DNA of 51,763 bases from an uncultured Paraprevotella sp. (GTDB lineage: Bacteria > Bacteroidota > Bacteroidia > Bacteroidales > Bacteroidaceae). The notes under the pieces are model-generated. The model was given only the letters and a program-made list of their open reading frames with translations. It was not told the origin of the DNA and searched no databases. The stretch covers positions 1 to 51,763 of the forward strand of contig CALULT010000016.1 of the NCBI GenBank assembly GCA_944321565.1, in the 5' to 3' direction. Position numbers and translations under genes: made by a program. Shown here piece by piece: positions 1 through 51,763 of the stretch. How positions within the stretch are numbered: the stretch's first letter is position 1; the number at the start of each line of letters is the position of its first letter.

Positions 1-25
1 GGACGGACAAACTCTTTGCTTGCTT

Positions 26-280
26 GATTTCAAATCTGTCGCAGCATATCAACGGGGGAGCATGAAACCGTTCTTCCTCACTAATTTTCTACTGCCCCCC
101 TTTCGGGCTTGCGGATTCGGAAATCCGCACCTCAGGTTGCGCCGGATTTCAAATCCGTCGCAGCAGATTGGATTCTCGCGGCAAATTGGGTTCTTCCGAC
201 CACTCGTGATTCCAAATCCTCCGCAGCGTAACAGCGGGGAAGCATGAAACCGTTTCCCCACTACATTTCTATTGCCCCCA
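26..280. repeat. REP-like palindromic repeats downstream of tatC
   Basis: No gene is seen in bases 1-281. Two diverged direct copies of a roughly 73-77 bp unit lie at 26-102 and 208-280. Both run from a GATTTCAAATC-like palindrome through GCAGC to a shared GCATGAAACCGTT stretch. Between them are further small palindromes: GCGGATT-AATCCGC at 111-128 and CGGATTTCAAATCCG at 143-157. Clustered short imperfect palindromes in an intergenic space resemble REP-type elements. No mobile gene is next to them in the window. Confidence 0.55.
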
Positions 281-281
281 A

Positions 282-1100
282 TTACCCGTTTCTATTTGCC
301 CCGCGCCGCGCCGTGGCGGCCACGACCCATATCCCGGCCTCGTAGAGCAACCACATCGGCAGGGCCACGAGGAGGAGCGTGAAGGCGTCGGACGTGGGAG
401 TGACCACCGCCGCCGCCACCAAGACGGCCACCACCGCATGGCGGCGCCGCCGCCGCATGGAAGCCGCGCGCAACACGCCCAGGCGGGCCAACAGCCAGCA
501 GAGCACGGGCAGCTCGAACACAATGCCCAGCGCGAGGTTCATCGCCAGCAGCGTGTCCATGTAGGATTGCAGGGTGATGGCGTTTTCCACCTCCGCGCTC
601 ACCTGGTAGGTGCCCAGGAAACGGAACGTGAGCGGGAAGACGAGAAAATAGTTCAACGCCGACCCCAGGAGGAACATCGCGTAACCGGCCCCCACCGTGC
701 GAAGGGCGTAGCGCCGCTCGCGGGCGTAAAGGGCGGGCGAAACGAAATGGAAGAGCAGGTAGAGCACGTAGGGCGAGGCGCAAAGCAGGCCGGCGCAGAG
801 CGCCACCTTCATGTGGACGACAAACTGCTCGGCCAGGGCCGTGTTGATGAGCCGCACGGAAAACCCCTCCGGAACCATCCCCTCCGCGCCCAGGGCCGCG
901 CCCAGCTTCTCCAGGAGGCGATAGGTGCAGAAACCGTCGTCCTTCGGCGCGAGCACGATGCGGAAAAGCCCGTCCTTGAAGCAGAAAGCCGCCAGCGCGC
1001 ACAGCACCGTGGCGGCGGCCGCCTTCAAGAGGCAGCCGCGCAGGGCGTCGAGGTGGTCCCAGAACGTTCCCTCCGCCCCCTCTCTTTCAGGACTTCCCAT
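282..1100 (-). CDS. tatC: Sec-independent protein translocase TatC
   Basis: TatC is the polytopic receptor of the twin-arginine pathway. It recognises Tat signal peptides and assembles with TatA to move folded, cofactor-bearing proteins across the inner membrane. The 272-residue product has the N-terminal family motif as HLDALR near residue 17, in place of the E. coli HLxELR, so the usual Glu is absent and an Asp sits one position earlier. The loop motif SPALYARER keeps the second conserved Glu. About six hydrophobic segments follow. The start overlaps the 3' end of tatA by 14 bp, which suggests translational coupling. It is the last gene of an operon that also encodes two apparent Tat clients. 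Confidence 0.95.
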   Translation of the reverse strand: MGSPEREGAEGTFWDHLDALRGCLLKAAAATVLCALAAFCFKDGLFRIVLAPKDDGFCTYRLLEKLGAALGAEGMVPEGFSVRLINTALAEQFVVHMKVALCAGLLCASPYVLYLLFHFVSPALYARERRYALRTVGAGYAMFLLGSALNYFLVFPLTFRFLGTYQVSAEVENAITLQSYMDTLLAMNLALGIVFELPVLCWLLARLGVLRAASMRRRRRHAVVAVLVAAAVVTPTSDAFTLLLVALPMWLLYEAGIWVVAATARRGANRNG

Positions 1101-1302
1101 CCTTCGCCTGCCCTTCCTCCGCGGCCTGTTCCTTCTTGTCCCCGGCGGCCGTGCCCGGGCCTTCCACGCCGTTCATGCCGTCGCGGAAACTTTTCACGCC
1201 CCGTCCCAGCCCCCTCATCAGTTCGGGTATCTTCTTCCCGCCGAACAGCAGCAGGACGACGAGCAGGATGAGCAGGAGCTCTTGCGTTCCTATTCCAAAC
1301 AT
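1087..1302 (-). CDS. tatA: Twin-arginine translocase subunit TatA/E
   Basis: The 71-residue protein has the TatA layout: a short N-terminus, one hydrophobic helix (about residues 6-20), the conserved FGGKKIPEL hinge, an amphipathic helix to about residue 40, and a charged, Gly/Ala/Glu-rich tail. TatA oligomerises on demand to form the translocation path. No TatB is seen, so this looks like a minimal TatAC system in which one TatA-type protein does both jobs, as is usual in Bacteroidetes. It lies 11 bp after the ECF S-component gene and overlaps tatC. Confidence 0.95.
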   Translation of the reverse strand: MFGIGTQELLLILLVVLLLFGGKKIPELMRGLGRGVKSFRDGMNGVEGPGTAAGDKKEQAAEEGQAKDGKS

Positions 1303-1313
1303 CAGCTTATGCC

Positions 1314-1826
1314 TTATTTATATATGACGTACTTAATCAACAAATAACCACCCACGACTTGCAAGGCCATGCCCGGCAACCCCATGCGGAAATCCTGCGC
1401 GGCCAGGAGGAAGTCGCCCGACATCAGCCATTCGCCCAACGTGCCCGCGAGCTGGTAGGACAACACCACGCCCGTCAACAGCCACAAGCCCACCCGGCGG
1501 AAACGGGCGGCGGCATAGCCTGCGGCCACGGCCAGCAACACGGACTTCAGCAGGATGGCCGGCAGGACGGCAGGAGCCGGCATGCCGAACATCCAGGAAT
1601 TGGCCAGCGGGGAAAGCACCGCCGTGAGCAACCCCACTCGCCAACCGTACTTGTAGGCACCGACCAAGGTGAAGAAATAAATCGGCAACCACGTCATCCC
1701 GCCCTGCGGCACCTGGTGGCACAATTGCGGCAACAACACGTTGCCCGCCACGAACAACGCGGCAATCGCGTAGGTCCGCTTCTCCGCATAACCCGGAGCA
1801 TAAAGTTTCACACTCGTTGTTTCCAT
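1314..1826 (-). CDS. ECF transporter S component (substrate-binding membrane subunit)
   Basis: A 170-residue, very hydrophobic protein with five or six predicted membrane helices and few charged residues outside a short N-terminus. Size and pattern match the S components of energy-coupling factor transporters, which bind a vitamin or metal and work with a shared EcfT and ATPases. Those partners are not in the window, so it would have to use modules encoded elsewhere. The substrate cannot be read from the sequence. It is embedded between DUF1893 and tatA with gaps of 28 and 11 bp, so it is almost certainly co-transcribed with them. Confidence 0.7.
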   Translation of the reverse strand: METTSVKLYAPGYAEKRTYAIAALFVAGNVLLPQLCHQVPQGGMTWLPIYFFTLVGAYKYGWRVGLLTAVLSPLANSWMFGMPAPAVLPAILLKSVLLAVAAGYAAARFRRVGLWLLTGVVLSYQLAGTLGEWLMSGDFLLAAQDFRMGLPGMALQVVGGYLLIKYVIYK

Positions 1827-1854
1827 ATTTTCTCTTTTCTATTTATATAAGGTC

Positions 1855-2280
1855 CTATTTCTCCGCATCGGCCGCCCCGCCCCGTTTCATGAATCTGCGA
1901 ATCAAGGGGAGGCACTCTTCCGCCGTGGCCACGTCGCGGCACAACGTCTCCACCGGACACCAACCATCCCCCGCACGGTTGCGTATGGCCGGCACCAGCA
2001 CCCCGTATGCCACCGGGATGCCTGCCGCCCGGAACATTCCAAGCGCCGGCTGGCTCATCACGTCGGCATACACCTCCCCGACACCGCCCGACACCATGAG
2101 TGCCGCAGCCCCCTTGCCCACGACCTTGTCGGCCACCTCCGCGCCGCGGAGCAACTGCGGGTGCGCCAGCAACAGCTCATACAAGTCTGCCACGCCATGT
2201 TGTTCGTAAGTGTGCACATTCCCGTTCCTCAGCACCAGCGAGCATTCGCTGCGATGCAACAAATCAATCAAATCCTGCAT
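1855..2280 (-). CDS. DUF1893 domain protein
   Basis: A 141-residue soluble protein of the DUF1893 family, recognised by the central DKVVGKGAAALM segment (about residues 51-62) and by Cys residues near residues 107 and 114. The family is thought to have a cytidine-deaminase-like fold; its reaction is not established. The start is 6 bp after the stop of the aldo/keto reductase, so the two are co-transcribed. Linkage with a ferredoxin-type aldo/keto reductase and an ECF S component is, from memory, common in Bacteroides and hints at a shared cofactor or redox role. That is an inference. Confidence 0.75.
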   Translation of the reverse strand: MQDLIDLLHRSECSLVLRNGNVHTYEQHGVADLYELLLAHPQLLRGAEVADKVVGKGAAALMVSGGVGEVYADVMSQPALGMFRAAGIPVAYGVLVPAIRNRAGDGWCPVETLCRDVATAEECLPLIRRFMKRGGAADAEK

Positions 2281-2286
2281 GGCCCC

Positions 2287-3678
2287 TTATAACGTTTCTT
2301 GTTTCAGTTTCTCCACGTAGGCGTCGATACGGTGCAGCTCCTTGGGAATGTCGATGCCTTGCGGGCAATGCGGGTTACACTGCCCGCATCCCGTGCAGTG
2401 GTCGGCCTGCCGCAACTTGGGCACACTGCGGTCGTATCCCACAAGGTAAATCCTGCGGGCTTTTCGATAACCCTCGCTCTGTGCGCTTTGCGGGATGTTT
2501 CCCTCGTTCAGGCATTTGTTGTAGTGCAACAAGATAGCCGGGATGTCAATGCCGTAGGGACACGGCATGCAATATTTGCAATCGTTGCAGGGAATCGTGT
2601 CGAACTCCATCATCAGCTTCGCCGTGTCGATCAGGAACTGGAATTCCTCTTCCGACAAGGGCTTAAGCGGGGAATACGTGCGCAGGTTGTCCTGCAAGTG
2701 TTCCATGCGCGTCATGCCGCTCAGCACGGTGAGCACCCCGGGGAAACTTCCCGCAAAGCGGAAAGCCCACGAGGCCACGCTCTGCGCCGGTTCGCGTTGT
2801 TTGAGCCGCGCCACGATGTTGTCCGGCACATTGGAAAGCCGGCCGCCCAACAAGGGTTCCATGATGATGGCGGGGATGTTCCGTTTAGCCAACTCGCCAT
2901 ACAGATATTCCGCGTCGGTGTTGTTCGCATTGATTTGCTTGGCATGCCGCCAGTCCAGGTAATTCAACTGGATTTGCACGAAGTCCCACTTGAACTCGTC
3001 ATGACGCGACAGCAGGTAGTCGAACACCCGGATATCCCCATGATACGAAAAGCCCAGATTGCGGATGCGCCCGGCCTCGCGTTCCTTCAAGAGGAAATCC
3101 ACCATCCCGTTGTCGAAGAAACGGGCATTGAGCAGCCCCATGCCGTCGCCCCCGCCCACGGAATGCAACAGATAATAGTCGATGCAGTCCACCTGCATTT
3201 CCTCGAACGACTTGCGATACATGGCAATGGAATTCTCGCGCGTGAAGTTCGAGAAATTGGAAAGCTTGGTAGCCACGAAATAAGAGTCCCTGGGATGGCG
3301 GCTCAAGGCGATGCCCGTGGCACGTTCCGAAAGGCCCCGGCAATAGGCGGGCGACGTGTCGAAATAGTTCACCCCGTGCGCCATGGCGTAATCCACCAGT
3401 TCGTTCACCATCTCCTGGTCTATCTCTCCCCTCTTTTCCCGGAAAGGCAGGCGCATCATGCCGAAGCCCAGGAGCGACACCTTGTCGCCCGAGGTGGGAT
3501 TGTCGCGCATGGTCATGCCGCCTTCGGGCACCTCGCCCGCACCTGTCCCGGAAACCGACGAGCCGCTTTTCGTCCCGCAACCATAGAGGGCTGCCGAAGT
3601 GGCCGCCGCGCCAGCCCCGAGGAGCTTCAGAAACTTGCGGCGCCCCATTCCTTTATGTTGATGCTCTTTTTGTTCCAT
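2287..3678 (-). CDS. Tat-signal aldo/keto reductase with C-terminal ferredoxin clusters
   Basis: A 463-residue oxidoreductase. Residues 12-34 form a twin-arginine signal (GRRKFLK followed by a weakly hydrophobic Ala/Gly stretch) that ends in LYGC, a possible lipobox, so the protein may be a Tat-exported lipoprotein. The aldo/keto reductase barrel follows with the expected Asp (YFDTSPAY), Tyr, Lys (VATKLS) and His (YYLLHS). The C-terminus has two cysteine clusters, CNDCKYCMPCP and CTGCGQCNPHCP, which should bind [4Fe-4S] centres. Cluster-bearing proteins fold before export, which fits Tat use. The next gene upstream encodes a NapH/NapG-like electron carrier and tatA/tatC lie downstream in the same operon. 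Substrate unknown. Confidence 0.9.
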   Translation of the reverse strand: MEQKEHQHKGMGRRKFLKLLGAGAAATSAALYGCGTKSGSSVSGTGAGEVPEGGMTMRDNPTSGDKVSLLGFGMMRLPFREKRGEIDQEMVNELVDYAMAHGVNYFDTSPAYCRGLSERATGIALSRHPRDSYFVATKLSNFSNFTRENSIAMYRKSFEEMQVDCIDYYLLHSVGGGDGMGLLNARFFDNGMVDFLLKEREAGRIRNLGFSYHGDIRVFDYLLSRHDEFKWDFVQIQLNYLDWRHAKQINANNTDAEYLYGELAKRNIPAIIMEPLLGGRLSNVPDNIVARLKQREPAQSVASWAFRFAGSFPGVLTVLSGMTRMEHLQDNLRTYSPLKPLSEEEFQFLIDTAKLMMEFDTIPCNDCKYCMPCPYGIDIPAILLHYNKCLNEGNIPQSAQSEGYRKARRIYLVGYDRSVPKLRQADHCTGCGQCNPHCPQGIDIPKELHRIDAYVEKLKQETL

Positions 3679-3697
3679 ATTCCTTATTGCTTTTATT

Positions 3698-5191
3698 CTA
3701 AATCAAACTGTGGACTTCATGTCCTTCCACATGGATCGCGCTGAACGGACGAGCCGGACACAAATGCTCGCAGGCGCCACAACCGATGCAACGCTCCTCG
3801 TTCACGACCGGCAACTTCGGCGAATCGGGCTTCCCCGCCACCGACGGCACCATCAAAATGGCTCCCGAAGGACAATGGCGGGCACAGTTGCCACACTCCA
3901 CCCCATCGGTGTTCACGATGCAGTTTTCCGCATGGAACACGGCATGGCCTATCTGCACGGAAGACTTGTCGGGCACCGTGATGGGGCGTATCGCCCCCGT
4001 CGGGCACACTTCGGAACACCGCACACACTCCGGACGGCAATAGCCCCGCTCGTAGGACATCTCGGGCTGCATCCATGTGCCTAAAGCGGAAGAGGGACGC
4101 AACACCCCGTTCGGACATGCCGACACACACAGCTGGCAAGCCGTGCAATGCGCCGTGAAGTGGCGCAAACCCTTCGCCCCGGCAGGCTTCAAAGGCACTT
4201 TCCGTTCCGGCACCTTTTTTTCTTCTATCGCAGCCAACCCGCCATCCACCTTTTTCTCCTGTGCCCGCACCCACGTGCCGACGGCAAAAAGCGAGGCCAC
4301 CGTCAGGAAACTGCGGCGCGCACCATCCGGCTGCCTGGAGGATGATGCCTCCTGCACCCCAACCGTCTTCGGATGTGCATATCGGATGGCGCCTTTCGGG
4401 CATTTGGCGATGCAATCCATGCAGGCCACACAACGGCTGTAGTCTATCCGGCGGGCCTTGATGTCGATGCAAGAAGACTTGCAATTGCGCTCGCAAAGTT
4501 TGCAATTGACGCACTTCGACGTGTCGATGACCGGCCTGAGCCACGCATAACGCGACAGGAAACCCAGCACGGTCCCCACCGGGCATATCGTGTTGCAATA
4601 GGTACGCCCGTTGCGCCAGGCCAGCACCGCCAGCACGGCAAACGTAGCCACCGCCACGACAAAAGTCGAAAGCCCCTTCATCCACACGTCCGTCTCATAA
4701 AAAGCATAGCTGTCCGCACGTTCCGCCCAATAAGCCAAAAGATTATTGCCCCAACGGTAGAGGGGGGCAAACAGGTTGGAGGCCATGCGCCCATACGCGC
4801 TATAAGGCTCCACCAATCCGGCCCAACTGATGAAACCCGCCACGGAAGCCACGACGAAAACCACCAGCACGGCATAGCGCAACCATGACAACGCCGGGGA
4901 ATAGCGGAAACGGTTCTTCTTGAACCTCCCGCCAAGGCGCGACGCCACATCCTGGAACACGCCCAACGGACATATCACGGAACAATACACCCGGCCGCAC
5001 AGCAAGGTCAGCAACACCAACCCCGCCACGACGGCCACGTTCAAAGCCAACACCGCAGGCACGAACTGAATCTTGGCCATCCAGCCAAACCACCCGTGCC
5101 ACACGCCCGCAAAGTCGAGGAACAACATCGTGACCGACACGAAAAAGACGGCGGCCACCCATTGCCTGATTCTTTTTAATACCATAACCAC
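3698..5191 (-). CDS. NapH-NapG-like iron-sulfur fusion protein with internal twin-arginine motif
   Basis: A 497-residue protein in two halves. Residues 1-220 form a four-helix NapH-like membrane domain with the paired motifs CGRVYCSVICP (65-75) and YCNTICP (198-204), followed by cytoplasmic ferredoxin motifs at 227-241 and 254-264. Residues 291-310 read ARRSFLTV plus a hydrophobic stretch ending in RAQ, which is a good twin-arginine signal in mid-protein. Residues 340-480 carry four further clusters in the order found in NapG (around 349-359, 385-396, 424-440, 468-478). It should pass electrons from the quinone pool to the periplasmic side. The C-terminal half seems to need Tat after Sec inserts the first half. 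First gene of the Tat operon. Confidence 0.85.
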   Translation of the reverse strand: MVMVLKRIRQWVAAVFFVSVTMLFLDFAGVWHGWFGWMAKIQFVPAVLALNVAVVAGLVLLTLLCGRVYCSVICPLGVFQDVASRLGGRFKKNRFRYSPALSWLRYAVLVVFVVASVAGFISWAGLVEPYSAYGRMASNLFAPLYRWGNNLLAYWAERADSYAFYETDVWMKGLSTFVVAVATFAVLAVLAWRNGRTYCNTICPVGTVLGFLSRYAWLRPVIDTSKCVNCKLCERNCKSSCIDIKARRIDYSRCVACMDCIAKCPKGAIRYAHPKTVGVQEASSSRQPDGARRSFLTVASLFAVGTWVRAQEKKVDGGLAAIEEKKVPERKVPLKPAGAKGLRHFTAHCTACQLCVSACPNGVLRPSSALGTWMQPEMSYERGYCRPECVRCSEVCPTGAIRPITVPDKSSVQIGHAVFHAENCIVNTDGVECGNCARHCPSGAILMVPSVAGKPDSPKLPVVNEERCIGCGACEHLCPARPFSAIHVEGHEVHSLI

Positions 5192-5259
5192 TTCATGATC
5201 GTTGATAACTGACCCGTCCCAATTTCTCTCATGTCCTGATATTAATACCGGAACGGTTA

Positions 5260-5290
5260 CAAAGATAATCGCTTATTTCCAACCCGCAAG
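5260..5290 (-). promoter_or_regulatory. Promoter of the Tat/iron-sulfur operon
   Basis: On the minus strand TATCTTTG (plus bases 5260-5267) matches the Bacteroidetes -7 box. A CTTG lies 19 nt upstream (plus 5287-5290) in the place of the -33 box. Transcription should start near 5254, giving a leader of about 60 nt before the start at 5191. Confidence 0.6.
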
Positions 5291-5382
5291 CATACAAGTT
5301 ACAGAAAAAGCTACCTTTTTTACAGGAAAAGACATTTTCACGATAAAAGCGAACCTGAAGGACAATTTTTATTGCTATTTAA

Positions 5383-5415
5383 TGTTGCATGTCAAAAGAA
5401 AAACAAATATCTTTG
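5383..5415 (+). promoter_or_regulatory. Promoter of the winged-helix gene
   Basis: TATCTTTG at 5408-5415 is the -7 box, with TGTTG at 5383-5387 spaced 20 nt upstream. The box lies inside the longest open frame, so the upstream ATG at 5389 cannot be used from this promoter and the ATG at 5446 is the start. Confidence 0.65.
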
Positions 5416-5445
5416 CAACACGAACAACCACAAAAAAACAACACT

Positions 5446-5670
5446 ATGTATAAAGCTACGATTGGAACAAACGCCGGAAAAGTTTGGCATGCCCTGCAGG
5501 ACACCACGGAAATGACCTTGACCGACTTGGCAGGCAAGTTGGGGTTGAGCGTGGAAGACACCGCCTTGGCCATAGGCTGGCTGGCACGTGAGAACAAGAT
5601 TTTCATCCGGCAGCAAGAAAACTTGATCTGGGTGTCAGAAAAACCGGAAGTCATGTACAGCTTCGGATGA
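5446..5670 (+). CDS. Small winged helix-turn-helix protein (DUF2582-like)
   Basis: A 74-residue protein that starts MYKATIGTNAGKVW. An in-frame ATG at 5389 would add 19 residues, but the TATCTTTG promoter box at 5408-5415 lies within that extension. The sequence reads as one winged-helix domain: residues 8-19 helix 1, TLTDLAGKLGLSVEDTALAIGWLAREN as the helix-turn-helix with recognition helix, then a beta hairpin (KIFIRQQENLIWVSEK). Such small proteins are common in Bacteroidetes and presumably bind DNA, but no target is known. It is divergent from the Tat operon, about 250 bp away start to start, so autoregulation or regulation of that operon is possible but untested. Confidence 0.8.
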   Translation: MYKATIGTNAGKVWHALQDTTEMTLTDLAGKLGLSVEDTALAIGWLARENKIFIRQQENLIWVSEKPEVMYSFG

Positions 5671-5714
5671 CGGAAAAACGAATACGCGTACTCCTATTTT
5701 AACACAGAATAGTA

Positions 5715-5767
5715 CAAGCTCATGGCCGGACGCCTCCCTTCGGGGAACGCATCCGGCCATGGGCTTG
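5715..5767. terminator. Long hairpin after the winged-helix gene
   Basis: A 16-nt arm at 5715-5730 pairs with 5752-5767 (CAAGCTCATGGCCGGA with TCCGGCCATGGGCTTG, one G-U pair). It lies 44 nt after the winged-helix stop. There is no U-tract, so it may end transcription in a factor-dependent way or stabilise the mRNA end. Terminator is the simplest reading. Confidence 0.4.
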
Positions 5768-5826
5768 TAAGGCTCCGAATGCCACGGATTGCACCTTGGA
5801 TTGTTTCCTTTTTTACCAGCCAATGT

Positions 5827-5857
5827 CTTGCCACGTGCTTTTTTTGTCGTACCTTTG
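5827..5857 (+). promoter_or_regulatory. Promoter of the YeiH-family gene
   Basis: TCTTG ending at 5830, 19 nt spacer, then TACCTTTG at 5850-5857. Transcription should start near 5863 and leave a leader of about 44 nt before the ATG at 5907. Confidence 0.6.
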
Positions 5858-5906
5858 CGCTCCGGTTGCAGTCCAACCATCTTTATTCATCTAATCCATA
5901 TCTATT

Positions 5907-6965
5907 ATGTTCAAAGAAAACAAAGGAGAAGTGTTGCACGGCATCCTGCTCATCGTGCTGTTTTCATTCTCCGCCTTTTACATCGCAGAATTTGAGTTCG
6001 TCAAGCGGCTTTCGTTCAGCCCGCTGATTGTCGGCATCATCCTGGGCATGCTCTATGCCAACAGCCTGCGCAACAAATTGCCCGAGACGTGGGTGCCGGG
6101 CATCAAGTTCTGTTCCAAGCAAATCCTGCGCACCGGCGTGGTGCTCTATGGCTTCAAACTGACCTTCCAGCAAGTCATGGCCATCGGGCTTCCGGCCATC
6201 ACTGCCGACCTCATCATCGTGACGGGCACGTTGTTGCTGGGCATACTCTTCGGGAAATTGCTGAAAGTGGACGGGCAAACTGCCTTGATGACCTCCACGG
6301 GAAGTGCCATCTGCGGTGCGGCAGCTGTCCTCGGCGCAGAACCCGTGGTGCGTTGCGAACCTCACAAAACGGCAGTGGCCGTATCGACGGTTGTCATCTT
6401 CGGCACACTTTCCATGTTCCTCTATCCCGTCATGTACCGCGCGGGCTGGCTGGATGGGTTGAGCGACCAAGCCATTGCCGTGTATGTCGGCTCCACACTC
6501 CACGAAGTGGCCCATGTCGTGGGAGCGGGCAACGCCATCGATGCCGCCGGCGGACAAGTGGCCGATGCCGCCACCATCACCAAGATGATCCGCGTCATGC
6601 TGTTGGCTCCAGTATTGGTCATCATGAGCCTTTTCCTGTCCCGCCGGACCAATGGCGGCAACGCCGGGCAAACGCAGAAGCGCAAAATCACCATCCCTTG
6701 GTTCGCTTTCTATTTCCTGGTGGTCATCGGTATCAATTCCTTGTTGCAGTCCGCCACCTTCATTCCACAGGAAGCACTGCAGGCAGGCATAGGCTTCATC
6801 AACAACGTGGACACCTTCCTGCTCACCATGGCCATGACCGCCCTCGGCGCGGAAACCAGCCTTGACAAATTCAAGCAAGCCGGTGCCAAGCCTTTTTATG
6901 TGGCCGGCCTGCTTTACCTGTGGCTCGTGTTCGGCGGCTATGCCATCGCGAAACTGCTCTTCTGA
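5907..6965 (+). CDS. YeiH/PSE-family putative anion exporter
   Basis: A 352-residue inner-membrane protein with about ten hydrophobic helices. It matches the YeiH (UPF0324, putative sulfate exporter) family, with typical stretches such as TGSAICGAAAVLGAEPVV near residues 130-150 and GSTLHEVAHVVGAGNA near 195-210. Family members have been linked to export of sulfur-containing anions, but the substrate here cannot be told. It has its own promoter and is monocistronic, facing the minus-strand carboxylase operon and separated from it by a strong shared terminator hairpin. Confidence 0.85.
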   Translation: MFKENKGEVLHGILLIVLFSFSAFYIAEFEFVKRLSFSPLIVGIILGMLYANSLRNKLPETWVPGIKFCSKQILRTGVVLYGFKLTFQQVMAIGLPAITADLIIVTGTLLLGILFGKLLKVDGQTALMTSTGSAICGAAAVLGAEPVVRCEPHKTAVAVSTVVIFGTLSMFLYPVMYRAGWLDGLSDQAIAVYVGSTLHEVAHVVGAGNAIDAAGGQVADAATITKMIRVMLLAPVLVIMSLFLSRRTNGGNAGQTQKRKITIPWFAFYFLVVIGINSLLQSATFIPQEALQAGIGFINNVDTFLLTMAMTALGAETSLDKFKQAGAKPFYVAGLLYLWLVFGGYAIAKLLF

Positions 6966-6970
6966 CAATT

Positions 6971-7015
6971 ACGACAAAGAGGATGTGTCCCGTCAGGACG
7001 CACCCTCTTTGTCGT
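6971..7015. terminator. Bidirectional terminator between yeiH-like gene and biotin carrier gene
   Basis: A 20-nt arm (6971-6990) pairs with 6996-7015 across a 5-nt loop, with only two non-Watson-Crick positions. It sits 5 nt after the yeiH-like stop and 14 nt beyond the end of the convergent biotin-carrier gene, so it probably serves both. Confidence 0.75.
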
Positions 7016-7029
7016 GTTCATAAATGTGT

Positions 7030-7437
7030 CTATTCCAAAATCACCAAATCCTTGCCTTCCATGACGGACTCGCCCGGAGAAACGCAGACCTCGGCCACTT
7101 TTCCGGCGCGGTCGGACGTGATGCTGTTCTCCATCTTCATGGCATCTAGGATGACCACGGTGTCGCCACGCTTGATTTCATCGCCCGGCTTCACCACCAC
7201 GTCCACGATGACACCCGGCAACGGGGCTTTCACGCCGTAGCGTTTCGGTTTGTCCACGGGAGCCGGCACGCCAGCCGGTTTCACCACTGCCACCGGATGA
7301 TGGACAGGTTTCTCAGGTTCTGGCATCTTCACCGTGTAAGTCTCGCCATTCACCACCACCGTGGCCACATAATTCTCAATCCCTTCCACGGCCACCTCAT
7401 AGTCGTTGCCGTTGATGTTGTATTTATAAGTCTTCAT
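7030..7437 (-). CDS. mmdC: Biotin carboxyl carrier subunit of methylmalonyl-CoA decarboxylase / propionyl-CoA carboxylase
   Basis: A 135-residue protein. Residues 1-45 are a small beta-rich region, residues 46-66 a Pro/Val/Lys-rich linker, and residues 67-135 a biotinyl domain with DAMKMEN (about 98-104), whose Lys carries biotin. It shuttles carboxyl groups to or from the carboxyltransferase MmdA. It is the last gene of the mce-mmdA-small subunit-mmdC operon, 12 bp after the previous gene. Whether the complex makes methylmalonyl-CoA from propionyl-CoA or decarboxylates it depends on partners not seen here (a biotin carboxylase or a membrane beta subunit). Confidence 0.9.
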   Translation of the reverse strand: MKTYKYNINGNDYEVAVEGIENYVATVVVNGETYTVKMPEPEKPVHHPVAVVKPAGVPAPVDKPKRYGVKAPLPGVIVDVVVKPGDEIKRGDTVVILDAMKMENSITSDRAGKVAEVCVSPGESVMEGKDLVILE

Positions 7438-7449
7438 TGTACGCTTGTT

Positions 7450-7623
7450 TTAGAAATTATGTTCGGGGGCATGGCGTTGCAGGCGCAACTTGGAGTTCCA
7501 ATCCGTGTTTGCCCCGCCGATGGTCAACACGCCACTCTCCTGCACATGCATCGTATAGCCCTGGTACTCATACAAGGCCAACGTAATGGCCGCCAAAACC
7601 TCTTTTTTGGATTCTTGTCCCAT
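7450..7623 (-). CDS. Small carboxylase-associated protein (MmdE / OadG C-terminus-like)
   Basis: A 57-residue protein starting MGQESKKEVLAA. A longer frame starts at 7662, but that would overlap the mmdA stop; an AGGAGA stretch about 10 nt before 7623 supports the shorter start. The pattern EVLAAITLALYEY, then ESGVLTIGG, then WNSKLRLQRH resembles the C-terminal tail of OadG/MmdD-type subunits without the membrane helix. Veillonella MmdE is likewise a small protein related to that tail and helps hold the decarboxylase complex together. Position between mmdA and the biotin carrier supports the same structural role. The assignment rests on pattern recall. Confidence 0.6.
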   Translation of the reverse strand: MGQESKKEVLAAITLALYEYQGYTMHVQESGVLTIGGANTDWNSKLRLQRHAPEHNF

Positions 7624-7642
7624 AGCACTTTGTCTCCTATTA

Positions 7643-9196
7643 TTATAAAGGTATATTGCCATGCTTCTTCACCGGGTTGGACAAGCTCTTTGTCCGCAAC
7701 TGCGCCAAGGCACGGATGACGCGGAAGCGCGTGTTGCGCGGCTCAATCACGTCGTCGATGTAGCCATACTTCGCCGCCTGGTAGGGATTGGTGAAGAGCT
7801 TGTTGTACTCGTCTTCCTTCTCCTTCAGGAATGCCTGCGGGTCTTCTGCCGCCTTCGCCTCCTTGGCGTAGAGCACGGCCACCGCGCCCTCGGCACCCAT
7901 CACCGCAATCTCGGCCGAAGGCCAGGCGTAATTGATGTCGCCACGCAGCTGCTTGCAGCTCATCACGATGTGGGAACCGCCGTAGCTCTTGCGCAACGTC
8001 ACCGTCACCTTGGGCACCGTGGCCTCGCCATAGGCGTAAAGCAGCTTCGCACCGTGGAGGATGACGGCGTTGTATTCCTGGCCCGTGCCCGGGAGGAAGC
8101 CCGGCACATCGACCAGCGTCACCAACGGGATGTTGAACGCGTCGCAGAAACGCACGAAGCGCGCACCCTTGCGGCTCGCGTTGCAGTCGAGCACACCGGC
8201 GTAACATTTGGGCTGGTTGGCCACGATGCCCACGCTCTGCCCGTTGAAGCGGGCGAAACCCACGATGATATTCTTCGCGTAGTCCGGCTGCACCTCGAAG
8301 AACTCGCCGTTGTCCACAATCGCACCGATGACCTCGTACATGTCGTAGGCCTGGTTCGGGTTGTCAGGGATAATCTCGTTGAGGAAGTCCTCCACGCGGT
8401 TGATGGGGTCGGTGCATTCCACGCGCGGAGCTTCCTCCATGTTATTCTGCGGAATATAACTGATCAACGTGCGGATCATCTGCATCGCCTCTTCCTCCGT
8501 GGCCGCCGTGAAGTGCGTCACGCCCGACTTGGACGCATGCACGCTCGCGCCGCCCAAATCTTCCTGCGACACGTCCTCGCCCGTCACCGTCTTCACCACC
8601 TTCGGCCCGGTGAGGAACATGTAAGACGTGCCTTCCATCATCAAAGTGAAGTCTGTCAAGGCCGGGGAATAGACCGCACCGCCGGCGCACGGGCCGAAGA
8701 TGCCTGAAATCTGAGGAATCACGCCTGAAGCCATGATGTTGCGCTGGAAAATCTCAGCAAAACCACCCAAGGCATTGATACCCTCCTGGATGCGCGCGCC
8801 GCCGGAGTCGTTCAGCCCGATGCAGGGCGCACCCATCTTCATGGCCTGGTCCATCACCTTGCAGATTTTCTCGGCCATCGTCTCGGACAGCGAGCCGCCG
8901 TTGACGGTGAAGTCCTGCGCGAAGACATAAACCAAGCGGCCATCAATGGTGCCGCTGCCGGTCACCACGCCGTCGCCCAGGAACTGCTTCTTCTCCATGC
9001 CGAAGTTCGTGCAGCGGTGGAGCTTGAACATGTCCATCTCCTCGAAGCTGCCCTCGTCCAGCAACATGTCGATGCGCTCGCGGGCCGTGTATTTGCCTTT
9101 GGCATGCTGTTTTTCAATTGCCTTCTCGCCTCCCCCCATACGGGCCTTGGCACGAAGTTCCACTAATTCTCTGATTTTTTCTGTTTGGACACTCAT
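7643..9196 (-). CDS. mmdA: Methylmalonyl-CoA decarboxylase alpha / propionyl-CoA carboxylase carboxyltransferase subunit
   Basis: A 517-residue carboxyltransferase with two crotonase-like halves, the usual family length. Recognisable stretches are [14 protein letters not shown] (about 75-88), [27 protein letters not shown] (CoA/oxyanion region of the first half) and [13 protein letters not shown] in the second half. It moves the carboxyl group between methylmalonyl-CoA and biotin on the carrier encoded two genes downstream. With the epimerase gene immediately upstream it fits the succinate-to-propionate pathway typical of Bacteroidales. In the cytoplasm, or membrane-attached if a beta subunit exists elsewhere. 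Confidence 0.93.
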
Positions 9197-9243
9197 AATG
9201 TTTGCTTATTATGTTTTTAGGCTTGCCCCCTTTAAACGACCAA

Positions 9244-9283
9244 CCAGCGGAACGCCTGCAAAAAGAGCAAGCATTTCCGCTGG
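9244..9283. other. Inverted repeat between mce and mmdA
   Basis: Perfect 9-nt arms (CCAGCGGAA at 9244-9252, TTCCGCTGG at 9275-9283) in the 156-nt gap between mce and mmdA. It could be a partial terminator that sets the ratio of epimerase to carboxylase, or an mRNA processing site. Confidence 0.35.
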
Positions 9284-9352
9284 AAGTATAAGATTCAAGG
9301 GCGCGCCTTCTGATGAAATTCAAAAATTTGCAGACAATTCACTTCTTACGCC

Positions 9353-9757
9353 TTAGTGTTCGCAAAGTTCAGTCAGGATGCCGCAAGTGGATTTCGGATG
9401 CAAGAATGCAATCTGCAGTTTCTCCGCACCCGGCCGCGGAGCCTTGTCGATGAGACGAATGCCTTTTTCATCGCACTCGGCCAAAGCGTTGGCCACACCG
9501 TCTTCGATGCAAAAAGCCACGTGGTGTACACCGCGCCCGCCTTTTTCGAGGAACTTGGCGATGGTGCTGTCGGGGCTGGTCGGCTCCAAAAGTTCAATCT
9601 TCACTTCTCCCACTTTCAGGAAAGCGGTTTTCACTTTCTGGTCGGCTACTTCTTCGATGTTGTAGCACTTCAGGCCCAATACGTTCTCAAAGTAGGGCAG
9701 TGCGGCCTCGATGCTCTCCACTGCGATACCCAAATGTTCGATGTGTGAAATCTTCAT
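9353..9757 (-). CDS. mce: Methylmalonyl-CoA epimerase
   Basis: A 134-residue VOC-fold enzyme. The metal ligands expected for the family are present: His in HIEHLGIAV (residue 8), His in GVHHVAF (near residue 77) and Glu near the C-terminus (LTELCEH). It interconverts (2R)- and (2S)-methylmalonyl-CoA, linking the mutase product with the stereoisomer used by the carboxylase encoded downstream. A minus-strand TACTTTTG box at 9807-9814 is a likely promoter and would give a leader of about 45 nt. The mutase genes are not in the window. Confidence 0.93.
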   Translation of the reverse strand: MKISHIEHLGIAVESIEAALPYFENVLGLKCYNIEEVADQKVKTAFLKVGEVKIELLEPTSPDSTIAKFLEKGGRGVHHVAFCIEDGVANALAECDEKGIRLIDKAPRPGAEKLQIAFLHPKSTCGILTELCEH

Positions 9758-9806
9758 GACTAATGATTTTAACCGTTTTGCACGTTACCGTGCGTAAATC
9801 TTGGGG

Positions 9807-9814
9807 CAAAAGTA
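9807..9814 (-). promoter_or_regulatory. Candidate -7 box for mce operon
   Basis: Minus-strand TACTTTTG matches TAnnTTTG. No good TTTG was found at the expected -33 distance. Confidence 0.45.
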
Positions 9815-9872
9815 CGCATTTTGACGCGAAGAAAGAAATAATCCCGCCTTTTTTTGATTTTTCTATCGGACT

Positions 9873-10961
9873 TCAACGTTTGACGAAACCAATCTTGAGG
9901 TTCAGTTTCAGATAATAAGCACGGTTTTCGCGTTCCAACTCACCATACTTGTCCTTCTCCGGGTTGCTTTTCTCCAACCGGGTGTGGGTGAAGAGGAAAT
10001 CGGCAAAAGTCTGGCGTTCCGTCTTACGGTAAGCCAACATGCCCCCCTGCGCGTCCACCATCACAAAACCCGCCACGGCGGATTCCGTGCCGTCATACTG
10101 CTTGGACGGACGCATCCCAAGAGCAACAGCCATAAGGAATTCCTTGATTTTATGGCGGTAGTAAGCGTGTTTACGAATCAGTTCTTCCTTTATTTTCAAC
10201 GGATTCCGCTCTTCGACCACGACCGCCAGCTCGTCCACACGGCTAATGTTGTCCAAATGCAGGGTGCGCACCATCTCTCCCAACACACGCGGGAAGTTCA
10301 AGTCTATCAGACAGAGGTTGCTGCGGAACACCTTGTCGGCCACGTCGTTGAACTTCAACACGCCGCCCAGGCTTTCGATATACAGCATACGGCGCCCCAC
10401 TTCGTCGGGGTTTTCCGGGTTATCCGTATAGTTGATTTTCTGTACCGTAGGCTGGGAAAAACGCGCACCGGTCTGTTCAAACTTCAGGTTGGCCGTGCGC
10501 CCGCCATCCAACAACGGCGGCATGGCGCAAAGGCGTGAATAAACGCGAAAGCCCATCGGCGGAAAAGCAGCATCGTGGAACGTGAGATAGAAGTCCGTAC
10601 GGTCATCAGTCCGGGCTTCCATGTCGTAAATCTTCAGCGCATCGAGAAACTCCTCCACCCCTTCCGGAGCTTCCACTTCCTCTTTACGGCATTGCCCGAG
10701 CGCGTCCAGTATCAACTGGGCCACCGTGGAGAAATCCTCGCGCGGAAACCGTTCCTCCATCTGCTCCCCTTTAACCCGTATCTCACTCTTCCCTATCGTA
10801 TAGACACGCTTACCGTCATGTTCCTGCCGGACAATCTGCGCAATGGGCAACACGCGCCCCGAAGGCTTTCCGGCTTCATTGCCCAGCGCGATTTCACCTC
10901 GCCCCAGCAAGGCGAAGAACACATACAGTTCATTCCACTCTCTTCTTGTAGCTGTCAGCAT
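9873..10961 (-). CDS. HpaII-family type II restriction endonuclease
   Basis: A 362-residue protein that matches the HpaII restriction endonuclease family along its length. Recognised stretches include EWNELYVFFALL at the N-terminus, FLDALKIYDMEARTDDRTDF (about 105-125), LLDGGRTANLKFEQTG (about 150-165), GGVLKFNDVADKVFRSNL and the C-terminal LERENRAYYLKLNLKIG. Members cut at CCGG unless the site is methylated. No cytosine methyltransferase is found next to it or anywhere in the window, so protection must come from elsewhere or the enzyme may be inactive or of changed specificity. It follows the Rpn-family gene by 18 bp and is probably co-transcribed with it. Confidence 0.85.
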   Translation of the reverse strand: MLTATRREWNELYVFFALLGRGEIALGNEAGKPSGRVLPIAQIVRQEHDGKRVYTIGKSEIRVKGEQMEERFPREDFSTVAQLILDALGQCRKEEVEAPEGVEEFLDALKIYDMEARTDDRTDFYLTFHDAAFPPMGFRVYSRLCAMPPLLDGGRTANLKFEQTGARFSQPTVQKINYTDNPENPDEVGRRMLYIESLGGVLKFNDVADKVFRSNLCLIDLNFPRVLGEMVRTLHLDNISRVDELAVVVEERNPLKIKEELIRKHAYYRHKIKEFLMAVALGMRPSKQYDGTESAVAGFVMVDAQGGMLAYRKTERQTFADFLFTHTRLEKSNPEKDKYGELERENRAYYLKLNLKIGFVKR

Positions 10962-10979
10962 ATTCTTTTCTGTATAAAG

Positions 10980-11864
10980 TTACAATCCGGCAATGTCGTC
11001 CAGTGTCAATCCGGTAGCCTGCGCGATGGACTCTGCCGTCATCCCCATCCGCTTGAGGTTGCGGGCCACATCCGCTTTGCCTTGTGCCAAACCTTCCGCC
11101 TTGCCTTGTGCCAAACCTTCCGCCTTGCCTTGCGCCAAACCTTCCGCCTTGCCTTGTTGCCGTTCATATTCCATGATGGCCATTTGATCGCGATAGACCT
11201 TGATGCTCTCGTCATATTTCATACGGTCTTCCTTGCTCATGGCGGCAATGTCCACTATCTGCTCCAGCTTCTGGAATACTGCCATGCGAGCCTTGAAAGG
11301 CAACCTCTGCAATGTCTCCATATTCTTCAACACATAAATCCAACGTTCGAAATCTGTCTCGCATTCGCTCTCTTCTTTTGTGAACGAGGGCAACTCTATG
11401 AAAATATAACGCATCTTGTCGGTGAACAGCTCATGCGTGTCGCGGTCGGAAAGCACGATGTCCGTGCGCAATTTCCGTGGAAGGTCCGTCAAGCTGAAAT
11501 TGAGAAAGAATACGCCATAGACAGCTTTCAGGTTGAATTTCCAATCCACGCCTTTCTCGCCTTGGCGAGCGATGGCCTGCGAAAGGTAATACAATGCCCG
11601 TTCACGGAAATTGACATGCTCTTTGTTCTGCATCTCCACGATGAACTGTTCGTCGTTTTCATCCGTGCAATACACATCGTAAATCAATCCGCGGTCTTTC
11701 TCAAATATAGGAAGCAGTTCCTTATCCAGGAATTTGATGTCCTTCACCTGCCGCTCTCCGTCCAGCAAGGCGTTGAGGAAGTCAATCAACAAATCCTTGT
11801 TGATTTCCTGCCCGAAGATGCGCTTGAAACCCACATCCGTAAAAGGATTAATGAACTTTCCCAT
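10980..11864 (-). CDS. Rpn-family recombination-promoting nuclease / putative transposase
   Basis: A 294-residue PD-(D/E)XK-type protein that starts MGKFINPFTDVGFKRIFG, the usual Rpn/PDDEXK_2 beginning. A frame 14 codons longer exists, but the promoter box at 11893-11900 lies inside it. The nuclease core reads YDVYCTDENDEQFIVEMQNK (about 65-85), which supplies the D and ExQ of the motif. The C-terminal part holds at least three tandem QGKAEGLA octapeptides from 24-bp DNA repeats, then a short helix-turn-helix-like end. Rpn proteins promote recombination in vivo and cut DNA; a defence role has been proposed for some. No terminal inverted repeats mark it as part of an insertion sequence. Confidence 0.85.
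   Translation of the reverse strand: MGKFINPFTDVGFKRIFGQEINKDLLIDFLNALLDGERQVKDIKFLDKELLPIFEKDRGLIYDVYCTDENDEQFIVEMQNKEHVNFRERALYYLSQAIARQGEKGVDWKFNLKAVYGVFFLNFSLTDLPRKLRTDIVLSDRDTHELFTDKMRYIFIELPSFTKEESECETDFERWIYVLKNMETLQRLPFKARMAVFQKLEQIVDIAAMSKEDRMKYDESIKVYRDQMAIMEYERQQGKAEGLAQGKAEGLAQGKAEGLAQGKADVARNLKRMGMTAESIAQATGLTLDDIAGL
11077..11161 (-). repeat. 24-bp tandem repeats inside the Rpn gene
   Basis: Three units of 24 bp at 11077-11100, 11101-11124 and 11125-11148 plus a partial fourth encode QGKAEGLA repeats. Units differ at one position at most, so copy number could change by slippage without shifting the frame. Confidence 0.85.
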
Positions 11865-11892
11865 ATTTTCCCGTTTTATGATTCTTGAAATA

Positions 11893-12003
11893 CAAAGATA
11901 ATGCAAACCGAGTGCAAGACAAAATAAACTTGTTTATTTTTTCATGCCAAGTTTACTGCTTATCTTAAGCAAAAGCAACGCAAACCAAGCGCAGGAGAAA
12001 AAC
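11893..12003 (-). promoter_or_regulatory. Repeated promoter element upstream of the Rpn gene
   Basis: On the minus strand TTTTG (plus 11920-11924), 19 nt, TATCTTTG (plus 11893-11900). Adjacent is a perfect dyad AAAATAAAC-TT-GTTTATTTT around 11921-11940. A degenerate second copy starts near 11970, about 77 bp away, and runs to about 12003. The same element occurs at 12486 and, in three tandem copies, at 22305-22521. Expected start of the mRNA is near 11887, 23 nt before the ATG. Confidence 0.7.
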
Positions 12004-12006
12004 AGT

Positions 12007-12480
12007 TCATTCCGCGCCACCCCTTTCTGTTTCAAGCAATCCCGCACAGGCATCCTCCAAAATGTCGAGCACGTTCTCGAAACCGGAAGCCCCGCCGTAG
12101 TACGGGTCGGGCACGTGGTCCACCACCTTCAGCCGGCAATAGTCCGTCATGCGCACCACCTTGCGTTCCTCGTCCAATCCGGGTGCCATCGCCTTCAGCT
12201 TGCTGATGTTGCGGTCGTCCATGCCCACAATCAGGTCGAAGTCGAAAAAGTCATTATAGCGCACGGGGCGCGACAAGTGGGTGATATGGTATCCCCGACG
12301 GGCGGCATGCGCCCTCATCCGTGAGTCTGCCGGCTCACCCTCATGATAGTCTATCAATCCCGCCGAGTCGAGGAAAAACTCCCTGGCCAGTCCCGCATCA
12401 GCGACCATTGTACGCATAATCTCTTCCGCCGCACTGGAACGACATATATTCCCTAAACAAACAAATAAGATTTTCTTCAT
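12007..12480 (-). CDS. Low-molecular-weight protein tyrosine phosphatase
   Basis: A 157-residue enzyme. The P-loop CLGNICRS (residues 8-15, C-x5-R) sits right at the N-terminus and the general-acid loop is DPYYG (about 124-128), both standard for the family. The start at 12480 is fixed because the P-loop strand begins at once, and because the promoter box is at 12486-12493. An upstream in-frame ATG at 12540 lies outside the transcript. The mRNA should therefore have almost no leader. Such phosphatases often reverse BY-kinase action in polysaccharide export; a Wzc-type kinase is encoded 13 kb away, but a link is only an inference. Confidence 0.9.
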   Translation of the reverse strand: MKKILFVCLGNICRSSAAEEIMRTMVADAGLAREFFLDSAGLIDYHEGEPADSRMRAHAARRGYHITHLSRPVRYNDFFDFDLIVGMDDRNISKLKAMAPGLDEERKVVRMTDYCRLKVVDHVPDPYYGGASGFENVLDILEDACAGLLETERGGAE

Positions 12481-12485
12481 GCGTA

Positions 12486-12555
12486 CAAAGATAATATAAA
12501 CCCAGCGCAAAACAAAAGAAATATTTGTTTTTAGTGCCAAGATGCCGTTTATCTA
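12486..12555 (-). promoter_or_regulatory. Repeated promoter element upstream of the phosphatase gene
   Basis: Minus-strand TTTTG (plus 12513-12517), 19 nt, TATCTTTG (plus 12486-12493). A diverged copy of the element also found at 11893 and 22305, with arms AAACAAA/TTTGTTT around the -33 box. The last G of the -7 box is only 6 nt from the start codon. Confidence 0.7.
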
Positions 12556-12669
12556 ACAGGAAGCCCCGGCAAGACCGGACAATCCGCCACAGAAAAAAAC
12601 ACATCACGTCACTTTCTCCATGGCTAAAACGCCGTAGAGAAAGTGAATCGCAATGTTTGCAAGCGAACT

Positions 12670-13152
12670 CTACCAACTATGGGTGTATGTCCCGCTTCCA
12701 CTGCCCCACAACTGGCTGGCAGGCAAAGTCGTGATGCTTCCATACAAGCCTTCGCCACGAATACCGGCAGGCGCACTGGTCGGCGCAGTGGCCGAATAAC
12801 TATAATCCGCAGAAAAGCGGATAGCAGCCCGGTTGCCCGCGAAATCGGACGGCAAACGAATGCCGATATACGGGTCACCCTTGTCCACATCATAGACCAC
12901 TTCATAGTCTTTGGAGAAAGTTGTGTCCTGGCATTCCACACGCCATTGGTATTCTGCCTTGAACAACAAATCGCCTAAAGAGGATTGCACCGCAGTGATG
13001 GTCACAGAATCTCCGGGATTCCAAACCAACGGTTCAATACGGAAACCCGCAAAAGCAGGCAAAGTGCAGACTTGCTCGTCTTCCTCGCAGGCATTCAGTG
13101 TCAAGAAAGCCACTCCGAGGCAAGCCAATCCTATCCAAGAATTCATTTTCAT
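12670..13152 (-). CDS. Predicted lipoprotein of unknown function
   Basis: A 160-residue protein with a signal peptide and lipobox LNAC (Cys 22), followed at once by acidic residues EEDEQ. Such acid-rich starts are often seen in surface lipoproteins of Bacteroidetes. The rest is rich in Ser, Thr, Tyr and beta-type sequence, with PLVWNPGDSVTITA near residue 41 that resembles the start of an Ig-like or PKD-like domain. No catalytic motif is seen. It is the last gene of the nitroreductase-DUF2520-kdsC-maf operon, 13 bp after maf. Confidence 0.75.
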   Translation of the reverse strand: MKMNSWIGLACLGVAFLTLNACEEDEQVCTLPAFAGFRIEPLVWNPGDSVTITAVQSSLGDLLFKAEYQWRVECQDTTFSKDYEVVYDVDKGDPYIGIRLPSDFAGNRAAIRFSADYSYSATAPTSAPAGIRGEGLYGSITTLPASQLWGSGSGTYTHSW

Positions 13153-13165
13153 CGTATTCTTCTTT

Positions 13166-13747
13166 TTATAACGTTTTCAATTCCTTATACAACCGCTGCA
13201 CGGGAAGCCCCATGACGTTGAAGTAAGAGCCGCGCAGCGAAGACACTCCTACATAGCCTATCCATTCCTGAATGCCGTATGCCCCAGCCTTGTCCAACGG
13301 CTGGTAGCGGGACACATAATAATTGATTTCTTCTTCCGTGAGCACATCGAAGGTCACTTCGCTCGTCACGGAAAACGTCTTTTTCATCGACCGGGCAAGT
13401 AAAGTCACCCCCGTAATGACCTGGTGCGTCCGCCCGGAAAGCTTGCGCAACATCTCCCGCGCTTCGGCCTCATCCTTGGGCTTTCCCAGCACTTGGCCAT
13501 CAGCCCACACGATGGTGTCCGCCGTGATAATCAAATCGTCCGGTTGCATGACCGCTTCGTAAGCCCCGGCCTTCTCTCTGGAGATGTATTGCGGAATCTC
13601 CTCGGCAGCCAATCCCGCCGGATAGGACTCATCGATGCCCGGCAACACCCGTACCTCGTAATCAATGTCCAGTCCTGCCAAGAGTTCCCTGCGCCGCGGG
13701 GAATTACTGGCCAACACAATATGGTATTTCTTCAGATTGTCCAACAT
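13166..13747 (-). CDS. maf: Maf-like nucleotide pyrophosphatase
   Basis: A 193-residue house-cleaning enzyme that hydrolyses non-canonical or modified nucleoside triphosphates (dTTP/UTP type in one Maf class). The substrate-loop motif ASNSPRRRELL is at residues 13-23 and the metal-binding ADTIVWADG near 75-83, followed by LGKPKDEAEA and SGRTHQVITG, all in family order. Normal length. It is 31 bp after kdsC in a five-gene minus-strand operon. Confidence 0.92.
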   Translation of the reverse strand: MLDNLKKYHIVLASNSPRRRELLAGLDIDYEVRVLPGIDESYPAGLAAEEIPQYISREKAGAYEAVMQPDDLIITADTIVWADGQVLGKPKDEAEAREMLRKLSGRTHQVITGVTLLARSMKKTFSVTSEVTFDVLTEEEINYYVSRYQPLDKAGAYGIQEWIGYVGVSSLRGSYFNVMGLPVQRLYKELKTL

Positions 13748-13778
13748 GTTTCTTACACCTTATTATATATATGCATCT

Positions 13779-14297
13779 TCACCAGCCAAAGGCTTTCTCG
13801 TCCTTCAGCCACTTGCCCTGCGACCGCAAGACTTGTTCTATCACATCGCGACCGCAGCCGTAGCCGCCACGCAAATGTGATATATAAATGGCTGCTTCCT
13901 TTATTTCGGGTGCAGCATCCGCCGGCGCGCACGGGCAACCCACGCGCCGCATCACCTCGTAATCGGGAATGTCATCACCCATATAGAGCACCTCTTCGTC
14001 TGTCAAGCCATATTTCCGCAACCATTCTTCGTATGTCTTGATTTTGACAGCACATCCCAAATACACGTCCGGCACGCCAAGATTCTCATAACGCCGGCGC
14101 ACGGCTTCGGTACGTCCACCGGTGATAATAGCCACGTGCAACCCCATCTTGACCGCCAACTGGAGAGCATAACCGTCCTTGATGTTCACCGTGCGCATCG
14201 GCTCGCCCCCAGGATGCAACAGGATTGTCTCCCCACTCAGCACCCCATCCACGTCGAACGCCAATGCTTTGATTTTCTTTAAATCGTAATTTATCAT
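13779..14297 (-). CDS. kdsC: KdsC-like 3-deoxy-D-manno-octulosonate 8-phosphate phosphatase
   Basis: A 172-residue HAD phosphatase of the capless KdsC type. Motif I is [10 protein letters not shown] (residues 13-22), motif II is IITGG (about 57-61), Lys of motif III is in CAVKIKT, and motif IV is YMGDDIPD (about 105-112). It should release phosphate from KDO-8-phosphate in lipid A core synthesis. Homologues act on related sugars, so specificity is inferred. It starts 5 bp after the DUF2520 gene. Confidence 0.88.
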
Positions 14298-14302
14298 TTC
14301 AC

Positions 14303-15088
14303 TTATTTCCTTTCTTTCCGCAAAGCCAAACGATGGATGCTTTGACTCATCAGCCCATAAAGCCCCTGCAATCCCTCGTCATCCGCCAACAAGTCCATCT
14401 GCTTGTCAATGACATTGCGGTCGTAGCGCACGGCCGGCCCCGTTTGAGCCTCCCGAGGAGCAATCCGATGCACCTTGCGGGCTGTCTCGTCAATAAGCGG
14501 AAGCATCACATCGAACGGGATGCCTTCTTTCTCCAACACCTCCGCCGAAAGCGCATAGCAATGGTTGGCAAAATTGCAGGCAAACACCGCAGCCAAATGC
14601 AAATAGCGGCGTTTCGCCGTGGACATCTCCATGACCCGCCCCGACACAGACTCGGCCAACTGCCGCACCTGCGCGAGCGAAGCCTCATCCGAAGCCTCCA
14701 CGAAACAAGGAATCTCCCGGAAATCGACATCCACCGTGCGGGAAAAAGACTGCATGGGATAACATACACCATAATGTGCGGCATGCCCCCGGAACACATC
14801 CATCGGCATACTGCCGGCCGTGTGGATACAAAGAGCCTGGCCTATACACGGGGCTATCCGGGCAACCAATTCCTCCAAGACGCTGTCCTTCACTGAAAAG
14901 ACATACACATCTGCCCCCGTCAAGATGTCCTCCACACGGTCAGTTGCGGCACAATGCAAACGGGCGGCCAAGGCGGACGCCGATGCTTCCGTGCGGCTGA
15001 ACACTTGAAGCGTTTCATGACCGGCCCGCGCCAAAGCCACGCCCAATTGCGTGGCCAAGTTGCCCGCCCCTATCCAAACGACTTTCAT
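14303..15088 (-). CDS. Rossmann-fold / DUF2520 dehydrogenase-like protein
   Basis: A 261-residue protein with an N-terminal NAD(P)-binding fold ([20 protein letters not shown], residues 4-23, kept here in its GxGNxA form) and a C-terminal all-helical DUF2520 domain (about 125-260) like that of 6-phosphogluconate dehydrogenase-type enzymes. Segments AGSMPMD and YPMQSFSR are typical of the family. The substrate is not known. Its ATG overlaps the nitroreductase stop by 4 bp, so translation is coupled. Confidence 0.85.
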
Positions 15089-15627
15089 GCCTGCTGGTTG
15101 TCAAACGTATTGATGTGTACCTTCTCCCACAACAAGCGGTCTTCGTTGAAAGGCTTGCGTTCCATGCCCTTGTGCCCCACGGCCACGATGGACAACACCC
15201 GCAGATGCTCCGGCACACGAAGGATGGCGCGCACCATTTCCTCGGCAGGTTTGCCGTCGGCCATGGCACGGTTGCGGATTTGCACCCAGCAAGCCCCCAG
15301 CCCCAAGTCCTCGGCCTGGAGAAGCATCATGGTAGTGGCCACAGAAGCATCCTCCACCCACACATCGCTTTTCGCGGGGTCTGCCAACACGGCCACCGCC
15401 AACGGCGCGCCTTCGATGAGCTCCGCCCCTTGTTCCTTGCAATGGGCCAACTGTTTCAAAAGTTCCTTGTCGTCCACCACCACGAACTCCCAAGGATGGC
15501 AGCCTTTCGAAGAAGGTGCCATGAGGGCAGACCGCAAAAGTGCCACCACTTCGTCCTGGGTAAGTTCCTCGTCCGTGAACTTCCGCATGCTGCGGCGTAT
15601 TTTGATTAATTCGCTGAATTTTTCCAT
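15085..15627 (-). CDS. Nitroreductase-family flavoprotein
   Basis: A 180-residue FMN-dependent oxidoreductase starting MEKFSELIKIRRSMRKF; the IRRSMR motif at residues 9-14 binds the FMN phosphate. Further family stretches are RSALMAPSSKGCHPWEFVVV and LGACWVQIRNR. A frame starting at 15672 exists, but the TATCTTTG box at 15662-15669 is within it; a start at 15648 is also possible but would leave almost no leader. Substrate unknown; homologues reduce nitro compounds, quinones or flavins. First gene of a five-gene operon. Confidence 0.88.
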   Translation of the reverse strand: MEKFSELIKIRRSMRKFTDEELTQDEVVALLRSALMAPSSKGCHPWEFVVVDDKELLKQLAHCKEQGAELIEGAPLAVAVLADPAKSDVWVEDASVATTMMLLQAEDLGLGACWVQIRNRAMADGKPAEEMVRAILRVPEHLRVLSIVAVGHKGMERKPFNEDRLLWEKVHINTFDNQQA

Positions 15628-15661
15628 ACCTTGTTTTCTCGTTTCCATTTTGTAATCTAGG

Positions 15662-15669
15662 CAAAGATA
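15662..15669 (-). promoter_or_regulatory. -7 box of the nitroreductase operon
   Basis: Minus-strand TATCTTTG. It places the mRNA start near 15656 and rules out the start codon at 15672. Confidence 0.55.
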
Positions 15670-15755
15670 CATGATTTATCGTTTATGGGAAAAAGAATCC
15701 AGCACAGAATCGACGGTTTTGGCAAATAAATCGCCGGGATTTATACAAAAAAGCG

Positions 15756-15763
15756 TATTTTTG
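15756..15763 (+). promoter_or_regulatory. -7 box of the TonB-dependent receptor gene
   Basis: TATTTTTG on the plus strand, 34 nt before the start codon at 15798. No clear TTTG is seen at -33. Confidence 0.5.
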
Positions 15764-15797
15764 CGTTGTTTAAAAAGCAATATCGAATAAATAAAAC

Positions 15798-18197
15798 GTG
15801 AAGACAAGACTGTTCAGGCTGTTTAGCTTTCTCTTCTTATTGTTTTTCGCCGTGCCGCATGCCTTTGGACAAGGCAAAGTGAAACTCTCCGGGCGCGTCA
15901 TTGACGACGAGCAAAACCCGGTGTTGTTCGCCGTTGTAAGGATTGAAGGGCAGGCAGCCGGAACGACAACGGATTTGCAAGGACGCTACAAGCTGGAATT
16001 CAATACGGCAGACACGGTCGTAGTGTCGTTCAGCATGTTGGGATACGAAACGAAAAAGAGGACGCTGATCAAACCCCGCGGCGACCTGCGGCTCAATGTC
16101 ACCCTGCAAACACAACGCATCGACATGGGCGAGGTTACGGTCAAGGAAGTGCGGCGGCAAATGAACGCCACACAACATCTGAACGCGGAAAACCTGAAAC
16201 GCCTGCCCTCGACCACGGGGAACGCCGTGGAGGAACTGGTAGCCACGCAAGCCGGCGTGAGCACCCACAACGAACTCAGCTCGCAATACAACGTGCGGGG
16301 CGGGAGTTTCGACGAGAACAGCGTGTATATCAACGGTGTGGAAGTCTATCGTCCGTTGCTCATCAGTTCAGGACAACAGGAAGGCCTGAGCGTCATCAAC
16401 AGCGACATGGTGGAGAATATCAACTTTTCGGCCGGAGGCTTTGAAGCCAAGTACGGCGACAAAATGTCCTCGGTGCTGGACATCACCTACAAGAAGCCGA
16501 AGAAGTTCGAAGCCACGGCCTCGGCAAGCCTCTTGGGAGCCGGAATCTATGTGGGTTATGCCAAAAAAGGATTCAGCATGACGCACGGAGTACGCTACAA
16601 GACGAACCAATACATGCTGGGATCGTTGGAAACAAAGGGGGAATACAGCCCGCGATTCCTTGACTACCAAACCTACCTCAGCTGGTCGCCCAACCGGCGG
16701 TGGAGCGTGGACTTCATCGGCAACATCTCGCAAAACAAATATGACTTCCTCCCTGCCGATCGCCAAACCAATTTCGGGACGATGCAGGACGTGAAATCCT
16801 TCCGCGTGTATTTCGACGGGAAAGAGGAAGACCTCTTCCGCACCCTCTTCGGCACGTTGAGCCTCTCGCACAGTTTCACCGACCGCACAAAACTGTCCCT
16901 GCTGGCCTCAGCTTTTGCCACCAAGGAACAGGAGACCTACGACATCCAAGGACAATATTGGCTGGACGAGACCAACACCACGGAACAACTGGGGGTGGGC
17001 ACCTACATGGAACATGCCCGGAACTATCTAGACGCAAACGTAAAGAGCCTGAAGCTGGCCTTCGCGCACAAGCCCGACGGGCACGACATCCAAGCCGGCC
17101 TCACATGGCGGCACGAGACCATCAAAGAGAACTCGCGCGAATGGGAGATGCGCGACTCTGCCGGCTATTCTATCCCACACACAGGCGACCGGCTGGACTT
17201 GATTTATAACCTGCGGTCGGCCAACCGCATCAGCAGCAACCGGCTTGAGATGTACGGACAGGACACGTGGCGGTTCACCAACACCAAAGGCGGCATCTTC
17301 TCCTTCAACTACGGGCTGCGCCTCAGTTATTGGAGCTGGAACAAAGAATTCCTGGCCAGTCCGCGCATGTCATTGGGCATCATTCCTGCCTTTAACGACA
17401 ACTTCACGTTCCGCATCGCCACGGGACTTTACTACCAAGCTCCTTTCTACAAAGAACTGCGCGACACGGTGACGGCACACGGTTCCACCACGGTGCAACT
17501 CAACCGCGACATCAAGTCGCAACGGTCGTTCCAAGTGGTAGTGGGCGGCGACTACAAGTTCAAGCTCTTTGACCGCCCGTTCAAGTTCACCACGGAAGTC
17601 TATTACAAGGCGTTGAGCAACCTGATTCCTTACAACGTGGACAATGTGCGCATCGTCTATTACGGCGGCAACATCGGGACGGGCTACACCACCGGCATCG
17701 ACTTCAAGCTGTTCGGCGAGTTTGTGGAGGGCACAGACTCATGGATCAGCTTCAGCCTGATGAAAGCGCAACAGAAGGTGAACGGCAAGAGCTTCCCGCA
17801 AGCCACAGACCAACGCTACAACCTGAATTTCTTCTTCAGCGACTTCTTCCCCGGCAGTACCCGCTGGAAGATGACGCTCAAAGCCAGCATAGCCGACGGC
17901 TTGCCTTTCGGCCCGCCCCACACGGGCTTGGAACGAATGGCATTCCGTGCTCCTGCCTACAAACGCGTGGACATAGGAATGAGCTACCGGCTGTTGGACA
18001 ATGAAGACCGCCGCAACGACAAGAAATTCATCCGCCACTTCCGCAACATCTGGCTCGGCGTGGATTGTTTCAACCTCTTCGACATCGCCAACGTCAGCTC
18101 TTACTACTGGGTGACGGACGTGACCAACCAACAATACGCCGTGCCCAATTACCTGACGGGACGGCAAATCAACGCCCGCATCCTGATTGAACTGTAA
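15798..18197 (+). CDS. TonB-dependent outer-membrane receptor with N-terminal carboxypeptidase-like domain
   Basis: A 799-residue outer-membrane protein: signal peptide (1-24, cleavage after AFG), a CarboxypepD_reg-like beta sandwich (about 27-105: VKLSGRVIDDEQNPV, GTTTDLQGRYKL), a plug domain (about 120-220: LVATQAGVSTHNE, YNVRGGSFDENSVYINGVEVY) and a beta barrel ending in RILIEL. It should take up a ligand with energy from TonB-ExbBD. No SusD partner is adjacent, so it is not a standard polysaccharide-utilisation pair; its ligand is unknown. Short for a SusC and more like the conserved stand-alone receptors of Bacteroidetes. Confidence 0.9.
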   Translation: MKTRLFRLFSFLFLLFFAVPHAFGQGKVKLSGRVIDDEQNPVLFAVVRIEGQAAGTTTDLQGRYKLEFNTADTVVVSFSMLGYETKKRTLIKPRGDLRLNVTLQTQRIDMGEVTVKEVRRQMNATQHLNAENLKRLPSTTGNAVEELVATQAGVSTHNELSSQYNVRGGSFDENSVYINGVEVYRPLLISSGQQEGLSVINSDMVENINFSAGGFEAKYGDKMSSVLDITYKKPKKFEATASASLLGAGIYVGYAKKGFSMTHGVRYKTNQYMLGSLETKGEYSPRFLDYQTYLSWSPNRRWSVDFIGNISQNKYDFLPADRQTNFGTMQDVKSFRVYFDGKEEDLFRTLFGTLSLSHSFTDRTKLSLLASAFATKEQETYDIQGQYWLDETNTTEQLGVGTYMEHARNYLDANVKSLKLAFAHKPDGHDIQAGLTWRHETIKENSREWEMRDSAGYSIPHTGDRLDLIYNLRSANRISSNRLEMYGQDTWRFTNTKGGIFSFNYGLRLSYWSWNKEFLASPRMSLGIIPAFNDNFTFRIATGLYYQAPFYKELRDTVTAHGSTTVQLNRDIKSQRSFQVVVGGDYKFKLFDRPFKFTTEVYYKALSNLIPYNVDNVRIVYYGGNIGTGYTTGIDFKLFGEFVEGTDSWISFSLMKAQQKVNGKSFPQATDQRYNLNFFFSDFFPGSTRWKMTLKASIADGLPFGPPHTGLERMAFRAPAYKRVDIGMSYRLLDNEDRRNDKKFIRHFRNIWLGVDCFNLFDIANVSSYYWVTDVTNQQYAVPNYLTGRQINARILIEL

Positions 18198-18218
18198 CGG
18201 AGCCGCGGAGGGGGTCCA

Positions 18219-19238
18219 TCACCTTGCATGAAGGCGTTTCCACAAGCAGGACAGCTTACGCGCATCCAGCAGGAAGGGAAAATAACGGTTGATGACCATG
18301 CACAACACCGCACTCAACGCCAAAGAAAGCACGAGGACAAGCAACGTGCCGCCGTAGCACTGCAGTCCAGGGAAACACAATCGGAGAACCGTGCTCCACA
18401 TGGCCGGCATTACCCCGGAAAAGAAATAAAACACGATGGAATTGCGCCCGACAAACCTCAGCCACGTCAAAGGAGGCAGCACCCGGGCTAAAGCCACAAG
18501 GCTAATGATGCTGCAAAACACCACGACCAATCCCCAAAAGTCAACCTGAAACGGCACCATGACAGCTAACGACTGCGAACGCCACGTAAGAGCCACGCCC
18601 AAGACATACGCACCAGCAGCAAGCATCACACCATAAGGCACAAGCCATTTGTTGACTTCACCTTCATGCTTGAAATACACACCTCCCAAGCTCATAAACA
18701 AAGTCGCCGACAGCCCGGCCTGATAGTTCCAAGGGAAAGTGTTCTCCGTGGCAATGAAGCTCCACACGCCCAACGCAAAAAAAGCGCATGACAAAACCAC
18801 ATAGTGCCACATCCCCAAACGGCGGAAACGCACCAAGGCCAACAGTAGCAGCTGAGCCACGGCCAAAGCCGAAGTAAACCAATAACTAAGCCCGCCAAAC
18901 ACATCATACAGATACTGCCCGAAAGACAAGGCGTCTCCATGGAACAACTTCTTCGGGATATAAATAAATGAAGAAAACAAGATCGTAGGTAGCATCAACC
19001 TGAAAACCACATTGGCCACACCCCGGCAACTATCCGGTCCGGCTTCAGGAGAATCCAAGTATTTCCTGAAAAACAAATAACCGCTCACGAAGAAAAAGGC
19101 ATTGACATAAAACGGCAACACCACATAGCCATACGACACCCCGGATACCCCATAATAGATTTCGCTGTGTACCCAATACACAGCCATCATACACAACGCA
19201 CGCACCGTATCTATCCATTTGATTCCTTTGTTTGGCAT
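18219..19238 (-). CDS. Acyltransferase-3 family membrane protein
   Basis: A 339-residue protein with about ten membrane helices. The N-terminus GIKWIDTVRALCMMAVYWVHSE carries the family signature, with Arg 13 and the His near residue 24 as the presumed catalytic or donor-binding residues. Such enzymes transfer acetyl or other acyl groups to surface sugars. The start is set at 19238 because a longer frame reaching 19301 would run through the rny terminator hairpin; 19253 is an alternative. It stands alone, convergent with the TonB-dependent receptor gene. Confidence 0.82.
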   Translation of the reverse strand: MPNKGIKWIDTVRALCMMAVYWVHSEIYYGVSGVSYGYVVLPFYVNAFFFVSGYLFFRKYLDSPEAGPDSCRGVANVVFRLMLPTILFSSFIYIPKKLFHGDALSFGQYLYDVFGGLSYWFTSALAVAQLLLLALVRFRRLGMWHYVVLSCAFFALGVWSFIATENTFPWNYQAGLSATLFMSLGGVYFKHEGEVNKWLVPYGVMLAAGAYVLGVALTWRSQSLAVMVPFQVDFWGLVVVFCSIISLVALARVLPPLTWLRFVGRNSIVFYFFSGVMPAMWSTVLRLCFPGLQCYGGTLLVLVLSLALSAVLCMVINRYFPFLLDARKLSCLWKRLHAR

Positions 19239-19260
19239 ATCCGCGAATTGCATCCTTAAC

Positions 19261-19315
19261 AACAAGGCCGTGCTCCTTTCCCTTGCCCGGAAAGGAAACA
19301 CAGCCTTGTTTTTTT
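19261..19315. terminator. Terminator hairpin downstream of rny
   Basis: Arms 19261-19281 and 19289-19310 pair well (AACAAGGC... with ...GCCTTGTT, CCTTTCC with GGAAAGG) around a short loop. It lies 23 nt after the rny stop on the minus strand. The strongest T-tract (19309-19315) is on the plus strand, so it could work in both directions. Confidence 0.65.
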
Positions 19316-19337
19316 CATCCCAAGAACCAGTCAGTAA

Positions 19338-20867
19338 TCACTTCGCGTAGCTCACCGCCCGCGTCTCACGGATAACCGTGATTTTCACCTGTCCGGGATA
19401 AGTCATCTCGTCTTGTATCTTCTTGGCAATCTCGTTGCTCAGGCTTTCCGTCTGCTTGTCATCAATCTTGTCCGCCCCCACAATGACGCGCAATTCGCGC
19501 CCGGCCTGGATGGCATACGTCTTGGTCACACCCGGATAACTCATGGCAATGTTCTCCAAATCGTTCAGACGCTTGATGTAAGCTTCCACGATTTCGCGGC
19601 GGGCACCCGGACGGGCACCGCTGATGGCATCGCACACCTGCACGATGGGCGCAAGCAAGGAGGTCATTTCCATTTCGTCATGGTGTGCCCCTATGGCATT
19701 GCAGATGTCCGGTTTCTCCTTATATTTCTCCGCCAGTTTGGCTCCATAGATGGCATGCGGCAATTCCGGTTCCTCATCGGGCACCTTGCCTATGTCGTGC
19801 AACAAGCCCGCGCGCTTGGCCTTCTTCGGGTTCAGCCCCAGCTCAGAAGCCATGACGGCACAAAGGTTTGCCGTCTCGCGCGCATGCTGCAACAGGTTTT
19901 GTCCATAGCTGCTGCGGTACTTCATCTTGCCTACGATGCGCACAAGTTCCGGATGCAAGCCATGGATGCCGAGGTCTATCGCCGTGCGCTTACCGGTTTC
20001 AATGATTTCCTCTTCCACTTGCTTGGTCACTTTGGCCACGACCTCTTCGATGCGCGCCGGATGGATGCGTCCGTCTGACACGAGCTGATGCAAGGCCAGG
20101 CGGCAGATTTCGCGACGCACAGGGTCGAAAGCGGATATCACGATAGCTTCCGGCGTGTCGTCCACCACGATTTCCACGCCCGTAGCGGCTTCCAACGCAC
20201 GGATGTTGCGCCCTTCACGTCCGATGATGCGCCCCTTGACCTCATCGTTATCGATGTGGAACACCGTCACGCTGTTCTCAATAGCCGTTTCCGTTGCCAC
20301 ACGCTGGATGGTTTGGATGACGATGCGCTTGGCCTCTTTGCTGGCCGTCATCTTGGCATCGTCCATGATTTCATTGATGTAGCTGGCCGCATCGGTCTTG
20401 GCTTCGTCTTTCAAGGATTCCACCAGGCGTTCACGCGCCTCGTCGGCACTCAGCCCGCTAATGGTTTCCAGCTTTTCGCGTTCCTGCGCTTCCAAGCTTT
20501 TCAGCTCCTCTTCCCTGCGGGTCAAAGCCTGCTGCTGGTTTTCCAACCGCTTGCGGTCTGTTTCCAGTTCGCCTTTCTTGCGGTTCAGGTCATCCTGGCG
20601 CTGGTTCAGGCTCAGCTCCCTTTGCTTCAGCCGGTTCTCATGTTGCTGGAGCTGTTGGTTGCGCTGCTGCACTTCCTTTTCCAGCTCGGCTTTCTTGTTT
20701 AGGAACTTCTCCTTCACTTCGAGCAATTTCTTCTCTTTGATGACTTCGGCTTCCTTCCCGGCCTCTTCAATGATTTTCCGATACTTGCCTGTCGCCACAT
20801 AGCGGAACACTGCGAAACCCACAATGCATCCCACGACGAGACAGGCTGCGGAGATTATGTATACCAT
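19338..20867 (-). CDS. rny: Ribonuclease Y
   Basis: A 509-residue endoribonuclease that begins RNA turnover in many bacteria. N-terminal membrane anchor (about 3-24), long coiled coil (about 30-190, very rich in Lys, Glu, Gln), KH RNA-binding domain with [15 protein letters not shown] (about 213-227) and HD catalytic domain with LLHDIGKV (about 350-357), matching the family in order and length. It lies downstream of zapA on the same strand, with a hairpin in the gap. Confidence 0.96.
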
Positions 20868-20894
20868 ATCTTCTGTTATTAATTAGTAATATAA

Positions 20895-20966
20895 AAAAAT
20901 AACGCACCGCCACCCCCTCCCGCCTTTCGGCGGAGAAAGGGAAGACCGTGCGCGTCGTTTCCTTTT
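20895..20966 (-). terminator. Hairpin with U-tract between zapA and rny
   Basis: On the minus strand CGCAC...CTCCGCC-GAAA-GGCGGGAG...GTGCG is followed by TTATTTTTTT, a standard intrinsic terminator form (plus bases about 20895-20966). No TAnnTTTG box was found between it and rny, so it may act as a partial terminator or attenuator rather than a full stop. Confidence 0.5.
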
Positions 20967-20981
20967 TCGTATGCTTAACCC

Positions 20982-21284
20982 TTACTGTGCCTTGGCCTCC
21001 GCGTCAGCTCCCAACGTTGTCAGGATGCGCTTCATGCCTTCCACCAACGGACGTGTGTCGTTGCGGGCCGCCTCTTTTTGCCACAGCACCGCGACGGCCA
21101 GCGCCGCCATACACATATAGGTCGAAGGAGATTGTCCGGGATATTGTGCAATCATCTTGTTGTATTGCGAATCCAATGTTTTTGCCGCATTGCGGTAAAT
21201 CTCCTCTTCTTTCCGCTTGACAGTGACAAAGAACGTATGTTCCCACACCGTCAGCCTTATCGTAAAGTCCTCGCTATCTTCCAT
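20982..21284 (-). CDS. zapA: Cell division protein ZapA
   Basis: A 100-residue protein with the ZapA pattern: N-terminal beta-rich dimer region (FTIRLTVWEHTFFVTVKRKEEE, residues 7-28), then a long helix. ZapA cross-links FtsZ filaments at midcell. The gene follows a coiled-coil gene by 9 bp; the pair looks like a ZapA-ZapB unit. Downstream lies rny. Confidence 0.85.
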   Translation of the reverse strand: MEDSEDFTIRLTVWEHTFFVTVKRKEEEIYRNAAKTLDSQYNKMIAQYPGQSPSTYMCMAALAVAVLWQKEAARNDTRPLVEGMKRILTTLGADAEAKAQ

Positions 21285-21293
21285 AATGCCCGT

Positions 21294-21587
21294 TTACACG
21301 TTCAAAAGTGCGATACACTTGTCCACTTCACGCACCAGCCTCGACAATCTCAATTTTGCATCTCTCATTTCTCCGCTGCTGATGTCAATCATCTTGGCCG
21401 TCTTCAGATTGGCATAATCCTTTTGGAGGTTCTCCACCTGCGCCCTCAGTTCGGCCATCTGCCGGTCTTTCTCCTCTATGACACAAGCGAGTTCGGCATT
21501 TTGGCTTTTCAAAGCTTCGTATTCCCACACGAAGTGGTTCACACAAGTCTCCAGCTTCCGCATCAATGCCTCTTCCTCTGCCGTCAT
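21294..21587 (-). CDS. Small coiled-coil protein, ZapB-like partner of ZapA
   Basis: A 97-residue protein that is almost entirely predicted coiled coil (residues 3-65, heptads of Leu, Val and Ala with Glu/Lys/Gln flanks), with no membrane segment or enzyme motif. Size, shape and tight linkage to zapA (9 bp) suggest a ZapB-like bridging role at the division ring; there is no strong sequence signature, so this is inferred from context. A promoter at 21601-21632 gives it a leader of under 10 nt. Confidence 0.6.
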   Translation of the reverse strand: MTAEEEALMRKLETCVNHFVWEYEALKSQNAELACVIEEKDRQMAELRAQVENLQKDYANLKTAKMIDISSGEMRDAKLRLSRLVREVDKCIALLNV

Positions 21588-21600
21588 TGCCTTTCCGTTA

Positions 21601-21632
21601 CAAAATTAAGAAAAAAACATTCACTTCGCAAG
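21601..21632 (-). promoter_or_regulatory. Promoter of the zapB-like/zapA operon
   Basis: Minus-strand CTTG (plus 21629-21632), 20 nt, TAATTTTG (plus 21601-21608). Only 13 nt separate the -7 box from the ATG at 21587, so the mRNA is nearly leaderless. Confidence 0.55.
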
Positions 21633-21640
21633 CTTTCGCC

Positions 21641-22273
21641 CTATTTTTTCTCTTCCACGTCTTTGGGCTTCGGCTCTTTCTTGGCCAGCATGATGATGCG
21701 ATACACATATTCCGTCATCCATTCGCCGCTATACCCCAACCTGTGTTGGTACTGGCGGATGTTGACACACGTGCGGCGCACGTTGTCGTCCTTCCAATCA
21801 TTTTTGGTCAACACTTGGTTGATGGTTTTGGCCGTCATGCCGCGCAAAGCCTTGTGGAAAATAGAAGGCATACGGAATTTCCACTGCATCAAGTTGCCCA
21901 TCAACATCATCAGGTCCTGGCTGAAACCTTGGAACATGAGCAGGTAAGTCCGCACGTCGTTAATGTTCTTGCAATTACGCTTGATGCTATTGTCGATTTC
22001 CTTAAAGAACCCTTCCGGAATGCCATACACGTCCATGAGCATGCTCCGGCAACGCTTCCGTTCCCCGATGCCCAGTTTGTTGTTCACCGTAGGAACATGC
22101 AAGGTCTGCTTGAAGACACGCAAGTCCGGCAATGCGGCCAGATTGCTGATGCCCAATTGCATGGCCATGACAGCCTGATAATATACACGGATGAGCGTCA
22201 TGAAGTCTTCCATGCCGCCCACACGCGCTTCCTCTTCATTCTTTTTCCCGAATAATTTTGCGAATATACCCAT
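21641..22273 (-). CDS. Conserved protein of unknown function
   Basis: I do not recognise a named family. The 210-residue product is soluble, basic and mostly helical, with no signal peptide or membrane helix. It begins MGIFAKLFGKKNEEEAR, a short amphipathic, lysine-rich lead that could touch the membrane. It is rich in Met and aromatic residues and has a basic, Cys-containing stretch (RKRCRSMLMDVYG about 78-90; KRNCKNINDVRTY about 102-114). It lies 53 bp upstream of the zapB-like gene but has its own promoters: three tandem copies of the repeated promoter element stand directly upstream. Confidence 0.65.
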   Translation of the reverse strand: MGIFAKLFGKKNEEEARVGGMEDFMTLIRVYYQAVMAMQLGISNLAALPDLRVFKQTLHVPTVNNKLGIGERKRCRSMLMDVYGIPEGFFKEIDNSIKRNCKNINDVRTYLLMFQGFSQDLMMLMGNLMQWKFRMPSIFHKALRGMTAKTINQVLTKNDWKDDNVRRTCVNIRQYQHRLGYSGEWMTEYVYRIIMLAKKEPKPKDVEEKK

Positions 22274-22304
22274 TTCTATAACCTAACTAAATTGAATCCG
22301 AGCA

Positions 22305-22521
22305 CAAAGATAATGCAAACCGAGTGCAGGACAAAACAAATCTATTTGTTTTTCATGCCGAGGTGAAGCTTATCTTATCCAAAGATAATGCAAACCGAGT
22401 GCAGGACAAAACAAATCTATTTGTTTTTCATGCCGAGGTGAAGCTTATCTTATCCAAAGATAATGCAAACTGAGAGCAGGACAAAACAAATCCATTTGTT
22501 TTTCATGCCGAGGTGAAGCTT
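22305..22521 (-). repeat. Three tandem copies of a promoter-bearing 75-bp repeat
   Basis: Units begin at 22305, 22380 and 22455 (exact 75-bp period; the third is cut at 22521). Each contains, on the minus strand, TTTTG, 19 nt, TATCTTTG and a perfect dyad AAAACAAAT-CT-ATTTGTTTT (arms vary in unit 3) beside the -33 box. The gene start at 22273 lies about 25 nt after the start expected from the first unit. The gap 22274-22686 holds no gene, only this array and the repeat at 22533-22626. Confidence 0.9.
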
Positions 22522-22532
22522 CAAGCCTCCCC

Positions 22533-22626
22533 AAAAAGGAAGATATACTGACTTGGGCAAATAAGATATCTTACTTGGCCAAATAAGATATCTTACCTGG
22601 CAAAGTAAGTACTACTGCTTTTTTGC
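22533..22626. repeat. Intergenic repeat with 22-bp AAGATATCTT-containing units (copy 1)
   Basis: Two near-identical 22-bp units (CAAATAAGATATCTTACTTGG type) lie between a conserved left end (CCAAAAAGGAAGATATACTGAC) and a right end (AAGTAAGTACTACTGC). A second copy of the whole element is at 51573-51670. It stands beyond the 3' end of rfbA. Function unknown. Confidence 0.85.
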
Positions 22627-22686
22627 GACAAGCACCGCCGCGGCATGCCGTCTAGTCGCAGCAAGGAGGTGTTCCCGTCCAAAGCC

Positions 22687-23568
22687 CTAGAACGTCTCCT
22701 CGCTCAGCTTCATCAGATATTGCCCATACTGGTTTTTCATCATAGGGCGCGCCACCTCTCTCAGCTGTTCCGCGCTGATCCACCCTTTCCGGTAAGCAAT
22801 GCCTTCAAGACAAGCAATTTTCAAGCCCTGCCGTTTCTCGATGACCTCAATGAAAGTGGATGCTTCCGAGAGGCTGTCGTGCGTCCCGGTGTCCAGCCAT
22901 GCAAATCCGCGCCCCAACGTTTTCACCTTCAAATTCTTCTCCGACAAAAACACTTGGTTCACCGTCGTGATTTCCAGTTCACCCCGTGCGGAAGGCTTGA
23001 TATGGGCAGCCACGTCCACCACTTTGTTCGGGTAGAAATACAATCCAACCACGGCATAATTGCTTTTCGGTTTCTCCGGTTTTTCCTCAATGCTCAGGCA
23101 ATTCCCCTCCTTGTCAAACTCGGCCACGCCATAACGTTCCGGGTCGTTCACCCAATAGCCGAACACGGTTGCCTTCCCATCCTTCTCGGCATTCGCCACG
23201 GCTTCTTGCAACATCCCCGTAAATCCGGCACCATGGAAAATGTTGTCTCCCAACACAAGGCATACGCTATCCGAACCCACAAATTCGCGGCCAATGATGA
23301 AAGCTTGCGCCAAACCGTCGGGCGATGGTTGTTCGGCATATTCGAAATGCACCCCGAAATCGCTTCCGTCGCCCAGCAAACGGCGGAATCCCGGCAAATC
23401 GTATGGTGTGGATATGATAAGAATATCACGTATGCCCGCCAGCATCAGCACCGAAATCGGGTAATAAATCATCGGTTTGTCGAAAATTGGCAACATCTGC
23501 TTGCTGACCCCCTTGGTTATGGGATAAAGGCGGGTGCCGGATCCGCCGGCCAATACAATTCCTTTCAT
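22687..23568 (-). CDS. rfbA: Glucose-1-phosphate thymidylyltransferase
   Basis: A 293-residue nucleotidyltransferase (RmlA/RfbA). The signature [20 protein letters not shown] is at residues 8-27, with [12 protein letters not shown] and [12 protein letters not shown] following in family order. It makes dTDP-glucose from dTTP and glucose-1-phosphate, the first step to dTDP-rhamnose and other deoxysugars. It follows the initiating sugar transferase gene by 22 bp; rmlB, C and D are not in the window. Confidence 0.95.
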
Positions 23569-23590
23569 CTTCTATCTCTGTTTATTGTGA

Positions 23591-24997
23591 TTAATAAGCG
23601 TTTTCCTCATTATGTTTGAGCATGTTGACGACCGTCTTCCACATGATGCGCAAATCCAGCCCGAACGTCCAGTTTTCCACGTACCATATATCGGCCTTCA
23701 CGCGATCCTCCATTTGCTCAACCGTCTTCGTCTCACCCCGGAAGCCTTGCACCTGCGCCCATCCCGTAATGCCGGGCTTCACAAGGTGGCGCACCATGTA
23801 GCGGCGAATCAGCCGCGAATATTCCTGGGTGTGGAACAGCATGTGGGGACGCGGCCCCACCAGGCTCATATCTCCCTTGAACACATTGATAAACTGCGGA
23901 AGCTCGTCTATATTAGTCCTGCGCATCAGGTCGCCGAATTTGAATTTGCGCGGATCGTCCTTGGTGGCCTGCACCCGGTCGGCATCCTTGTTGACATGCA
24001 TGCTACGGAACTTCAGGCAATAGAATTCCCTCCCGTCCAAGCCGTTCCGCTTCTGTTTGAAAATGACGGGGCCGGGGCTTTGGATTTTAATGACAATCCC
24101 TACGATGACATAGATTAAGGGGAACACCGTCAACAAGAAGACGCCCGACACCAAGATGTCGAACAAACGTTTCACACCCCTATTCACCGGATCTTGCAAC
24201 GGTTCGTTCCGCACACTCAACAGCATCGTGTTGCCCAAATGGGACAGCTCCATCCGTTTGGTAAGAAATTCCAAGAACACCGGCAAAGCATAAAAGCGAA
24301 TCATGTGGTCCTCGCAATACCTATAAATAGTCTCCGTCTCCGTCACGTAATCCGTGTCCGGGACAATATAAAGGTCCGTCACCTCCGTGTGTAGCTTCAA
24401 ATAGTCCATGACTGCAGTCCGGTTGCCCAAGACTTTGATGTCCATGCCCTCCGGAAGCTTCTGGCGGGTGAAGATGCCCAAGACCTTGAAACCCAGGGAA
24501 TGGTCGTTCAAAGTTTCATACACATCCATCAAGTTCCATGGGTGCCCGACCAGCACGACATAACGCAAGTTATGCCCCTTCGACCGGTTCCTCCGCAACA
24601 TATCATGTATCAAAAAACGTTCCGCATATAGCACGATGAAAAACAGGCATGTCCCCCACACCAAGAAGCCCCTGATGTCATTTATGCTGCGCAACAACCC
24701 CAACGCCACCAGCACGAACAGGAACTGGAGTATTGCCGTATAAGCGGAACGCCCCAGGATGGCATCGCCATGCACAATGTGTTTGAGGAACACCGGAGGA
24801 GCGATATATGACGTTGGAATTATTGCCACCGCACCTATCAGCAATGTAATTTTCAGAATATAAGGGAAAGAAAGAGCCTCGGAAATCCCGTAGCTCAACG
24901 CAAAAGCGCACCAGTAACTTATCATCAACAAAATCATGTCGTTGACAAGTATAGACATCTTCACAAGGCGCGAATCTTCCAAATCTTTTATTTTCAT
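23591..24997 (-). CDS. Undecaprenyl-phosphate glycosyl-1-phosphate transferase (WcaJ-type)
   Basis: A 468-residue polyisoprenyl-phosphate hexose-1-phosphate transferase. Four N-terminal helices (about 14-120), a Rossmann-like cytosolic region, a fifth hydrophobic segment (about 275-300), then the catalytic bacterial-sugar-transferase domain with KFRSMHVN, RRTNIDELPQ, SLVGPRPH and KPGITGWAQV in order. It starts exopolysaccharide or capsule synthesis by loading the first sugar on undecaprenyl phosphate. The start at 24997 is chosen because a longer frame crosses the promoter box at 25030-25037. Divergent from the Wzc-type gene. Confidence 0.92.
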   Translation of the reverse strand: MKIKDLEDSRLVKMSILVNDMILLMISYWCAFALSYGISEALSFPYILKITLLIGAVAIIPTSYIAPPVFLKHIVHGDAILGRSAYTAILQFLFVLVALGLLRSINDIRGFLVWGTCLFFIVLYAERFLIHDMLRRNRSKGHNLRYVVLVGHPWNLMDVYETLNDHSLGFKVLGIFTRQKLPEGMDIKVLGNRTAVMDYLKLHTEVTDLYIVPDTDYVTETETIYRYCEDHMIRFYALPVFLEFLTKRMELSHLGNTMLLSVRNEPLQDPVNRGVKRLFDILVSGVFLLTVFPLIYVIVGIVIKIQSPGPVIFKQKRNGLDGREFYCLKFRSMHVNKDADRVQATKDDPRKFKFGDLMRRTNIDELPQFINVFKGDMSLVGPRPHMLFHTQEYSRLIRRYMVRHLVKPGITGWAQVQGFRGETKTVEQMEDRVKADIWYVENWTFGLDLRIMWKTVVNMLKHNEENAY

Positions 24998-25029
24998 AGC
25001 AAAAAAATGAATCGGTTGGTTTGTCGCTG

Positions 25030-25037
25030 CAAATGTA
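25030..25037 (-). promoter_or_regulatory. -7 box of the wcaJ-like/rfbA operon
   Basis: Minus-strand TACATTTG (plus 25030-25037), 32 nt before the start at 24997. It lies within the longer open frame, so it decides the start. No good -33 box seen. Confidence 0.5.
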
Positions 25038-25127
25038 ATATTTCTTTTATAAACAACCAACGAAACACATGTTTTATTTTACCATCTCCACAAAAAACAT
25101 ATAAAAATGCAGTATTTGGACTTTTTA

Positions 25128-25159
25128 TTTGGAGATTATGTAAAAGATTCCTATTTTTG
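25128..25159 (+). promoter_or_regulatory. Promoter of the Wzc-type kinase gene
   Basis: TTTG at 25128-25131, 20-nt spacer, TATTTTTG at 25152-25159, a full match to the Bacteroidetes consensus. Leader of about 24 nt before the ATG at 25189. Confidence 0.7.
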
Positions 25160-25188
25160 CACCTCAGAAAACATTCTGCACAACATTT

Positions 25189-27690
25189 ATGGCAAACAAA
25201 ACATTCCCCACCAACGGTGAAACGGAAGAACAAGAATCCAGTTTCAACTACCGCGAACTCATAGACAATGTCATCCTGCATTGGCAATGGTTCGTGGTTT
25301 CCATCATTGCATGCCTGTTTCTTGCTTTCCTATATTTAAGGTATAAGGCGCCCGTGTATTCCACATGGGCGAAAGTGCTAATCAAGGAAGAGGATCCGTA
25401 TAGCCGCAGCATGAGAGGCACCGGCCTGGCAGATTTCTCACAACTGGGACTGTTGAACAACAGCAACGGGTTCGACAACGAAATCGAGATATTGAACAGC
25501 AAAACGTTGGCCGAAAGGGCTGTCACGAATTTGAAACTCTACGTAAACTATAGCCTCAAGGGGAATATTCGCGACATGGAAATGTATAAAGAAACACCGG
25601 TACTGGCAGACATGTCGCCGGTGGACTTGGACACCCTTTCCATGCCGGTGTCGCTCGAAATCACCCCGATGGAAGACGGCACCTACCACATCGAAGGCGA
25701 AGCTTTAGAGGAAGAATTCGAAGCAGAAGCCAAGAGCCTGCCCATCCGCGTAAAGACCCTCTCCGGATGGGTCATGTTGCATCCGAATCCCAACAACACC
25801 GTTTTCGACACCCCTGTGCGCATCTACATCTACCGACCGTCATGGATGGCCAACGCATATATGTCAAGGACCACCATCGAGCCGACCAGCAAACTGACCA
25901 CCATGGCGCAAATCTCCATGACGGACACGCGCCGCGACCGGGCGGAAGACTATATGAACGAACTGATCCGCGTATATAATGAGGACGCCAACGAAGTAAA
26001 GAATGAAGTCTCACTCAAAACCGAAGCCTTCATCAACAAGCGCATCCAAATCATCGACGCGGAATTGGGGGACACCGACAGCCAATTGGAGTCATATAAG
26101 AAACAAAACCAATTGGTCAACCTCACGTCCGACGCGGAAGCGGCCTACAAAGGCATTGAGAACTACCAGGAAAAGCAAATCGAACTGCAAACCCAGATGC
26201 TGCTCGTCAAGTCGCTCAAAGAATATGTGGACAATCCGGCCAACTACATGGAAATCATCCCGGCCAACCTCGGCCTGACAGACAAAGGGCTAAATGACAT
26301 CATCGCGAAATACAACACGGAAGTCGTGGAACGCAAACGGTTGCTCAAGACAGCACCCGAAAGTTCGCCCGTAGTAGTGGCTGCCACCAATGCCATCGCA
26401 TCACTTTATCCCGGCATCCGCCACTCTTTGGCTTCCGTGTATGACAACCTGAGAGTGCAAAAGCGTAACATTGACGAACAGTATGACCTCTTCATAAGCA
26501 AACTTTCCAGTACGCCGACACAAGAACGGGTGCTCACCGACATGGAACGCCAACAAACGGTAAAGGCCACCCTTTATCAAATCTTGCTGCAAAAGCGTGA
26601 AGAAAACGCCATCTCGCTGGCTTCCACCGTGGACAAGGCACAAGTCATCGATGCCCCGGAAAGCACCATACGCCCCATTTCCCCCAAGAAAAAACTCATC
26701 GCCCTCATTGCCTTGGTGATGGGCGTGGGCATTCCCGTCGGGATAATTTATCTGCGCAACTTGCTGCGTTACCGCATCGAAGGACGCAACGACCTCGAGA
26801 AATTGACCGACATTCCTTTGTTGGGCGACATCTTTACGTCGAAGAAAGTGGAGGACGGCAAACGTGCTATCGTCGTGCAGGAAAACACCAACGACATCAT
26901 GGAAGAAGCATTCCGCAATGTGAGGGTGCAGTTGGGCTTCGTTATGAAGAAGTCCGAGAAAGTGCTGATTTGCACATCCATGATTCCCGGAGAAGGAAAG
27001 ACGTTCGTCTCCACCAACCTGGCCATGAGCATGGCATTGATGGGACGGAAAGTGTTGGTCGTGGGGCTTGACATCCGCAAACCGCGCCTGGCACGGCTGT
27101 TCGGGCTGCAAACAGGCAGCCAGGGCATCACGGCATACTTGGCAGGCGACGAAGCGTCCGATGACTTCCTGAAAGAACAAATCTTCCACTCCGGAATCCA
27201 TGACAACTTAGACGTGCTTCCGGCAGGATTGGTTCCTCCTAACCCGGGCGAACTGGTTTCTTCAGACCGCTTGGACGATGCGTTCGCGCGCTTGCGCAAA
27301 TGGTATGACATGATTATCGTGGACACCCCGCCAATCGGGGCGGTCAGCGACACCCTCCTTTTGGGACGAATCGCCGATGCGACTATAGTCATATGCCGTT
27401 GCGACTATTCGCTCAAACGAAACTTTGCCATCGTCAACCAAATCCACAATGAACAGAAGTTGCCGAAGATAAGCCTCGTGCTCAACGGCGTGGATTTGCA
27501 ACAACGCAAATATGGCTACTACTACGGTGTCGGGAAGTATGGCACATACGGTGGACATTATGGCTCGTATGGCACATACGGCTACGGACAATACGGCATA
27601 GACTCCAATGCGAACAAGAAGAAAAAACACGCATCGGCCACACCCCAAAAAGGACGTTTCATCCGCGAAGACCGCATTGAAGACAATTAA
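25189..27690 (+). CDS. Wzc-type polysaccharide co-polymerase and BY tyrosine kinase
   Basis: An 833-residue inner-membrane protein. First helix about 35-55, a large periplasmic region with Wzz domain and coiled coil (about 56-500), second helix about 505-522, then a cytosolic tyrosine kinase with Walker A PGEGKT (about 599-604), Walker A' GLDIRKPR (about 625-632) and Walker B IIVDTPPIG (about 708-716). The tail (about 771-803) has 11 tyrosines in Gly-rich repeats, the expected autophosphorylation cluster. It controls chain length and export of surface polysaccharide. Divergent from the initiating transferase gene; no Wza or Wzy is in the window. Confidence 0.93.
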   Translation: MANKTFPTNGETEEQESSFNYRELIDNVILHWQWFVVSIIACLFLAFLYLRYKAPVYSTWAKVLIKEEDPYSRSMRGTGLADFSQLGLLNNSNGFDNEIEILNSKTLAERAVTNLKLYVNYSLKGNIRDMEMYKETPVLADMSPVDLDTLSMPVSLEITPMEDGTYHIEGEALEEEFEAEAKSLPIRVKTLSGWVMLHPNPNNTVFDTPVRIYIYRPSWMANAYMSRTTIEPTSKLTTMAQISMTDTRRDRAEDYMNELIRVYNEDANEVKNEVSLKTEAFINKRIQIIDAELGDTDSQLESYKKQNQLVNLTSDAEAAYKGIENYQEKQIELQTQMLLVKSLKEYVDNPANYMEIIPANLGLTDKGLNDIIAKYNTEVVERKRLLKTAPESSPVVVAATNAIASLYPGIRHSLASVYDNLRVQKRNIDEQYDLFISKLSSTPTQERVLTDMERQQTVKATLYQILLQKREENAISLASTVDKAQVIDAPESTIRPISPKKKLIALIALVMGVGIPVGIIYLRNLLRYRIEGRNDLEKLTDIPLLGDIFTSKKVEDGKRAIVVQENTNDIMEEAFRNVRVQLGFVMKKSEKVLICTSMIPGEGKTFVSTNLAMSMALMGRKVLVVGLDIRKPRLARLFGLQTGSQGITAYLAGDEASDDFLKEQIFHSGIHDNLDVLPAGLVPPNPGELVSSDRLDDAFARLRKWYDMIIVDTPPIGAVSDTLLLGRIADATIVICRCDYSLKRNFAIVNQIHNEQKLPKISLVLNGVDLQQRKYGYYYGVGKYGTYGGHYGSYGTYGYGQYGIDSNANKKKKHASATPQKGRFIREDRIEDN

Positions 27691-27711
27691 TCATTGAATA
27701 ATCACCTAAGC

Positions 27712-27746
27712 ATCGCCCCCGCACGTTTCCCCGTGACGGGGGCGAT
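27712..27746 (+). terminator. Terminator hairpin after the Wzc-type gene
   Basis: Arms ATCGCCCCCG (27712-27721) and CGGGGGCGAT (27737-27746) with an inner CACG/CGTG pairing, 21 nt after the stop codon. No U-tract follows. Confidence 0.6.
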
Positions 27747-27814
27747 TGGCTAACGACCCACTATAAAAACACACTAGTAAGCCCGCATTGCTGCTACCTC
27801 CCCTATGAAAAAAA

Positions 27815-27947
27815 TTTCAGAGCCTGAAACACCCAGTTTCAGAGCCTGAAACACCCAGTTTCAGAGCCTGAAACACCCAGTTTCAGAGCCTGAAACACCC
27901 AGTTTCAAGGCCTGGAACACCCAGTTTCAAACGTCTGGAACACCCAA
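27815..27947. repeat. Six tandem 22-bp palindromic repeats
   Basis: Four identical units TTTCAGAGCCTGAAACACCCAG (27815-27902), a fifth with three changes (27903-27924) and a diverged sixth (27925-27947). Each unit holds the dyad TTTCAG-AGC-CTGAAA. The stretch 27691-28320 between the Wzc-type gene and the 56-residue peptide gene has no gene: it contains the terminator at 27712, this array, and then A-rich sequence in which nothing else is recognised up to the promoter at 28261. Confidence 0.9.
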
Positions 27948-28260
27948 ACTGCAAAAAAACGACAAAAGAAAGCAGAAATACAGGCAGCCACACAAATTAC
28001 AATCTGTCATATCTGCAACTCCTTCCACTTCCGATTCTGCCAACAAAGCCCCCAAGCATCATATATGCGCACACAACAGCCACACCTAAAAGGTTTTATA
28101 AGGAATAAGGGAACTAACAAAAAACGCGAATCCGCAATTCAAAAGGCGCGCACACATATAATCCCACTACCAAATGGCAACTCAAACGCGCAAACCACAA
28201 AAAAAACAGAAAATGATATGAAAACTATTTAATAAACCCACCGTATTGCGATATAATATA

Positions 28261-28268
28261 TATATTTG
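28261..28268 (+). promoter_or_regulatory. -7 box of the peptide/lipoprotein operon
   Basis: TATATTTG on the plus strand, 52 nt before the ATG at 28321. It rules out a start at 28246. No convincing -33 box. Confidence 0.5.
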
Positions 28269-28320
28269 CAACGAATACAAATGTGTGATACAACTATTTT
28301 ATTTCAAAAAAGACCTGATT

Positions 28321-28491
28321 ATGAAGAAGCTAAAAAACGAAAAAGGTAAAAAGAAGTACGTAATTCCTCAAGTAAGAGTAACTCAAATGGACACGGTGCG
28401 ATTCTTCGCTTCGTCCGGAAAAGCCCCTAATGACTTCGAAGACGGAGGCTATTATGGCCGGGGAAGCATGCCAACAAACATTTGGGATTAA
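28321..28491 (+). CDS. 56-residue peptide upstream of two surface lipoproteins
   Basis: Starts MKKLKNEKGKKKYVIPQVRV: a very basic head, then a YVIPQVRVTQMD segment seen, from memory, in many small Bacteroidetes proteins of unknown role, then a Gly/Asn/Asp/Tyr-rich end (FASSG, EDGGYYGRGSMP). It has no signal peptide or membrane helix. The start at 28321 is preferred over 28246 because of the TATATTTG box at 28261. It lies 45 bp before the metzincin lipoprotein gene and should be co-transcribed with it. It could be a precursor of a secreted or modified peptide, or a small regulator; the sequence does not decide. Confidence 0.6.
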   Translation: MKKLKNEKGKKKYVIPQVRVTQMDTVRFFASSGKAPNDFEDGGYYGRGSMPTNIWD

Positions 28492-28536
28492 AGTCCCACA
28501 TAGCCAAACAATTATTCACTTTACACACACAATCAA

Positions 28537-30870
28537 ATGAAAAAAATAGGAAAAATCATACCTCTCTTGCTGCTGGCCGGACTGGCTGGATGCCAAGAAG
28601 AGCTGGACGAACTGCAACCGGCACCCCAGGAAAAGCCCGCCGGACTGCTATTCAAGGGCACCATGCCCGGCACATCGCCCAAAAACCGGGCTTACGTGGA
28701 CGAATCAGGCGGTTTCTTTTGGAACGCGGCAGACACCGTATATGTCATTGACAGCTTCTACAACAGCTACGGTGCCATGTTCACGGCCAATTTCAGTGCC
28801 TCGCCCGAATCGGAAGGACAAAAAACAGCAGTGTTCCAATACGACATGGCGAACGCTGACCCGAATGACATGAACATCTTCCTGATAGACTACCTGCTGC
28901 ACACGGCAAAGGACTACAGCGCATTCTATCCAACGCCGCACCACCGGGGAGACGATGCCAAACTTGGAGGATACTACGAATACAGAATCCCTTCAACCCA
29001 AATACAGGAAGGCACCACAAGCCGCCACCTGGGCCGCTACATGCTGATGACCTCGGGGCGGGTGGACATCCCCCGGGACGGAACGGGAGAAGGCGGGCTG
29101 ACGCAAGATGGCGGATTCGTGAGACTGCCCGACTTCAGCCTGACCCACCGCACCAGCCTGGTCAAATTCAGGGTGTTAAATCGCCAGTTGAACCCCATCG
29201 AAGTGAAGCGCATCCGTATCAACGCACGGAAAAAAGACGGCAGCACGGCTTACTTCCTGCCTTCATGTGCCTATTACGTGGCCCGCGATAGCGTGGATTT
29301 ACGCTCACAAGGAGCATACGGCACACTGACAGTAGAACTACAAGACAAAGGCACCGCACATTGCACCGTTCCGGGACAGGGCATCCTTTCGGCCTATGCC
29401 GCCTTGTTGCCAAACACCACCGAAGGCGTGGAGTTCACCTTCGAAGTGGAAACCACGGACGCCCTGTACAAGACTTTGGCGTTCCCTGGCGACCAAATCC
29501 GCAACCGACGCTTCGAAGCCGGCACCTACTACACCTTCGAACTGTTGGTGGACCACGGTCTCAACGTGCAAGGCTGGGAAGAAGACCGGCTGGACAACAT
29601 CCAATTCGGCCAAGACGCTTTTTCAGTAAGCCCCGCCGCCCCCGTACTGCCACTGGAAGGCGGGCAAACCACCTTGCAGGTGTCTTCCACCCACAGCGGG
29701 GGCTGGACACTCGCCGAATGCCCGTCGTGGCTGGAAGTCGATGCCACGTCGGCACCGCAAGGCACCACCCACATCCGGCTCTCGGCCCCGGCCACCATGG
29801 CCGAGCGGAGCGGCACACTCTGCTTCGCCTCCGGCAACCTTCGGAAATGGCTCACCGTGCGCCAAACAGCCGTGACCATCACGGCTGACGATGCCCTCCA
29901 CATCGCGGCCGACGAAATCAATGCCCCGCAAGTGTTGCGCATCCTGCAAGACAATGAGCCGGCATCGGTGTATTGCGACCCCAACCAGCGCAGCTTCAAC
30001 ACCTCGGAACCGTTGCAAGTGAACGTGGAGGAAGGGAAGCTGCACCTCCGCTTCTACTCGCCGCGCAAACTGGAAAACGTGGAAATCTGGGCCAAGATGC
30101 CCGACCTTTCAGAAGAAGAGTTCCTGCTGGCACGGTTCGAGGAAGTGCCGCCGTTCATCGACTTCTACAAGGAGCTGCCTTTCCTCACCCGTGATTGCAC
30201 CTTCAAGACCCTCTCGGGCAAATCGGTGACCATCCGCCGGAATCCGTACTTCCCCGACGGAATGCTCTCGCTCCGCGCCGCGTCCTACTGCGACTACTGG
30301 CGCAAGCTGCAACAAATCAAACACGGATGGACCATTTCCTTCAGCCTTTATGGCGGCGACCCCACCAAACCCGACGGCGGCCCCAGCCCGAACTGGATAG
30401 GCATACGCCCCGTGCACTGCCGCGAAGCGGTGGCCTTGTTCCTGAACATCGGTTACCTCACCGACATGAAGGAACACGAAGCCCTCATCCGAGCCAACGA
30501 GCACCTGCTCTACGGGAACGGCGGCACGGGAGACCCTGTGACGGCCGACCGTGTGCTGTCGCAAATGAAAGCCGCACACAACCTCAAGGTGGGACTGGTA
30601 TCACCCAAGCATGCAGCCGGACTGGGTGGCCCCGGAGTGTTCGGGCTCGACCAAATGCGCTGGCTGAACTACAACACCGAATGGGGAGCCGCCACCGTCA
30701 TGTTCCATGAGTTGGGACACGTGCTGGGCTACAACCACACCAGCAGCTTCACCAACGGGCCGTGGGCGCATCAACTGATGAGCAACTTCTACCTGGAACA
30801 CCTGCCGGAGTTCCCGATCGACTCTCCCGACTATCTAGACAGCAAAAACAATCCTAACCTGTATAAATAA
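28537..30870 (+). CDS. Surface lipoprotein: fimbrillin-like, BACON-like and metzincin protease regions
   Basis: A 777-residue protein. Lipobox LAGC (Cys 19) followed by acidic QEELDE suits surface lipoproteins of Bacteroidetes. Residues about 35-355 read as a fimbrillin/Mfa-like beta domain. Residues about 361-446 are a BACON-like module (FSVSPAAPVLPLEGGQ..., GWTLAECPSWLEV..., LTVRQ). After a linker region the C-terminal part carries HELGHVLGYNH at 724-734, the HExxHxxGxxH zinc site of metzincins, with Met 748 (HQLMS) as a possible Met-turn. It probably cleaves a protein or glycoprotein outside the cell. Upstream of a gene of parallel design, 9 bp away. Confidence 0.8.
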   Translation: MKKIGKIIPLLLLAGLAGCQEELDELQPAPQEKPAGLLFKGTMPGTSPKNRAYVDESGGFFWNAADTVYVIDSFYNSYGAMFTANFSASPESEGQKTAVFQYDMANADPNDMNIFLIDYLLHTAKDYSAFYPTPHHRGDDAKLGGYYEYRIPSTQIQEGTTSRHLGRYMLMTSGRVDIPRDGTGEGGLTQDGGFVRLPDFSLTHRTSLVKFRVLNRQLNPIEVKRIRINARKKDGSTAYFLPSCAYYVARDSVDLRSQGAYGTLTVELQDKGTAHCTVPGQGILSAYAALLPNTTEGVEFTFEVETTDALYKTLAFPGDQIRNRRFEAGTYYTFELLVDHGLNVQGWEEDRLDNIQFGQDAFSVSPAAPVLPLEGGQTTLQVSSTHSGGWTLAECPSWLEVDATSAPQGTTHIRLSAPATMAERSGTLCFASGNLRKWLTVRQTAVTITADDALHIAADEINAPQVLRILQDNEPASVYCDPNQRSFNTSEPLQVNVEEGKLHLRFYSPRKLENVEIWAKMPDLSEEEFLLARFEEVPPFIDFYKELPFLTRDCTFKTLSGKSVTIRRNPYFPDGMLSLRAASYCDYWRKLQQIKHGWTISFSLYGGDPTKPDGGPSPNWIGIRPVHCREAVALFLNIGYLTDMKEHEALIRANEHLLYGNGGTGDPVTADRVLSQMKAAHNLKVGLVSPKHAAGLGGPGVFGLDQMRWLNYNTEWGAATVMFHELGHVLGYNHTSSFTNGPWAHQLMSNFYLEHLPEFPIDSPDYLDSKNNPNLYK

Positions 30871-30879
30871 GAAGAGAAT

Positions 30880-33354
30880 ATGAACATACAACACATCTAT
30901 CACAGATACCTGGCACCGCTGTGCCTGACGGCCGGCCTGCTTCTCCTTGCAGCCTGCCAGGCCGACGACATGCCGGCACCAACTTTCACAGAAGGAAATG
31001 CCGTCACCTTCGAACTGGACATCCCACAGGCCGAGACCGCCACGCCACAGAGCCGCGCCACGGCAGTGACTCGGGCAAATGCCATTCAAACATTAGACGT
31101 GCTGGCCTTTGACACCAATGGCAACTTCCGCCACCACTATCCCGCCGGCGAACTATACACCATCGACGGGGGCGGGAAATGGCTCTACCGGCTTCCCTTA
31201 ACCCAATCCGAAGCACAAGGGCTGCGTTTCGTCTTTTTCGCCAACCTGCAGGACGAAGTGGCACAAGCTTTGCAAGAAGGACGCATCGGGCAAAAAGACG
31301 ACTTGTACCGGGAGGTTGCCTTCCAAAACACGGACTGGGCAAGAAATACCGCACCATACCCCATGTGGGGCGAAACACCGGAAGCCTATGACTGTTCCGC
31401 GGCCGGCCAATCGCTGAACCGCGTGTCAATGCTCCGCGCCGTATCGACCATCGACGTGGTGCTGAACGGAAATGCCACGGAAGCCTTCGGACTGCCCAAT
31501 TTCAAGCTGGCTTGCGTAAAGGTGTGCGACGTGCCACTCAAAGGCTATGCCGCCCCTGCCCCCGGACATTTCGAATGGGTCAAAAGACAAACAAACGCAC
31601 AAGTGCGCAACGAATATGTAGTGAAGACAGCCACCGTGGTGGCGGACAGCGAACTGATGTCGTTCCAAACAGAAGGCACGGCGGCAACCAACGCCATACG
31701 GGGCAAAATCATCGTGCCGGAATCGGACGCTGACGGCACATGGCACACCACGTTCCTCGTCGGCGGATACTACGGACAGGAAAACCGGATCTCATGGTAC
31801 CGGGTGAACTTTTCCGAACAAGACGAGGCGACAGGGCTGCTGCGAGCGGCCGACCTGTTACGCAACAAGCATTACATCCTGAACATCACCCGGGTGACCC
31901 AAGCGGGATATGACACGCCCGAGGACGCCTACGCCCACCAAACGGAAAACATCCACGCCACATTGGAATTGCGCCCGGATGCCGGGGATCTGAACCATGT
32001 GGCGTATAACACGGAGGACTATCTGGCCACAGACAAGGCGGAACTGCACGTGGCCGCAGGGAAGAGCGACCAGTTGCAGGTGCTGACCTCGTTCGACGAA
32101 GGATGGATGCTGACGGGCATGCCCGAATGGCTGGAAGTGTCGGCCACACAAGGCGCACCGGGCATCCAATCCGCCCTCACCTTCAGCCTGAAAGACGGCC
32201 ATGCGACAGAAGACGAAGAGGCCGCCACAGTGCGGCTACGTGCCGGTAGCCTGGAACTGTCCGTGAAAGTCATGCCCGGCGAGAACGGGGTGATTGAATA
32301 CGAAACACCATACGTCAAGGAGGTGCTGCAAGCCGCCGACTTCGGATTTCCCGACGGCGGATTCGTGCCGGGCGGCGGAATGGCCTTCCTGCAGGGGCGC
32401 TACCTGATTGCAGCCAACAACCATGCCGGACAGGCCGGAGAATCTGCACCCGCTTCGCCCTGCATACTGATTTACGACATGACGCAGAAACAAGTCGTGG
32501 CAACCATCTCGGAATGGACTTCCGGCGGACAAGCCCTGGATTTCCGCGGTACGGACGACAAACCGGACTACATCGACGACGTGGCCGTGGACGAAGCCCG
32601 GCACCGCCTCTACGTGGTGCGCCGCCAGTCGTGTGTCGAGGTATTCGACATTTCGAACCCGGCACAACCCACATACGTCACCCGCATCGGGAAATGGGGC
32701 GAGGCCGCAGCCTACACGCAGAACCGCCTGAGCGGAAGCGGCGCGGTGCTTGCCACGGAACACTACTTGCTGGTGCGCGACGACATGAGCCTGGACACCT
32801 ATTTATATAAAGACCTCACAGCGGAAAACTTCCAGGAAGTCACTTGCGTGACCCGCGACAACCAAAAGATGACCCACTCCGGCCACCAACCGGCACAGTG
32901 GGCCGTGGATCCTGTGGATGGCAACATCTACCTGACGGCCTACGACAACAACTTCCGTGGCATCTACGGCATCGACCCGTCTCGTGCAGACGACTATGTG
33001 GCCAAAGGGCAATACTGGAAACAACAGGACCTGCGCGACCGCGCCCTTCCCTTGGACTACCAGCCCACAGGCCTGCTCGTAACCTCCCGCAAAGTATATG
33101 TCACCCACCAAGACGGTTCGCTGGACGTGTTCAGCCGGAGAGTACTGGCAGAAGCTCCCGCCGCGACCCGCCGCACCGTGCCGGAAAAGGCGGAAACCAC
33201 CGTCAACCTGCGCACCACGACAGGCCGGCATGGGAAACTGCAGAAAATCTATCAAGACCCGAACGACACGGAAAGCTTTTGGAGCATCGACCTCACGAAC
33301 CATACCCTCGTGCGGCTGAACATGTACCGCACCAGCGTGGAAATACGTCCATAA
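30880..33354 (+). CDS. Surface lipoprotein: fimbrillin-like, BACON-like and propeller-like regions
   Basis: An 824-residue protein. Lipobox LAAC (Cys 26) is followed by QADD, which fits the Q-A-(D/E)2 surface-export signal described in Bacteroidetes. A Mfa/fimbrillin-like region (about 40-350: FELDIPQAET, RANAIQTLDVLAFD, MLRAVSTIDVVL) leads to a BACON-like region (about 380-465: GWMLTGMPEWLEVSA). The rest (about 475-824) has repeated beta-blade-like segments (ILIYDMTQKQVVATI, RLYVVRRQSCVEVFDISNP, GNIYLTAYDNNFRGIYGID, KVYVTHQDGSLDVFS), suggesting a beta propeller for binding. It follows the metzincin gene by 9 bp; the two probably act together at the surface. Confidence 0.75.
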   Translation: MNIQHIYHRYLAPLCLTAGLLLLAACQADDMPAPTFTEGNAVTFELDIPQAETATPQSRATAVTRANAIQTLDVLAFDTNGNFRHHYPAGELYTIDGGGKWLYRLPLTQSEAQGLRFVFFANLQDEVAQALQEGRIGQKDDLYREVAFQNTDWARNTAPYPMWGETPEAYDCSAAGQSLNRVSMLRAVSTIDVVLNGNATEAFGLPNFKLACVKVCDVPLKGYAAPAPGHFEWVKRQTNAQVRNEYVVKTATVVADSELMSFQTEGTAATNAIRGKIIVPESDADGTWHTTFLVGGYYGQENRISWYRVNFSEQDEATGLLRAADLLRNKHYILNITRVTQAGYDTPEDAYAHQTENIHATLELRPDAGDLNHVAYNTEDYLATDKAELHVAAGKSDQLQVLTSFDEGWMLTGMPEWLEVSATQGAPGIQSALTFSLKDGHATEDEEAATVRLRAGSLELSVKVMPGENGVIEYETPYVKEVLQAADFGFPDGGFVPGGGMAFLQGRYLIAANNHAGQAGESAPASPCILIYDMTQKQVVATISEWTSGGQALDFRGTDDKPDYIDDVAVDEARHRLYVVRRQSCVEVFDISNPAQPTYVTRIGKWGEAAAYTQNRLSGSGAVLATEHYLLVRDDMSLDTYLYKDLTAENFQEVTCVTRDNQKMTHSGHQPAQWAVDPVDGNIYLTAYDNNFRGIYGIDPSRADDYVAKGQYWKQQDLRDRALPLDYQPTGLLVTSRKVYVTHQDGSLDVFSRRVLAEAPAATRRTVPEKAETTVNLRTTTGRHGKLQKIYQDPNDTESFWSIDLTNHTLVRLNMYRTSVEIRP

Positions 33355-33361
33355 AATGAAA

Positions 33362-33397
33362 GCAAGCAAGGGGGGATTGACGTCCCCCCTTGTTTGC
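33362..33397 (+). terminator. Terminator hairpin after the lipoprotein operon
   Basis: 15-nt arms at 33362-33376 and 33383-33397 (one G-U pair) with a 6-nt loop, 7 nt after the stop codon. T-rich bases lie inside the second arm rather than after it. It may also serve the convergent metallo-hydrolase gene. Confidence 0.75.
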
Positions 33398-33468
33398 ATA
33401 CACTGTGCCGGATTAAGCTCATTCAATCCATTTGCAAGAAAATCCACTTGCCTATCCGTTACAAACAA

Positions 33469-34227
33469 TTATAGGCATATTTCCAACCCGTCGTAAGCCA
33501 AAAATACGCCTTCCGGAAGATAAGTCTCCTCCACGGCATGCAAGTCTATGTGATGGCTCATGTGCACCAAATACGTGCGGGGCACTTCGAGACGGCGCGA
33601 GAACGCGCAGGCGTCTTCTATCGTCTGATGTGAAAAATGAGGCTCATGGCGCAACCCGTTCACGACCAGCACATCCAACCCACACAAATATTCCAATTCC
33701 GTGTCGGCAATAGTCTTCATGTCCGTGATATAAGCCATGTTGCCCACCCGGAAACCCAAAATGGGCAATCGCGCATGCATAACTTCCACAGGAGTGACGC
33801 GGACATCCCCCACAGTGAAAGCCTCATGCGGACGCGCGGCATGCAGCTGCAGCATGGGCACACCGGGATACTTATGCTCCACAAAACAATAAGGCAGGCT
33901 TTGGCGCAACTGGTCGCCCGTGCGTGGCGAGGCATAAAGGTCCACATCGCCAAACAACCCAAAAGGCCTCAGGTCGTCTATCCCGCCCACATGGTCGTAA
34001 TGCTCATGGGTGAGCAGCACCGCATCAATGCGCCGGAAGTCATGGAGCAATATCTGTTGCCGGAAGTCCGGGCCACAATCCAGCAAAATCCTCGCCCGCC
34101 CCGTTTCCACCAACAAGGACGTGCGCAAACGCTTGTCGCGCGGATCCGTGCTGCGGCACACTTTGCACTTGCAACCGATTTGCGGCACCCCCGTGCTCGT
34201 CCCCGTGCCCAAAAATGTGATTTTCAT
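33469..34227 (-). CDS. Metallo-beta-lactamase-fold hydrolase (PhnP-like)
   Basis: A 252-residue MBL-fold enzyme. It begins KITFLGTGTSTGVPQIGCKCKVC, with Cys residues near 19-24 as in PhnP-like phosphodiesterases that carry an extra zinc, and has the active-site motif THEHYDHVGG (about 74-83). Further His residues (MHARLP, HMSHHID) complete the site. Likely a cyclic-nucleotide or cyclic-phosphate phosphodiesterase. It follows murB by 3 bp in the DUF4348-murB-MBL operon. Confidence 0.85.
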   Translation of the reverse strand: MKITFLGTGTSTGVPQIGCKCKVCRSTDPRDKRLRTSLLVETGRARILLDCGPDFRQQILLHDFRRIDAVLLTHEHYDHVGGIDDLRPFGLFGDVDLYASPRTGDQLRQSLPYCFVEHKYPGVPMLQLHAARPHEAFTVGDVRVTPVEVMHARLPILGFRVGNMAYITDMKTIADTELEYLCGLDVLVVNGLRHEPHFSHQTIEDACAFSRRLEVPRTYLVHMSHHIDLHAVEETYLPEGVFLAYDGLEICL

Positions 34228-34230
34228 TCC

Positions 34231-35253
34231 TTATTTTCCTATCATGTTCACTTCAGGACAAAGTTCAATGCCGAACCTTTCCCGCACGTCAGAACGGACA
34301 GCCTCACAAAGCCGCAAAATGTCCTGTCCCGTGGCTCCGCCCAAATTTACCAACACCAAAGCCTGCTTGTCGTGTACCGCCGCAGGCCCCAGCGCACGGC
34401 CTTTCCACCCACATTGTTCTATAAGCCATCCGGCCGGAATCTTCACATTCCCTTCGCCCGCCTCATAATGAGGCACAGCGGGAAACTCATCACAAATGCG
34501 TTCATACACGCTACGCTCCACCACTGGGTTCATGAAAAAGCTTCCGGCATTTCCCTGTACTTTTGGATCCGGCAGTTTAGCCTGGCGGATAGAAATGATG
34601 GCATCCCTGAGTTGTTGTGGTGTCACACGTTCAGGCTCCACACCTGCCAACCGGAGGGCATCGCGCACCCCGCCATACTCCAAATCGGGAGAAAAACGGC
34701 GCGAAAGCGTCATGCGTACATGCGTCACGGCATACCGGCCACGCAAATCCGTCTTGAAAACACTTTTCCGGTAGGCATAACCGCATTCCGCCACATCGAA
34801 CACGCGCACGGCTCCCGTCCGCAAATCCACCGTTTCCACAGCCGTAATCACATCCTTTGCCTCAGCCCCGTAGGCACCGATGTTCTGTACCGCTGCCGCG
34901 CCGACCTCGCCGGGAATCAAGGAAAGATTTTCCAGCCCGTGCCAACCGTGCGCCACACAATGTGCCACCAAAGCGTCCCAAACGACACCCGCCCCCACGC
35001 GGAGCTTGACAGTTTCACCCCCACACTCCTCAACATCTATTCCTCTGATGGCAGAATGAAGCACCAGCCCGTCGAAATCGGAAAGAAACAGCAAGTTGCT
35101 CCCCGCACCTACATGCAACACCTCCGCGCCACAAGCTTCACGCCGCACCACGGCCCGCAATTCGTCCACCACGCCATACTCCACGAAATGAGCCGCCTTG
35201 GCCTTAATGCCGAACGTATTGGACACAGGATAATCAAACTCGTCTCTCATCAC
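34231..35253 (-). CDS. murB: UDP-N-acetylmuramate dehydrogenase
   Basis: A 340-residue flavoenzyme that reduces enolpyruvyl-UDP-GlcNAc to UDP-MurNAc in peptidoglycan synthesis. FAD-binding HVGAGSNLLF is at about 47-56, the catalytic Ser segment GNAGSFFMNP near 235-245, and the C-terminal substrate-binding Glu region follows. The length and the AYRKSVFK insertion suggest the type I (E. coli-like) form. The start may be either of two adjacent Met codons. Follows the DUF4348 gene by 9 bp. Confidence 0.95.
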   Translation of the reverse strand: MMRDEFDYPVSNTFGIKAKAAHFVEYGVVDELRAVVRREACGAEVLHVGAGSNLLFLSDFDGLVLHSAIRGIDVEECGGETVKLRVGAGVVWDALVAHCVAHGWHGLENLSLIPGEVGAAAVQNIGAYGAEAKDVITAVETVDLRTGAVRVFDVAECGYAYRKSVFKTDLRGRYAVTHVRMTLSRRFSPDLEYGGVRDALRLAGVEPERVTPQQLRDAIISIRQAKLPDPKVQGNAGSFFMNPVVERSVYERICDEFPAVPHYEAGEGNVKIPAGWLIEQCGWKGRALGPAAVHDKQALVLVNLGGATGQDILRLCEAVRSDVRERFGIELCPEVNMIGK

Positions 35254-35262
35254 ACACCCTCC

Positions 35263-36114
35263 TTAATTTTCATACGACACCAATTTCCAGTTCCCGCCTC
35301 GCCTGCGGAAAGTCAGAATATCCATCAAACCATTTGAAATACCCTGTTTGACCAATATCATGCGTCTCGGGTCATCGTATGTCTGCCCATAACGGATATT
35401 CGTCAGTCTCCCCGCAGGCAACTGGGGTTTGAAGGCATCCCATTGCTCATGGTCCAAAGTGCCTTCAATCATGCTGAAATCATCGTCGGGGTCGGCCGTG
35501 ACATAACGCAAAGGGTCCGCCACGCTCCGCGACTGGAAATCGGCATCCTCCACAAAACGCACGTAGAAGTCCATGAAATCAGCCAACGGCGACTCCACAA
35601 TCGGCTGCACGGTTTCCTCCACAAGCATCCACTTCCCTTCCCTGCGTTCGAAATGGAAGGTCTTGAACTTGCGCTTTTCCATATCTATCCATTCCATGTC
35701 CACGTGTTCCAAGTCTGTGCGTTTCTCCATTTCCATCTGCTCCTCATTGTTGAAGAACACCGTATAATAATCGTAATGGGCAAACAAATTCTCATGCCGC
35801 CAGTCTTCCTGGTCAATCCACGAAGTGTCACCATGCACAACCACGGGCAAGGGGAATCCCACCCGGCTGGCTTGGAACTTGCGCAACCTGGAAAATTCAA
35901 AAACAAAGTCATCGAAAAGTTCATCAGCATTAGCCGGAAGTTCTTCCTCTTCCATCTCCGGCTCGGGAAACAACAACAAGGAATCGGATGATGCCTCATC
36001 CACCGAATCCGAAACGTTCTCCACCGAATAGTCCACTTCGGAAACCACCCTCTTACGGTCGCAGGAAGCCAGCATGGCACCCAGCAACATGCACCACACA
36101 ATTTTTTTCCTCAT
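35263..36114 (-). CDS. DUF4348 lipoprotein
   Basis: A 283-residue protein starting MRKKIVWCMLLGAMLASC, a clear lipoprotein signal (Cys 18). After an acidic linker (about 25-65, rich in Glu, Asp and Ser) comes a DUF4348 region with many Phe, Trp and Tyr residues. DRKR after the Cys lacks the acidic surface-export signal, so a periplasmic location is more likely. The start is set at 36114 since a longer frame would cross the TACTTTTG box at 36148-36155. Function unknown; first gene of an operon with murB, so a cell-envelope role is possible. Confidence 0.8.
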   Translation of the reverse strand: MRKKIVWCMLLGAMLASCDRKRVVSEVDYSVENVSDSVDEASSDSLLLFPEPEMEEEELPANADELFDDFVFEFSRLRKFQASRVGFPLPVVVHGDTSWIDQEDWRHENLFAHYDYYTVFFNNEEQMEMEKRTDLEHVDMEWIDMEKRKFKTFHFERREGKWMLVEETVQPIVESPLADFMDFYVRFVEDADFQSRSVADPLRYVTADPDDDFSMIEGTLDHEQWDAFKPQLPAGRLTNIRYGQTYDDPRRMILVKQGISNGLMDILTFRRRGGNWKLVSYEN

Positions 36115-36147
36115 ACTAACGCAGGATACAAACCTTTTAAAAACATG

Positions 36148-36155
36148 CAAAAGTA
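36148..36155 (-). promoter_or_regulatory. -7 box of the DUF4348-murB operon
   Basis: Minus-strand TACTTTTG, 33 nt before the start at 36114; a TTTG lies 22 nt further upstream, a little beyond the usual spacing. Confidence 0.5.
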
Positions 36156-36199
36156 CAACTTTTATCCATAAAACGCACAAAGTTTTGAGGATAAATGAT

Positions 36200-36207
36200 T
36201 ACCTTTG
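36200..36207 (+). promoter_or_regulatory. -7 box of pheS
   Basis: TACCTTTG on the plus strand, 32 nt before the ATG at 36240. Confidence 0.55.
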
Positions 36208-36239
36208 CAAGGTTTTTTTAGAGAACAAACTTTCTAGGT

Positions 36240-37259
36240 ATGATAGACAAAATAGAAGAACTGCTAAAAGAAGTGGAAAAATTGCAGGCCGCCGACGCCA
36301 AGGAAGCGGAAGCACTGCGCATCAAATACTTGGGTAAAAAAGGCATCATCAACGACCTGATGGCCGATTTCAGGAATGTGCCGGCCGACCAAAAGAAGGA
36401 AGTAGGCATGAAGCTGAACGAGCTGAAGAACAAAGCCCAAGAGAAAATCAATGCGCTGAAGGAAGCCGCCAGCGCACAAGACCATTTGGCCGACGACCTA
36501 GACCTGACGCGCACGGCTTACCCCATCGCGCTGGGCACACGCCATCCGCTCACCATCGTCAAGAATGAAATCGTGGACATCTTCTCGCGCTTGGGATTCA
36601 CGCTGGCCGAAGGCCCCGAAGTGGAAGACGACTGGCACGTGTATTCCTCCATGAATTTCGCCGACGACCATCCGGCGCGAGACATGCAGGACACATTTTT
36701 CGTGGAAGCCCATCCCGACATCGTGCTCCGCTCGCATACTTCCTCGGTGCAAGCCCGTGTCATGGAACGCCAACAGCCGCCCATCCGCGTGATTTGCCCG
36801 GGACGTGTGTATCGCAATGAAGCCATCTCGGCGCGTGCCCACTGTTTCTTCCACCAAGTGGAAGGCCTCTACGTGGACCGCAACGTCTCGTTCACTGACC
36901 TGAAGCAAGTGCTATTGCTCTTTGCCCAGGAAATGTTCGGCAAGGAGACCAAGATACGCCTCCGCCCCTCCTACTTCCCGTTCACGGAACCCTCGGCCGA
37001 AATGGACATCAGTTGCGACATCTGCGGCGGCAAGGGCTGCTCGTTCTGCAAACACACAGGATGGGTGGAAATCCTCGGTTGCGGCATGGTGGATCCCGCC
37101 GTACTCGACGCCAACGGCATTGACAGTAAAATTTATACCGGATACGCCTTCGGCATGGGCATCGAACGCATCACCAATTTGAAATACAAAGTGAAAGACT
37201 TGCGCATGTTCTCGGAAAACGACTTGCGCTTCTTGGAAGAATTTAAATCCGCCAACTAA
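36240..37259 (+). CDS. pheS: Phenylalanyl-tRNA synthetase alpha subunit
   Basis: A 339-residue class II synthetase subunit: N-terminal coiled coil that touches tRNA (about 1-85), then the catalytic core with motif 2 (RVYRNEAISARAHCFFHQVEG, about 180-200) and motif 3 (FGMGIERI near 305-312). An insert with four Cys (CDICGGKGCSFC) looks like a small zinc site and is common in this group. It works with PheT, which is not in the window. Its stop overlaps the ATG of the next gene (TAATG). Confidence 0.97.
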   Translation: MIDKIEELLKEVEKLQAADAKEAEALRIKYLGKKGIINDLMADFRNVPADQKKEVGMKLNELKNKAQEKINALKEAASAQDHLADDLDLTRTAYPIALGTRHPLTIVKNEIVDIFSRLGFTLAEGPEVEDDWHVYSSMNFADDHPARDMQDTFFVEAHPDIVLRSHTSSVQARVMERQQPPIRVICPGRVYRNEAISARAHCFFHQVEGLYVDRNVSFTDLKQVLLLFAQEMFGKETKIRLRPSYFPFTEPSAEMDISCDICGGKGCSFCKHTGWVEILGCGMVDPAVLDANGIDSKIYTGYAFGMGIERITNLKYKVKDLRMFSENDLRFLEEFKSAN

Positions 37260-38458
37260 TGGTGGAACCCAAACTGGTCACACGCAGTTTTGTTTGCATA
37301 CTGGCAGCCAATTTCCTACTTTACTTCGGATTTTGGCTGCTTGTTCCTGTCTTGCCCTTTTACCTGAAAGAGACATTCTCATGCGGCGAAGCGGCCATCG
37401 GCACCATCCTGAGCTGTTACACCGTGTCGGCCCTTTGCACCCGCCCTTTCATGGGCTACCTCTACGACGGCTTCGCGCGTAAACCTATATATATAGCGGC
37501 CTACTTCCTCTTCACGGCCATCTTCCTGGGCTACGTACTGGCCGGATTACTCGCTGTGTTCATTATGCTGCGCGTGTTGCATGGCATCGCCTTCGGCACT
37601 GTGACCGTGGGCGGCAACACGCTGGTCATAGACATCACTCCCTCCAGCCGGCGTGGCGAAGCCCTTGGCTACTACGGACTAACGAACAACATCGCCATGA
37701 GCATCGGCCCCATGACAGGACTGTTTCTCCACGACTCCCACCTGAGCTACGGACACATCTTCAGCATCGGCCTGCTGACCTGTTTCCTCGGTTTCCTTTG
37801 CGCCTTGTGCGTCAAGGCTCCGCGCAAAACACCCGTCAAGCGACCTCCCGTCTCACTCGACCGCTTCATCCTGCTGAAAGGCATCCCTGCCGGCATTGCC
37901 CTGCTCCTCTTGTCCATCCCCTACGGCGCCACGACCAATTACGTGGCCGTCTATGCCCGCGAAATCGGGCTTGATGTGCCTACCGGATTTTTCTTCACGC
38001 TGATGGCCGTGGGCATGGGCGTAAGCCGCATCTTCGCAGGGAAATACGTGGACAAGGGCTATATCACCCAAATCATCTCCTACGGTTTTTATGTGGTCAT
38101 CGCCGCTTTCTTCCTGCTCTCCTGCTGCTCCACGCTCATCGGCTACAGCCACGCCTGGTGCGCCTTCGCGTTCTATCTCGTTCCCTTTATGCTCGGTGTA
38201 GGCTTCGGCGTGATGTTCCCTGCCTACAACACGCTCTACGTCAACCTTGCGCCCAACAACCAGCGCGGAACCGCCACCAGCACCTACCTGACCTCGTGGG
38301 ACATCGGCATCGGACTAGGCATCTCCACAGGCGGATACATCGCCGAGCACCTCGCATTCGATGCTGTTTATCTCTTTGGAAGCCTCCTGTGTGTGGTGTC
38401 CATGGTGTTTTTCAACCTTTACGTCAGCCCTCATTTCCACCGCAACAAAGTGCGCTAA
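37259..38458 (+). CDS. MFS transporter
   Basis: A 399-residue protein with about 12 membrane helices. The MFS loop 2-3 motif appears as GYLYDGFARKPIY (about 60-72), and loop 8-9 as GRIFAGKYVDKG-like SRIFAGKYVDKG (about 256-267). Drug or metabolite efflux is likely but the substrate cannot be read. The ATG overlaps the pheS stop by one base (TAATG), so its translation should depend on pheS. This pairing is, from memory, seen in other Bacteroidales. Confidence 0.9.
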   Translation: MVEPKLVTRSFVCILAANFLLYFGFWLLVPVLPFYLKETFSCGEAAIGTILSCYTVSALCTRPFMGYLYDGFARKPIYIAAYFLFTAIFLGYVLAGLLAVFIMLRVLHGIAFGTVTVGGNTLVIDITPSSRRGEALGYYGLTNNIAMSIGPMTGLFLHDSHLSYGHIFSIGLLTCFLGFLCALCVKAPRKTPVKRPPVSLDRFILLKGIPAGIALLLLSIPYGATTNYVAVYAREIGLDVPTGFFFTLMAVGMGVSRIFAGKYVDKGYITQIISYGFYVVIAAFFLLSCCSTLIGYSHAWCAFAFYLVPFMLGVGFGVMFPAYNTLYVNLAPNNQRGTATSTYLTSWDIGIGLGISTGGYIAEHLAFDAVYLFGSLLCVVSMVFFNLYVSPHFHRNKVR

Positions 38459-38607
38459 CCCTGGGGAAAGCCCAATATGGGATTTGCCATTATGTCAGAA
38501 AATCCATCTTTTCGTCCCTAAATGCGACCATAAAGCAACAAAACAGGAACAATTTCTTGATTTACGTCAATTTTTGCAGCCCTATCCGCAAAATTCAAAC
38601 AAAAATT

Positions 38608-38639
38608 CTTGCGCGAAGCTTTTTTTGGCCATAACTTTG
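38608..38639 (+). promoter_or_regulatory. Promoter of a small membrane-protein transcript
   Basis: CTTG at about 38608-38611, 20 nt, TAACTTTG at 38632-38639. The mRNA would have a leader of about 97 nt before the ATG at 38743. The leader contains CCTC-GAGG pairing and two AAAGGTAAAAA copies (about 38703 and 38728), with no recognised riboswitch. The stretch 38459-38607 after the MFS gene holds nothing else recognisable. Confidence 0.55.
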
Positions 38640-38742
38640 CAGTGTCAAAAGAAGAAAAGACAAACAAATTTGAAATACAATCCTCCTTAGGTAGAGGTTT
38701 TGAAAGGTAAAAAAGATTGTTTAATTAAAAGGTAAAAAGAAA

Positions 38743-38925
38743 ATGATGACAACGAGTATTATGCTGTTTGCCGTAATACTTATGGCAACAGTGTTGATGG
38801 TGCTTTTCGCAGTAGTGGCTTTGACCAGCATGCACAAAGAGTCCAAACTGAACAAAGACTTTTTCATGTCGAGCACATCCATGTGGTTTGGCCCAGATCC
38901 AATGAGCCGTAACGCAACTTGCTGA
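38743..38925 (+). CDS. Small predicted single-helix membrane protein
   Basis: A 60-residue peptide with one hydrophobic helix (about residues 4-28, rich in Met, Leu and Val) and a polar C-terminus that includes KESKLNKDFFMSS and ends in a Cys. I do not recognise a family. Support for a real gene comes from its own promoter at 38608-38639, the A-rich region just before the ATG, and a strong terminator at 38989-39030. Either of two adjacent Met codons may be the start. Confidence 0.5.
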   Translation: MMTTSIMLFAVILMATVLMVLFAVVALTSMHKESKLNKDFFMSSTSMWFGPDPMSRNATC

Positions 38926-38988
38926 ACGGGACGGGCGTAAGCCCTTAAACAGGAACACTCAACTGATTCACATAATTAAATTTAAGGC

Positions 38989-39030
38989 AGAGAGCGGGAA
39001 GAAAGGGAGCATCCTTACTTCCCGCTCTCT
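38989..39030. terminator. Bidirectional terminator between the small membrane protein and uvrD
   Basis: Perfect 13-nt arms AGAGAGCGGGAAG (38989-39001) and CTTCCCGCTCTCT (39018-39030) with a 16-nt loop. Lies between convergent genes, 30 nt after the uvrD end on the minus strand. Confidence 0.75.
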
Positions 39031-39060
39031 ATTTGAACAACGGCTTTGGATGGTACAAAA

Positions 39061-41430
39061 TTATTCCACCACTTTGAAGCGGGCAAAGCGCAACAAAAGT
39101 TGCTTGGTACCGGTGTTTTTGAACTCCACTGTAGCTTTGGCATTCTCTCCGCTTCCTTCGACAGCCTTCACCACACCTAGCCCGAAACGCTCGTGTTCAA
39201 TCAGCATACCTGCCTGCAAGGCACCGTATGCCCCCATAGAAGAAGGGGCCGGCTTAGACGCCCCCTGCGTTCCCGTACCGGACATACGGGAAACCCGTCC
39301 TAAGGGTTTTAATCCCGTGACCTTAGCAGTCACCGAAGCAACAGACGTGAATGGTTCCTCACGGCTTTCCCACAAACTGCGCCCAAAACGCTCCGATGCG
39401 CCCCTGCGGCTATCATCGGAGAAACGGGCGCGGCTACTTGCACCGGCCAATCTACCATTTCCTTGATCCATCACTACATACTTCGGGTCAATGTCTTGCA
39501 AGAAACGGCTCGGATTGCTGAATTCCGTCTGCCCGTAGCGGAACCGGCTCCGCGCGAAACTCAGGAAACAAAACTGTTCGGCACGGGTAATGGCCACATA
39601 GAAAAGCCTCCGCTCTTCCTCCAATTCCATTGGGCTATTACTTGACCGTGGACTAGGAAACAAATTCTCCTCCATGCCCACGATGAACACGGCCGGAAAT
39701 TCCAGCCCCTTGGCCGAATGGATGGTCATGAGCGTCACCTTTCGGCTATCGTCCCCGTCGTCCTCGTCCAAGTCGCTCAACAGGGACACTTCCTGCAGGA
39801 ACTCGCCAAGGCTTGCGTCCTGCCCGGCCTCTAAACGTCCTGCCACGAACTCCTGCACCCCGTTCAACAGCTCCTGAACGTTCTCCTGCCGGCTCATCCC
39901 CTCCGGGCTTGAATCCTGGTAAATGTCCTTCATCATACCACTTTCATGAATAATATGCTGGAGCATGAAGGCGGCATCCATCTTTTCCACTTGGCCAATG
40001 AATCCGCCCACGATTTCCGCGAAGACCTTCAACTTGGCCAATGTTCCTTTGCTGACAGCCAAGCCATACTCTTCCGGAGCCATCACCACATTCCACAGGC
40101 TGGTGTTACTCTCGGAAGCCGCGTCCTTGATTTTCCCCACCGTGGTCTGCCCTATCCCACGCGCCGGATAGTTCACTACCCGCTTAAAGGCTTCTTCATC
40201 GTGAGGGTTCACCGCCAGCCGGCAATAGGCAATCACGTCCTTTATCTCTTTCCGCTGATAAAACGACAAGCCCCCATAGATGCGGTAAGGCATGCCGCGC
40301 TTGCGCAACGCCTCTTCGAAAGTACGGCTCTGCGCATTCGTGCGGTAAAGGATGGCAAAGGCATCATAGTCCAACTTCGCCCGCCGATGCAATTCCGCAA
40401 TCTTGTTCGCCACGATTTCGGCTTCCTCGATGTCGCTGTATGCGGCATAGACGCGTATGGGTTCACCCTCCTCCTTTTCGCTGAACACCTCTTTGGGTAT
40501 CTGCCGCTCGTTGTGGCTAATCAGGCTGTTGGCAGCAGCCACTATGTTCTTCGTCGAACGATAGTTCTGTTCCAACTTGAAAATCCGCGCCCCGTCATAT
40601 TGCCGTCTGAAAGTAAGAATGTTGTCTATGTTTGCGCCGCGAAAGCTGTAAATGCTTTGCGCGTCATCGCCCACCACGCACACCTTTTGCCTTTTGCGTG
40701 TCAGTTCCCAAACGATGCAATGCTGCGCATAGTTCGTGTCTTGGTATTCATCAACCAACACAAAATCAAACTTGTCGGCATAACGGCCACACACGTCTGG
40801 AAAATCTTTCAGCAAACAGAACGTATAAAACAGCAAATCGTCGAAATCCATGGCATCGGACTGCCTCAGGCGCGCCACATAGCGCAAATAAATATCGCCC
40901 GTCCTTGGAATCTTCGCCATCGCATCATATTGTTGGGTCTTTGCATCCGCCAAATAAGCTTCCGCCCCTATCAGACGGTTCTTGGCCTGGGATATATGCG
41001 CCGCCACGGTAGATGGTTTATAGACCTTATCATCCAGCCCCATTTCGCGGATAATCGTCTTCAACAAGTTCACGGAATCCGACTGGTCATAAATCGTGAA
41101 GCGGGAAGAAAAACCTATCTTGTCGGCTTCCATCCGCAAGATGCGCGAAAAAACGGAATGGAACGTGCCCATCCAAATCCCGCCCGCCAACTCCTTGCCC
41201 ACCAGGCCGGCGATGCGTTCCTTCATCTCCCGCGCGGCCTTGTTCGTAAAAGTCAGTGCCAAGATATTCCAAGGCATCATGCCCTGTTGCAACAGATAAG
41301 CTATCTTATAGGTCAACACGCGCGTCTTCCCCGACCCTGCTCCCGCAATCACCAGCGACGGGCCGTCGTTATACTCCACAGCTTCGCGCTGCCTGTCATT
41401 CAAATCCTTCAATAAATCTCTTTCTACCAT
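39061..41430 (-). CDS. UvrD/PcrA-type ATP-dependent DNA helicase
   Basis: A 789-residue superfamily 1A helicase. Q-motif LNDRQREAV (about 10-18), Walker A AGAGSGKTRVL (about 29-39), Walker B LVDEYQDTN (about 225-233), motif III VGDDAQSIYSFRGA, motif IV LEQNYRST, motif V TIHSAKGLEF and motif VI VAITRAE are all present in order. It unwinds DNA 3'-5' in repair and in removing obstacles ahead of replication. The C-terminal tail has a Tudor-like region (EHERFGLGVV). It lies 18 bp after the membrane-protein gene and ends the fhs-sensor-regulator cluster. Confidence 0.93.
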   Translation of the reverse strand: MVERDLLKDLNDRQREAVEYNDGPSLVIAGAGSGKTRVLTYKIAYLLQQGMMPWNILALTFTNKAAREMKERIAGLVGKELAGGIWMGTFHSVFSRILRMEADKIGFSSRFTIYDQSDSVNLLKTIIREMGLDDKVYKPSTVAAHISQAKNRLIGAEAYLADAKTQQYDAMAKIPRTGDIYLRYVARLRQSDAMDFDDLLFYTFCLLKDFPDVCGRYADKFDFVLVDEYQDTNYAQHCIVWELTRKRQKVCVVGDDAQSIYSFRGANIDNILTFRRQYDGARIFKLEQNYRSTKNIVAAANSLISHNERQIPKEVFSEKEEGEPIRVYAAYSDIEEAEIVANKIAELHRRAKLDYDAFAILYRTNAQSRTFEEALRKRGMPYRIYGGLSFYQRKEIKDVIAYCRLAVNPHDEEAFKRVVNYPARGIGQTTVGKIKDAASESNTSLWNVVMAPEEYGLAVSKGTLAKLKVFAEIVGGFIGQVEKMDAAFMLQHIIHESGMMKDIYQDSSPEGMSRQENVQELLNGVQEFVAGRLEAGQDASLGEFLQEVSLLSDLDEDDGDDSRKVTLMTIHSAKGLEFPAVFIVGMEENLFPSPRSSNSPMELEEERRLFYVAITRAEQFCFLSFARSRFRYGQTEFSNPSRFLQDIDPKYVVMDQGNGRLAGASSRARFSDDSRRGASERFGRSLWESREEPFTSVASVTAKVTGLKPLGRVSRMSGTGTQGASKPAPSSMGAYGALQAGMLIEHERFGLGVVKAVEGSGENAKATVEFKNTGTKQLLLRFARFKVVE

Positions 41431-41448
41431 ATTATTCCTTTAACCGAT

Positions 41449-42108
41449 TCATAAACTTGCGGGCACTTCCCACATCCCGCACACATACGCAGACACCTTG
41501 AAAAGCCACACCGCCATCACGGTAATGAATATCCACACAGCATGCCGTCCGACTCCCCAATATAATACCGACAGGCATTCCCGCCACCCCCTCAGATGCC
41601 CGCACAACGAAGCATAAGCCATCAGGGAAAAGGTCAGCCCCATCGGGACACTTTGATAAAGCGCAATAAAGAAAGGGGAAGGATAGACCTGCCCCGTGAC
41701 GCTAAGCAACACAGGCACAGGCCCCACGACAGACAAAAAGACCGCAACCATGAAAAACAAAAATAATCCGATGGAAAAGCCTAACGCCCGCCGTTGACGG
41801 TAGGTGAGATGAAAGCGGTTGGCAGAAAAGCCATCGCGCAACATTTCCCAAACGCCCGACCGTTCCACTGCACCAACCAGCACAATCAATGGAATCACGT
41901 ATGCCAATGCCGGAGTGCAGAGGATGTCCTGCATGTGGGAACTATACCAACGTATGCCCTCCACCGACATCAGGTTTCCCCACGGCATTCCGACCGCACT
42001 TCCCAACCAAGACACAGGGAACCACAAAAAATGCAACGCCAACAAAGCCGCCAAGAGCCACGAAGCGAATGTTCCCGCCGTATGTTCCGTTTCCAATCTA
42101 TTCTTCAT
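41449..42108 (-). CDS. Polytopic membrane protein of unknown function
   Basis: A 219-residue protein with about six hydrophobic segments. It vaguely resembles one half of an AbgT-like permease, but I see no diagnostic motif, so it is left unnamed. Its start overlaps the response regulator stop by 11 bp and it is followed 18 bp later by the helicase gene. Tight linkage to a two-component pair suggests an output or an auxiliary sensor protein; this is inference. Confidence 0.65.
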   Translation of the reverse strand: MKNRLETEHTAGTFASWLLAALLALHFLWFPVSWLGSAVGMPWGNLMSVEGIRWYSSHMQDILCTPALAYVIPLIVLVGAVERSGVWEMLRDGFSANRFHLTYRQRRALGFSIGLFLFFMVAVFLSVVGPVPVLLSVTGQVYPSPFFIALYQSVPMGLTFSLMAYASLCGHLRGWRECLSVLYWGVGRHAVWIFITVMAVWLFKVSAYVCGMWEVPASL

Positions 42109-42820
42109 CCGGTTCCAAATGTTCCAAGTCTATGATATGCAACTGAAGCGCCCTCACCACCAACCGCGTGGCATTGATTCCGCCTTGTTCGGAAGGCGAA
42201 AACAAACGCGAAGCCAAGTCGTTCTGCCGCTTCTCCAAACTTTTCACCCCGAACGGCATGCCACGCAAGTTGGTAATCATCTCTTTGGTGTAGCCCAAAG
42301 CCAAGTGACGCAGGAAACGTTCGTCATATTCATCAATCTCATAACGCAACAAGGCATCTTTATGCCGCCACTCCGTCTCCACAGTCTGCATGAAACGTTC
42401 CACAATGACTTTCAACGCAGGCTGGTTGAACACGTAATTCCGCCCTTCCATGACCTGGCACACATCCCAGCGCGTAATCAGTTCGCCGGCCTTCAGGATA
42501 ATGCCGTTCGCTCCGGCCTTCAAGGCATCTGCCCAAAGGCGCTCGTTGAGGACTTCGCCCGTGAAAATCAGGATGCGCATGTCGGGAAACTTCTGTCTCA
42601 CCTGCTTGCAAATGTCTATGCCCACGGTGGTAGAACCGCCCAGCCCCAAATCGAGCAACAGCAATTCCGGAACATGTTCCCGCAGCCGCGTCCACAACTC
42701 ATCCTCGTTCATGGCCGTCCCGATGACTTCCGCCTCAGGGACTTCCGTGCGCAAGATTTCCAACGTGCCTTTCATCTCCAATTTTACGTCTTCCACGATG
42801 ACTACCTTAAATGGCTTCAT
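42098..42820 (-). CDS. Response regulator with DUF5932-like output
   Basis: A 240-residue protein. The receiver domain (1-125) has the acid pair Glu10-Asp11, the phospho-acceptor Asp57 (LLLLDLG), Thr87 (FTGE) and Lys110 (ILKAGE), so it should be phosphorylated. The C-terminal region (about 150-240) includes FLRHLALGYTKEMI... KSLEKRQNDL, which looks like a degenerate LuxR-type helix-turn-helix. It starts 2 bp after the stop of the large sensor gene and is its obvious partner. Confidence 0.85.
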   Translation of the reverse strand: MKPFKVVIVEDVKLEMKGTLEILRTEVPEAEVIGTAMNEDELWTRLREHVPELLLLDLGLGGSTTVGIDICKQVRQKFPDMRILIFTGEVLNERLWADALKAGANGIILKAGELITRWDVCQVMEGRNYVFNQPALKVIVERFMQTVETEWRHKDALLRYEIDEYDERFLRHLALGYTKEMITNLRGMPFGVKSLEKRQNDLASRLFSPSEQGGINATRLVVRALQLHIIDLEHLEPDEE

Positions 42821-42822
42821 AT

Positions 42823-45800
42823 CTATTTTCCTCCTTCATTCCTTGGTAAAGTAAACCACACCAGGCTCCCGCCATCGGCCGTGTGCCTGGCCTCAATGCG
42901 GCAACCGCAAAAATTATTCAACCGGTCTTGTTCCCTCATTGCTTCCTTGCATAATAGATAAGGATAATGTGCTTTTCCGGAATAGAACAAATCATCCGTT
43001 TCCCCGGACGGGAACGCATTCCACGAGGCCGAAAGGGAAAAACGCACAAAACGGCCGCTTGTTTCCAGGCGCAATCGCAGACAAAGGCCGTCTCCGTCCT
43101 CCCGACATCCGGACAACCATTCTTTGGTCAACGTCTCCAACAAGTATGCCATCAAGACTTTGTCGGCAGAGATACACACGTCATCCGTGCAAGCGTTTTC
43201 CCCATCCACATCTATCGCACATCCTTTGCGTCCTGCCATCCGGCTTGCATGACGATGCCATTCGTTGAAGACATCGGCCGGCCGGAGAACCATACACTTG
43301 AAATACGATGTTTCCACCTGACGGTCGGCTTGTGCGCAAAGCAAAGTATAAATCTCTTCATAATATGTCACGACCTCACGCAAATCGCCTATCCGTTCCG
43401 CCATGATGCCCTCCCCCCGGTTTTCCCGCATTCCGCGCACGATTTGCTTAATCCGGCTGGGATAATACATAGACTCGTGTTTGATAGAAGACAGGCAATT
43501 ATCCAGAATCTGGTTTTGCACCCTCAGCCTAGACTCTTCAAACAAAGCGCGCCGCCTTTCTTCCTGCGCCGCCTCCACGTCGGTCTGCTCCATCCCGCGC
43601 AACACCACAGTCTCATAAAGCATGATAGAAAGATAAGTCACCACATAACGCTCAAAAATGAAATCTTCCTTCCTCATGCGATAGTCTCCATAATCCATAG
43701 ATATGGCTCCGATACACAACGTGCCGCCTTCCGTCCCCTTCCGCAATAATAAAGGATAGGCATGGACATTGACTGCCGGGTCTGCCACCACCTCCTCTGC
43801 CTGACAAGCCTGTTCCATCAGGCCGTCCATCTCCGGCACGTTGTCCCCCACAAAAACACTCCGGCCTTTGTGCTCCCGTTCCGGACGCAATAAAAGCCCT
43901 ATGCCATTGATGTTGTGCAGTTCTCCCAAACCAGACAAGACCACAGAAAGCATCCGGCATACCAACCCGTCTTTATCATCGCCCAGGGCACTTCCGTTTC
44001 CGGCCACGCCCAACAACGAACGGTTGACCTCAAGCACCTGCATGACATTGAAACGGAACAAGATGCGACGCCGGAAATAGACCACGTATGCCGACAAGGC
44101 AAACAAAGAAACCAACAACACCAACAAGACAATGCCCATGTTCAGGGACGACCTGGCCTTGCGCTGCTGAAGATAGAAATCTTCCAACGAGCTGTCCTTC
44201 GTGAGCAACTTATATAAATGAGAAAACTGGAAATTATTGAATCCATATACATCCCATCGGCGGAGTGCCAAAGCGGCAATGGCCACTTCGTTGCGGAGCC
44301 CCATAATCAAATGATAGTCGGCCTTCACGCCCGCAGCCCACCATTTCAGTTCCTCTTCCCCGCCCCCGTCCGTTGTCAGGTGCTCGTCCCGGCACGAAGC
44401 AGGAAGCGACGTGGCATAATAGGCATTAATCATGCAGAAAGCAGTGTCGGCCATTCGGATGCCCCGCGCATAATCCCCGTCGATGTTGGCAAAATAAACA
44501 GAATCCGCATACGATGCCGCCTTTTGTAAACCATCCGCATGGGATTCCCCATATCCACCCCATGCCAACACCGCGCATACGGACATGCGCAACACCCCCT
44601 TGGGCAGACGGAATGAGAAACGGCTTCCCTCGCCCAAACGGCTTTCCACATGGAAACGGCACACTTGGAACGGGCCGCCCGACTTGCGGTATTTTTCAAT
44701 AATCCCCTTGCAGTTCAACAGGCCGAAGCCATGCCCCTTTTGTGAAACCGAACCGCCATGGACACCTATTCTGGATGCATCATAAACTTTCGAAGAACGT
44801 ATCATCTCCACATCTTCATCCGAAAGCCCGCAACCGGTATCGGTCACCGAAACTTCAACCGCATCTGCCAATTCCTCAGCCTTCACTTCCACCAGGCCGC
44901 CTGCCGGAGTAAACTTACGGGCATTGTCGGCCAAAGTGTGCAGCATGAAAAACGTCAACGCCTTGTCGGCCTTCACCAAAAGAGATGTCGGATGAATCCG
45001 CAATATGACGCCCTTTCTGCGGAACATCAGTTCGCCACGCGCCAGTAAGTCGAACAACGATTGCAAAGGAAAACTCTCGACCGCGAGTGCCAGTTCTCCA
45101 CGGTTCAGGCGGATCCATTCTGTCAACACGTCGTTGTGGCGGTTAATCTCATCGGCCAGTTCTTCCACATATTCCAACGTCCCGGTAGCTGTGCCTGCCC
45201 GTCCCAAGCTGTCCACGGCATGCAGGATGCGCCCGATTAGCGGAGTCACATCGTGTACCAACGCCACTTTTGCACGTTTCCCTATATTTTCCCGTTTATC
45301 CTGCTCCGTGCGCAGGTTGACCTTGGCGATTTCGTCATGGATATGCCGGCACTCTTCGTCCGACTCCCCCGAAAGTGTACGGTTCTTCTCCGCCCAGGCG
45401 AGATAGGGGCGCAGGACATCTTCCAAAATCCGTTTTTCCTTTTTCATCCACGGATATATCTCAAATGCCATGGCCGCACCGTTCCCCGAAGTCCTTGAAG
45501 CCACTTCCATAAACCAACGTGACATGTCGTCCAACAACTGATGTTGGCGCATGTCGCGCTTCCGCCATTTGCGGGCGTAGAGAATCAAAAAAACAGAGAA
45601 CATCAAAGCCAACACAACCACCGCCTGCAAAGCGACCCTCAAGGCACGGTTATCCCGTTCTGCGGCATGTACCCGGCTTTCCAAAGAGCGGTCTTGCCGC
45701 GTGAAGTCCAACAAATCCAAATAAGCATTACGGTTATAATCAGATGCGGGCTTGTCGTCCAACGCACTGTAGGTCAAACTTAACTGTTCGCGCACCGCCA

Positions 45801-47016
45801 TCACCAGGCCCGGCACGGTTTGTGTGTCGGACGCTTTAGCCCAGACAATCCCCGCAGGGTCCCCACCCGAATCGTCATACGTTTTTAACAGCTCCTTGTC
45901 GTTGGGATAATATTTCCGGTGATGTTCGTTCAAGAGTGCAATCACATGCCCGTATTCCTCTAGCGCAAAAACATAATCCTCCAAAGAGAACGCCACGCCC
46001 CCCAAAACCAGGCGCGCTTCCGCTTCAAGCCACAGGCTACCGAACCCCAAGGCTTGCTCCAGGCCGGTTTCGGCCATCTCCAACGGGAGCTGCAAGTTGC
46101 ATCCAGCTTCTTCTGTGCTTTCCACCGAAAATAAATGGCACAAATAATCCAGCTCTGCCGCCCGGTTGTTTTCAATAATCCCGCAAATCCACGTGTCGGA
46201 CAACATTTCCGCCAAGGCCAATTCCGCCTTGACCTCAAAATAAGGATAACCATAATGGGTCGCCAAGGAATACACGGTCAGGTAGCTGTCGAAAGCCGCC
46301 AACGTCTGTTCCACGTCTTCCCACATCCTGCCCTGGCCGGCCATGACGCCATTCAGATACCAATAGAGCGACAACAACGCTTTGTCGCGACGGATATGCC
46401 CCTCGGTATCGACTGCCGCCAACGCGCCCTGTGCCTCGTTTTCCTGCAACAATTGCGTGTGGTAAGCCGCCTGTGCCAAATAAAAAAAGGTTGTGGCACG
46501 TTCCGTCCGCGACTTTCCGCGCCCTTCCTCTCCCGCGCCCTCGTCCGTTATCCGCTTCAGATGCCGCATGGCACGGTCGGAATGGTCGAAGAAAGCCTTG
46601 TTTTGCGCACTCCGTTGGCAAATCCACATCATTCCCACTTCGGCCGCGAACAATTCTATTTCATTATGGGTGGATTTCAAGATGCGTCCATACAACTTTT
46701 CGCATTGCCCGAAATCCATCTTCAAGAGACACACATACATCTGATGGTTCAATGCCTCACACAATCCGCTGACATACCCTTCCGCAGCCTGTTCCGCCTG
46801 CAACGCGCATGCCTGTGCACTATCCGGAGCCACGAACATCCACTCCGCGGCCATATCATTCAACGAATCCACAAGCGTGACTTGCCCGTCGCCGGGCAGC
46901 ATCTTCCCGACACGGCACCACACGCCCCATCCCCCGGCGACAATCAAGACCGCGGCCAAGGCAAAGACAAGAATGAACCTCCTTCGGCGCAAATCAAGAA
47001 AGTCCCACGATTTCAC
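42823..47016 (-). CDS. Giant two-module sensor kinase (DUF5112/DUF5113-like)
   Basis: A 1397-residue protein. Helix 12-33; periplasmic TPR-like region 34-461; helix 462-480; first kinase 481-806 with His588 (LVHDV), N-box LADNARK (695-701), G1 DTGCG (726-730) and G2 GHGFG (761-765). A short hydrophobic segment (about 808-822) then leads to a second sensor region, helix 957-980, a GAF-like region, a second His (1180, IKHES) and a degenerate ATPase region with no clear N, G1 or G2 box. The first module can probably bind ATP; the second may be a phospho-acceptor or scaffold. Overlaps the fhs 3' end by 23 bp and precedes its response regulator by 2 bp. Confidence 0.85.
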
Positions 47017-48661
47017 CGTTTACCACGTCGATGTGTTCTGCCTGCGGATGCCGGGGAAGTCCAGGCATGCGCATAATATCGCCGGCCACCAACACGACCA
47101 TTTCCGCCCCGAAATTGGGCACTACCTCGCGGATATGGATTTTGAAACCCGTCGGTACGCCATAGGCATGCGCGTCGGCCGAGAAGGAATATTGCGTTTT
47201 GGCTATGCACACCGGGAATTTTTCCGCACCTAAATGGCGGATGCGTTCCAACGTGCGCCGTGCCGAAGCCGAGAATGTCACTCCGGCAGCTCCATATATG
47301 TCACGCGCCACCTTTTCCGCTTTCACCTCTATGTCGTCATCGTCGGCATAAGTGAACGCCAACGGGCCGGAAGGCCTGTTTTCAATCGTATCCACCACGA
47401 GCCTGGCCAGTTCTTCCGCCCCACGCCCGCCTTCTGAATAAGCACTGTTCACGGCAAAGCCCACGCCCAACGCTTCGCAATGCGCACGGCACATTGCTAT
47501 TTCTTCGTCCGTGTCCGTGTCGTAACGGTTAAAGCAAACCACCACGCTTTGGCCGAACGACTGTATGTTGTGCACGTGCCTGTCTAAGTTGGCAAATCCC
47601 CGGCGCAATCCCTCCGCCTCAGGCAGCCCTATTTGTTCCAATGCCACTCCGCCATGCATCTTCAATCCGCGCGTTGTGGCCACGATGACAGTCAGGCGCG
47701 GTTGCAGTCCGGCTTTGCGGCATTTGATATTGAAAAACTTTTCCGCGCCCAAGTCGGCACCGAATCCGGCCTCCGTCACTACGTAATCCGCATACGTCAT
47801 GGCCAGTTTCGTGGCCACGACGGAATTACAGCCATGGGCAATGTTGGCAAACGGGCCGCCATGCACGATGGCAGGCGTGTTTTCCGTTGTTTGCACCAGG
47901 TTGGGATGCAAGGCGTCTTTCAGCAGTGCGCAAATCGCGCCCGCCACGCCCATGTCCTTCACCCGGAAAGGTTTCCCGTCGATAGTCGTGCCCAACAATA
48001 TGTTTTCTATCCTGCGCCGCAAGTCGTCCCCGTCTTTGGCCAAGCACAAGATGGCCATGATTTCAGACGCCGGGGTAATATCAAAACCGCTTTCCATCAT
48101 CACACCGTTGGTCTTGACCCCCAATCCGGTCACGATATAGCGCAGGTTACGGTCGTTCACGTCCAGCACACGCTTCCACAACACCTCCTTCATGGCAAAT
48201 CCCTCGTCGCGATGCTGGTAAATATAATTATCCAGCAATGCCGCAATCATATTGTGTGCCGAAGTGATGGCATGAAAATCGCCAGTGAAATGCAAGTTGA
48301 TGCGCTCCATCGGCAACACCTGCGCATAGCCTCCGCCCGCCGCGCCGCCTTTCAACCCGAAGCATGGGCCAAGCGAAGGTTCGCGCAAAGCCACGATGTT
48401 CCGTTTCCCCAAACGGCTTAATCCCAGCGCAAGCCCGATGGACACCGTAGGCTTGCCGATGCCGGCCTTCGTCGGCGTGATGGCCGTCACCAATATCAGA
48501 TTGCTCTTCCTTGCCTGTTCCTCGTCAATCAGGGTGTTCGGGACTTTGGCAATGTGTTTCCCATAATGTTCCAACTCCTCCAATGGAATCCGGACCATCT
48601 TCGCAATGTTTTCTATCGGCTCCAGCCTGCATCCATGGGCTATCTCGATGTCGCTTTTCAT
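46994..48661 (-). CDS. fhs: Formate--tetrahydrofolate ligase
   Basis: A 555-residue enzyme that makes 10-formyl-THF from formate, ATP and THF. Family stretches [56 protein letters not shown] and the C-terminal [13 protein letters not shown] are intact. The phosphate-binding loop reads AGIGKPTVS (67-74), with Pro71 where Thr or Ser normally follows the Lys. A box TAACTTTG on the minus strand at 48697-48704 should drive it. It is the first gene of a cluster with the large sensor, regulator, membrane protein and helicase. Confidence 0.95.
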
Positions 48662-48696
48662 TTCTTTCTCAACTAAAGTATGTATTTAATAAAAAG

Positions 48697-48704
48697 CAAA
48701 GTTA
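48697..48704 (-). promoter_or_regulatory. -7 box of fhs
   Basis: Minus-strand TAACTTTG, 35 nt before the fhs start. No clear -33 box. Confidence 0.5.
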
Positions 48705-48799
48705 ATAAAATTAATGTTATGCCCCACCATCTTTCCTCGGATATTATCCGCCGGCAGGCGCCCGCCAACAAAAGGCCAACAAGTTTCCAAACAAATATT

Positions 48800-48828
48800 A
48801 CCCTTCCCGCCAATCCGGCGGAAAGGGT
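48800..48828 (-). terminator. Terminator hairpin after the GH51 gene
   Basis: Arms ACCCTTCCCGCC (48800-48811) and GGCGGAAAGGGT (48817-48828) with one mismatch and a 5-nt loop, 27 nt beyond the arabinofuranosidase stop on the minus strand. Confidence 0.65.
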
Positions 48829-48855
48829 ATCCATTCTCTATTTCCTGTTTTTTCC

Positions 48856-50418
48856 TTATTTCAATTCCAATGCCACGATGCTCATGGGAGGCACCTTCAC
48901 CACGAGCTTGCCTTTCGACACTTTCGCATCCTTAAACCCGGCGGGTTTCACCACGTCAGGCTGTTCAAAAGTGTTCTTGTCGGAAATCTGCTTGCAGGTC
49001 AGTATTTGTCCCGAAACGGCATTCACGCCAAGTCCGGCCAAATCCACAGTGACTTCATTCGCCTTCTCCAAATCCACATTGGACAAAGAGATATGCACCG
49101 TGCCGTCTTTAGCCCGCGAAGCCGTGGCGCCCAGCAACGGCAGGGTGCGCTGTCCGCCGTCGCGCCCCATCTGTGCCCTTACCTGCTTGGTGGCGCACAA
49201 CACGTCCAAAGGCAAATAAGTGGCATCCTGGTGCACATTGTACATTTGGAACACGTAATAAGTCGGGGTGAGCACCATCTTGTCGTCTTTCGTCAGGATC
49301 ATGCTCTGCAACACGTTGGCCACTTGCGCGATGTTGGCCATCTTGATGCGGTCGGTGTATTTGTGGAACACATTCAGCGACAGCGCGGCCACAAAAGCGT
49401 CGCGCATGGTGTTCTGCTGATAAAGGTGTCCCTTGATGGTACCAGGCTCCTCGTCCCACCAGGTTCCCCATTCGTCCACCATCAATGCCACCCGTTTCTG
49501 CGGGTCGTACTCGTCCATGATCCGCATGTGTTCAAGGATGCAGTTCTCAATGTCGAGGCACTTGCCCATCGTCCAATAATAATCTTCCGTGGAAAAATCC
49601 GTGGCCGAGCCCTTGCTGCCTGTCCAACCGGCCACGGTGTAATAATGCAACGAAAGGCCATTCATGAAATTGCGCGCCCGGTCCATCAAGACTTCCGTCC
49701 AATGCAAGTCATACTCGCCCGAGCCGCTGGCAATCTTGAACAACTCGTTCCCGTTGTAGCTGCGGCAATACGTCTGGTAACGGCGATAAAGGTCGGCATA
49801 ATATTCCGGACGCATGTTGCCGCCGCACCCCCAACTTTCGTTTCCCACGCCGATATATTTCACCTTCCAAGGTTTCTCGCGGCCATTCTGCTTGCGCAGC
49901 TTGGCCATCGGCCCGTCTTCTGCAGTCATGTACTCCACCCATTGGGCTGTTTCCTGCACCGTGCCGCTGCCCACGTTCATGGACACATAGGGTTCGCATT
50001 CCAGGAGTTCGCAAAGATTGAGGAACTCATGTGTACCGAAACTGTTGTCTTCCACTGTGCCGCCCCAGTTGTTGTTCACCATGCGCGGGCGGTTTTCTTT
50101 CGGGCCTATGCCGTCGCGCCAATGGTACTCGTCGGCAAAACAACCTCCCGGCCATCTCAACACGGGCACTTTCAGGTCTTTCAACGCCTGGAGCACATCG
50201 TTGCGGTAACCGTCCGTGTTGGGAATCTTGGAATCTTCGCCCACCCAAAGGCCGCCATAAATGCATGTGCCCAAGTGTTCGGCAAACTGCCCGTAAATTT
50301 CCTTCGGAATTACCTGGTTCGCCTGTTCCGGATGCAACCGGATTTGGGACGTTTCCTGTGCCATTAAAGGCATTGCGGCCATGAGAGCCGCGCCGGCTAT
50401 CAGCTTTCTTGCTTTCAT
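48856..50418 (-). CDS. GH51 alpha-L-arabinofuranosidase
   Basis: A 520-residue secreted glycoside hydrolase starting [21 protein letters not shown], a Sec signal cut near residue 20. A far longer frame extends upstream, but the TATATTTG box at 50448-50455 and the signal peptide fix this start. The fold is a TIM barrel with the acid/base Glu in GVGNESWG (about residues 200-207) and the nucleophile Glu in VDEWGTW (about 309-315), then a C-terminal beta domain ending IVALELK. It frees arabinose from arabinan or arabinoxylan side chains, probably in the periplasm. It is not next to a SusC/D pair. Confidence 0.93.
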
Positions 50419-50447
50419 AATATCAAAAATGAGATTAAAAACAGCCA

Positions 50448-50455
50448 CAAATATA
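50448..50455 (-). promoter_or_regulatory. -7 box of the GH51 gene
   Basis: Minus-strand TATATTTG (plus 50448-50455), 29 nt before the start at 50418. Confidence 0.5.
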
Positions 50456-50463
50456 CGCATCTT

Positions 50464-50495
50464 TTTTGAGCCGGCATGCTTTTTGGTTAACTTTG
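50464..50495 (+). promoter_or_regulatory. Promoter of mltG
   Basis: TTTTG ending at 50468, 19 nt, TAACTTTG at 50488-50495; leader of about 18 nt before the ATG at 50519. It lies inside a longer frame and so decides the start. Confidence 0.65.
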
Positions 50496-50518
50496 CAAAC
50501 AAAAAAAACGAAAAAAAG

Positions 50519-51544
50519 ATGGAAACCAAAGACGCATTCAGGAGACGGGCCGTAGCGGCAGGTTGCGCCATCGGGGCATTGCTGTTCCTTGCCGTATATC
50601 TCATATTCTTCAGCACGACGTTCCGGATCAATGAAACCACACATATATATATAGATGACGACGACACCGCAGATTCCGTAAGCGTGAAAATCAAAACGGC
50701 CGCACGGCCAAGCATCTCATGCGGCTTCCCGGTGTTGGCGGCCGTGGGTGGCTATGCCGTGAAAAGCGGGCGTTACGCCATTGAACCGGACGACAACATG
50801 CTCGGCCTGTACCGCAAGCTTCGCCAAGGGAACCAGGCTCCGGTGCGCCTCACCATCCCCACGGCGCGCACCATGGACCGCTTGGCCGGCACGCTTAGCA
50901 AGAAACTGATGATGGATTCGGCCACAGTGGCACGTGCGTTGGCCGACTCGGCTTTTTGCCGACATTATGGATACGACACGGCCACCATCGCTTGCTTGTT
51001 TGTCCCCAACACCTACGAAGTGTATTGGAACATCGGGCTCGACCAGTTCATGCAACGCATGCAGAAGGAGCACGAAGCCTTTTGGACGGCAGAACGGCTG
51101 GAGAAGGCCAAAGCAGCCGGCCTGACACCGGAAGAAGTCGCCACATTGGCATCCATCGTGGACGAAGAAACGGCCAACAACGAGGAAAAGCCAATGGTGG
51201 CCGGCATGTATGTCAACCGCCTGCGTTGCGGCATGCCCCTGCAGGCCGACCCGACAATAAAATTCGCCTTGCGCGACTTTTCACTGCGACGGATTTACCA
51301 CAAGCACCTGGACGTGGAAAGCCCATACAATACCTACCGCAACGCCGGACTTCCTCCAGGTCCCATCCGCATCGCCTCCATCGCCGGGATTGATGCCGTG
51401 CTGAACCACGTGCACCACGATTTCCTCTACATGTGCGCCAAAGAAGACTTCTCGGGCACACACAACTTCGCCCGCACTTATAAGGAACACTTGGCCAATG
51501 CCGCCAAATATTCTGCCGCGCTCAACCGCCGCGGCATCAAATAA
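50519..51544 (+). CDS. mltG: Endolytic murein transglycosylase MltG
   Basis: A 341-residue YceG-family protein with one N-terminal membrane helix (about 14-35) and a periplasmic catalytic domain. The motif ASIVDEET with the catalytic Glu is near residues 218-225, followed by [20 protein letters not shown] and [16 protein letters not shown], all typical. It cuts nascent glycan strands and so limits their length. The start at 50519 is set by the promoter at 50464-50495. Divergent from the arabinofuranosidase gene. Confidence 0.95.
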
Positions 51545-51572
51545 GAATGAATGCCCGCTAACCAAAAGAGAG

Positions 51573-51670
51573 CAACTTCCCAAAAAGAAGATATACTTCG
51601 ATGGCCAAGTAAGATAACTGACTTGGCCAAATAAGATATCTTACTTTGCCAAGTCAGTACTACTTCTATC
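51573..51670. repeat. Intergenic repeat with 22-bp AAGATATCTT-containing units (copy 2)
   Basis: Matches the element at 22533-22626 along about 88 bp: the CCAAAAAGAAGATATAC left end, a diverged first unit (CCAAGTAAGATAACTGACTTGG), a unit CCAAATAAGATATCTTACTT, then GTACTACTTC. It lies after the mltG stop. The remaining bases to 51763 show no gene; they hold two AGACACTT-containing stretches (about 51709 and 51741). Confidence 0.85.
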
Positions 51671-51763
51671 AAAAGACACCAAGTTCATGTCTTTTCCTGA
51701 TTTCACTAGACACTTTTTTGTTTTATAACCTAAGTCAGTAGACACTTCTTTAACAATGGTGCT

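Follow-up and report, generated by a model that had tools for sequence, protein, structure and literature searches.

Gene content of the locus and architecture of the fusion protein

The window, which is the whole 51,763-nucleotide stretch of Paraprevotella DNA that was analyzed, contained an open reading frame (ORF) for a NapH-NapG-type fusion polyferredoxin, followed 3' on the same strand by genes for an aldo/keto reductase, a DUF1893 protein, an ECF-like membrane protein, TatA and TatC, in that order (Table 1). The gaps along the string, counted from the fusion gene, were 19, 6, 28 and 11 bp, and the last two genes overlapped by 14 nt; from this close spacing we infer that the fusion gene through tatC would be co-transcribed. 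A first-pass annotation had placed the fusion ORF at 3698..5191. The reading frame proved real, but its strand should be given as minus, and the ATG at 5185 is a likelier start than the GTG at 5191. Residue numbers given here are counted from the ATG; those of the first-pass annotation were offset by 2 owing to the GTG start.

Table 1. Features of the fusion gene and of the genes that follow it (window coordinates).
Feature	Coordinates	Strand	Details
NapH-NapG-type fusion polyferredoxin	3698..5185	-	495 aa from ATG; alternative GTG at 5191
NapH-like half, approximately residues 1-285	4331..5185	-	predicted to have four membrane segments; carries two CX3CP motifs and, on the cytosolic side, two 4Fe-4S motifs
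Internal Tat signal of the fusion (predicted)	4259..4318	-	R290-R291, weak 15-residue uncharged stretch (292-306), A308↓Q309
NapG-like half as predicted after cleavage, Q309-I495 (187 aa)	3701..4261	-	four 4Fe-4S motifs
Aldo/keto reductase	2287..3678	-	N-terminal Tat signal (RRKFLK), lipobox LYGC, two C-terminal 4Fe-4S motifs
DUF1893 (TM1506) protein	1855..2280	-	starts 6 bp past the reductase gene
ECF-transporter S-component-like membrane protein	1314..1826	-	29.5 bits, just below the Pfam cut-off of 30.7
tatA	1087..1302	-	PF02416, E 6.7e-14
tatC	282..1100	-	sole TatC match in the genome; 14-nt overlap with tatA

Pfam and NCBIfam profiles placed Fer4_5 and Fer4-type 4Fe-4S domains in the fusion ORF, and the profile search also gave NapH/MauN-like and NapG/MauM-like matches that were far under the curated cut-offs. 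The NapH-like half carried CX3CP motifs at C68/C72 and C197/C201 and cytosolic-side 4Fe-4S motifs at C225-C235 and C252-C262. The twin arginine (R290-R291) lay within GARRSFLTVASLFAVGTWVRAQEKK, and the NapG-side motifs were found at C347-C357, C383-C394, C422-C438 and C466-C476. In the predicted topology, the four membrane segments and the cytosolic Fe-S motifs all precede the twin arginine. The cysteines of all six 4Fe-4S motifs and of both CX3CP motifs, together with R291, were invariant in an alignment of 78 sequences (A2), including the 16 cysteines of the four C-terminal motifs (78/78). These profiles and invariant cysteines confirmed the earlier description of a NapH-like four-helix half with ferredoxin motifs joined to a NapG-like half with four Fe-S motifs. 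The architecture of the protein, the conservation of its motifs, its gene neighbors and the occurrence of tatC in every fusion-bearing genome tested are established at the level of sequence.

An AlphaFold2 model built from 78 sequences had a mean pLDDT of 78.7 and contained long helices in the NapH half, among others at residues 2-23, 50-63, 100-116 and 172-192. The model consisted of two better-predicted halves; residues 274-318 fell under pLDDT 50 and formed no fifth membrane helix. A PDB sequence search with the fusion returned ferredoxin-type Fe-S proteins, 29 of them at E ≤ 1e-6, and a PDB fold search returned no match at E ≤ 0.001.

The adjoining reductase and the candidate Tat clients of the genome

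Gene neighborhoods were compared at 80 named fusion loci with flanks of up to 8 kb, many of which were ended by contig ends. A reductase match (at least 300 aa, E ≤ 1e-20) was present at 76 of these 80 loci; no reductase of this kind was found at L070, L129 or L140, and only a 24%-identical one at L114. The twin arginine was retained in 75 of the 76 reductases and was replaced by RK in that of L127. Residues D107, Y112, K138 and H172, which we take to be the aldo/keto reductase catalytic tetrad, were invariant in 77 aligned reductase sequences. At E ≤ 1e-6, tatA and tatC were both present at 16 of the 80 loci, downstream of the fusion gene at 12 and upstream at 4. At the same threshold, DUF1893 was found at 28 loci and the ECF-like gene at 28. 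In the open-access literature, no paper turned up that describes either a fusion-reductase-tatAC operon or a Bacteroidetes Tat signal that is both internal and cleaved.

The genome (99% complete) gave one TatC match and was scanned for further proteins that might use it. The single match to TIGR01409 over the cut-off was the reductase, and one weak match fell in a frame that lacks a credible Tat signal; PF10518 found the reductase site under its cut-off. A DNA pattern of the RRxFLK type matched 12 times, compared with 24 for the reversed control, and among the 12 only the match in the reductase was N-terminal and followed by a hydrophobic stretch. No Tat clients besides the fusion and the reductase were thus found in the genome with the Tat HMMs and the RRxFLK-type pattern. 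Because the internal signal of the fusion itself escapes these scans, further clients are possible. As a simple test bed, the locus would offer a translocase with two clients, as far as the scans see, in one gene string.

Co-occurrence of the fusion and TatC

In 296 genomes of the order with a completeness of at least 95%, the fusion (E ≤ 1e-80) was found in 143 and TatC (E ≤ 1e-10) in 251. Presence in 143 of 296 genomes shows that the fusion is not a product of chance. TatC was detected in all 143 fusion-bearing genomes, compared with 108 of the 153 others (Fisher p ~3e-15, uncorrected for shared ancestry), and all 45 genomes without TatC also lacked the fusion. The 108 genomes of the 296 with TatC and no fusion indicate that Tat has other uses in the order. 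A search of relatives gave some match at E ≤ 0.001 in 54 of 61 genomes, 36 of which were counted as bearing the fusion; TatC was present in 36/36 of these, and the 9 TatC-negative genomes of this set, several of them incomplete, were without the fusion. A sample of the phylum contained 46 fusion-bearing genomes, and TatC was found in 44/44 tested, this test leaving out G000 (tested separately) and the weak match G074.

More than one fusion match per genome (two or three) was seen in G030, G396 and G455. Fusion homologues also occurred on three records listed as plasmids (NZ_OY725888.1, NZ_OY725762.1 and NZ_OY725750.1) from Bacteroides finegoldii and Parabacteroides distasonis. In four relatives (G005, G007, G010 and G016), TatC was matched two or three times, and one match lay within ~6 kb of the fusion on its contig, which hints that some species have a second, dedicated Tat system. 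TatA and TatC have been reported in seven Bacteroides strains (PMC6281302), in passages that do not mention the fusion protein; Tat terms had no match in PMC10653852.

Conservation of the internal signal

The internal motif was compared in 111 distinct Bacteroidales sequences, namely those of 30 relatives' loci, 79 distinct sequences of the 80 named loci (L089 duplicated L012 and was dropped) and 2 more. It read RR in 104, KR in 6 and LR in 1; the second arginine was retained in 111/111, RR or KR in 110/111, and phenylalanine stood at +2 in 103/111. Invariance of the internal RR among homologues had been set beforehand as a test, and it held strictly for the second arginine and in 104 of 111 sequences for the pair. 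The segment behind the twin arginine was weakly hydrophobic and was followed by positive charges (K/R), two features that this kind of targeting needs according to Tooke et al. 2017. In L026 (G018:C4) the first arginine was lost (NLRSMLTT), a KA↓Q site was kept and TatC was present in the genome.

A putative cleavage site followed this segment. In the window protein, A308↓Q309 combines a small residue at -1 with Gln at +1 after the h-region, which fits the Bacteroidetes Q-rule. Among the 111 sequences, the -1 residue was A, S or G in every case and the +1 residue was Q in 105, E in 5 and K in 1, despite a variable h-region (the residues of L026 and L087 were read by eye, the rest by script). 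An aliphatic residue and then one more residue preceded A↓Q in nearly every sequence, and the distance from RR to -1 was 17 or 18 in 106 of 110 called sequences. Leucine was the commonest residue at -3 (55/110); in the control Sec-like sites it was second to alanine (11/61), a difference that counts against the site. The longest uncharged run after RR had a median of 15 residues (n=111), which is short for a membrane helix. A Hessa-type hydrophobicity sum, calculated for the window protein, was less favorable for the internal segment (7.3) than for TM1-4 (-1.9 to 1.9).

A Q-rule control was run at the 80 named loci. A, G or S followed by Q was found in 61 of 117 non-lipoprotein Sec-signal-like ORFs, compared with 12% of 1377 mature stretches, a rough comparison in which the site was sought in the expected stretch of each ORF. 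Bochtler et al. 2018 (PMC5837995) reported Gln at +1 in most Bacteroidetes signal peptidase I substrates (mean 71%) and gave Q-values of 77% for Ignavibacterium album and below 9% for most Chlorobi. That paper left pyroglutamate on inner-membrane proteins for later testing, and its main text contains no word beginning with Tat or twin. In other classes of the phylum, loci from 25 of 41 fusion-bearing genomes (L146-L170) were examined, plus L176. The same site was found in 22 of the 25 fusions, and there was therefore no clear outgroup without the Q-rule; plasmid records, searched for such an outgroup, yielded only Bacteroides and Parabacteroides. At L176 (G126:C115:6500-10500; region 1248-2649), which is from another class, the stop of a NapH ORF overlapped the start of a separate NapG ORF, and the NapG ORF had its own N-terminal Tat-like signal. 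This is the one clear natural split of the fusion that was seen. In G037, the two matches stop at contig ends and represent no split.

Taken together, the short and weak segment, the conserved A↓Q, the Q-rule control, the gap in the AlphaFold2 model and the L176 split favor cleavage. A cut within the internal Tat signal, at A308↓Q309, is probable and would free the NapG-like subunit. The alternative is that the RR segment, once inserted by Tat, stays as a permanent fifth helix and leaves the NapG domain tethered. This model was put forward for the class by Tooke et al. 2017 (eLife, PMC5449189), whose fusion reporter from the delta-proteobacterium MLMS-1 was recovered in E. coli membranes near its full theoretical mass; that relative therefore appears uncut there. 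The last helix is likewise kept in actinobacterial Rieske proteins, and wide retention of the fusion would be odd if the halves work apart. However, about 15 uncharged residues are few for such a helix, and A↓Q is near-invariant in a phylum in which most signal peptidase I substrates carry Gln at +1. The separate NapG half of L176, with a signal of its own, also speaks against a tethered domain, as does the absence of an AlphaFold2 helix at the internal segment, although the latter is weak evidence because AlphaFold2 often gives low confidence on any signal or linker. A permanent fifth helix is the less likely reading, and cleavage remains the preferred one.

It is far less probable still that Tat plays no part in the export of the C-terminal half, which would then be either cytosolic or carried unfolded by Sec, with an incidental twin arginine. 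The Tat-signal HMMs (TIGR01409, PF10518) did not detect the internal signal of the fusion, L026 has neither RR nor KR, and six sequences have KR. However, the universal second arginine, the frequent phenylalanine at +2, the presence of tatC in every fusion-bearing genome of the order sample and the classical Tat signal on the adjoining reductase all argue against this, and a cytosolic C-terminal half is unlikely on the RR and tatC evidence. The dual Sec/Tat reading of the first-pass annotation was supported by the conservation of RR, by tatC in all 143 genomes and by a weak segment with positive charges behind it, and we are highly confident, from these sequence features, that the fusion is targeted by both pathways. 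A shorter variant was seen at L177 (G029:C3; 1031-4422), where two hydrophobic segments, RRSFLTW and a NapG domain were followed by a reductase and a TatC ORF, possibly another dual-targeted arrangement.

Proposed assembly and electron transfer

In the assembly that we propose, Sec would insert the four NapH-type helices, both cytosolic 4Fe-4S motifs would remain inside, and the short, weakly hydrophobic internal segment would be let go by Sec. Four clusters would be assembled into the C-terminal half before the Tat step. The R290-R291 segment would then be recognized as a Tat signal, and TatA-TatC of the same gene string would carry the folded NapG-like domain over the membrane. Signal peptidase I would probably cut A308↓Q309, so that the NapH-like subunit remains in the membrane and the NapG-like subunit becomes a separate protein, the new N-terminal Gln of which could turn into pyroglutamate. 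The NapH/NapG pair would take electrons from quinol and pass them to the Tat-exported reductase lipoprotein via the two clusters of the latter. Free NADPH is not expected outside the membrane; glucose-fructose oxidoreductase reportedly holds NADP(H), and the reductase may hold it bound in the same manner.

We infer, with differing confidence, that the domain is translocated and cut free, that the reductase is active and is the partner of the fusion, and that electrons run in this direction. The recurrent gene neighborhood points to the reductase as the likely partner of the fusion, and electron flow from quinol outward to the reductase seems somewhat favored. As a whole, a dual-targeted electron-transfer polyprotein that is cut and feeds the co-encoded reductase is the best explanation, and we consider it fairly likely. 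Ordinary NapGH quinol dehydrogenase of a periplasmic nitrate reductase is a very improbable identity: NapH/MauN and NapG/MauM are the closest curated families, but the fusion scored far under their cut-offs (67.9 of 213 bits for TIGR02163 and 55.3 of 234 for NF007013, both NapH; 70.8 of 269 for NF007012 and 65.5 of 178.9 for TIGR00397, both NapG), its recurrent neighbor is the reductase, and NapA had no match at E ≤ 1e-5 in this genome; a nitrate role was rejected because of the unmet cut-offs and the missing NapA match.

More tentatively, and with some doubt, the cut polyprotein may be read as one gene giving a two-subunit electron wire, with Sec, Tat and signal peptidase I acting on one chain. 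This wire would serve a new extracytoplasmic carbonyl reductase, exported folded, perhaps with NADP(H) inside, and recharged via Fe-S clusters rather than free NADPH. In some species, perhaps including this one, Tat as a whole may be devoted to these two clients in one operon.

Comparison with known systems

The first-pass annotation had proposed a Bacteroidetes case of dual targeting. That proposal was supported, but the kind was already known, as Tooke et al. 2017 had tested the class in MLMS-1. They found polytopic polyferredoxins with TATFind and TMHMM, stated that the MLMS-1 polyferredoxin Q1NSB0 is a NapH and NapG fusion, and used MBP and AmiA reporters to show that its membrane region is exported Tat-dependently and inserts without Tat. 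No Bacteroidetes are among the species of their Table 5, and the main text names the phylum a single time, in connection with another family; the online lists behind that work may contain members from Bacteroidetes. Like Q1NSB0, the Bacteroidales fusion joins NapH and NapG, has an RR that immediately precedes a fifth segment of weak hydrophobicity with positive charges behind it, and is predicted to have four extracytoplasmic 4Fe-4S clusters. However, the MLMS-1 segment was predicted to span 22 residues (338-359) and was drawn as a kept fifth helix, whereas the Bacteroidales segment has ~15 uncharged residues. A signal peptidase site was introduced in the MLMS-1 AmiA construct, whereas the Bacteroidales fusion has a natural conserved A↓Q. 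The gene string in which tatAC and a reductase lipoprotein with a Tat signal accompany the fusion belongs to the Bacteroidales protein and is not described for MLMS-1 in the sections of PMC5449189 on that protein.

NapH and NapG of E. coli and Wolinella, as described in PMC5449189, likewise pair a membrane quinol-side partner with a Tat-exported four-cluster ferredoxin. Unlike the fusion, they are separate polypeptides for nitrate respiration; the low NapH/NapG scores and the genome without a NapA match also set the fusion apart. The earlier comparison with actinobacterial Rieske proteins (Sco2149) stands, with early helices inserted by Sec and the last segment by Tat. However, those proteins have a single Rieske domain, two or four helices inserted by Sec and a last helix that is kept, and the Rieske analogy alone covered neither the A↓Q site nor tatAC nor a Tat-exported partner enzyme. 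FbcH of Bradyrhizobium japonicum is a cytochrome b-c1 polyprotein that is cut at an internal Sec signal. It resembles the fusion in that a single gene yields one subunit in the membrane and one exported redox subunit; the division by signal peptidase within the chain that FbcH undergoes is proposed here for the fusion. FbcH uses Sec and haem, whereas the fusion would use Tat and Fe-S. In Bacillus subtilis, the TatAdCd translocase genes lie beside the gene of the client PhoD, as the fusion lies near its translocase genes, but PhoD is a phosphodiesterase and not a polytopic redox protein. We know of no earlier polytopic protein with a Tat signal that is internal and cleavable. What is new here is that an internal cleavage is probable, that the fusion is strictly linked to tatC and that one gene string joins the translocase with its clients.

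If this reading is true, dual Sec/Tat targeting would extend to a protein present in nearly half of the sampled genomes of the order (143/296). Cleavage of an internal Tat signal would be added to it, such that one chain yields a matched pair of redox subunits. It would also point to an uncharacterized extracytoplasmic redox enzyme near the fusion at 76/80 named loci.
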